Source: Candidatus Coproplasma excrementavium
Lineage (GTDB): Bacteria; Bacillota; Clostridia; Christensenellales; Borkfalkiaceae
Direction of reading: 5' to 3'
DNA: 40,661 nucleotides
Assembly: GCA_018715195.1 (NCBI GenBank)
Contig: DVMA01000090.1
Span: 1 to 40,661, forward strand
The position numbers were made by a program, and so were the translations under genes. The notes beneath the pieces were generated by a model. That model was given only the letters and a program-made list of their open reading frames with translations. It had not been told where the DNA came from and ran no database searches. Positions 1 through 40,661 of this stretch are shown piece by piece; position 1 is the stretch's first letter; each line of letters begins with the position of its first letter.

Positions 1-1395
1 CCTTGTCGGGTCGGGGATGATGTATACGGATGCATCGGGATATCTTTCTCGCACGCAGTTTGCAAATTCGGGCCGTTCAACAATGTCTGCGGCGATTTCC
101 GGCCTTACATATATGCAGGCCGCGTCCGTGCCCTCGCTGAGCGTTCTCAGGAGGGAGGAATATGCAAACAGCAGATAGAATTCGTCGGAAAAATCGGTGC
201 CCGCGCCGCATATGGGGCAGGGCTTGAGCGCAAAGGCTGAAAGTTCCGAGCCCGAGCGCTTGCGCGTGAATTCAATCAGACCGAAGTCCGACATCGGCAG
301 CACGCGGTAGGGCGCGCCGTCTTTTGAGAGCGCCTTGTCAAGTTCTGCAACCAGTGCGTTGCGGTGTTCGGGCTGCTGCATGTCTATGAAGTCAACAACG
401 AACAGTCCGCCCATGTTGCGCAGCTTTATCTGCCGCGCTATTTCGCGCGCGGCGATAAGGTTGGTCTGGTACACCGTGTATTCAAGGCTGTCGTCGCCGA
501 TAAAGCCGCCCGTATTCACGTCTATGGAGGTGAGCGCCTCGGTGTGCTCTATTATGAGGTACGCGCCGTTGCCCAGTTCAACGCGGGGGGAGCAGGCCTC
601 CAGTATCTGTGCCGCCACGCCGCAGTCGTCCAGCATGTCGCGCTTGCCGTCGTAAAGTTCCAGCTTTATGCTCTTTCCGCCCGGCAGAATGTTTAAAAGG
701 TCGCGCACTTCGGTATACTGCGCCTCGCTGCCCGTAATAATCTTTTCCACGTCGCGCTCTTCAAATTCGCGCATTACGCGCACGGGCATTGTAAAGTCCG
801 TGCATATCAGCGTTCTGGGCCTTGCCTTGCGGTATTCGTCCGCCGCTCTGCGGTATACTGCGCGCAGAAAATTCAGCTCGTCGTCAATCTGTTTATAGCT
901 GCTGAACGGCGCGGAATTGCGTATTACCATTCCTTCGCCGCTCTTTTTTGCCTTTTTTGCGGCGAAGATGAGGCTGTCGCGCAGCTCGTCGTCCTCGATT
1001 CTGTGAGATATGCCCACAAAGTCGGTGTCGGGAAGGTATATGAGCGTTTTGCCCACAAACGATACCCTCGCGGATACCTTTGCGCCCTTTTTGCCGCCGG
1101 GCGTCTTTACAATCTGCACCATCAGTTCGTCGCCCGCTTTCAGCGCGGAAAGTCCGCCCGTCATGTTGTAGGGCAAATCCTCCGCAGAGAGGTAGCAGTT
1201 GCGGCTGAGTCCGCAGTCCACAAACGCCGCCTGCATGCCGTTGAGCACGTTTACGACGACGCCCTTATAGATGTTGCCTACTGCGGGCGTGCCGTCCTCC
1301 GCGGTGAACCTGCAGTCTGTCAGCTTTCCGCCTTCGGTCACGGCCGTGACGGAAAAACCGCATAATTTGTCGAAATATATTGTCTTTTTTGCCAT
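1..1395 (-). CDS. rng: Ribonuclease E/G family protein (RNase G), C-terminus truncated by window edge
   Basis: Reverse-strand reading from ATG at 1395 gives MAKKTIYFDKLCGFSVTAV...GNIYKGVVVNVLNGMQAAFVDCG...(S1-like)...LIIEHTEALTSIDVNTGG...RQIKLRNMGGLFVVDFIDM...CPICGAG; the DVNTGG and RNMGGLFVVDFIDM motifs are typical of RNase E/G. Absent from the ORF track because it runs off the window. Confidence 0.9.
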   Translation of the reverse strand, partial: MAKKTIYFDKLCGFSVTAVTEGGKLTDCRFTAEDGTPAVGNIYKGVVVNVLNGMQAAFVDCGLSRNCYLSAEDLPYNMTGGLSALKAGDELMVQIVKTPGGKKGAKVSARVSFVGKTLIYLPDTDFVGISHRIEDDELRDSLIFAAKKAKKSGEGMVIRNSAPFSSYKQIDDELNFLRAVYRRAADEYRKARPRTLICTDFTMPVRVMREFEERDVEKIITGSEAQYTEVRDLLNILPGGKSIKLELYDGKRDMLDDCGVAAQILEACSPRVELGNGAYLIIEHTEALTSIDVNTGGFIGDDSLEYTVYQTNLIAAREIARQIKLRNMGGLFVVDFIDMQQPEHRNALVAELDKALSKDGAPYRVLPMSDFGLIEFTRKRSGSELSAFALKPCPICGAGTDFSDEFYLLFAYSSLLRTLSEGTDAACIYVRPEIAADIVERPEFANCVRERYPDASVYIIPDPTR

Positions 1396-1601
1396 TATTC
1401 TGCTCTGAACGGGCAACGCCGTGCCCGAAACAAAAATTTTTTCGGAAATTTTTGCGCGATAGTTGCGCCATATATGCCGCTCTTTTTGGCGGACAGGGTG
1501 TGGTGCGGCCTTAAAACAGAGCAAGCTTAAAGGGTGGGCGGCCGCATTTTTCAGTTTTTTGAATGAGTTTTTGTGTGGTCTTTACAGCGCAAAAAATCTG
1601 A

Positions 1602-2192
1602 TTAAAATACGCTGTCGCCGAAGCTGTCCGTCTTTAAAATGACCTTGGCCTCGCCGCCGTAAAGCTCTTTAAGGTAGGAGCACATCAGGTCGGGCCTTAA
1701 GTTCTTTTCTCCGCAGCACAGCGTGAATACAAGCTTGTCGCCGTGCCATTCAATGCTGTATATCCTGGGGCGTATGTCCACAGTGCGCCCGCGCATGTCG
1801 GTAATAATTATCTCCTTCTGCGAAAGAATTTCCTCCGCGTCGAAGTGCGCAAGTCCCGTCGCCTCGTAGCGGCAGGCCTTTATGCTCTCGGCAAAGTTGG
1901 GGTTCTGCTCCGTATTTTTCCACGCAAGACACTTCACGCCGTCGGGGGAAAATCTGTTGAAAAGCTGTGCAAAATCTTTGTCCGTAGCCGCGTCCACGGT
2001 GCAGTATTCGCTCACCGATTTAACGCCCAGCGCCAGCGGATTGCCCATGAATATGCGGGGGTGTTTGTGAAATCCCTGGCTGTAACCTACCTCTATCCCC
2101 GCGCGCCTTAAAATGCGGTCTATGTGCCTTAAGAGGTCGAGGTGCGAAATGTATTCGGCGCCGTCCGTCTTGGTGTATCTGAACGCAATCAT
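1602..2192 (-). CDS. TIGR03936/DUF2344 radical SAM-associated protein
   Basis: 196 aa ORF, MIAFRYTKTDGAEYISHLDLLRHIDRILRRAGIEVGYSQGFHKHPRI; overlaps the upstream radical SAM gene by 4 nt, the usual arrangement. Confidence 0.85.
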   Translation of the reverse strand: MIAFRYTKTDGAEYISHLDLLRHIDRILRRAGIEVGYSQGFHKHPRIFMGNPLALGVKSVSEYCTVDAATDKDFAQLFNRFSPDGVKCLAWKNTEQNPNFAESIKACRYEATGLAHFDAEEILSQKEIIITDMRGRTVDIRPRIYSIEWHGDKLVFTLCCGEKNLRPDLMCSYLKELYGGEAKVILKTDSFGDSVF

Positions 2193-3985
2193 ATCTCACC
2201 CCTCGCCGCGGGGCACATTTTCTGCATTCCGCAGCCCTTGCAACCGCTCAGGCAGCTGCCCGTAACCTTTCCGTCGTATGCGCGCTTTCTCTCTGAAAGC
2301 AGGAATTTTTTGCTGACCTCAATGTCGACAAAATCCCACGGCAGAATTTCCTCTTCGCCGCGCTCGCGGACATATTGCTCCGCACATATGCCGCAATCAT
2401 CAAAGGCTTTTCTCCAGCCATCTTCGCAGAACAGATTGTCCCATCCGTCAAATGTGCAGCCGTTTTTGTATGCGGAAAGTATGACCTTTCCCAGCCTTCT
2501 GTCGCCGCGCGCCAGCACGGCCTCGAGGAGGGAGGGATAGTATGCGCTCCAGCTGAAATGCACTCCGCGGGGCAGGTGTTTCAAAATAAAGTCCTGCTTG
2601 TGCTTTACTTCCTGCTCGTCCGCCTGCCTTTCCCACTGGAAGGGCGTGAACGGCTTGGGTACGAATGTTGCCGCCGAAACGGAAATGCGCAGCGATTTGG
2701 CGCGCTTTTGCGAGGAGTAGAGCAGGCGTATCTTTTCGCATATCTCGCTTATGCCCTTCAGATCCTCGTCCGTCTCGGTGGGCAGACCGAGCATAAAATA
2801 TAATTTGACCGCGGAATATCCCGCATCGAACGCACTTTTTGCCGCCTTTAAAATCTCTTCTTCGGTGATGTCCTTGTTTATAACGTCCCTCAGTCTCTGC
2901 GTGCCCGCCTCGGGCGCGAACGTGAGCGAGGTCTTTCTGGCGTCCTGCGCAAAGTCGCCCTCAAAGCTGTCCACCCTTAACGAGGGCAGCGCCAGCGTCA
3001 CCTCGGGCGGCAACTCGCTCTTCAGGCTCTTTATCAGCTCGGGAAGTTTTCCGTAGTCGCCCGTGGAGAGGGAGTTGAGGCTGACTTCGCCGTAGCCCGT
3101 GTTCTTTATCAGTCCGCAGGCCTGGCGGGTAAGCGTTTCAACGCTGCGCTTTCTCACGGGGCGGTAAATAAAGCCCGCCTGGCAGAATCTGCAGCCGCGG
3201 TAGCAGCCGCGCATAACTTCCACAACGGCGCGGTCGTGCACGCTCTCGCAGTTGGGAACGGCAAAGTTTTCGGGATATATCGCCCCGTCCAGGTCGGAAA
3301 CGGTGGCCTTCTTCACGTGCGATATTCCCTCAAAGCGCTCAACGCTGCCGTCCGCGTTGTAGTGCGGGGTGGTCAGCGCGGGTACGTATACGCCGTCCAG
3401 TTCGCTTATTTTTCTGTAAAATTCTTCGGTCGCGCCGCCGCACTGCATGTAAATTTCCGCAACGTCTGCGTCAACGCTCTCGCCGTCGCCTATGAAAAAT
3501 ATGTCCACAAAGTCGGCAAGCGGTTCGGGATTTACCGTGCAGGGTCCGCCCGCAACTATAAGGGGGTACTTTCCGCCCCTGCGCGCCTCTCTTTCGGCGG
3601 GTATGCCCGCAAGGTCGAGCATGTACAGCATGTTGGTGTAGCACAGCTCGTACGAAAGGGAGAACCCGAGCATGTCGAATTCTGAAAGCGGCGCTTTCAG
3701 CGCGAGCGAGTACAGCGGAACGTTCAGCTCCCTGAGTCCCTGACCGAAATCTCTCGCCGGGGCAAAGCAGAAGTCAACGCCCATTCCGCGGCGCAGAAAG
3801 GAGTCGGCGACTATCTTTATGCCTATGTTGCTCATTCCCACTTCGTACAGGTCGGGGTAGCAGGCGCAGAAGTTGAAATTTTCACCCTCGGAGGCAGGCG
3901 CGCCGTATTCGCCGCCCGTATAGCGGGAGGGTTTTTCACATTTTAACAGCAGTCCTCTCAGACTGTCCAAATCTATATGTTTCAC
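2189..3985 (-). CDS. TIGR03960-type B12-binding-domain radical SAM protein
   Basis: 598 aa ORF with a radical SAM CxxxCxxC cluster (CYRGCRFCQAG); coupled to the DUF2344 gene. Confidence 0.88.
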   Translation of the reverse strand: MKHIDLDSLRGLLLKCEKPSRYTGGEYGAPASEGENFNFCACYPDLYEVGMSNIGIKIVADSFLRRGMGVDFCFAPARDFGQGLRELNVPLYSLALKAPLSEFDMLGFSLSYELCYTNMLYMLDLAGIPAEREARRGGKYPLIVAGGPCTVNPEPLADFVDIFFIGDGESVDADVAEIYMQCGGATEEFYRKISELDGVYVPALTTPHYNADGSVERFEGISHVKKATVSDLDGAIYPENFAVPNCESVHDRAVVEVMRGCYRGCRFCQAGFIYRPVRKRSVETLTRQACGLIKNTGYGEVSLNSLSTGDYGKLPELIKSLKSELPPEVTLALPSLRVDSFEGDFAQDARKTSLTFAPEAGTQRLRDVINKDITEEEILKAAKSAFDAGYSAVKLYFMLGLPTETDEDLKGISEICEKIRLLYSSQKRAKSLRISVSAATFVPKPFTPFQWERQADEQEVKHKQDFILKHLPRGVHFSWSAYYPSLLEAVLARGDRRLGKVILSAYKNGCTFDGWDNLFCEDGWRKAFDDCGICAEQYVRERGEEEILPWDFVDIEVSKKFLLSERKRAYDGKVTGSCLSGCKGCGMQKMCPAARGEI

Positions 3986-4197
3986 GGTCTTATTATATTA
4001 TAAGCCGCGGCATTTTTCAAGCCGCTGAAAGAGCTTTGCGGCACAAAATAAAATTTTTTGCTCAACTATTTCAAAAAACCGCCTCAAATTTGTTTCGTTT
4101 GCGTGAGATTTGGTTTAAAATATAATTGGTTGAAGCCGCAGAAGGTAATGTGGCGGCCTCGTCCGCATAAAAATAATGATTCGAGGAGATTTTTATC

Positions 4198-4641
4198 ATG
4201 AAAATCAATTTCAGAGGCGTAGGCGCCGAGGAACTTTCTTTCAAAATGAACAGGGTAAAGCTTGAGCCCAATTCCCGTCTGGACATCAAACCCCAGTTTT
4301 CCCGTCAGGTGCGCAAGGTAAAGGACAACGATAAGCTCAACTTCATCGCCCTTTCCCTCAAGGTTGAGAGCACCGAGGCCGAACCCAAGCCCTTCGACCT
4401 GCACGTAACGCTTGTAGGCACCTTCGAGGTGGAGGATATGGTTGCAGGCAGCGACCAGGAGAGGGAGTTCGTAATCGAGGGCACAAAGCTGCTGTTCCCC
4501 TATCTGCGCGCAGCCGTAACCAATCTCACGGCGTCGGCATACATCGCACCGCTCAACCTTCCCGTCATAAGCGGCCCCATCTTCCCTGAGGACAGGGACG
4601 TGTACGCGTTCACCGTTGGCGGCGAGGACAAGCTCAACTGA
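4198..4641 (+). CDS. SecB-like protein-export chaperone family protein
   Basis: 147 aa; ends ...EGTKLLFPYLRAAVTNLTASAYIAPLNLPVISGPIFPED, resembling the SecB signature (FPYxRxxISxLTxxxGFPPLxLPPI). RBS GAGGAG upstream. Confidence 0.65.
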   Translation: MKINFRGVGAEELSFKMNRVKLEPNSRLDIKPQFSRQVRKVKDNDKLNFIALSLKVESTEAEPKPFDLHVTLVGTFEVEDMVAGSDQEREFVIEGTKLLFPYLRAAVTNLTASAYIAPLNLPVISGPIFPEDRDVYAFTVGGEDKLN

Positions 4642-4662
4642 AAATAAAAACATGTCAATATG

Positions 4663-4691
4663 CGGCAAGCGGAAAAAAGTTTCCGCTTGCC
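4663..4691 (+). terminator. Hairpin downstream of secB-like gene
   Basis: GGCAAGCGGAAA...TTTCCGCTTGCC inverted repeat; weak U-tract. Confidence 0.5.
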
Positions 4692-4758
4692 TTGCTTGCT
4701 TTAAAAAACTTTTTAAATTTTAAAATAAAGGCGCTTGCGCCGCACAAAGGAGAATGCA

Positions 4759-5298
4759 ATGGATTCCGCAATTGAAAGAGTGCTCTATTCGGAAGAGGAC
4801 ATAGCAAAGAGGGTAAAGGAGCTCGGCGAACAGATTTCGCGCGACTACAAGGGCAAGCCGCTGGCCGTGATAGGCGTGCTGCGCGGCGGTTCGATTTTCT
4901 GCTCCGACCTCATAAGGAACATAACCATACCCATGGAACTTTCCTTCATAGAGGCGTCTTCGTACAAAGACGGCACCACGCCCCAGGGTGAAGTAAAGAT
5001 AAACATATCCAGGGGCTTTTCCGCAAAGGGGCTTAACATACTCATCGCGGAGGACATAATAGATACCGGCCACACGCTGTACGCCGTGCGCGAAAGGTTG
5101 CTTGCCGAGGGGGCGCTCTCCGTTAAAATGTGCTGCATACTCAACAAGCCTTCCCGCCGTCAGGCAAAGATAACCGCCGATTACGTCGGCTTCGACATCC
5201 CCGACGAATTTGTGGTCGGCTACGGCCTCGACTATGCGAACAAGTACCGCAACCTGCCTTATATAGGCATTCTTTCCAGAAAAGTTTACGAAAAGTAA
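4759..5298 (+). CDS. hpt: Hypoxanthine phosphoribosyltransferase
   Basis: AAAGGAG RBS then ATG at 4759; LAVIGVLRGGSIFCSDLIRNI and ILIAEDIIDTGHTL PRPP-binding motif. Confidence 0.93.
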   Translation: MDSAIERVLYSEEDIAKRVKELGEQISRDYKGKPLAVIGVLRGGSIFCSDLIRNITIPMELSFIEASSYKDGTTPQGEVKINISRGFSAKGLNILIAEDIIDTGHTLYAVRERLLAEGALSVKMCCILNKPSRRQAKITADYVGFDIPDEFVVGYGLDYANKYRNLPYIGILSRKVYEK

Positions 5299-5302
5299 TT
5301 TT

Positions 5303-5338
5303 AAAGCCGCCCGCGCAAAGCTTTGCGCGGGCGGCTTT
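5303..5338. terminator. Bidirectional hairpin terminator after hpt
   Basis: Perfect 36-nt palindrome AAAGCCGCCCGCGCAAAG/CTTTGCGCGGGCGGCTTT. Confidence 0.8.
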
Positions 5339-5432
5339 CGTGCCTTGACCACCATATGTTGTGGTAATGCGTTGCGCGCGTTACTATTATATATAACAAA
5401 TATAAAAATTTTGCGCACGAAGGCATTTTTAA

Positions 5433-5461
5433 TTGACAGAGTGCCTTTTATGTGCTAAAAT
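5433..5461 (+). promoter_or_regulatory. sigma70-type promoter for rpmG-secE-nusG
   Basis: TTGACA (5433-5438), 17-nt spacer, TAAAAT (5456-5461). Confidence 0.75.
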
Positions 5462-5513
5462 TTCCTCACATTCCTTGAAGGGGTGTAATTTTTTTGTACG
5501 GAGTTTTTCTACA

Positions 5514-5678
5514 ATGAAGAAGGCATCAGTAAGAGCCAAGATAACCTTAGAGTGCACAGAATGCAAGCACAGAAATTACGACAGCTTCAAGAATAAGCGT
5601 AACGATCCTGACAGGCTTACCATTTCCAAGTACTGCCCTTTCTGCAAAAAGCACACCGAGCACAAGGAAACCAAGTAA
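5514..5678 (+). CDS. rpmG: 50S ribosomal protein L33
   Basis: [54 protein letters not shown]. Confidence 0.93.
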
Positions 5679-5757
5679 TTTAAGTTTTTTTGTGGTCTGC
5701 GCGCGGCCGCGCCGCGCGTCGTAAGCGCGCTCGCGCGATTTTAAAGAGGTTATAACT

Positions 5758-6000
5758 ATGGCGGCATCCAATAAAAATGACGTTAAAAAGCCCAATATAT
5801 TCGTCCGCATCGGCAGGAAGTTCAAGGAAGTATTCTCTGAACTTAAAAGAGTGACCTGGCCTACGTTCCCCAAGGTTCTTAAATCCACGGGCGTAGTTCT
5901 TCTGGTCGTTGTTGTATTCCTCGTAGTTGTTACGGCAATCAACTTCGGTCTGCAGGCACTCCTTGACCTTGTCACGGGCATAGGCGGCACCGGAGCGTAA
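5758..6000 (+). CDS. secE: Preprotein translocase subunit SecE
   Basis: 80 aa, RKFKEVFSELKRVTWPTFPKVLKSTGVVLLVVVVF; located between rpmG and nusG. Confidence 0.93.
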   Translation: MAASNKNDVKKPNIFVRIGRKFKEVFSELKRVTWPTFPKVLKSTGVVLLVVVVFLVVVTAINFGLQALLDLVTGIGGTGA

Positions 6001-6005
6001 AGACT

Positions 6006-6554
6006 ATGGCTGATATGACAAAGCCTTGCTGGTATATACTTCACACCTATTCCGGGTACGAAGCCATGGTCAAGGACAGCCTTGAAAGGCTGATTGAAAA
6101 CAACAATCTTCAGTCGCAGATATTCGACGTGAAGATACCCATGGAGACGACTATAGAGGAAAAGAACGGCAAGCGCAAACTTGTTGAGCGCAAGCTGCTT
6201 CCCTGCTATGTGTTCATAAAGATGATTTACTCCAACCAGCTGTGGTACTGGGTAACCAATACCCGCGGCGTAACGGGTTTCGTAGGCCCTCAGGGCAGAC
6301 CCCTTCCCCTGAAGGAGGATGAAATCCGCCGCATGCGCCTTGAAGAGGTGGCTGTGGACGCCAACTTCGTCGTTGGCGACAGGGTAAGCATCGATGCCGG
6401 CCCGCTCGAAGGTTTCGAAGGTACCATAAAGGAACTCAACGATACCGCTCAGAAGGCGCTCGTAAACGTGGAACTGTTCGGCAGAAATACCGACGTAGAG
6501 GTGGAGTACATCCAGATAAAGAGGATAGATACCCCCGCGTCCACGGCAGAATAA
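6006..6554 (+). CDS. nusG: Transcription termination/antitermination protein NusG
   Basis: 182 aa, CWYILHTYSGYEAMVKDSLERLIE...GVTGFVGPQGRPLPL...KOW-like GDRVSIDAGPLEGFEGTI. Confidence 0.95.
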   Translation: MADMTKPCWYILHTYSGYEAMVKDSLERLIENNNLQSQIFDVKIPMETTIEEKNGKRKLVERKLLPCYVFIKMIYSNQLWYWVTNTRGVTGFVGPQGRPLPLKEDEIRRMRLEEVAVDANFVVGDRVSIDAGPLEGFEGTIKELNDTAQKALVNVELFGRNTDVEVEYIQIKRIDTPASTAE

Positions 6555-6625
6555 TTTTTTTAAAGGCAGCATCTGCCTGCGCCTCATGCTTTCAAAAAAG
6601 TGCAGCGGGCATTGAAATTTTTTGC

Positions 6626-6650
6626 AATTGCCCCGCACATATGTGCCGAT
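6626..6650 (-). repeat. Dispersed element copy, reverse orientation, between nusG and rplK
   Basis: Reverse complement reads ATCGGCACATATGTGCGGGGCAATT. Confidence 0.75.
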
Positions 6651-6915
6651 TACCGCATTTTTGCGGCATTCACATATTCATAAAAATGCCGGTCTGCGGC
6701 CCGCCGCGGCAAGGCATACACCACCCGCGCAAATTTTTTTCGCGGACACATTTTCAGATAAAGCCGGAAAAGTGCAGGGCGCACGCCTTTAAAGCACTTT
6801 TGCGACCGAAACGGCCCCGCGGCGGAAAAGACTGCGTCGCCGTATACTTGTGGGAGATTGCGCTAAATACTTTCATGGCGCAAGTCGTCAGTACCACATA
6901 GGAGGACTTTTATTT

Positions 6916-7341
6916 ATGGCAAAAAAGATTACCGCTGTAGTAAAGTTGCAGCTTCCTGCCGGCAAGGCCACCCCTGCGCCCCCCGTAGGTTCCACCCTCG
7001 GCCCTCACGGCATCAACATCCCCGGTTTCACCAAGGAATTCAATGCCAAGACGGCAGATAAGGCCGGCCTCATAATTCCCTGCGTAGTCACCATCTATCA
7101 GGACAGAAGCTTCACCTTCATCCTTAAAACGCCCCCTACGCCCGTGCTCATCAAAAAGGCACTCGGCATAGATACGGCCAGCGCCCGTCCCAACAGGGAT
7201 AAGGTTGGCAAGCTGACCAAGGCTCAGGCTGAAGAAATCGCTAAGACCAAGCTGCCCGACCTCAACTGCTCCACTCTGGAAGCAGCCATCAGCATGGTAA
7301 AGGGCACCGCGCGCTCCATGGGCGTTACCGTAGAAGAGTAA
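6916..7341 (+). CDS. rplK: 50S ribosomal protein L11
   Basis: [41 protein letters not shown]-track start at 6850 is upstream of the true ATG. Confidence 0.96.
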
Positions 7342-7354
7342 GCGCGTTTGAAGA

Positions 7355-7418
7355 GTGTGTGGGAGAGGGGTAAATTACACACAAAAGTCGGACCCCTCGA
7401 AAATACCACACGGAGGAA
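7355..7418 (+). promoter_or_regulatory. Candidate L1 ribosomal-protein leader (autoregulatory site) between rplK and rplA
   Basis: GTGTGGGAGAGGGG...GGACCCCTCGAAAATACCACAC: two-helix inverted repeat with GGGAG loop, resembling the L1-binding mRNA mimic. Confidence 0.5.
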
Positions 7419-7427
7419 TATATTATA

Positions 7428-8117
7428 ATGAAAGCTGGCAAGAAATACGCAGACAGCGTTAAAACTTACGATCATTCCAAGGCATACGACCCCAACGAGG
7501 CCGTAAACCTTACCCTTTCCACCGCCAAGGCAAAATTCGATGAAACCATCGAACTTCACGTTCGCCTGGGCGTAGACCCCCGCCAGGCAGACCAGCAGGT
7601 GCGCGGCGTGCTCGTACTTCCCAACGGCACCGGCAAGAGCAAGAAAGTGCTCGTCATCGCAAAGGGCGAAAGAGCTGACGCAGCTGCAGCTGCAGGCGCA
7701 GATATCGTCGGCGCAGAAGAGCTCATCCAGAAGATTCAGCACGAAAACTGGTTCGATTTCGACGTTATGATCACCACCCCCGACATGATGGGCGTTGTAG
7801 GTCGTATCGGTCGTCTCCTCGGCCCCAAGGGCTTAATGCCCAACCCCAAGTCGGGTACCGTTACCATGGACGTTGCCAAGGCAGTCAAGGAAGTTAAAGC
7901 AGGTAAAGTTGAGTACCGTCTCGACAAAACCGCAATCATACACTGCCCCATCGGCAAAAAGTCTTTCGGCGCAGAAAAGATTGCAGAAAACTTCAACGCG
8001 CTCATGGATGCCATCGTAAAGGCTAAGCCCGCAGCAGCAAAGGGCCAGTATATAAAGAGCGTAACGCTCACTTCCACCATGGGCCCCGGCGTGAAGGTAA
8101 ACTTCAACAGAGGCTGA
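7428..8117 (+). CDS. rplA: 50S ribosomal protein L1
   Basis: 229 aa, [24 protein letters not shown]...[19 protein letters not shown]. Confidence 0.96.
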
Positions 8118-8156
8118 GTGCTCTGCGGAGACGTTCCGCAATAAAACTTAAAAATT

Positions 8157-8189
8157 ATGCGGCAGGAAACATTCCCGCCGCATTTTTTT
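8157..8189 (+). terminator. Rho-independent terminator after rplA
   Basis: ATGCGGCAGGAAACATTCCCGCCGCATTTTTTT hairpin with U-tract. Confidence 0.8.
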
Positions 8190-8326
8190 ATGCGCCGTTT
8201 TTGTTGAGCGGCTCTTTTGTGCCGTGTTTTTGATAGTCTTTTTCTTTCCGGTCGAGCAGGTCGAGGCGGTATTTTTGCGGTGCGCCCCGTGAATTAAAAA
8301 ATTTTTTTGCAGCGGCGCAAAAACGT

Positions 8327-8355
8327 TTGACAAAAGATTTATTATTCAATATAAT
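8327..8355 (+). promoter_or_regulatory. Promoter upstream of L10 leader
   Basis: TTGACA (8327-8332), 17-nt spacer, TATAAT (8350-8355). Confidence 0.85.
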
Positions 8356-8367
8356 ATTTGAGCAAAA

Positions 8368-8503
8368 CAAAGATGCCGCAGACAGCAGGCGCGAACCATT
8401 CGCTCAATTTCCTGCCGAGGTGTTAAGGTTTAATAAAGATTATCCGTAAGATATACTCTTTTTTATGTCCTTATGCCGTGCGGCGTAAGGGCTTTTTTAA
8501 ATT
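8368..8503 (+). promoter_or_regulatory. L10 ribosomal-protein leader (rplJL attenuator)
   Basis: GACAGCAGGCGCGAACCATTCGCTCAATTTCCTGCCGAGGTGTTAAG, typical of the Firmicutes L10 leader, followed by hairpin CCTTATGCCGTGCGGCGTAAGGGCTTTTTT. Confidence 0.85.
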
Positions 8504-8523
8504 CTTAAAAGGAGGTACGCAGT

Positions 8524-9045
8524 TTGTCAGCTAATTTCGAAGCCAAGAAGCTGGTTGTCGAAGAGATAACCTCTAAAATCAAGGCGTCCAAGGCAGTCGT
8601 TTTTGTTGACTACAACAAGCTCACCGTTGCAGAAGTTTCCGAACTCAGAAACAAGTGCCGCGAAGCAGGTTGCGAATACAAAGTTTACAAAAACACGCTT
8701 GTAAGAAAGGCATTCAACAACCTGGGATTCAACCAGTTCGACGAAACTCTTAACGGCCCCACGGCTATAGCATTCAGCGCGGACGAAATCACCGCCGCAA
8801 AGCTTATGTCCAAGGCAGCTAAGGATTACGATACGAAGATTGTTGTTAAGTGCGGTTTCGTGGACAACGCTTATGTTGACAAGAAGGGTGTGGAAGCCTT
8901 AGCAACCATGCCTTCCAGGGAAGAGCTTGTTGCAAAAATGCTCGGCTCTATGCAGGCGCCTCTTTCCAACTTTGCAGGCGTACTCAACAATCTCGTTTCG
9001 GGTATTGTTCGCGTACTTGCAAGGGTTGCGGAAAACAAGGCGTAA
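8524..9045 (+). CDS. rplJ: 50S ribosomal protein L10
   Basis: 173 aa with TTG start after AGGAGG; NFEAKKLVVEEITSKIKASKAVVFVDYNKLTVAEVSELR. Confidence 0.95.
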   Translation: MSANFEAKKLVVEEITSKIKASKAVVFVDYNKLTVAEVSELRNKCREAGCEYKVYKNTLVRKAFNNLGFNQFDETLNGPTAIAFSADEITAAKLMSKAAKDYDTKIVVKCGFVDNAYVDKKGVEALATMPSREELVAKMLGSMQAPLSNFAGVLNNLVSGIVRVLARVAENKA

Positions 9046-9160
9046 CACATTTCCGCGCGAGGCGGAAAAAGACGGCGTCCGCGGCCGTAAAGGCGGTATA
9101 AGGCGCGCCCCTGCCGCATGAGGGCAAAAATACCATTATTAATTTCGGAGGATACTTAAA

Positions 9161-9538
9161 ATGGCAGATATCAATAAGTTTATAGATGAAATCAGCAACA
9201 TGACCGTTATCGAACTCAACGAGCTTGTAAAGGCTCTCGAAGAGAAGTTCGGTGTTTCCGCTGCAGCTCCCGTAGCAGTAGCAGCAGCTCCCGCAGCAGG
9301 CGCAGCAGCAGCTCCCGCAGCTGAAGAGAAGACCGAATTCAACATCGTTCTCAAGGACGCTGGCGCTAAGAAGATCGATGTCATCAAGGCAGTTCGCGGC
9401 TTCACCGGTCTCGGCCTTGTAGAAGCTAAGGCAGCAGTTGAAAAGGGCGGCGTTATCAAAGAGAACGTTGCTAAGGAAGAAGCTGAAAAGATCGTTGCAG
9501 AGCTCAAGGCAGCAGGCGCAACGGCTGTTATGGAATAA
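9161..9538 (+). CDS. rplL: 50S ribosomal protein L7/L12
   Basis: 125 aa; Ala-rich hinge; [39 protein letters not shown]. Confidence 0.96.
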
Positions 9539-9561
9539 TTTTAAGAATTTAAAGCCGAAGA

Positions 9562-9590
9562 ACGGACGGGTTTATCCCGTCCGTTTTTTT
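9562..9590 (+). terminator. Strong terminator after rplL
   Basis: ACGGACGGG-TTTAT-CCCGTCCGT-TTTTTT. Confidence 0.9.
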
Positions 9591-9939
9591 GTCGCCTGCA
9601 AAGCTTAAAGCATGGCGGCGGAAGCTTTTTGCGCGGTCGTGGCAGGGCATTTGCAGGGCGGAAAACACGCTTTCGCAAGGGCTGCAAATCTTAAAAAATC
9701 TGTGCGGCAAATGCATAAAAACAAGGCGCAGACGGGGCGGGGCAGGCTGCCCGCATATGGGGTGCGGCGGCATAAAAGGCGGTAAAATACAAAACTTTGG
9801 CAATTTTGGTGGCAATGCTGTGAAAATTGTTCGCCCGCGCCGTAAATTGCTTGACTGCCTTGCCAAAATTAAGTAAAATACAATAGTATCAGTAAAAATA
9901 TTATTAAAAAGATTTACGCAATCTTTTAAGGCGGCAGAT

Positions 9940-10890
9940 ATGTCATTCAAAAGGTTAAAGCACGCTCTCATAGGCGTAGCCGTTGCGGCAACGGTAAGTG
10001 TTTCGGCAATGCTTTCGGGCTGCACTATTGAAACCAGCCATCCCCGCGCACGCATCACGGTGGAATTCAACAATACCGAATACGTTATGGAATACACCCT
10101 CTACAGGAACATGTATCCCCAGACCGTTCGTCACTTTATAGAACTTGCCGAGGCAGGTTTCTATGATAACACCATAATTCACGACTACACCACCAACGAT
10201 TTATATGGCGGCGGCTTTGCATACAATTCGGACGCTTATTCCGAGGCCATTTCCGATGGCTCTATGGACGACTACCTCGATAATCCTTCATACTATCTTG
10301 AAGACGACTACAACCAGCTCTTCGAGGCAGGCAAGCTGACTCCTTCGGTGTACAAGGATAACGGCTACACCTACGACAAGAACGGAAATATGATATGGAA
10401 CGATGGCGAGGCGCTCTCTACGCTCTACGGCGAATTCAAGAACAACGGCCATATCGTTGAAAACGGTCAGCGCGGTTCTGAATACGGCGCGCTCAAGATG
10501 TTCTATAACACCAAAATTGTCGAGGATTCCGCTTCCGCTCAGGTACTTGTCAAGACTGCGGGCGGCCAGATGCTCATGTGCGAATACCAGTACAACAGCG
10601 CAACCAGTCTGTTTGCTCTCCAGGTAGGCAACAGCTCTTCGCTCTCCACGTCATCGTATGTAACGTTCGCATACCTCTCTGACGACGAAGACGAGGCTGC
10701 ACTCGACGACCTCACCGATGCTATCGCCGACTATATCGACGACGAGTACAACTCCGACAGCGACTACACCGTTACCGTTTCCACTACCGTGGACAGGTAC
10801 GAGGAGATTGGCGAGCAGGCTACCGAAGAGGAGTACTCCGTACCCAAGCTTCCCATAATAATCAAGTCTGTAAAGATTACAAAGTATTGA
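9940..10890 (+). CDS. Lipoprotein with cyclophilin-like (peptidyl-prolyl isomerase) N-terminal domain
   Basis: Lipobox LSGC; ITVEFNNTEYVMEYTLYRNMYPQTVRHFIELAEAGFYDNTIIHDY resembles the cyclophilin N-terminal half; low-complexity acidic C-terminal region. Confidence 0.6.
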   Translation: MSFKRLKHALIGVAVAATVSVSAMLSGCTIETSHPRARITVEFNNTEYVMEYTLYRNMYPQTVRHFIELAEAGFYDNTIIHDYTTNDLYGGGFAYNSDAYSEAISDGSMDDYLDNPSYYLEDDYNQLFEAGKLTPSVYKDNGYTYDKNGNMIWNDGEALSTLYGEFKNNGHIVENGQRGSEYGALKMFYNTKIVEDSASAQVLVKTAGGQMLMCEYQYNSATSLFALQVGNSSSLSTSSYVTFAYLSDDEDEAALDDLTDAIADYIDDEYNSDSDYTVTVSTTVDRYEEIGEQATEEEYSVPKLPIIIKSVKITKY

Positions 10891-10912
10891 TAATCTGAAT
10901 AAATTGAGTAAT

Positions 10913-10943
10913 AAGGCGGCAGATATTGCCGCCTTTATTTTTT
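10913..10943 (+). terminator. Terminator after lipoprotein gene
   Basis: AAGGCGGCA-GATAT-TGCCGCCTT-TATTTTTT. Confidence 0.85.
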
Positions 10944-10984
10944 AAGCCCGTGCGGCGCGGAATTTATCCGCGCCGCACGGGCTT
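10944..10984. terminator. Long hairpin terminator between convergent genes
   Basis: 18-bp perfect stem AAGCCCGTGCGGCGCGGA-ATTTA-TCCGCGCCGCACGGGCTT flanked by A/T tracts. Confidence 0.8.
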
Positions 10985-11029
10985 TTCATAACCTCTGATT
11001 GGGGGTTACCCGTCGCAGATTTATGAGTT

Positions 11030-11989
11030 TTATCCGCCGCTTTCAAGGTCAATGGCGGAATTTGGCTCTCTTTCTTCGGCGGGGAATATGTTTGCAACCT
11101 TTCCGCCTTCAGTCTGGCAGATAAAGTATTTTACGTCGTAAAGTCTGCCCTGCCTGCGATAAACAAGGCCCGCGGCACGCTCGCCGAGGACTTTTACAGC
11201 TTGGTTGCACGGCGGCACCACGGCCACAAATTCTCCGAGGTAGCCTCTGAGCGCGCCCGCGCTTTTTTGCAGTTCCTCGGTGAGGAAGGGGGAGGGGTCG
11301 GCGCCAGACAGCACACATTCAAGCATTGCTATGTGCTCGGTGCCCGTCTGCGGACTGCGGCGCAGAGTAACGCTTCTTCCGCTCTCATAAAACTTTCCGT
11401 CAAACGCGTAGCTTAATTTCGCCAGAGCATCGCAACAACCGTGCAGCGGCGCATATACCGTCAGTTCTTCGCCGCCCTCAATGCGCTCCGCCTCGCCGCA
11501 GAACACAAGTTCGCCGCCGTAAAGCACAGCGCGGTATCTGTCTGTTTCAATCAGGGCAAGTTCCTGTCCCGCGGCCGAAATATTCGATATATGCGCTCCG
11601 AAAAAAGCGCGCGGAAGGGGATGTATTGCGCAGGCAGCGCCGTCGTACGCCGCGTAAATTCTGCCCTGGCGGAAGAGTGTGACCAGTCCTCCGCCCGCAT
11701 ACCCCTGCGCCAGCACTTCAATTCCGTCAGACTTGTCTATAAAGCCGTCAACGTAAATGCAGGCGGCAAAGTCGGATACGGTCACCGCGGCAAACGGGTG
11801 CGACTGCGAAAAAAATTTTTCGTCAATAAAAAAATTCAGCGGGCGCAGGTCGTCGTCTGGTATAATTTCCACGGCCGTCGGGCGGGAGAGGTCGCACTCC
11901 GCATGCCTTTCAAAAAGGTCGGTAATTCCCGCATATTCCCCGTCCAATTTAAGCGCGGCCCGCTCCGCGGTGATAAAATATATGCGCAT
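11030..11989 (-). CDS. Hypothetical protein
   Basis: 319 aa ORF, MRIYFITAERAALKLDGEYAGITDLFERHAECDLSRPTAVEIIPDDD...; no confident family; convergent with the lipoprotein gene. Confidence 0.75.
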   Translation of the reverse strand: MRIYFITAERAALKLDGEYAGITDLFERHAECDLSRPTAVEIIPDDDLRPLNFFIDEKFFSQSHPFAAVTVSDFAACIYVDGFIDKSDGIEVLAQGYAGGGLVTLFRQGRIYAAYDGAACAIHPLPRAFFGAHISNISAAGQELALIETDRYRAVLYGGELVFCGEAERIEGGEELTVYAPLHGCCDALAKLSYAFDGKFYESGRSVTLRRSPQTGTEHIAMLECVLSGADPSPFLTEELQKSAGALRGYLGEFVAVVPPCNQAVKVLGERAAGLVYRRQGRLYDVKYFICQTEGGKVANIFPAEEREPNSAIDLESGG

Positions 11990-12112
11990 TTTTCCCCCTC
12001 CGCAAATTTTTTTCCAACTATTTATATTTTAACGTATCAAACGCCGCAATTATGTCAATACAAAGTGTGAAAAAAAACACGCCGCGGCCGCGCGGCGGTT
12101 TACGGAGGCCAT

Positions 12113-12703
12113 ATGAACAAAATAAACGGATACACCCAGGAGGAGGCCCGCGCATTCGTGCAGTACATCTATGCGGGCAGGCGCGCGGGCAGAACGCTCT
12201 CTTCTCTGTTCGAAGGGTACGCGCAGAAGTCGGGCAGGGCAAAGGGCAGCGTGCGCAACTATTACTATGCACTGCTGCGCAGTACGGGCAACAAGGAGGT
12301 GCGCAAACTGCTCCGCGGCACCGATCTTCACGCCCAGCCCGTGCAGGCCTTTTCCGACGAGGAGACGGACAGAGTGCTCCGCGCCATACTCGCGGAAAAG
12401 AGCAAGGGCATTTCCGTGCGCCGCGCCGTGCTCAACCTTGCGGGCGGGGACGATAAGCTGATGCTGCGCTACCAGAACAAGTACCGCAACGTGCTCACAA
12501 AGCAGCCCGAGCGCATAAAAGAGCTCATGCAGGAGTGCGGCGGCGGCCGCGCCGTGCGCAGAGTGGAGAAGGAGATTGACGGGCTTTACGACCGTCTGGC
12601 TTCCGACCTGCGCGAGGAAAACCTGCGTCTGCGCGAAAAGGTAAAACAGCTCACCGATGAAAACGCCGCCCTTAAAATTCAAGTAAAAAATTTACAGTCA
12701 TAA
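12113..12703 (+). CDS. Hypothetical DNA-binding-like protein (N-terminal HTH/Myb-like region plus C-terminal coiled coil; RsfA-like architecture)
   Basis: 196 aa; GYTQEEARAFVQYIYAGRRAGRTLSSLFEGYAQKSGRAKGSVRNYYYALLR then a leucine/coiled-coil tail LREENLRLREKVKQLTDENAALKIQVKNL. Confidence 0.65.
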   Translation: MNKINGYTQEEARAFVQYIYAGRRAGRTLSSLFEGYAQKSGRAKGSVRNYYYALLRSTGNKEVRKLLRGTDLHAQPVQAFSDEETDRVLRAILAEKSKGISVRRAVLNLAGGDDKLMLRYQNKYRNVLTKQPERIKELMQECGGGRAVRRVEKEIDGLYDRLASDLREENLRLREKVKQLTDENAALKIQVKNLQS

Positions 12704-12746
12704 TGCCCGCAAGGAGGTGGCATACTGTAAGTGTAAGGCGCGTTGA

Positions 12747-12770
12747 TTGCGGCATATACCGCCTTCAATC
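12747..12770 (+). repeat. Dispersed element copy upstream of small ORF at 12789
   Basis: TTGCGGCATATACCGCCTTCAATC: flanks conserved, core different. Confidence 0.6.
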
Positions 12771-12788
12771 GCCCCAAAGGAGCGTACT

Positions 12789-12971
12789 ATGAAAGAATTT
12801 GTCATGGGTCTCGCCATGGGTATGGCGGGCGGCGCACTTATAGTTGCCAACAGCTGCAAGTTAAGGCAGATGATAAAAAAGAATCAGGAAGAAATTTTGC
12901 AGAAAGCGGAAAACTATATAGATGAACAGCTTGAAAAGGGCAAGGAATGTCCCTCCTGCAAAACAGAATAA
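12789..12971 (+). CDS. Small hypothetical protein with N-terminal hydrophobic segment
   Basis: MKEFVMGLAMGMAGGALIVANSCKLRQMIKKNQEEILQKAENYIDEQLEKGKECPSCKTE; RBS AAAGGAG upstream. Confidence 0.7.
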   Translation: MKEFVMGLAMGMAGGALIVANSCKLRQMIKKNQEEILQKAENYIDEQLEKGKECPSCKTE

Positions 12972-12985
12972 TCTATGTGCGCGAA

Positions 12986-13015
12986 GGGGGCGCCGCGAAT
13001 TTTCGCGGCGCCCCC
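12986..13015. terminator. Hairpin terminator
   Basis: GGGGGCGCCGCGAA-TT-TTCGCGGCGCCCCC followed by ATATTTTT. Confidence 0.75.
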
Positions 13016-13230
13016 GATATTTTTACGGCTGTCGGAAGTTTGCTGAAAAGTTTTTCGTTTGTCTTTTTGCTGTTGCGGAAAAAACTGCGGCGGGCAAATT
13101 GACTCATTTGCTTGAATTATGTGCGCCCGTATGGTATAATCTAACCCAGTACAATATGTGCCGCGGCGCAGCTGCGGCGGGGCGAAAAAATTGCCCTTTT
13201 TATATTGAATTGCAGGAGAAAGACAGCATT

Positions 13231-13662
13231 TTGGAAAGGTACATAGCTTTCGATATAGGCGACAGGCGCATAGGCGTGGCCGTTTCCGACCCGTTCAATT
13301 CGTATGCGCTGCCCTCTTCAACCTACGTGCGCACGGGCTTTTCGCGCGATATTCCCGCGCTTGTGGCCATGATAAAGGAAAAGGGCGCCACGCAGATTGT
13401 GTGCGGACTGCCCGTAAATGCGGACGGCACGCCCTCCGTTCAGACGGAAAAGACCGAGCGGTTCATCTGCGCGCTGGAGGAGGCCACGGGGCTTAAAATT
13501 TTCCGCGAGGACGAAAGGTATACCTCACTCGCCGCGCACGAGCAGCTGTATGAAGGCGGCAAGCGCGCAAAGGAACACAAAAAATATGTCGACGCGCTGG
13601 CTGCGGCGAGCATACTCGACAGCTTTCTCGCAAAATTAAAAAAACAAGGAGAAAAATCATGA
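13231..13662 (+). CDS. ruvX: Putative pre-16S rRNA nuclease / Holliday junction resolvase RuvX (YqgF)
   Basis: TTG start after CAGGAG; YIAFDIGDRRIGVAVSDPFNSYA...IVCGLPVNADGT...FREDERYTSLAAHEQL...VDALAAASILDSFL. Confidence 0.9.
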   Translation: MERYIAFDIGDRRIGVAVSDPFNSYALPSSTYVRTGFSRDIPALVAMIKEKGATQIVCGLPVNADGTPSVQTEKTERFICALEEATGLKIFREDERYTSLAAHEQLYEGGKRAKEHKKYVDALAAASILDSFLAKLKKQGEKS

Positions 13663-13991
13663 GCGAAGAAAAGAAAACGCTTCCAGAAGACGAAGATACC
13701 GCGGACGTGGATATGTCCGAAGAGGGTGCGGAAGGCAACATAATAGAACTTATAGACGAGGACGAAAACATTGTGCGTTTCCGTCTTCTGGACGTGACCG
13801 AGTACAAGGGCAACAAGTACACCCTTCTGATTGCCGCCGAGCCCAACGACGACGTGGCCGACGACGAGGTTGTTATCTTCCGTCTCAACGAGGAGGAAGA
13901 GGTGCTTGAACCCATCGAGGACGAGGCTCTTCTGGACGAAATCTTTGAATTTTACCAGCAGGAAGCCGACGAGGAAGAGGACGAGCAGTAA
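13659..13991 (+). CDS. DUF1292 domain-containing protein
   Basis: 110 aa acidic; NIIELIDEDENIVRFRLLDVTEYKGNKYTLLIAAEP...VVIFRLNEEEEVLEPIEDEALLDEIFEFYQQ; overlaps ruvX stop by ATGA. Confidence 0.9.
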   Translation: MSEEKKTLPEDEDTADVDMSEEGAEGNIIELIDEDENIVRFRLLDVTEYKGNKYTLLIAAEPNDDVADDEVVIFRLNEEEEVLEPIEDEALLDEIFEFYQQEADEEEDEQ

Positions 13992-14302
13992 TTTTCCCCG
14001 TCACAAAGGGCGTACTGCGCACGGCATTTTCTGCCTCAGAATGGCGCATTGCCCTACATAAAATAAAAAAAAACGGCGGCGGAATGAAAAGCCGCCGCAA
14101 CTTCGCGTACAATATTTTCCTCGGCTTGCATTTTTGCTTGCGTGCGGAAAAAATTTATGCTAAAATAACAAAGCTATAAAAATTCACACCCGCAGAGCCC
14201 GCGCTCCGTGGCCGTAAAATTCATTCAGTGCGGCCGTAAGCGCAACGCGCGTCAAGCGCAGAGAAAAGCGTCGGCGGGGAGGTAAAAACGGAGGAATTTA
14301 AT

Positions 14303-15058
14303 ATGGCAGTTATAACCATGAAGCAGCTTCTCGAAGCAGGCGTTCACTTCGGCCACCAGACCAGAAAGTGGAATCCCAAAATGGCCCGCTACATCTATGC
14401 TGCACGCAACGACATTCACATCATCGACCTTCAGCTCACCGTAAGCCTCATCGAAAAGGCATACAACTATGTTGTTGACAGCGTTAAGGAAGGCAAGACC
14501 GTGCTCTTCGTAGGCACCAAAAAGCAGGCTCAGGACGCCATCAGAGAAGAGGCAGAGCGCTGCGGTCAGTACTATGTCAACTCCCGCTGGCTCGGCGGCA
14601 CGCTGACCAACTTCAAGACCATACGTTCCCGCATCGACCGTATGACTAAGCTTGAAAAGATGGAAGAGAGCGGCGAGTTCGACCTTCTTCCCAAGAAGGA
14701 AGTTGCCAAGCTCAAGGAAGAGATGGGCAAGCTGCAGACCAACCTCAACGGTATCCGCAACATGACCAAGCTCCCCGGCATAATGTTCGTGGTTGACCCC
14801 CACAACGAGGATATCGCCGTAGCAGAAGCGCGCAAGCTCAACATCCCCATCGTTGCAATCACCGATACCAACTGCGATCCCGATCTCATCGACTATGTAA
14901 TTCCCGGCAACGACGACGCAATAAGGGCAATCAAGCTCATATCTTCCGTCATCGCAGACGCCGTAATAGAGGCTAACCAGGGCGAAACTGCCGCCGCAGA
15001 AGGCGAGCAGGAAGCAGCCGAAAAGGATGCTGAGCCCGCAGAAGAAGCTGCAGAATAA
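14303..15058 (+). CDS. rpsB: 30S ribosomal protein S2
   Basis: 251 aa; [38 protein letters not shown]. Confidence 0.96.
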
Positions 15059-15080
15059 AAATATAAAAGAGGGTAAAATT

Positions 15081-15977
15081 ATGGCATTCACAGCAAAAGA
15101 CGTTATGAATCTCCGCGAAAAGAGCGGTGCCGGTATGCTCGACTGCAAAAAGGCTTTGCAGGATGCTGACGGCGATATGGAAAAGGCAGCCGAACTCCTT
15201 CGCGAGCGCGGCATTGCCAAGGCAGTAAAGAAGGAAGGCAGAATAGCTGCAGAGGGCGTTGTAGGCGCATATGTAAGCGGCAACACCGGCGTTCTGCTTG
15301 AAATCAACTGCGAATCTGACTTCGTATCCAAGGGCGAAAAGTTCCACGGCATAGTTGACGCCGTTGCAAAGGTTGTTGCAGAACACAAGCCCGCAGATGT
15401 AGAAGCGCTCAACGCATGCCCCATGGAAGGCGCAACCGTAAAGGATTTCATCACCTCCCAGACGGCTGTAATCGGCGAAAAGATTTCCATCCGCAGGTTC
15501 ACAATATTCGAAACCGCAGGCAAGATAGAAACCTATATCCATATGGGCGGCAAGGTAGGCGTTATGGTTGACGCACTCGACGCAGCTGCAGGCAGCGAAG
15601 AGACCCTTCACGATGTAGCTCTTCAGATAGCTGCTGCACGTCCTTCCTACATCACCAAGGAAGAAGTTCCCGCAGATGTACTTGCAAAGGAAAAGGAAAT
15701 TCTGCTCGTTCAGATGCAGAATGACGAAAAGAATGCCAAGAAGCCCAAGGAAATACTTGAAAAGATAGTAATGGGCAAGCTCGGCAAGTTCTATTCCGAA
15801 AACTGCCTGCTCCTTCAGCCGTTCGTAAAGGACGACTCCAAGACTGTCGGCGAAGTAATCGGCAACAAGTTCAAGGTAGCAAGGTTCGTACGTTACGAAA
15901 TGGGCGAAGGCCTTGAAAAGAAGAGCGAGGACCTCTCCGAAGAAGTGGCAAAACAGGTTGCCGCTATGAAGAAGTAA
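15081..15977 (+). CDS. tsf: Elongation factor Ts
   Basis: MAFTAKDVMNLREKSGAGMLDCKKALQDADGDMEKAAELLRERG. Confidence 0.96.
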   Translation: MAFTAKDVMNLREKSGAGMLDCKKALQDADGDMEKAAELLRERGIAKAVKKEGRIAAEGVVGAYVSGNTGVLLEINCESDFVSKGEKFHGIVDAVAKVVAEHKPADVEALNACPMEGATVKDFITSQTAVIGEKISIRRFTIFETAGKIETYIHMGGKVGVMVDALDAAAGSEETLHDVALQIAAARPSYITKEEVPADVLAKEKEILLVQMQNDEKNAKKPKEILEKIVMGKLGKFYSENCLLLQPFVKDDSKTVGEVIGNKFKVARFVRYEMGEGLEKKSEDLSEEVAKQVAAMKK

Positions 15978-15998
15978 TCTCTTCCGAAAAGCAAAATC

Positions 15999-16031
15999 AC
16001 GGCGCGGAAAATGTTTTCCGCGCCGTTTTTG
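15999..16031 (+). terminator. Terminator after tsf
   Basis: ACGGCGCGGAAAA-TG-TTTTCCGCGCCGT-TTTTG. Confidence 0.85.
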
Positions 16032-16096
16032 TCTGTATTCTTAAAAGCGGTTGTCTGCGGCATATCCCCGCCCCTTTTATAAATTTTACCGCTTTG

Positions 16097-16180
16097 TTGC
16101 GGCATATGTGCGGGGCAATTAAGTTCATTGCTCAGTTTTTATTAAAAAGACGTTGGCTTCGGCATATGTGCGGGGCAATT
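16097..16180 (+). repeat. Two direct copies (60-bp period) of a dispersed 24-bp element TTGCGGCATAT-N8-CAATT
   Basis: 16097-16120 TTGCGGCATATGTGCGGGGCAATT; 16157-16180 CTTCGGCATATGTGCGGGGCAATT. Confidence 0.85.
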
Positions 16181-16422
16181 GTTTAGGAGTGGCGGCGGAA
16201 GAATAAAATGCGCATTTCGTGGCTATTATATTTATTTGAGCGATATTTGTTGTATTTTTTTGCCGTCTGTGCTATAATTAAATCGTATAAGGTAAATTAT
16301 ACGCGGAAAGTGCCTTCATAAAATTTTCCGCAGACATTTTTTCTGTATATGGTTCCCGTTCGGCTTTCGTGCCGTAGGTACGGCCGCGCGGCAGTCAGGC
16401 GCATATGCGGAGGAGTGTTATT

Positions 16423-16980
16423 TTGAACAGCGATATGAAACAGTTAAAACTTGAAAGCGTCTATAAGGACGCATATACGGACAGATACCGCCGTCTAGGG
16501 TATACTCTTGTGAGCGATACCGAAAGCGTGGAGGACGGCGTAAGTTATTCTGTCCTCATGTTCCGCCGCGACACCGATATACCAGGCTACGCAAAGTATG
16601 CCGAGCTGGAGGCTGAGGTGGACGAACTGTGCAGAAAGGCGAAGGAGGCGGCGGGCGCTCCCGACGAAACCAAGCACCACCGCAAGATAATTCTCTTTGC
16701 CCTGCTGATTGCGGGCTTCGTGCTTATGGCGGCGGGCATAGCCTTGGTCATAAGCGGACTTCTGATAAGCAATCTGTATGTGGCTCTCGGCGGCTGGGCG
16801 GGCGCAGTTGCGGGCGCGGTGCTGATAGTGGTATGGAGCTGTCTGCGCGAAAAGTGGCGCATGCGTCGCATAGACATTGCCGATGACGCCGCTCATCCCG
16901 GGTTCGGCGTGGATGTCTACAGCAGAAAGATTGAAGATTGTCTTAAAGAGGCTGATAAGCTTGCCGCGGAGACGCACTGA
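16423..16980 (+). CDS. Hypothetical membrane protein (two TM segments, DUF2812-like N-terminus uncertain)
   Basis: GGAGGAG RBS then TTG at 16423; hydrophobic segments IILFALLIAGFVLMAAGIALVISGLL and LYVALGGWAGAVAGAVLIVVWS. Confidence 0.65.
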   Translation: MNSDMKQLKLESVYKDAYTDRYRRLGYTLVSDTESVEDGVSYSVLMFRRDTDIPGYAKYAELEAEVDELCRKAKEAAGAPDETKHHRKIILFALLIAGFVLMAAGIALVISGLLISNLYVALGGWAGAVAGAVLIVVWSCLREKWRMRRIDIADDAAHPGFGVDVYSRKIEDCLKEADKLAAETH

Positions 16981-17098
16981 CGGAAAGCGGCGGAATAAGT
17001 GCCATAATGTCACGCTTTTATCTTGCGGCATATAATGGGTTTGTGCGGCAGTGCCGCGTGCGGTAAAACAGAATACAGCCGCTGCCGTAAGGGTGACA

Positions 17099-17125
17099 AG
17101 GCGGACGTCCGTCCGCCATTTTTTA
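17099..17125 (+). terminator. Hairpin terminator upstream of pyrH
   Basis: GGCGGACG-TC-CGTCCGCC-ATTTTTT. Confidence 0.7.
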
Positions 17126-17240
17126 TGCTTTTTTCACACAGCCGCGACAAAGTATTTTGCCGTATGCTATTGTAATTTGAACGCATATATGATATAATCA
17201 ACAAAGAAAACTTCGCGGACGGTTCATGGGAGGTAAAAGA

Positions 17241-17951
17241 ATGCAACCGAAATACAAAAGAGTGCTTATAAAACTTTCCGGCGAGGCGCTTGCGGGCAAC
17301 CGCGGGCACGGGCTGGACGAGGCCGTGATAGCCCGCGTGGTCGACCAGATAGTCGCCATAAAGAAGATGGGCGTGGAAGTTGCGCTTGTAATAGGCGGCG
17401 GCAACTTCTGGCGCGGCAGACAGGGCACGCATATGGAGCGTACCACCGCCGACCAGATGGGCATGCTGGCAACGGTTATGAACTCTCTTGCAATGATGGA
17501 CGCAATCGAACAGCGCGGCATTCCCACCAGGGTGCAGACGGCGCTGATAATGACGTCGGTTGCAGAACCCTACATTCTCAGAAAGGCGTTGCACCACTTC
17601 GAAAAGGGCAGGGTGGTAATAATGGCGTGCGGCACGGGCAATCCCTACTGCTCCACGGACACCGCTGCGGCACAGCGCGCGTGCGAAATTCAGGCGGGCG
17701 TGCTGCTTATGGCCAAGAATATAGACGGCATTTACGACAGCGACCCCAAGCTCAACCCCAACGCCAAAAAGTATGACCACCTCAACTACCTGGATATAAT
17801 AAAGGACGGCATCAAGGCGATGGACGCTACTGCGGCCACGATGTGCATGGAGAACGATATCCCCGTGCTCGCCTTCGGTCTGGAAGAGGAAAATTCCATA
17901 GTCAAGGCTGTGTGCGGAGAAAAAATCGGCACGCTTATAGATAATAAATAA
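17241..17951 (+). CDS. pyrH: UMP kinase
   Basis: YKRVLIKLSGEALAGNRGHGLDEAV...VIGGGNFWRG...MLATVMNSLAMMDA. Confidence 0.96.
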   Translation: MQPKYKRVLIKLSGEALAGNRGHGLDEAVIARVVDQIVAIKKMGVEVALVIGGGNFWRGRQGTHMERTTADQMGMLATVMNSLAMMDAIEQRGIPTRVQTALIMTSVAEPYILRKALHHFEKGRVVIMACGTGNPYCSTDTAAAQRACEIQAGVLLMAKNIDGIYDSDPKLNPNAKKYDHLNYLDIIKDGIKAMDATAATMCMENDIPVLAFGLEEENSIVKAVCGEKIGTLIDNK

Positions 17952-17963
17952 GGAGAAAAATTT

Positions 17964-18536
17964 ATGATAGACAACGAACAGGTTGAAGAAATTATGCTCG
18001 TTCTGGACGACAAGCTGTCCAAATCGGTTAGCGTTCTCAAAGAGGACTATTCCGTAATCCGTGCGGGCAGGGCCAATCCGCACATACTGGACAGAGTGAT
18101 GGTTGACTACTACGGCGCGCCCACGCCCATCAACCAGACATCCAACATCTCCGTGCAGGAGGGCAGGTGCCTTGTAATTTCCCCCTGGGATATATCGCTT
18201 TTAAAGGGCATTGAAAAGGCAATACTTACTTCCGATATCGGCCTTAACCCCACCAACGACGGCAAGGTTATCCGTCTTGTATTCCCCGAACTCACCGAGG
18301 AGCGCAGAAAGGACCTTGTAAAGAAGATACGCAAGATGGGTGAAGACGCCAAGGTTGCCGCGCGCAACGTGCGCAGAGAGGCAATGGATGCCATCAAAAA
18401 GCTCAAGAACGATAAAACCCTTTCCGAGGACGAAGTAGCCCTCTGCGAAAAGGATGTGGAAAAGCAGGTTTCGGACTGCATTTCCAAGATAGACGCAGCT
18501 GTTTCCGATAAAGAAAAGGAAATAATGACCGTATAA
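17964..18536 (+). CDS. frr: Ribosome recycling factor
   Basis: 190 aa; IRAGRANPHILDRVMVDYYGAPTPINQTSNISVQEGR. Confidence 0.96.
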   Translation: MIDNEQVEEIMLVLDDKLSKSVSVLKEDYSVIRAGRANPHILDRVMVDYYGAPTPINQTSNISVQEGRCLVISPWDISLLKGIEKAILTSDIGLNPTNDGKVIRLVFPELTEERRKDLVKKIRKMGEDAKVAARNVRREAMDAIKKLKNDKTLSEDEVALCEKDVEKQVSDCISKIDAAVSDKEKEIMTV

Positions 18537-18537
18537 A

Positions 18538-19227
18538 ATGTCTGAAAAGAGTGCTCTGCCCGTAAATGTGGGCATAATAATGGACGGAAACGGCAGATGG
18601 GCAAAAAAGCGCCTTCTGCCCCGTTCTGCGGGACACGATGCGGGCATGAAGCGCATAATAAAGCTGGTCCGCCACGCCTGCGAAATCGGGGTGAAGTACC
18701 TTACGCTCTACGCGCTATCCACCGAAAATCTTTCCCGCCCCAAAGAGGAGCTGGAGGGACTGTATAATCTGTTCCGCACATACTTTGAAAAGTATGCCCC
18801 CGAACTGCTCAAAGAAAATTCGGCGGTAAAAGTCATAGGCGATCTCTCCGCACTTCCCGAAGACGTTGCCGAAAAAATGCGCAGCATATGTTCGCGCTCG
18901 CCCGAAAATCCGCAGTTCACGGTTGTGTTTGCGGTGAACTACGGCAGCCGCGCAGAAATTGTGCGTGCGGCCAATTTTGCCTGCGAGCTGGGCGGAAAGA
19001 TGACCGAACAGAGCTTTTCGCGCCTTTTATACACGGCGGATATGCCCGACCCCGACTTTATAATACGCACGGGCGGCGAACTCAGACTTTCAAATTTTCT
19101 GCTCTGGCAGGCGGCCTATGCCGAGCTGTATTTTACCGACGTGCTCTTTCCCGATTTCACCGATAAGCACTTCGACAAGGCCATCAAAGACTTCTGCGGC
19201 CGTACGAGAAGGTTCGGCAAGGTCTGA
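18538..19227 (+). CDS. uppS: Isoprenyl (undecaprenyl) diphosphate synthase
   Basis: 229 aa; VGIIMDGNGRWAKKRLLPRSAGHDAG...FIIRTGGELRLSNFLLWQAAYAELYFTDVLFPDF. Confidence 0.95.
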   Translation: MSEKSALPVNVGIIMDGNGRWAKKRLLPRSAGHDAGMKRIIKLVRHACEIGVKYLTLYALSTENLSRPKEELEGLYNLFRTYFEKYAPELLKENSAVKVIGDLSALPEDVAEKMRSICSRSPENPQFTVVFAVNYGSRAEIVRAANFACELGGKMTEQSFSRLLYTADMPDPDFIIRTGGELRLSNFLLWQAAYAELYFTDVLFPDFTDKHFDKAIKDFCGRTRRFGKV

Positions 19228-19355
19228 AAATTGTAAAATCTCTCCGCGCGGAGGCAGGCGGCAGAGTCCGCTTTATAAGCAGGCTGTCCGTTATCCGATT
19301 AAACGCGGTAGTATTTTGCGGCGGAATTTGATGAGGAAAAAAGGCATCGTCTGCA

Positions 19356-19382
19356 CAATTGACCCGCAGATATGTGCCGATT
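19356..19382 (-). repeat. Dispersed element copy, reverse orientation, between uppS and cdsA
   Basis: Reverse complement reads ATCGGCACATATCTGCGGGTCAATTG. Confidence 0.7.
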
Positions 19383-19407
19383 ACTATACATTCAAAGGTT
19401 AAAAAAG

Positions 19408-20274
19408 ATGAAAATCAGAACTATTACGAGCACCGTGTACGTGCTCGCGGTGATTGCGCTGTGTGCAGGCAAGTGGCTCATTCCCGATGGATACGGCGCG
19501 CTTTTGTTTGACGCGGTGTTCTGCCTGATAGGCGGCATAGGCGCGTTTGAACTCATAAGGGCGCTCGGCGGCGTATCCGTGCTTCAGCGCGCAATTGCAA
19601 TAACGTTCAGCGCGTTGGCTGCTCCTCTGTTTGCGCTCATGGCGCTGCTCACTGGCAGCGGCTGGCTGGGTGCGGCGGACGCCCTTGCGCTCGGCGCAGT
19701 TCTTCTCTGCGTAATGTTCGTGGCCGACCATAACCGCTCCGACCTCACAAGTACGCTCCGTTCGCTGTTCGTCCTCGTATATGTGGGACTGCTTACGGCT
19801 CTGCTTTCGGCAGTCAACCATATGACGAATAATTCAATGCTTGCAATAATGGTGCTGTTTATCTGCACGCCCTTTACCGATGCGGCGGCATTCCTTACCG
19901 GCATGGCCCTCGGCAGACGTCTGCCTGCAAAGCTTGCGCCTGCGGTAAGCCCCAACAAGACGATAGTCGGCGCGATAGGCGGCCTTATCGGCGGCATAGC
20001 GGGCGGCGTTGCGGCATACTATCTGTTTGTCGTGCTCGGCGGACAGCCCGTATTCAATACCGCTCTTCCCGGTTGGGCGGCGGCAATAATAATCGGCTTT
20101 GCGGTATCCATAGCCACCCAGTTCGGCGACCTGTTTGAAAGCGCAATAAAGCGCGCGGCGGGCGTAAAGGATATGGGCAAGCTTCTTCCCGGTCACGGCG
20201 GCGTGCTCGACCGCTTTGACGGAACGCTGTTTGCGGGCATAGTAGTTTTCATCGCGTTTGCGTTCATCGCATAA
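19408..20274 (+). CDS. cdsA: Phosphatidate cytidylyltransferase
   Basis: Multi-TM; C-terminal signature ...SPNKTIVGAIGGLIGG...FGDLFESAIKRAAGVKDMGKLLPGHGGVLDRFDGTLF. Confidence 0.94.
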   Translation: MKIRTITSTVYVLAVIALCAGKWLIPDGYGALLFDAVFCLIGGIGAFELIRALGGVSVLQRAIAITFSALAAPLFALMALLTGSGWLGAADALALGAVLLCVMFVADHNRSDLTSTLRSLFVLVYVGLLTALLSAVNHMTNNSMLAIMVLFICTPFTDAAAFLTGMALGRRLPAKLAPAVSPNKTIVGAIGGLIGGIAGGVAAYYLFVVLGGQPVFNTALPGWAAAIIIGFAVSIATQFGDLFESAIKRAAGVKDMGKLLPGHGGVLDRFDGTLFAGIVVFIAFAFIA

Positions 20275-20321
20275 TATATGGCGGGCAATTTAAAATATCT
20301 GCCCGCAGAGTGTGCATAATT

Positions 20322-20352
20322 ACGGTTTCCGTTTCCGCGGAAACCGTTTTTT
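20322..20352 (+). terminator. Hairpin terminator after cdsA
   Basis: ACGGTTTCCG-TTTC-CGCGGAAACCGT-TTTTTA. Confidence 0.75.
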
Positions 20353-20506
20353 AAAAGTTGTAAAAGCCGCGCTGACGGAAAAATTTGACAAGTCCGTAGC
20401 GTCAGTTAATTTTATAATAGTGTCATTAAATCGCGGCGGGCGGGGTATAATATTTTTAGCCGCACCGCGCGGCGGAAGCATTTTCCGCAGATAATAAGGT
20501 GTGCAT

Positions 20507-21658
20507 ATGAAAAAAATTGCGCTCATAGGCAGTACGGGCAGTATAGGCAGACAGACGATAGAGGTTGTTAAAGAGCACCCCGAAGAGTTTGAAATAGTTG
20601 CAATGGCGGCGGGCAGCTCGTGGGAGCGGTTTCAAAGCCAGCTCTGGCAGATAAAGCCGCGCTATGCCGCGCTTGCGGACAGTTCTGCGGCCGAAAAAAT
20701 AACCTCTCTGCCCGCGGAAACGCATTTTTGCGGCGGCGAGGAGGCGGCTCTTGCGGTTGCCTCGTTCGAACAGGCGGACATAGTGCTTGTTGCGGCGGGC
20801 GGTTTCGCGGGGCTTAAATACTCGCTTGCGGCCATAAATGCGGGCAAGGCGCTCGCTCTCGCCAACAAGGAAACGCTTGTGTGCGGCGGGGATATGGTAA
20901 TGCCGCTTGCAAAAAAGCAGGGCACGCCCATTCTGCCCGTGGACAGCGAACATTCCGCCATATGGCAATGCCTGGGCTGTGACCTCAATACGCCCTTTTC
21001 CCGCCTTATTATAACGGCCAGCGGCGGTGCGTTCCGCTCGCTCGATGCCGCTCAGCTGGAAAATGTCACTCCGCAGATGGCGCTTAAGCACCCCACCTGG
21101 AATATGGGCGCAAAGATAACCATAGACAGCGCCACCCTGCTCAATAAGGGGTTCGAGGTGATAGAGGCGCACCATCTGTACAGCGCCGACTATGGCAAAA
21201 TTACCGCCGTTCTGCACCCGCAGAGCATAGTTCATTCAATGGTGGAGTTTGCCGACGGCGCAACGATTGCGCAGCTTTCATATCCCACAATGAAACTGCC
21301 CATACAGCTTGCGCTTTCCTATCCTGACCGATTGCCGCTTTTTGGTACGGCGCTGGACTTTGATAAGATTTTTTCCCTTGACTTTGCCCCGCTGGAGCGG
21401 GAAAAGTTCCCCTGTTTTGACATAGCGGTAAACTGCGGAAGGGAGGGCGGCACTCTGCCTTGCGCAATGAATGCCGCGGGCGAGGTGGCCGTTCGCGCCT
21501 TCCTCAAAGAGAGGATAAAGTTCACGCATATAGCGCGCGTAATCGAGCAGGTAATCGCCTCGCAGACGCGGGAGAGGGTGGAAAGCTACGCGCAGCTTGA
21601 AGAGGTGGACCGCCGCGCCCGCTTTAGCGCTGAAAAGTGTGTCAGCGCGCTGTCCTGA
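20507..21658 (+). CDS. dxr: 1-deoxy-D-xylulose-5-phosphate reductoisomerase
   Basis: MKKIALIGSTGSIGRQTIEVV...LANKETLVCGGDMV...PVDSEHSAIWQCL...TASGGAFR. Confidence 0.96.
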   Translation: MKKIALIGSTGSIGRQTIEVVKEHPEEFEIVAMAAGSSWERFQSQLWQIKPRYAALADSSAAEKITSLPAETHFCGGEEAALAVASFEQADIVLVAAGGFAGLKYSLAAINAGKALALANKETLVCGGDMVMPLAKKQGTPILPVDSEHSAIWQCLGCDLNTPFSRLIITASGGAFRSLDAAQLENVTPQMALKHPTWNMGAKITIDSATLLNKGFEVIEAHHLYSADYGKITAVLHPQSIVHSMVEFADGATIAQLSYPTMKLPIQLALSYPDRLPLFGTALDFDKIFSLDFAPLEREKFPCFDIAVNCGREGGTLPCAMNAAGEVAVRAFLKERIKFTHIARVIEQVIASQTRERVESYAQLEEVDRRARFSAEKCVSALS

Positions 21659-21758
21659 AGGCAAAGACGCGGCAATATGCCTCAACCATTACATAAAAAG
21701 GTGCGCCGCCGCATGCAAACTGGCGGCGTTTGCATTAAATTTTTAAGGTAAATACTTG

Positions 21759-22925
21759 ATGAATCTGCTCTCGGTTTCGTCCGTGTTCGGCACGATAGGT
21801 TCGGTCCTGCTTGCAATACTCATACTGCTTGCAATGATTACCGTGCACGAATTCGGGCACTATATGGCGGGCAAGGCGCTCGGCTTTAAAATAGATGAAT
21901 TCTCTATAGGTTTCGGCCCCGCGCTGCTCAAGCACCGCAAACGTAACGGGGAGCTGTTTTCCGTGCGCGCCGTGCCGCTCGGCGGATACTGCGCGTTTGC
22001 GGGCGAAAGCGGGGAGGAAACTTCTGCGCCGTCACCCTTTGAGGAGTGCGAAAAGGCGGCCGCAGAAACTGAAAAAAAGGCAACTTTCACTTCAAAGCCG
22101 CCCTGGCAGCGCATAATAGTGCTTATCTCGGGCGCGCTGATGAATTACATCACCGCCGTCGTGCTCATAATCGTCAGCTTTCTCGCATTCGGACAGATGG
22201 TCGTGTGCATAAACGGCGTGCAGTACACGGAAGATTATACCGTTGCAAACAGTTTTGTGGCGGGGGACGTCATTCTGGAGGCGGAGGGCAGGGGAATTTA
22301 CCTCACTTCCGACCTTATGGAGGCGCTTTCGGGTAAGGACGAGGGCGAACTTGCGCGCTTCAAGGTGGAGCGCGGCGGCGAGGTTACGGAAATTTATGTG
22401 GCGCTCCGCCGCGACTGTCACTTCAAAAATTCTTCCCAGACCTCGGTGCTGTGGTCGGCGCTCGGCGTGGATACAGAAGTGCGTGCGGACGGCAACGCCT
22501 ACTGGCAGGTGAGTACCGTCAGCCGCCGTTTCCCCTTCTTTGAAAGCGTGGGCCGCAGTTTTGCCTATTCTTTCAAAATAGCGGGCACAATCTTCCGCGT
22601 GCTTGGCGAACTGCTTACGGGCGACTTGGGGCTCAACGCCGTCGGCGGGCCCGTCACTACAATAAAACTCACTTCGCAGATAGCCTCGCAGGGTGTGCAG
22701 TCTTTTCTGGAGATTGCGGCATATATAGGGGTCAATCTTGCAGTATTCAATCTTTTGCCCATTCCCGCGCTGGATGGCAGCAAGGTTATTTTCTGCCTGA
22801 TAGAATGGATATTCCGCCGTCCCGTACCCAGAAAGGTAGAGGCGGTGATACACGCCGCGGGCTTTGTGCTGATAATAGCCTTTGCGGTGATAGTCGACAT
22901 AATGCAGTTTGCCGCCTGCGGATAG
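21759..22925 (+). CDS. rseP: Site-2 protease RseP family zinc metalloprotease
   Basis: ITVHEFGHYMAGKALGFKIDEFSIGFGP (HExxH) and NLLPIPALDGSKV. Confidence 0.93.
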   Translation: MNLLSVSSVFGTIGSVLLAILILLAMITVHEFGHYMAGKALGFKIDEFSIGFGPALLKHRKRNGELFSVRAVPLGGYCAFAGESGEETSAPSPFEECEKAAAETEKKATFTSKPPWQRIIVLISGALMNYITAVVLIIVSFLAFGQMVVCINGVQYTEDYTVANSFVAGDVILEAEGRGIYLTSDLMEALSGKDEGELARFKVERGGEVTEIYVALRRDCHFKNSSQTSVLWSALGVDTEVRADGNAYWQVSTVSRRFPFFESVGRSFAYSFKIAGTIFRVLGELLTGDLGLNAVGGPVTTIKLTSQIASQGVQSFLEIAAYIGVNLAVFNLLPIPALDGSKVIFCLIEWIFRRPVPRKVEAVIHAAGFVLIIAFAVIVDIMQFAACG

Positions 22926-22943
22926 AAAAAATCGGATATGAAA

Positions 22944-22971
22944 AAGGCGCCGTGATAAATCACGGCGCCTT
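22944..22971. terminator. Bidirectional terminator between rseP and thiT-like gene
   Basis: AAGGCGCCGTGA-TAAA-TCACGGCGCCTT, perfect 12-bp stem. Confidence 0.8.
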
Positions 22972-22993
22972 GTCTTATGCGCGTAAAACTTAC

Positions 22994-24232
22994 TCAGTCT
23001 GCATTGTTTTCAGCCGCGGGCTGGGGCTTATCGGAGTACTTTCCGTTAGCAAATGCGATAAACTGAACTTTGTTGACCTGTGCGTTGAACGCCCTGGAAG
23101 AGAATACAATCACGCCCACAACTATGGCTATGGCTATATCTGCGAACACGAAGGAGTTGTATGCAAGGCTGTAAGCCCATACGTTGTCCAGCGTGGAGTA
23201 TTCGGAAAAGGCGAACACGCCCGCAAACACGTGCGAGGCAAAGCGGATAACGCTTGCAACAATCGCGCCGAGCGCAAATTTTACCTGGGGAGCTTTTTTA
23301 AGCGCCTTCACGCGCGAGAACATTCCCGCAAGACCGATTGCTGAGAAGGCTACGGGGTAGTCGAGCAGGAACTGTGCGGGGTGAATGAACCATATTCCCT
23401 GCACGGCCTGCAGAATGCCATAAGCAAAGCCTGCAAGCACGCCCTTTCTTACGCCGAACATGTAGGAATATATCATGAGGGGCAGAAGGGAGGCGAGCGT
23501 CAGAGAGCCGCCCTGGGGCATTTCGAAGAACTTTATGTAGGAGAGCGCAAAGCTCATTGCAATGCATATGCCCGCGTAGGATACCGAGCGGGAGTCAAAC
23601 TCCTTTTTCTCGCCCCTGCCCATAAGCCAGGCAAGAATGGCTATTACGGCTATCACGCCCACAACGCTGCAATAGAGGGCAATATTTTCGTTTGAAGATA
23701 TCTCCGCACCGTTGTTAGATTCGGCGTTGCCCGAGGAGAAGTATATTCCCAGGCATACGAGAAGGGCTATCAGCGCCGCGCCGAATACCGCCGCAAAGGT
23801 TATAAGCGTAATTTTGAACGGCTTTTTCCCGAAGAGGGAGGCAACGTAGCTTGCCGCAATGCCGAGTACCACAACCGCGCCCATTATGATTGAGGGGATG
23901 TATACGTAGCCGAGAATGTCGGTATAGTCGGCGTAGCCCTTTTCGGCTATTTCAGCAAAGCCGAGCGCGAGCATGGCGATGAGTACGGCGGCGGCAAAAC
24001 CGCCCGCAAGCAGCAGCGCGCCCTTTACGTAGCCGGAAAACTTTTCAGGTCTTTTGTACCTTACCGCAATGCCTACGGCAACAAGAATGACTATCAGCGC
24101 TATTGCCGTGTAAAAGAATACCTGCGTGAGCAGGCTGTTGGCGTAACCCGTCCATACGTCTTCATAGACGAATGCTTCGTCATCGCCGTTGGGCACCGTA
24201 TTTATATACGAGCTCAGAAGTGAAAAATTCAT
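22994..24232 (-). CDS. thiT: ThiT-family energy-coupled thiamine transporter S component with ~210-aa extra multi-TM N-terminus
   Basis: C-terminal half SYAGICIAMSFALSYIKFFEMPQGGSLTLASLLPLMIYSYMFGVRKGVLAGFAYGILQAVQGIWFIHPAQFLLDYPVAFSAIGLAGMF is ThiT-like; GGAGG RBS; preceded by a TPP riboswitch. Confidence 0.85.
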   Translation of the reverse strand: MNFSLLSSYINTVPNGDDEAFVYEDVWTGYANSLLTQVFFYTAIALIVILVAVGIAVRYKRPEKFSGYVKGALLLAGGFAAAVLIAMLALGFAEIAEKGYADYTDILGYVYIPSIIMGAVVVLGIAASYVASLFGKKPFKITLITFAAVFGAALIALLVCLGIYFSSGNAESNNGAEISSNENIALYCSVVGVIAVIAILAWLMGRGEKKEFDSRSVSYAGICIAMSFALSYIKFFEMPQGGSLTLASLLPLMIYSYMFGVRKGVLAGFAYGILQAVQGIWFIHPAQFLLDYPVAFSAIGLAGMFSRVKALKKAPQVKFALGAIVASVIRFASHVFAGVFAFSEYSTLDNVWAYSLAYNSFVFADIAIAIVVGVIVFSSRAFNAQVNKVQFIAFANGKYSDKPQPAAENNAD

Positions 24233-24255
24233 AAAACCTCCTTTGTACCGCCGAA

Positions 24256-24305
24256 AAGAAAAAAGGCCGCTCAACTTTACCGCGCAAAATAAAGTCAGCG
24301 ACCGC
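24256..24305 (-). terminator. Riboswitch-controlled transcription terminator
   Basis: Minus strand GCGGTCGCTGACTTT-(loop)-AAAGTTGAGCGGCC-TTTTTTC between the TPP aptamer and thiT. Confidence 0.75.
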
Positions 24306-24317
24306 AATTATATGGCC

Positions 24318-24398
24318 AATGTACTATCGCTCAAGCATTACCTTGCCGATTCAAAGGGTATAATCTCAGCCCGCGCGCACGCGGACACCCCCGACGGT
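24318..24398 (-). promoter_or_regulatory. TPP riboswitch (THI element)
   Basis: Minus strand GGGGGTGTCCGCGTGCGCGCGGGCTGAGATTATACCCTTTGAATCGGCAAGGTAATGCTTGAGCGATAGTAC; CUGAGA...ACCCUUUGAA...GGUAAUGC...AGCG core conserved. Confidence 0.88.
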
Positions 24399-24549
24399 AT
24401 TTATTTTTTTATGGCATCCTTTCCGATGCAAAAAAATTATATGGCAAATCGGCTTGCAAGTCAATTGAATTAAGCAAAAAAATGCTGTATAATTAAAAAG
24501 TAATCAACGCGCACGCGCGCGTACTATATATTATATAAGAGGTCTTTGT

Positions 24550-25143
24550 ATGGCTTACAATTTTTACGCCTTTATGGACAGAATGAAGTATATAAAGCGC
24601 TGGTCGCTCATGCGCTCCGTCCGCGAAGAAAATATTATGGAACACACCCAGCAGGTCGCGCTGATTGCGCACGTGCTCGGCATTATAGAAAATAAAATCT
24701 ACGGCGGAAACGTAGATGTGGAAAAGTGCGTGCTTTACGCAATGTACCACGAGTGTCCCGAAGTGCTCACGGGCGATTTGCCTACGCCCATAAAGTACTT
24801 CAACGGCTCAATTACGGGCGCGTACAAGGACATAGAGCGCACCGCCTGCGAAAAACTGCTCGGCACGCTTCCTCCCGAAATAAGGGAGGAGCTTGCACCC
24901 AGCATACTTGCGGACAGCTCCCTGCCCGAATGGAAACTGGTAAAGGCGGCGGACAGATTGTCGGCATATATAAAGTGCCTTGAAGAGCGCCGCTGCGGCA
25001 ATACCGAATTTGAAAAGGCAGAAAAGAGCATACGCGAGGACGTGCTCTCCCGCGGGATACGCTCGGTTGAATATTTCATGCAGAATTTCATTCCCGCATT
25101 CTCGCTCACGCTGGATGAGCTTGAACACGGCATAATGGATTAA
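24550..25143 (+). CDS. yfbR: HD-domain 5'-deoxynucleotidase, YfbR family
   Basis: 197 aa; FMDRMKYIKRWSLMRSVREENIMEHTQQVALIAHVL...YHECPEVLTGDLPTPIKY...KAADRLSAYIKCLEE. Confidence 0.88.
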   Translation: MAYNFYAFMDRMKYIKRWSLMRSVREENIMEHTQQVALIAHVLGIIENKIYGGNVDVEKCVLYAMYHECPEVLTGDLPTPIKYFNGSITGAYKDIERTACEKLLGTLPPEIREELAPSILADSSLPEWKLVKAADRLSAYIKCLEERRCGNTEFEKAEKSIREDVLSRGIRSVEYFMQNFIPAFSLTLDELEHGIMD

Positions 25144-25145
25144 AA

Positions 25146-25173
25146 AACGGCTCCGCTATTTGCGGGGCTTTTT
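25146..25173 (+). terminator. Terminator after yfbR
   Basis: CGGCTCCGC-TATTT-GCGGGGCTTTTTT. Confidence 0.65.
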
Positions 25174-25278
25174 TAATGCAAAGCGGCGTATGGCGCGCTG
25201 TATTGCGGAAACGCTCTTTGCGTGCGGAGGCAGAGCAAGCGACAATGTCTCCGCGGTTTAAAACTTCGGCATAAAATA

Positions 25279-25310
25279 TATCCCCCTTGCGGCTTGCCGC
25301 AAGGGGGATA
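25279..25310. terminator. Perfect long hairpin, candidate distal 3' end of the 25.3-26.6 kb minus-strand transcript
   Basis: TATCCCCCTTGCGG-CTTG-CCGCAAGGGGGATA, 14-bp perfect stem; minus-strand exit is ATTTTAT-rich. Confidence 0.6.
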
Positions 25311-25825
25311 ATACACAGACCAGTAAATTCCTTGACGGGAGGAGAACTTTGTCCCGCAGGAACCGTATTTAATTTTTACCCCGTAATAGTTTGTGCGGAT
25401 TCTCCGACCTCCCGACTGGTCGGACGCGCCTGCTTTCCCGCACCGCGCTTAAAATCTTTTGCAAAATTTCCCGTATTCAAAGGGAAAACGTTTCAGGGCG
25501 TAAACCCGATTCTGTGAATTTGTCTTTTAAAGGTTGCATCGCATGCGATGCTGTTTCCGCCGCGCAGGCGGAGCTTTGAAACTGATATACGGGAAATCAG
25601 ACTGAATATGTTTTCCGCAACCGCTAATCCGCTATCTGCCAACGGCCTCCGACGGTGGGGGAAGGTGTACAAACATTATGTTTTTCCGCCGAAAACCCTC
25701 AGCGCGGAAATATCAGACCGCTTTCCGTATATATTTTATATTGTGTACCTTTCACTCGGCCGAGGTCCGCATACCGAGGCGGAGGGGGAGTGCGCGCCCT
25801 GCCCCGTGTCCGCGGCAGTCCGGGT

Positions 25826-25855
25826 ACAAAAACCTGCACAGTGATTTGTGCAGGT
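25826..25855 (-). terminator. Rho-independent terminator of candidate ncRNA
   Basis: Minus strand ACCTGCACA-AATCAC-TGTGCAGGT-TTTT; plus-strand exit is not T-rich, supporting minus orientation. Confidence 0.7.
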
Positions 25856-26560
25856 ATTGTTTACGAAGTTATTATTAAGTTTTAATTTGTATGAGACCCG
25901 CTTCCGCTTTATTTACGGTGCCCTATCGGCACTTGCGGCAAACGCCATACAGGTTGAACTTGTTCCGGTTAAGGAATTCAGAAATCTTATCTCCGTAGCT
26001 TTCAGCTCCGAAGGGGAGTAAACTTTCCTTATCTCAATCATTCCAGACTGTCTGTCTGCTCTTCCGCATATTCAATTTGACTCGGGATATCAAATTTTTC
26101 ATTCCCCGGCTATCGGGGCCTTCGTATCCGGAATTGAATTTCCCTCCTTCAGGGGTTTAAAAAACTCTTTCTCCTCAGTCGCACAGCTTCTGCGGATAAG
26201 TTTAATTCAATCTGAAATGTTGCCTTCGGGATTGTCTGCCTGCCCTTTTCTTCTTACGGCGGCGGCTTTCAGACCTTCTGTCTTCCGAAAACCTGTTCAA
26301 ATCCCTGCAAAATTAAAACCGTGTTTTCAGAATAAGGTCTCCCGGGTATGACTGTTCATTGGACTACCCTCCTTGATTACGTAGTAGCTTTGAGGAAGTA
26401 AAGCGTTTTGTTTTTCATGTTCTTTTTTTACCTCCTTGCTATTCAATTTATATCTTAACGGGCGGTACGCATTACGCTGTCCGCTCTGCGGTATAACATT
26501 GACCCCCTTTCGGGGCTACTTGAACTTCATCTTTAACCTCTTTTTTGATTTTTAGTTTAA

Positions 26561-26579
26561 AATGTTTAGCGCTAACATT
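26561..26579. promoter_or_regulatory. Palindromic operator, LacI-family-like
   Basis: AATGTT(T)AGCGCTAACATT; arms match around central AGCGCT, one inserted T; lies about +24 to +42 of the predicted ncRNA start. Confidence 0.5.
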
Positions 26580-26609
26580 TTTTGTTTGCTTTTATCTTTT
26601 TGTACTTTC

Positions 26610-26637
26610 ATTATACCATCGCATATCCGTTTGTCAA
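26610..26637 (-). promoter_or_regulatory. Consensus sigma70-type promoter of candidate ncRNA
   Basis: Minus strand TTGACA (26637-26632), 16-nt spacer, TATAAT (26615-26610). Confidence 0.88.
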
Positions 26638-26690
26638 TAGGTACGCGAAAAAAAATTTAATAATTTTTGTTTTTTGTGCGCCCTGCTTAA

Positions 26691-26714
26691 AAGCCGCATA
26701 TGCCCGCGGCAATG
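26691..26714 (+). repeat. Dispersed element copy upstream of antiporter gene
   Basis: AAGCCGCATATGCCCGCGGCAATG. Confidence 0.6.
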
Positions 26715-26926
26715 GCTGTTCGCGCGCGTACGCGTAGGCGCATACAATGTATTAAAAAGTGGGCAGAATCAAGGCCGTGAGCACGCTCTTTTTTACATAG
26801 TTGTGTTTTATTTGCAAAAAATTATAAAAAGATTCAAAAAAAGCGTGCAAAATGAAAAAATCATGCTATAATAGACTTCGGGCGCTTTCCGGGGATACCC
26901 GGACGCCGTACGATAAGGGAGTTTTT

Positions 26927-28378
26927 ATGGTCTTTTTAATCAATAACCCGCTCGGCTACGTGGTAGTTCTTGCGGTAATTCTGCTGTCCACTAAATTGTG
27001 CGGCCTTGCATTCAGAAAGATGCACCTGCCCGAAGTGCTCGGCTTTATAATCGCGGGCATAATAATCGGCCCCGCAGTGCTCGGCCAGTTCGGCGGCTTC
27101 ACGCTGATAGGGTTCGAGGACGCCGCCCGTGCGGGAACGTACAAGGCGCTGTTTGCGCTGGAGGGTACGACAGGTTCCAACGAAACAATTTCCGTCTTTT
27201 CCAAGGTCGGCGTAATTCTTATTATGTTCTCCGCGGGACTGGAAACCAACATCGACGACATAAGACATACCGGTCTTGCCAGCTTTCTCATAGCTACGGC
27301 GGGCGTTGCAATGCCCTTTGCGCTCGGCTTTGTGATAAGCCTTCCGTTCGGCGGAATAGGTCTCGGCACGGAAAACATCTTCCGCTGCGTGTTCATAGGC
27401 ACAATACTCACGGCAACCAGCGTTGCAATAACGGTGTCCGTTCTCAAAGAGCTGGGCAAGATTAACACCAAACTCGGTACGACGATAGTTTCGGCCGCCG
27501 TAATGGACGACGTAATGGGCATAGTGCTCCTTTCGGTGGTTACCAGCATAGCGCGCGCGGGCACGGTAGTTACCGATAACGCCTTCGACGCATTCAAGTC
27601 CACCATTTACGGCACAATAATAATGATTGTTGCATTCTTTATAGTGGCTGCGGCGGCGGGATTCGGCATACACAAGCTGTTCAGGTGGATGGACAGAAAG
27701 TGGGGCAAGACTCACAGAATTTCCATCTTCTCGATTGTGGTCTGCTTTGTATACAGCTGGGTTGCGGAGGCAATCTTCGGCGTGGCCGATATAACGGGCG
27801 CGTTCCTTGCGGGCATAATACTTGCAACGGTGCGCCGCTCGGGCGAGTACGTGGACTCCAAGATAAACGTCAATTCATACACGATATTTGCGCCCGTGTT
27901 CTTTGCGAACATAGGCATAAGCAACATAGATTTCAGCGATGTCAGCGGCACGATACTGCTGTTTGCCTTCCTCGCCGTGCTAGTGGGACTCATAGGCAAG
28001 GTTATAGGTTGCGGTGCGGTGACCAAGGCCTTCGGATATAATCTGAGGGAGTCGGCGATAGGCGGCGTTGGCATGATGGCGCGCGGCGAAGTGGCTTTAA
28101 TCGTTACGCAGAAGGTGATAGATAAAAACGGCGGCATGGGCAGTCACGCGCTCGGCGGCGAATTCATGATTATGACGGTGCTGCTCATACTGGCATCTTC
28201 CATACTTACGCCCCTACTGCTCAAGGTGCTCTACGGCAGGAACAAGGCGGTTGCAGCCGCCCCCGCGCAGAGCGGAAATGTTGTCCCGTCGGAGGAAGGA
28301 GCCGCTGAAAATGCTCTTTCCGCAGACGTGCAGACCTCTGCTGATGAGGGTGTGCAGAATATACAAAAACAGCAATAG
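26927..28378 (+). CDS. CPA2-type cation:proton antiporter (Kef/NapA-like)
   Basis: ~484 aa multi-TM; LPEVLGFIIAGIIIGPAVLG...VILIMFSAGLETNIDDI...GVMAFTLLAGIILATVRRSGEY-like Na+/H+ exchanger domain; GGGAG RBS. Confidence 0.88.
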   Translation: MVFLINNPLGYVVVLAVILLSTKLCGLAFRKMHLPEVLGFIIAGIIIGPAVLGQFGGFTLIGFEDAARAGTYKALFALEGTTGSNETISVFSKVGVILIMFSAGLETNIDDIRHTGLASFLIATAGVAMPFALGFVISLPFGGIGLGTENIFRCVFIGTILTATSVAITVSVLKELGKINTKLGTTIVSAAVMDDVMGIVLLSVVTSIARAGTVVTDNAFDAFKSTIYGTIIMIVAFFIVAAAAGFGIHKLFRWMDRKWGKTHRISIFSIVVCFVYSWVAEAIFGVADITGAFLAGIILATVRRSGEYVDSKINVNSYTIFAPVFFANIGISNIDFSDVSGTILLFAFLAVLVGLIGKVIGCGAVTKAFGYNLRESAIGGVGMMARGEVALIVTQKVIDKNGGMGSHALGGEFMIMTVLLILASSILTPLLLKVLYGRNKAVAAAPAQSGNVVPSEEGAAENALSADVQTSADEGVQNIQKQQ

Positions 28379-28425
28379 TTGCGGCATATATACGGCCGTA
28401 TCATAAAAAAAATTATGAAAAGGGG

Positions 28426-28454
28426 TTGACAAATTAACTTATTTGGTTTATAGT
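28426..28454 (+). promoter_or_regulatory. Promoter for STAS gene
   Basis: TTGACA, 17-nt spacer, TATAGT. Confidence 0.7.
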
Positions 28455-28495
28455 AACATAGCTTTTCAGGAGCGGAAAATACCGCGGAGGTAGTA

Positions 28496-28798
28496 ATGGA
28501 CATAACAGGTAAACGTGAGGGCGCAAGCCTGACCGTAAGTCTCAGCGGCGATATGTGCGCCGAGTGCGTGCCGCAGACGGAGGCCTTTCTGAACGCCAAC
28601 TGTGCAGGCGTAACCGATCTTACGCTGGATTTCAGCGGGGTGAAAAAGCTGACCAAGGAGGGGCTGATGTTGCTTCTCTCCACCAAAAAGAAGCTTGGCG
28701 CCGCGGCAATGAGCATAGTCAACGTATGCGAGGGCATCTACGATAAACTCGAGCAGCAGGGTGTGACCACGCTTATAAATGTGGTTAGGGCCTGCTGA
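28496..28798 (+). CDS. STAS-domain protein (anti-sigma factor antagonist-like)
   Basis: 100 aa; VSLSGDMCAECVPQTEAFLN...LTLDFSGVKKLTKEGLMLLLSTKKKL. Confidence 0.8.
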   Translation: MDITGKREGASLTVSLSGDMCAECVPQTEAFLNANCAGVTDLTLDFSGVKKLTKEGLMLLLSTKKKLGAAAMSIVNVCEGIYDKLEQQGVTTLINVVRAC

Positions 28799-28815
28799 AG
28801 GGGGTATGAAAACTT

Positions 28816-28849
28816 AAGGGAGAGCAAAATTTTTTGCCCTCCTTTTTTT
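28816..28849 (+). terminator. Terminator after STAS gene
   Basis: AAGGGAGAGCAAAATTTTTTGCCCTCCTTTTTTT. Confidence 0.8.
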
Positions 28850-29023
28850 ATGCAGACTGCCCGCAATGCGATTTTTGTGCGCAGAATTCTGTCTTTTTAT
28901 GCGCAATTTTGCAAAAAAATGGTGAAATTTATGGCAGATATGGTTAATTATGTCAGATTATGTCTGCGCCGCGCCGATTGACATTCTCACCTTTCGGTGA
29001 TAAAATTAGACTGATGTAAATTT

Positions 29024-29614
29024 GTGGCGGAGATGGGTATGACAGAGGACGGCATACAGCTCACTCCCCTTGCGGGCAGGGTGGTGCTGAACAAAAAGGA
29101 GGCAATAACGGGATCGGTCTTTCTCGCTATTCTCATAAATATTTTCATTCTCGTGCTTGTCCAGGCGCTAAACGCGCTTGTTCTCGCCTCCGTACCCGCG
29201 CTGTTCTGGGTGCTCACAGCCCTTCTGATAGCGGCCGACGCCGTGCTGTGCGTGCTGGTGTTCCGCCGCGCCATAACCGACGCGGACGAGGGCACGTGCG
29301 CGCCGCCTTACACAATAGCCTACCGCCGCGACGGATATATAGTTTTATGCCACAAGAACGGCGAACGCGAATATTTTGCCGTGACGGACGTGGTGGACGT
29401 AAAGGCCTTTCCCGCAAAGCTTGGCTTTATCGTCAACGGCTGGGCGTATTCGGGCAATCTTAACTATGGCAGAATAACCTTTTACCTCGCCTCGCCCTAC
29501 GGCGGCGAACCGATAAAAAAATCGGTAAAATATGTGGTCAACTGCGCGCAGGCCGCCGTGTACATACGCGAAGTCTTTCTGCCCGGTTGCAGGGGAGAAA
29601 ATGCCGATAAATAA
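29024..29614 (+). CDS. Hypothetical membrane protein (two TM, PH-like C-terminus)
   Basis: SVFLAILINIFILVLVQALNALVLASVPALFWVLTALLIAADAVLCVLVF then a soluble domain; start may be ATG at 29036. Confidence 0.65.
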   Translation: MAEMGMTEDGIQLTPLAGRVVLNKKEAITGSVFLAILINIFILVLVQALNALVLASVPALFWVLTALLIAADAVLCVLVFRRAITDADEGTCAPPYTIAYRRDGYIVLCHKNGEREYFAVTDVVDVKAFPAKLGFIVNGWAYSGNLNYGRITFYLASPYGGEPIKKSVKYVVNCAQAAVYIREVFLPGCRGENADK

Positions 29615-29634
29615 GGCATATGTGCGGGGCAATT
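29611..29634 (+). repeat. Dispersed 24-bp element copy overlapping a stop codon
   Basis: ATAAGGCATATGTGCGGGGCAATT; TAA at 29612-29614. Confidence 0.8.
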
Positions 29635-29743
29635 TAAGTAAAGTACGGCGCACGGACAGGCCTTGAACAATGTTTTTGCTCGCAGAGTGGCAGGATGCAC
29701 AAAAAATAAAATCTGCGCATACAAATTTTTTGTCGCTATTTTG

Positions 29744-29773
29744 TTGACATCTTTTTGCACTGTGTGGTAATAT
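29744..29773 (+). promoter_or_regulatory. Promoter upstream of Mn2+ riboswitch
   Basis: TTGACA (29744-29749), 18-nt spacer, TAATAT (29768-29773). Confidence 0.75.
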
Positions 29774-29788
29774 CTTAACTGCAATTGA

Positions 29789-29886
29789 ATCCCGTGGGGG
29801 AGTAGTAAGCGCGGCATTCCGCGTGGCAGTAAACCAACATCGTGGCCTTGTGGCCTGGCCTGCCTTAAATTTACCAGACTCACGTA
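29789..29886 (+). promoter_or_regulatory. yybP-ykoY manganese riboswitch
   Basis: CGTGGGGGAGTAG...GTAAACCAACATCGTGGCC...GGCCTGCC...TTACCAGACTCACG; conserved GGGGAGUAG / CCAACAU / ACCAGACUC elements with closing P1 CGTG/CACG. Confidence 0.92.
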
Positions 29887-29921
29887 TATCCGAATTTCGG
29901 CTGTACGGGGTCTTTATATTC

Positions 29922-29957
29922 ACCGTAAGCCGAAAGCGGCTTGCGGAATTTTTTTTT
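29922..29957 (+). terminator. Riboswitch expression-platform terminator
   Basis: CCGTAAGCCG-AAAG-CGGCTTGCGGAATTTTTTTTT. Confidence 0.85.
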
Positions 29958-30010
29958 CTTTGCGGGCGAAATTGTTTTAAATTTGCAGATAATAATGCGG
30001 AGGTTTTTTA

Positions 30011-32686
30011 ATGAAGGAGTATATGCAATCCGCGCGCGAAGTGCTCTCTGCATGCGGCACCGACCCCGAAAAGGGTCTTACGGCTGCCCAGGCGGAAGAG
30101 AGCCGCCGTGTCCACGGCGTCAACCTGTTCACGCGCGAAAAGCCGAAGTCAATCTTCAAAAGAATTCTTGAAGCGTTGTGCGAACCTATGCTCATCATTC
30201 TGCTCGTTGCGCTGATTATCACCGTCATAGTCCAGTCGGTCAGCGCGGCCACGGGCGGAGAATTCGACTACGTCGAATGCATAGGCATAGTTGTTGCGGT
30301 GCTGCTCTCCGTAACCATCACCGTCGTGATGGAGGACAGGAGCGCGCGCGCGTTCGAAGCGCTTTCAAGGATAGGCGAGGATACGCTGGTCAAGGTAGTA
30401 CGAAACGGCGAAGTGGAGCTCATTCCGCAGAAGGATGTCGTAGTCGGCGACATTCTGTGCGTGGAGACGGGCGCAAAGCTGCCCGCGGACGGCAGACTTA
30501 TAGAGAGCACGCAGCTCATGTCTGACGAGAGCGCCCTCACAGGCGAGAGCATGGCCGTGCATAAGGAGGCAGATTTTATCTGCGATGCGGAAAACACGCC
30601 CGTTGCCGAAAGGCGCAACATGCTGTATTCCGGCTGCTTTATCACGGGCGGCAGCGGCAAGGCTGTAATCACGGGAGTGGGCGACAATACCGAATTCGGC
30701 AAAATTGCCCGCGAACTTTCCGCGCAGAACAAGTCCAGCACGCCTCTTCAGGAAAAGCTTGCAAAGCTAGGTAAACTTATAACCACCGTCGGCTCCATAG
30801 CCGCGGCAATAATATTTGTGGTTCAGGTGATAGAAATCTGCGTGGCTGGCTTTACAGGCCTCAACGCAACGCAGATATTCAGTCTGTTCTCCGATGCGTT
30901 TATCGACAGCATAGTGCTCATAGTGGCCGCCGTGCCCGAGGGCCTTCCCACGATAGTTGCGGTTACGCTTGCCATAAATATAATAAAGATGTCCAAACAG
31001 AACGCGTTGGTCAAAAAGCTGGTCGCCTGCGAAACTGTCGGCTGCATAAACGTCATATGTTCGGATAAGACGGGTACGCTTACCGAAAACAGAATGACCG
31101 TCACCGACGTGCAGATGGGCAACACCCATCTCACTCCCTCGGAGGTGCCCGCGGACAGCGCTCTTATGAAGAACTTCTGTGTAAACTCCACGGCAGACGT
31201 GCACTTCAAGGGCGACAAGCCCGAATTTATCGGCAACCCCACCGAGTGCGCTATGCTCGTTTCGGCGCACAAGTCGGGCGTTGACTACCTCGGCGTGAGG
31301 GGCGCGTACAGACAGATTCACCGCTACCCGTTCTCCTCCGAAACCAAGAATATGACTACGGTAATCGAAGAGAACGGCGCCGCAGTCGCCTATACCAAGG
31401 GCAGTCCCGAAAAGATTCTCGCAATGTGCGAAATGCCCGCCGAACAGCGCAAAGCGGCCGAGGAGGCAATCGCGGGTTACCAGGCTCAGGCGGGCCGAGT
31501 AATCGGCCTTGCCCACCGCACCCTGGAAAGGACTTACGATTTCTCCTCCGAGCGCGCCCTCGTTGAAAGCGGAATGACGTTCGACGGGTTCGTCGTCATA
31601 TCCGACCCTCTCCGCGCCGACGTGTTCGACGCCGTTGAACACTGCCGTCACGCGGGCATAGACATAAAGATGCTCACGGGCGACAACATTATAACCGCCA
31701 AGGCCATAGCCACCCAGCTCGGCATACTCGACGACGAGCATATAGCGGTGGAGGCAAAGGACATAGAGGACCTCGACGACAAGCAGTTCTCCGAAATAAT
31801 TCCCAAAATCCGCGTGATAGCGCGCTCCACCCCCGTAATAAAGATGCGAGTGGTCAAGGCGCTCAAGGCGCAGGGCAACGTGGTTGCGGTAACGGGCGAC
31901 GGCATAAACGACGCTCCCGCCATAAAGAACGCCGACGTCGGCGTCGCAATGGGCATTACGGGTACGGAAGTTTCCAAGGAGGCCAGCGATATCGTCCTTC
32001 TGGACGACTCGTTCTCCACGATAGTCACCGCGGTGCAGTGGGGCAGAGGCATTTACGAAAACTTCCAGCGCTTCATTCAGTTCCAGCTTACGGTAAACCT
32101 TTCGTCCATGCTGATAGTCTTCCTCTGCGTGGTTCTGCAGATAGGCAACCCCTTCACGGCATTGCAGATGTTGTGGATAAATATCATAATGGACGGTCCT
32201 CCCGCAGTCACTCTCGGTCTTGAACCCATGCGCACAGGTCTTATGGACCGCAAACCCACGCCCAGGAACGCAAGCATACTCACAAAGGATATGTTGCTGC
32301 GCATAGTCGTCAACGGACTGTATATGACGCTCATAGTCGTGCTCCAGACCGAACTCAACTTCCTCGGCATAGAGGCAGGTCACGAAGGCACCGCAATATT
32401 CACGCTGTTCGTGCTCTTCCAGCTGTTCAACGCCTTCAATGCAAGGGAGCTCGGCAACGAAAGCATTCTCAAAAACTTCCTGCACAACCACATAATGCTG
32501 GCCGTGTTTGCGGGTACGTTCGTACTGCAGATAATAATCACGCAGTTCGGCGGAACGGTGTTCGATACTTGCGGACTCAACATAATCGACTGGCTCAAAG
32601 TGTTTGCAATGGCTCTTTCGATAATAGTGGTGGCCGAAGTCATCAAGCTGATATTAAGGCTTGCCTCAAAGAAAAAAGCAAAGTAA
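30011..32686 (+). CDS. P-type cation (Ca2+/Mn2+-type) transporting ATPase
   Basis: 891 aa; CSDKTGTLTENRMTV phosphorylation motif, TGESMAVHK, MLTGDNIITAKAIA, VTGDGINDAPAIKNADVGVAMG. Confidence 0.95.
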   Translation: MKEYMQSAREVLSACGTDPEKGLTAAQAEESRRVHGVNLFTREKPKSIFKRILEALCEPMLIILLVALIITVIVQSVSAATGGEFDYVECIGIVVAVLLSVTITVVMEDRSARAFEALSRIGEDTLVKVVRNGEVELIPQKDVVVGDILCVETGAKLPADGRLIESTQLMSDESALTGESMAVHKEADFICDAENTPVAERRNMLYSGCFITGGSGKAVITGVGDNTEFGKIARELSAQNKSSTPLQEKLAKLGKLITTVGSIAAAIIFVVQVIEICVAGFTGLNATQIFSLFSDAFIDSIVLIVAAVPEGLPTIVAVTLAINIIKMSKQNALVKKLVACETVGCINVICSDKTGTLTENRMTVTDVQMGNTHLTPSEVPADSALMKNFCVNSTADVHFKGDKPEFIGNPTECAMLVSAHKSGVDYLGVRGAYRQIHRYPFSSETKNMTTVIEENGAAVAYTKGSPEKILAMCEMPAEQRKAAEEAIAGYQAQAGRVIGLAHRTLERTYDFSSERALVESGMTFDGFVVISDPLRADVFDAVEHCRHAGIDIKMLTGDNIITAKAIATQLGILDDEHIAVEAKDIEDLDDKQFSEIIPKIRVIARSTPVIKMRVVKALKAQGNVVAVTGDGINDAPAIKNADVGVAMGITGTEVSKEASDIVLLDDSFSTIVTAVQWGRGIYENFQRFIQFQLTVNLSSMLIVFLCVVLQIGNPFTALQMLWINIIMDGPPAVTLGLEPMRTGLMDRKPTPRNASILTKDMLLRIVVNGLYMTLIVVLQTELNFLGIEAGHEGTAIFTLFVLFQLFNAFNARELGNESILKNFLHNHIMLAVFAGTFVLQIIITQFGGTVFDTCGLNIIDWLKVFAMALSIIVVAEVIKLILRLASKKKAK

Positions 32687-32702
32687 ATTCAATATATAAG
32701 TT

Positions 32703-32737
32703 GCGCCCCGCGGCAAGCCGCGGGGCGCAGCTTTTTT
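32703..32737 (+). terminator. Terminator after P-type ATPase
   Basis: GCGCCCCGCGG-CAAG-CCGCGGGGCGC-AGCTTTTTTT. Confidence 0.85.
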
Positions 32738-32886
32738 TATAACGCATATCTTCTACGGCGGAAAGGCCCGCTTACTGCAACAACGCTTACTGCACAGCCA
32801 CAAAGGATGTAAATTTTTTTGTATTGACAAAACTGCCGCGCGCGGGTTATACTTTAAGGGTAAATATAAAAAAGGAGGCGGCATAT

Positions 32887-33354
32887 ATGCTGACTATCGG
32901 CGAAAAGGCGCCCGATTTTTCCCTTTCGGACGGCGCCGGAAACATTCATTCCCTCAGTGACTATGCGGGCAAACCGCTTGTACTTTATTTCTATCCCAAG
33001 GACAACACCCCCGGCTGTACGCGCCAGGCGTGCGCGTTCGGCGCGCTCTACGGCCAGTTCAGGGCGCTCGGTGCGGAGGTGGTGGGCGTAAGCAAGGATT
33101 CCGCTGCGTCCCACGCGAAATTTGCCGAAAAGTTTTCTCTGCCCTTTACCCTTCTTTCCGACCCCGATAAATCGGTGCACCTTTCATACGGCGCAATCGG
33201 CGAAAAAAAGCTGTACGGCAAGGTGACCGTAGGCACCATACGCACCACGTACGTGATAGACGGAGAGGGCAAAATAGTATGGGCAAAGGCGGGAGTTTCC
33301 CCCGATAAAAACCCCGAAGAGGTGCTGGAATTCATACGTACTATGTCATACTGA
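32887..33354 (+). CDS. bcp: Thioredoxin-dependent thiol peroxidase (peroxiredoxin, Bcp family)
   Basis: MLTIGEKAPDFSLSDGAGNIHSLSDYAGKPLVLYFYPKDNTPGCTRQACAF; RBS GGAGG. Confidence 0.93.
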   Translation: MLTIGEKAPDFSLSDGAGNIHSLSDYAGKPLVLYFYPKDNTPGCTRQACAFGALYGQFRALGAEVVGVSKDSAASHAKFAEKFSLPFTLLSDPDKSVHLSYGAIGEKKLYGKVTVGTIRTTYVIDGEGKIVWAKAGVSPDKNPEEVLEFIRTMSY

Positions 33355-33445
33355 TTGCGGCATATGTGCGTGGCAATTGATTTTCAGCCTTGCAGAAATA
33401 CTCCGCATAAAACTGCGTTATTCGCGGCATATATGCGGGTCAATC
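33355..33445 (+). repeat. Two dispersed 24-bp element copies after bcp
   Basis: 33355 TTGCGGCATATGTGCGTGGCAATT immediately after TGA; 33422-33445 TCGCGGCATATATGCGGGTCAATC. Confidence 0.8.
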
Positions 33446-33488
33446 AGATTTCAGAGCGGCGAGGCCTCTGCGCGGGTAAAGATTGTTA

Positions 33489-33527
33489 AAAAAATGCGGA
33501 CGGCAGATGCCGTCCGCATTTTTTGCC
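33489..33527. terminator. Bidirectional terminator
   Basis: AAAAAATGCGGACGGCAGATGCCGTCCGCATTTTTT between convergent genes. Confidence 0.9.
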
Positions 33528-33571
33528 CCTAAGGTCATTTATAAAAAGTTTATAGGGAGAGTGTGCTGTTT

Positions 33572-34234
33572 TTACCAGGCAACAGACCAGTATTCTGGTG
33601 CGCTGCCCGTTATGAAGGTGTACAATATCATAATCAGAAAATCGATAATGATGGCCACGCCAAGCGTGCAGTCCAGCACGGTTGCGGCGGTGGTGCCCAT
33701 TTTTGAAATGAGTTTTATCATCGGTCTGAATGCAAACGCCATTATTGCATACACACCGCCTCCGAAAAGCGCAGTGGTTATAAGGCTGGTGTAGCGCGTT
33801 ATGTGGGTTGGTATAGAGGTGTAGTCCCACAGTATCACGCCCGCAACCTTTTCGTAAATCATTCCAACGCCTATTTCGCCGAGCATTATGAACGCGCAGA
33901 TTACAAGGAAGTATGAAAGGTGGGAAAACACTCTGCTCTTTATGCCCTTCTTTCTGAATATGCGTATGTTAAAAAACCTCATTTCGTCGGGCGTGCCCAG
34001 CACAATGTATATGGCAAGCAGGGCCAGTCCGTAGGCGAACAGAAAGGGCAGAAGCTGATGTCTGCTGTCAAATACGTTTTTCGTTATCATTCGCGCTATG
34101 TTCTCCACCCAGAACCCGAGGAAGGCGAACACCATCATCGCCACGAAAAAGTAGCACGACTTTATGCCGAAAATAGTGAGCGGCGCGCTCTTTTCCTTTA
34201 CTGACGCGCCTTCAAGTACCGCCGTATTTTCCAT
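33572..34234 (-). CDS. Putative ABC transporter permease-type membrane protein (PF06541-like)
   Basis: Multi-TM; FAFLGFWVENIARMITKNVFDSRHQLLPFLFAYGLALLAIYIVLG; GGAG RBS upstream of ATG at 34234. Confidence 0.7.
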   Translation of the reverse strand: MENTAVLEGASVKEKSAPLTIFGIKSCYFFVAMMVFAFLGFWVENIARMITKNVFDSRHQLLPFLFAYGLALLAIYIVLGTPDEMRFFNIRIFRKKGIKSRVFSHLSYFLVICAFIMLGEIGVGMIYEKVAGVILWDYTSIPTHITRYTSLITTALFGGGVYAIMAFAFRPMIKLISKMGTTAATVLDCTLGVAIIIDFLIMILYTFITGSAPEYWSVAW

Positions 34235-34339
34235 AGTAAAATCTCCTTTATGTTTTACAAGTATCAATATACGCGCCCTTTATAACTCTATTATAACTTC
34301 ATTATAAATTGAATATAAATTTTTACACAAAATTGCCCG

Positions 34340-34368
34340 TTGACATATGCGCCGCGCGGTAATATAAT
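34340..34368 (+). promoter_or_regulatory. Promoter for glpK
   Basis: TTGACA, 17-nt spacer, TATAAT. Confidence 0.85.
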
Positions 34369-34483
34369 TGTATACAGATATTTTGTGTTATGCGGCCGCG
34401 TGTTGCGGCCTTTTACATGCAGTATGTCCGCGCAGTCGGACTGAAAAAAATTTTGCGGCCGTATGCGCCGCAGGCGGTGCAAT

Positions 34484-35962
34484 ATGAAGTATATACTCGC
34501 CCTCGACCAGGGCACTACCAGCACGCGCGCCGTGTTGTTTTCCGAGGACGGCAGACCCGTCCATTCCTGCGGCAGAGAGATTCCGCAGATATATCCCGCT
34601 CCCGGAATGGTGGAACACGACCCCGAGGAAATTTTCTTTTCCTCGCTGCGCGTAATATCCAACGTGCTCTCAAAGGCGGGCGCAACGTGTGCGGACATAG
34701 CCGCAATGGGCATAACCAACCAGCGCGAAACGACAATCGTCTGGGAAAAGGCCACGGGCAGACCAATCTGCAATGCGATAGTGTGGCAGTGCCGCCGCAC
34801 GGAAAAGCGTTGCAAACAGCTGGCCGCGGACGGGTATACCGAATTTATCCGCCGCAAGACGGGGCTCATTCCCGACCCGTATTTTTCGGCAACCAAACTG
34901 GAGTGGATACTTTCCAACATTCCCGGCGCAAGGCGGCGCGCAGAGCGCGGCGAACTGCTGTTCGGCACGGTGGATACCTACCTTATATGGAAGTTCACTG
35001 AGGGCAGAGTTTTTGCCACCGACTACACCAATGCCGCGCGCACAATGCTCTTCAACATACACACTCTGCAGTGGGATGAGGAGCTGTTGTCGCTCTTTTG
35101 CATACCCCGCGCAATGCTGCCCGAAGTGCGTGCGGGCGGCGCCGACTTCGGCTGTACGGACGCGCACTGGTTCGGCGGAGAAATTGCCATACGCGGCGTT
35201 GCGGGCGACCAGCAGGCCGCGCTGTTCGGCCACCTCTGCCTTGAAAAGGGTCAGGCCAAAAATACCTACGGCACGGGCTGTTTTATGCTTATGAACGCGG
35301 GCAGCGAGGCTCCCGCCGTAAAGGACGGACTTCTCACCACGCTGTGCGCGTGCGTGGACGGAAGACCGCAGTACGCGCTGGAAGGTTCGGTATTCATAGG
35401 CGGCGCGGCCGTTCAGTGGCTGCGCGACGGACTGGGCATAATAACTTCCGCCGCAGAGACGGAGGAGCTTGCAAGGCGCGTCAGCGACACCGCGGGAATG
35501 TACTTTGTGCCTGCATTCAACGGACTGGGCGCGCCCTGGTGGGACGGCTCTGCCTGCGGCATCTTAAGCGGAATTACCCGCGGCGCGCGCAGGGAGCACA
35601 TTGTCCGCGCCGTGCTCGAAGGCATTGCCTTCCGCGTGAACGACGTTCTCCGCGCAATGGAGGAGGCCTCGGATACTACAATTTCGGGCCTTGCCGTGGA
35701 CGGCGGCGCAAGCGCCAACGATTTTCTTATGCAGTTCCAGGCCGATATTTCCGCCTGCACGGTGATAAGGCCTGCCGTGACGGAAGTGACCTCTCTGGGC
35801 GCGGCATATCTTGCGGGACTCTCCTGCGGGTACTGGAAGGCGGAGGAATTATTCGGCAATAAGGTCGTGGAACGCCGCTTCAATGCCGAAATGCACGAAA
35901 AGAAGAGGGCTCAGCTGCTTTGCGGCTGGCAGCAGGCAATACGCCGCTCGCGCATGCAGTAA
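34484..35962 (+). CDS. glpK: Glycerol kinase
   Basis: MKYILALDQGTTSTRAVLFSEDG...GMVEHDPEEI...AGDQQAALFGHLC...YGTGCFMLMN...LAVDGGASANDFLMQFQADI. Confidence 0.95.
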   Translation: MKYILALDQGTTSTRAVLFSEDGRPVHSCGREIPQIYPAPGMVEHDPEEIFFSSLRVISNVLSKAGATCADIAAMGITNQRETTIVWEKATGRPICNAIVWQCRRTEKRCKQLAADGYTEFIRRKTGLIPDPYFSATKLEWILSNIPGARRRAERGELLFGTVDTYLIWKFTEGRVFATDYTNAARTMLFNIHTLQWDEELLSLFCIPRAMLPEVRAGGADFGCTDAHWFGGEIAIRGVAGDQQAALFGHLCLEKGQAKNTYGTGCFMLMNAGSEAPAVKDGLLTTLCACVDGRPQYALEGSVFIGGAAVQWLRDGLGIITSAAETEELARRVSDTAGMYFVPAFNGLGAPWWDGSACGILSGITRGARREHIVRAVLEGIAFRVNDVLRAMEEASDTTISGLAVDGGASANDFLMQFQADISACTVIRPAVTEVTSLGAAYLAGLSCGYWKAEELFGNKVVERRFNAEMHEKKRAQLLCGWQQAIRRSRMQ

Positions 35963-36076
35963 TTGCGGCATATTCCCGTCTCAATTGTATTTTTTGCGGA
36001 AGTGCGCCAGGGCGTACAAAATCTGCGCTTAAATGCCAGATTTGCGCGTTGTTTGCCGCATATTGCCGCACCAATT
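35963..36076 (+). repeat. Two diverged 24-bp element copies after glpK
   Basis: 35963-35986 TTGCGGCATATTCCCGTCTCAATT abutting the glpK TAA; 36053-36076 TTGCCGCATATTGCCGCACCAATT. Confidence 0.7.
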
Positions 36077-36083
36077 TTTAATT

Positions 36084-36530
36084 ATGGATAAATCTTCACA
36101 TTATAAACTCAATTTCGAACTTGTGCCTGACAGCTGCTGGTACTCCAATCTTCGCTCGCTGCTCACGCCCGCCCAGTGGAACGCCGTGCGCAAAAAGGCA
36201 TATGCCCGCGCGGGCGGGAAATGCATGATATGCGGCGCGCCGTCCGGTCGGCTGGAAGCGCACGAGCGGTGGGAGTACGACGAAAAGAACGCCGTTCAAA
36301 GGCTTGCGGACATAGTTGCCGTCTGTCCCGCCTGCCACGCAACCATACACATAGGCAGAACGCAGCTAAAAGGCGACGCCCGCGCCGCCGAGGACCACTT
36401 CATGCAGGTCAACGGCTGCAGTTATGCGGAGATGCGCGCCGCGCTCGGCAAGGCCAACGAGGACCATCGCCGCCGCAACCGCGTTCCCGAGTGGAAACTG
36501 GATATTTCCGCCCTCATAAATTTTATGTGA
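36084..36530 (+). CDS. HNH-like nuclease-fold protein of unknown function
   Basis: CMICGAPSGRLEAHERWEYDE...LADIVAVCPACHATIHIGRT: paired CxxC motifs flanking EAHE, HNH-like. Confidence 0.7.
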   Translation: MDKSSHYKLNFELVPDSCWYSNLRSLLTPAQWNAVRKKAYARAGGKCMICGAPSGRLEAHERWEYDEKNAVQRLADIVAVCPACHATIHIGRTQLKGDARAAEDHFMQVNGCSYAEMRAALGKANEDHRRRNRVPEWKLDISALINFM

Positions 36531-36536
36531 TTGTGT

Positions 36537-36578
36537 GCCGCATTTTATTATCGTTGCGGCACATTTTATTATTATGGA
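36537..36578 (+). terminator. Candidate hairpin after HNH gene
   Basis: GTGCCGCA-(12 nt)-TGCGGCAC-ATTTTATTATTAT. Confidence 0.5.
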
Positions 36579-36852
36579 AAGGCGCGCGGCCTTGCTGTCA
36601 GTTTTAAAATGTCGTTTTCAGTTTGCGCGGGCACGTCTGCGTTCCGTTGCGGCAAAAAAATGTATGTTGTGCGGCGCTGGTTGTGCCGCATATTTTATTT
36701 TTTCATAAAATTTGGTGTGCGGGCGGCAGATGTCGGCAGGTTATCAACAATGTGTTAAAAGTTATCAACACCCAAAAGCTCAACCGCGCGTTTTCCGCCG
36801 ATAGCGGCGCAAGTCGGCGTGTTTTTAAGATAGCTCCGTGTTAGAAAAAAAC

Positions 36853-36905
36853 ACACCATATATTGTGCCGCCGTACTTGACAAAACACTATATGTGTTAT
36901 ATACT
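36853..36905 (+). promoter_or_regulatory. NrdR-box pair plus sigma70 promoter (distal)
   Basis: ACACCATATATTGTGC (36853-36868) and ACACTATATGTGTTAT (36885-36900), starts 32 bp apart; TTGACA 36877-36882, 17-nt spacer, TATACT 36900-36905. Confidence 0.75.
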
Positions 36906-37219
36906 TTTAACTACGCGCTGAAAAATGAAAGTGATGTTTTCCGTTTGCCGCATTTTTATCTTCGGGTAAAAATTGTCGGCTTTCAGCTTCTGAAGGCAGT
37001 TGCCGCGCATTGTTTTCCACCGCGGAACGCGCAAAAAAGCGTCGTGCGCTCTGTCTGCACGTCGCCGCCGTACAGCTTCAGACGGAAGGGCCCCGCTCCT
37101 CGCTGCGTACGCTGAAAAAAACAGCTTTTCATGCGGCTTCAATCACTTTTTTCACCACTTTCAGATTACGCCTGTCGGCCGCGCATAAATTGTCACACAA
37201 TTATTTATAATAAATAGTT

Positions 37220-37272
37220 ATACAAGATATTGTGCTGACTCTATTGACTTTATACAATATGTGCGGTATAAT
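37220..37272 (+). promoter_or_regulatory. NrdR-box pair plus sigma70 promoter (proximal) of nrdD
   Basis: ATACAAGATATTGTGC (37220-37235) and ATACAATATGTGCGGT (37252-37267), starts 32 bp apart; TTGACT 37244-37249, 17-nt spacer, TATAAT 37267-37272. Confidence 0.75.
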
Positions 37273-37382
37273 ATAGGCGTTCGTTCGGAAGGAAGGGGGA
37301 TTTGTTCAGCTTCCGAAAAATGGCAATACGCAACTGACTGCGCCACTCATACTTTTGCAGGCGGCGCTTTAAGGAGGAATTT

Positions 37383-39509
37383 ATGAAAGTTATAAAAAGG
37401 GACGGCACTACCTGCGATTTCGACGGTAACAAGATAGCCGTAGCCATAAGAAAGGCCAACGAATCTGTTGACTTCGAGGACAGAATCACCGAAGACCAGA
37501 TTACGGCCATTGTGGACGATATCTCTTCCCGTCACCGTGCCCGCCTTCTCGTAGAAGATATTCAGGATATGGTCGAGGAAAAGCTGATGGAGCTGCAGAA
37601 GTACCAGCTCATGAAGTCCTACATTCTCTACCGCTATGAAAGGGCGCTTGTAAGAAAGGCCAACACCACGGATGAAAGCATACTTTCCCTCATCCGCAAC
37701 TCCAATAAGGAAGTAATGGAGGAGAACTCCAACAAGAACGCACGCACGGCATCCACCCAGCGTGACCTCATCGCGGGCGAAGTTTCCAAGGACCTTACCC
37801 GCAGAATTCTGCTTCCCGAATACATCTCCAAGGCTCACGATGAAGGCGCCATCCACTTCCACGACGCCGACTATTTCCTTCAGCCCATATTCAACTGCTG
37901 CCTTATAAACATACAGGATATGCTTGATAACGGCACGGTAATGAACGGCAAGATGATAGAGAGCCCCAAGTCCTTCCAGGTAGCGTGCACCGTTGTCACC
38001 CAGATAATAGCCTCCGTCGCATCCTCCCAGTACGGCGGCCAGTCTGTCAACGTTGCCCACCTCGGCAAGTACCTTCGCCGCACCAAGGAAAAGTACATGA
38101 AGCAGTGCGACGAGCAGTTCGGCGACAGCATCTCCCAGGAGGAGAAGGATAAGTTCGTATCCATGCGCCTTAAAGACGAGCTCAAGGCAGGCGTTCAGAC
38201 CATACAGTATCAGATAAACACTCTGATGACCACCAACGGTCAGTCGCCTTTCGTTACGCTCTTCCTCTATCTCAAGCCCGATGATCCCTACATCGAAGAG
38301 AACGCGATGATAATAGAGGAGATACTCCGCCAGCGTTATCAGGGCATAAAGAACGAAGTGGGCGTATACGTAACCCCCGCGTTCCCCAAGCTCATATACG
38401 TGCTCGACGAAAACAACTGCCTCAAGGGCGGCAAGTACGACTACCTTACAAAGCTTGCGGTAAAGTGCTCATCAAAGCGCCTCTACCCCGACTACATCTC
38501 CGCAAAGAAGATGCGCGAAAACTACGAAGGCAACGTATTCTCTCCCATGGGCTGCCGTTCTTTCCTCTCTCCCTGGAAGGATGAAAACGGCAACTACAAG
38601 TTCGAAGGCCGTTTCAACCAGGGCGTTGTATCGCTCAACCTGCCCCAGATAGGCATTCTCGCCCGCGGCGATGAAGATAAGTTCTGGAAACTGATGGAGG
38701 AGAGGCTTCAGCTCTGCTACGAGGCACTCATGGTCCGCCACAACGCGCTCATGGGCGTATCCTCCGATGTATCTCCCATCCACTGGCAGTACGGCGCAAT
38801 AGCCCGCCTCGGCAAGGGTGAAAAGATTGATAAGTACCTGCTCAATGGTTATTCCACCATTTCGCTCGGCTATATCGGCCTGTACGAAGTGACCAAACTT
38901 ATGAAGGGCGTTTCGCACACCACTCCCGAAGGCCTTGAATTTGCGCTCAGAGTAATGAAGTGCATGCGTGACCACTGCGAGAAGTGGAAGAAGGAGACGG
39001 GCATAGGCTTCGGTCTTTACGGTACCCCCGCAGAGTCGCTCTGCTACCGTTTCGCTCGCATAGACAAGGAGCGTTTCGGCACCATAAAGGACGTAACCGA
39101 CAAGGGTTACTACACCAACAGCTACCACGTTGACGTGCGCGAGCATATCGATGCCTTCTCCAAGTTCAAGTTCGAAAGCCAGTTCCAGCAGATATCTTCG
39201 GGCGGCGCAATCTCCTATGTCGAGATACCCAACATGCGCCACAACCTCACGGCAATGGAGGACGTTGTAAGATTCATTTACGACAACATTCAGTATGCCG
39301 AATTCAATACCAAGTCCGACTACTGCCAGGTATGCGGTTACGACGGCGAGATAATGATAAACGACAACTACGAATGGGAGTGCCCCGTATGCCATAACAA
39401 GGACCAGCGCAAGATGAACGTTACGCGCCGTACCTGCGGCTACCTGGGTGAAAACTTCTGGAACGTAGGCAAGACCAAGGAAATCAAGGCGAGGGTTCTG
39501 CACCTCTGA
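37383..39509 (+). CDS. nrdD: Anaerobic ribonucleoside-triphosphate reductase (class III)
   Basis: 708 aa; N-terminal ATP-cone KVIKRDGTTCDFDGNKIAVAIRKA; C-terminal Cys cluster and glycyl-radical motif RRTCGYLGENFWNVGKTKEIKARVLHL. Confidence 0.96.
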   Translation: MKVIKRDGTTCDFDGNKIAVAIRKANESVDFEDRITEDQITAIVDDISSRHRARLLVEDIQDMVEEKLMELQKYQLMKSYILYRYERALVRKANTTDESILSLIRNSNKEVMEENSNKNARTASTQRDLIAGEVSKDLTRRILLPEYISKAHDEGAIHFHDADYFLQPIFNCCLINIQDMLDNGTVMNGKMIESPKSFQVACTVVTQIIASVASSQYGGQSVNVAHLGKYLRRTKEKYMKQCDEQFGDSISQEEKDKFVSMRLKDELKAGVQTIQYQINTLMTTNGQSPFVTLFLYLKPDDPYIEENAMIIEEILRQRYQGIKNEVGVYVTPAFPKLIYVLDENNCLKGGKYDYLTKLAVKCSSKRLYPDYISAKKMRENYEGNVFSPMGCRSFLSPWKDENGNYKFEGRFNQGVVSLNLPQIGILARGDEDKFWKLMEERLQLCYEALMVRHNALMGVSSDVSPIHWQYGAIARLGKGEKIDKYLLNGYSTISLGYIGLYEVTKLMKGVSHTTPEGLEFALRVMKCMRDHCEKWKKETGIGFGLYGTPAESLCYRFARIDKERFGTIKDVTDKGYYTNSYHVDVREHIDAFSKFKFESQFQQISSGGAISYVEIPNMRHNLTAMEDVVRFIYDNIQYAEFNTKSDYCQVCGYDGEIMINDNYEWECPVCHNKDQRKMNVTRRTCGYLGENFWNVGKTKEIKARVLHL

Positions 39510-39653
39510 TAACAGAGCCGATGCGGACGGCCGCGGAGCAATATGGCTTTCGGCCATCGGTAGAATAAATGAAATTTATGCGTGCCGCGCACGGGGAAAA
39601 CCGCATGCGCGGCGCACTTTTGTATAAGCCGTCAGGCGCGGAGAATATTTTTT

Positions 39654-40187
39654 ATGAATTACGCAACCATAAAATACTATGATATAGCCAACGGTCCCGG
39701 CGTGCGCGTGTCGCTGTACGTCAGCGGCTGCCGCAATCACTGCAAGGGCTGCTTCAACCAGGAAACGTGGGACTTCAAGTACGGCGAACCCTTCACCGAA
39801 GAGGTCATTCAAAAGATTTTCAAGGGTCTTGAACCCGACTACATAAAGGGCTTTTCCCTGCTCGGCGGCGACCCGTTCGAACCCGAAAATCAGCTCGCGC
39901 TCGTAGATTTCATGGAAAGGCTAAAAAAGCAGTTTCCCGATAAGTCCGTGTGGGCGTGGACGGGATACAACTTCGAAGCCGACCTTCTCGCTGGCAAAAA
40001 GGGCGATATAGACGTGACTATGCGCATTTTAAAGTGTCTGGACGTGCTTGTGGACGGCAGGTTCGTGGAGGATTTGAAGAATCCCGACCTTTTGTTCCGC
40101 GGCTCTTCCAACCAGCGCGTCATACTTGTAAAGCCCTCGCTGGAAAAGGACGAAGTTGTGCTCTGGGACGAAAAAACTGTCGTTTAA
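39654..40187 (+). CDS. nrdG: Anaerobic ribonucleoside-triphosphate reductase activating protein
   Basis: MNYATIKYYDIANGPGVRVSLYVSGCRNHCKGCFNQETWDFKYGEPF (radical SAM CxxxCxxC). Confidence 0.95.
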   Translation: MNYATIKYYDIANGPGVRVSLYVSGCRNHCKGCFNQETWDFKYGEPFTEEVIQKIFKGLEPDYIKGFSLLGGDPFEPENQLALVDFMERLKKQFPDKSVWAWTGYNFEADLLAGKKGDIDVTMRILKCLDVLVDGRFVEDLKNPDLLFRGSSNQRVILVKPSLEKDEVVLWDEKTVV

Positions 40188-40198
40188 AAAGCCGTTAA

Positions 40199-40222
40199 TT
40201 CCGCCATATGTGGCGGGCAATT
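40199..40222 (+). repeat. Dispersed element copy between nrdG and dut
   Basis: TTCCGCCATATGTGGCGGGCAATT; also forms hairpin CCGCCA-TATG-TGGCGG. Confidence 0.65.
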
Positions 40223-40246
40223 AAAATTTTACAAGGGGAATAACCT

Positions 40247-40661
40247 ATGAAAATCGCAATCAAAAAGCTGAGCGAAAACGCCGTGATTCCTGCATACGGC
40301 AGCGAATTTGCCGCCGGTGCGGACCTGTATGCCTGCACCGCTCAGCCCGTCATCATACAGCCCGGCTGCACGGAAGTCATACACACGGGCATAGCCATTG
40401 AATTGCCCGTGGGATATGCGGGACTTATCTATGCGCGCAGCGGCCTTGCCACAAAGCAGGGGCTTGCTCCCGCCAACAAGGTAGGCGTAGTGGACTGCGA
40501 CTATCGCGGCGAAATAATGGTGGCTCTGCACAATCACTCCTCCCAGGCGAGAACGGTGAGCGGCGGAGACCGCATTGCCCAGCTTGTAATAACGCCGTAC
40601 ATCACGGCCGATTTCGAGGAGGCGGACAGCCTTTCCTCTACGGTGCGCGGCGAAGGCGGCT
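40247..40661 (+). CDS. dut: dUTP diphosphatase, truncated at window end
   Basis: MKIAIKKLSENAVIPAYGSEFAAGADLYACTAQPVIIQPG...YARSGLATKQGL...VGVVDCDYRGEIMVALHNHS...GDRIAQLVI. Confidence 0.93.
   Translation, partial: MKIAIKKLSENAVIPAYGSEFAAGADLYACTAQPVIIQPGCTEVIHTGIAIELPVGYAGLIYARSGLATKQGLAPANKVGVVDCDYRGEIMVALHNHSSQARTVSGGDRIAQLVITPYITADFEEADSLSSTVRGEGG

Follow-up and report, generated by a model that had tools for sequence, protein, structure and literature searches.

What is encoded on the minus strand between positions 26,637 and 25,826 of the window, the 40,661-nt stretch of Candidatus Coproplasma excrementavium DNA (contig DVMA01000090.1) analysed here, where neither strand of the locus holds a conventional protein? 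An earlier note made from the sequence had proposed an autonomous, structured noncoding RNA with its own promoter and terminator, lying outside the known RNA classes that could be recognised by eye. Its strand, ends and coordinates proved correct. The promoter TTGACA-16 nt-TATAAT (26637-26610, minus strand) matches the consensus at 12/12 positions, with a 16-nt spacer and a TG preceding the −10 element, and no other promoter site within 3 kb scores above 9/12. The intrinsic terminator, placed by the note at 25855-25826, was likewise recovered (25827-25855, minus strand), as a hairpin at 25855-25832 plus a T-run. Promoter and terminator are about 780 nt apart and delimit a transcript of 778 nt, for which the minimum free energy was −215.2 kcal/mol versus −176.4 ± 6.1 kcal/mol in shuffles (z −6.4; 0/20 dinucleotide shuffles as good). 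The claim that no credible protein is present also held on both strands, yet three micro-ORFs lie inside the RNA. A similar promoter was seen at the homologues inspected, and a terminator hairpin follows the 3′ tail in those read by eye.

Clear copies in the same genus were found by a DNA search of 60 related genomes, and 40 loci emerged from a pattern scan of 85,462 species genomes; every one lies in a metagenome-assembled genome (MAG) of Clostridia or Eubacteriales, and three belong to named Candidatus Coproplasma species. With a covariance model of the 5′ module, copies were recovered from 77 of 94 genomes in the genus (54 of 62 among those of high quality), nearly always one per genome; the genus consists of MAGs from gut Clostridia, some of whose records are named Candidatus Coproplasma. 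A core model, R1, had no matches outside the genus in an order-wide sample; in a family sample it gave weak matches in other genera, which showed the same layout on reading. Model R3, built from these other-genus copies, matched 120 of 201 family genomes and 11 of 18 genera, with the reservation that the E-values of R1 and R3 are rough, that about 20 loci were read by eye and that the weakest matches may be false. All homologues come from MAGs, and the evidence is that of sequence comparison; on this basis, the locus is almost certainly a genuine conserved RNA gene.

Beyond the family, transcripts with micro-ORFs and the same start motif were found in other families of the order (loci L182 and L189) and in other orders of the class (L201, L203, and L204), and these may be relatives of the same family or may share the module alone. 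Near their 3′ ends, L201 and L203, which come from different families, have a common final micro-ORF, MLDIK(S..)-stop, that runs into the terminator. Other matches (L028, L030, L185, L188, L190, L191, L197-L200, and L205) were set aside as they look like chance matches or lie inside coding sequence. A narrow search for a phage origin, with one start-motif pattern, gave 0 matches in 2.9 million viral contigs.

The genes next to the RNA vary among the relatives read by eye (antiporter, pyrH, DegV, nitroreductase, glycyl-tRNA synthetase, or a spore-germination gene), and the RNA is thus not the leader of a gene. A cis leader or attenuator was rejected for this reason and because the RNA has its own terminator, beyond which lies, in the window, a convergent yfbR-like gene. 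Between yfbR and the RNA, a strong 14-bp terminator-like hairpin (25279-25310) can be read as a minus-strand terminator, and the window's clade additionally conserves the segment just 3′ of the RNA's own terminator (25740-25826, minus strand; GCCCGAACTGCCG...GTATGCGGACCGGCCGAG; alignment A1).

From 5′ to 3′, the gene is composed of the promoter, an A-rich leader, a hairpin, micro-ORF 1, a GAAA-capped hairpin, micro-ORF 2, micro-ORF 3, a core of helices named Pa to Pf, an A/U-rich tail, and the terminator. In the core (all positions on the minus strand), Pa pairs GAGACC (26336-26341) with GGTCTC (25893-25898), and 6/6 of its pairs show double changes among 30 homologues. Pc pairs ACGGT (26318-26322) with ACCGT (25915-25919), and Pe is the hairpin GGC-GTTT-GCC (25937-25946); these, like the 3′ strand of Pa, are supported by covariation in the core and by eight close relatives of the window copy. 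Pd pairs GCAGG (26304-26308) with CCTGT (25949-25953), with double changes in 4/5 pairs and 40/40 alignment cells paired in the window's clade. Pf, GCC-GATAG-GGC (25920-25930), is weak in compact copies and is kept in the close relatives. Across 30 compact copies, 89.8% of the cells of the five-helix core were paired, 17 of 26 pairs were changed on both sides, and double-change cells numbered 124 versus 48.3 ± 6.1 after shuffling, values somewhat favoured because the structure was drawn from the tested alignment itself; pairing was at most 50.6% when the partner was slid by one base. Pa was also seen to covary outside the genus, where 11 sequences gave 19 double-change cells versus 7.1 ± 2.0. 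A family-wide alignment, A4, was left out of pair counting for its poor quality. The A/U-rich tail (25870-25890) has the family consensus A[CA]AAYUGAAUA and is a possible pseudoknot partner of the strand joining Pc and Pd. True partners gave −3.9 kcal/mol versus −3.15 kcal/mol for swapped ones, with 34/5000 permutations as low; permutations ignore relatedness, and these values thus weakly suggest such a pseudoknot.

The large size that the earlier note had stressed holds for the window copy, at about 780 nt, but not for most relatives, which measure 330-450 nt. What lengthens the window copy is a 350-nt insert (25954-26303, minus strand) in the Pd loop, specific to its clade, as seen by comparing alignment A6 with the compact core A2. 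The nested stems listed in that note fared unequally in eight close relatives. The GTGCC/GGCAC stem corresponds to Pf. Two others were upheld, ATTCAATT/AATTGAAT with 41/53 cells paired and 7 double changes and CCCCG/CGGGG with 32/40 cells paired and 6 such changes, whereas GGATA/TATCC was not, being paired in only 5/35 cells. GTATG/CATAC was mostly gapped. AGACCTT/AAGGTCT and TCTGAAAAC/GTTTTCGGA are kept in the window's clade, but they do not covary and they compete with the family-wide Pa. In this clade, GAGACC has a second conserved partner, the AAGGUCU of the insert (40/46 cells paired), which could act as a further switch. At 26270-26341, part of the 3′ strand of Pb/Pa (CGGAA...GGUCU) seems to have been duplicated in the insert, giving a competing local hairpin that is kept in most of the clade.

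The three micro-ORFs (4, 13, and 10 codons, starting at 26530, 26418, and 26359 on the minus strand) have good Shine-Dalgarno (SD) sequences, and the micro-ORFs of this RNA are in general SD-led and 2-20 codons long. Micro-ORF 1 (26516-26540, minus strand) consists of the SD GAGG and ATG AAG TTC AAG TAG, encoding MKFK; across the copies it mostly reads M-K/T-x-K/T-stop, and the stop is UAG in the aligned genus copies. Directly 3′ of this stop, the hairpin CCCC-GAAA-GGGG (26504-26515, minus strand) covaries as CCCC/GGGG, CCGC/GCGG, and CGGC/GCCG, and is 100% paired in 44 distinct sequences. The module formed by ORF1 and this hairpin is repeated in tandem in L031, L060, and L078, and ORF1 is lost or replaced in one subclade (L017, L019, L020, L022, and L027). 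Micro-ORF 2 (26377-26437, minus strand) has the SD AAGGAGG and encodes MKNKTLYFLKATT followed by a stop. Its synonymous fraction was 0.294 versus 0.170 ± 0.042 in a column-shuffled null (2/1000), in groups picked by length and from sequence pairs that are not independent, and 407 changes fell at the third codon position versus 204 and 238 at the first and second; the alignment comparison shows ORF2 to be under coding constraint. In genus g27 (L133, L136, L137, and L154), the start of ORF2 lies within a hairpin, CAUAUC...GAUAUG/GGUAUG, whose loop holds the SD and whose stem holds the AUG. Micro-ORF 3 (26327-26374, minus strand; SD AAGGAGGG, then CCA-ATG-AAC..., encoding MNSHTRETLF and a stop) overlaps ORF2 or starts close behind it, and the 5′ strand of Pa is contained in its 3′ part. 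No synonymous excess was found in its codons 3-6 (0.104 versus 0.086, 131/500). The term noncoding thus remains right as to a conventional protein but is inaccurate for an RNA that carries conserved start sites and in which ORF2 shows coding constraint. Conserved coding potential, which the earlier note had held incompatible with its proposal, is in part present, in ORF2; the structured RNA still stands, and both coexist.

It may be asked whether the transcript is simply an mRNA for micropeptides, with ORF2 (about 13-16 aa, core LYFAKTIExKGR) as the product and the structures only controlling its translation and stability. The synonymous excess in ORF2, the similar ORF2 endings (YF-K---KGR) in other genera, and the repetition of ORF2-like units in L065 argue for this, but the other micro-ORFs have 2-5 codons and encode poorly conserved peptides (MG, MH, MY, MHK, and MDN, each followed by a stop), a large core with compensatory changes lies 3′ of the last ORF, and the end of ORF2 is partly set by the overlapping SD of ORF3. 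We consider a micropeptide mRNA unlikely.

The start sites themselves also show a regularity. At 133 sites defined by a CCR-AUG context, the second codon was NAC in 112 (UAC 67, AAC 31, CAC 9, and GAC 5) and never NAU, whereas the third codon was NAC in 19 and NAU in 50 (Fisher 3e-29, uncorrected for relatedness); conservation of CCR is not evidence in itself, as it was part of the site definition. NAC codons specify Tyr, Asn, His, and Asp, amino acids whose tRNAs all have a GUN anticodon and, in many bacteria, are modified with queuosine. An RNA motif in which one base is free would account for the AUG-NAC pair, and so would a decoding rule. It is very probable that the micro-ORF start sites are used. 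In four distant loci (L132, L135, L141, and L204), however, ACG or AAG takes the place of AUG in modules whose motif is otherwise intact. In the genome of the window, CCRAUGNAC with a real SD is confined to this RNA; the two other matches are without an SD, and a set of mRNAs sharing this start was rejected on these grounds.

At the 5′ end, the hairpin AAATGTT-AGCGCTA-AACATTT (26560-26580, minus strand) exposes a self-complementary loop hexamer, AGCGCT (26573-26568). In the genus, a self-complementary hexamer lies within the seven-base loop of 64/64 copies with a recognised hairpin, one of them through G-U pairs only, as compared with about 4% (Watson-Crick) to 10% (with G-U) expected by chance in a random loop of the same composition. 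Ten hexamers were found (GGUACC, GCGCGC, AGCGCU, GACGUC, GCUAGC, GGCGCC, GUGCAC, ACGCGU, CGCGCG, and GCUGGC), and a tree made without the hairpin sequence requires no fewer than 19 switches between them; the 5′ module contains 31 double-change cells versus 9.2. An outer helix, AUAACUUAC/GUAAGCUAU, encloses the hairpin in the genus and is missing from the window's clade. Within a single loop the hexamer has no way of pairing with itself, so what is selected must be an interaction of two molecules or of two DNA strands. We consider it highly likely that the loop is the signature of kissing-loop homodimers, and an RNA homodimer is predicted. None of the homologues read from other genera showed the palindromic hairpin, and dimerisation would thus be a genus-level feature.

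Comparative support therefore exists for an autonomous RNA gene, a core fold, selection on a palindromic loop, conserved start sites, and constraint on ORF2. As a whole, the single-copy gene would specify a stand-alone, dual-function structured RNA that is dimeric and coupled to ribosomes, a reading that we find plausible, if slightly short of an even chance. Against it count the absence of a synonymous excess in ORF3, the loss or replacement of ORF1 in one subclade, the weakness of the pseudoknot signal, the failure to see the palindromic hairpin in other genera, and the distant modules with ACG or AAG for AUG. A kissing complex at the loop hexamer would hold two transcripts together, and ribosomes would load on the micro-ORFs. 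Since the last part of ORF3 also supplies the 5′ strand of Pa, ribosome occupancy of ORF3 and folding of the core would exclude each other. The RNA would then report the status of translation and work in trans, with the ribosome or other RNAs as its probable partners, given that no gene follows the terminator. This ribosome-coupled switch is a tentative working model.

Three other readings bear on the same features. In the first, the transcript is a conventional trans-acting base-pairing sRNA, and ribosomes on the micro-ORFs only protect or time it. The stand-alone transcript, the A-rich 5′ leader, and the intrinsic terminator with its T-run are consistent with such an sRNA, but the initiation sites are better conserved than any candidate unpaired seed, and we doubt this explanation. 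In the second, the RNA is a hibernation-like sponge for ribosomes or 30S subunits, in which a dimeric scaffold uses its several SD-AUG modules to sequester initiation complexes and the very short ORFs favour peptidyl-tRNA drop-off. A variable number of modules, duplicated in L031, L060, L065, L078, and L132, and the recurrence of 2-5 codon ORFs across genera would fit, but constraint on the ORF2 peptide is unexpected for a pure sponge, which appears rather unlikely. In the third, the 5′ palindrome forms no RNA kissing loop and instead serves, as DNA, to bind a dimeric protein that regulates the promoter. In favour are its position immediately downstream of the promoter and a size similar to that of the palindromes used as LacI-type operators. 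However, the symmetry centres of the stem arms and of the hexamer are offset by half a base, so that a single DNA dyad cannot serve both; the variant GCUGGC is self-complementary through G-U pairs alone, and wobble pairs also occur in the stem; ten different cores would require ten specificities; and the motif occurs once in the genome. In L018/L026, moreover, the entire stem has been rebuilt around a new palindrome, GUGCAC, with the seven-base loop retained. The offset, the G-U-dependent pairs, this rebuilt stem, and the single genomic site favour RNA over DNA; a LacI/CcpA-type operator was rejected on the offset and the single site, and an operator of any kind is improbable. A CsrB-like sponge for CsrA, with GGA in each module, is practically out of the question despite repeated AGGA/GGA motifs, some in hairpin loops, as CsrA was found in 0/13 genomes searched (9 of the genus) by a search that works, 3/14 control genomes having matched.

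Whether the RNA belongs to a known class was addressed with covariance models. Neither the window copy nor 15 homologue loci matched Rfam at the gathering score, and loose searches (E ≤ 10 for the window region, E ≤ 1 for 6 homologue loci) gave chance-level matches only. The genome has a good tmRNA elsewhere (G000:C79, E 7e-49) and a 6S RNA over the cut-off (G000:C37), and neither identity was retained for the locus. Several known RNAs resemble it in part. The dual-function RNAs RNAIII of S. aureus, SgrS, and SR1 are regulatory RNAs that also carry a small ORF; here, several very short ORFs share a start motif within one RNA family, and a function in trans is inferred. Minigenes are very short ORFs that cause peptidyl-tRNA drop-off, and the 2-5 codon ORFs with strong SDs are comparable, but in this case they are part of a conserved structured RNA. 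The retroviral DIS kissing hairpin offers an analogy of mechanism only: it is short, with a six-base loop palindrome, and its hexamers include GCGCGC and GUGCAC, both found here, whereas the present RNA is bacterial, with a 7-nt loop and an unrelated sequence context.

The likeness to OLE, GOLLD, and ROOL drawn by the earlier note is apt in one respect, since the palindromic loop predicts homo-oligomers, but the RNA belongs to none of these classes and matches no other in Rfam. OLE, ROOL, and GOLLD form homo-oligomers held partly by symmetric kissing loops, and a Nature 2025 study used palindrome-switching covariation, in tetra- and dinucleotides, as evidence for OLE L9.3 and GOLLD L21a (PMC12286853). 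All three share with this RNA the nature of stand-alone, large structured bacterial RNAs, and OLE and GOLLD also the palindrome-switching signal; it differs in being chromosomal, in its micro-ORFs, in a hexamer palindrome with 10 variants, in matching no Rfam model, and in that no association with phages or tRNA arrays was seen. The raiA motif, or ModT RNA (PMC11706538), is also a structured RNA class of Bacillota, from which our RNA differs in having no Rfam match beyond chance level. Our RNA was not found described in the literature searched, most subscription journals lying outside the coverage.

To our knowledge, no other RNA combines a loop whose palindrome switches, micro-ORFs arrayed under a common start motif, and a 3′ core that covaries. 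As this combination is new to us and no tested family fits, the RNA could be categorically new, or could count as a variant under a broad dual-function heading, depending on how wide that heading is. A more specific proposal is a new class of homodimerising single-copy RNA, in which a CCR-AUG-NAC micro-ORF array senses ribosome or tRNA status and switches a trans-acting 3′ core, with related micro-ORF RNAs across Clostridia; we regard it as possible but speculative. If these readings are true, an RNA not listed in Rfam is present as a single copy in most members of a large group of uncultured gut Clostridia, and this whole group of gut bacteria would seem to use a regulatory RNA of a previously undescribed kind. 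The ten interchangeable hexamer palindromes would then be among the clearest comparative signals of bacterial RNA homodimerisation known to us. The AUG-NAC pair, conserved across many unrelated micro-ORFs, offers a direct handle on how ribosomes use very short ORFs.

Elsewhere in the window, a ribosomal protein L10 leader was detected above the Rfam gathering score at 8358-8507 on the plus strand.
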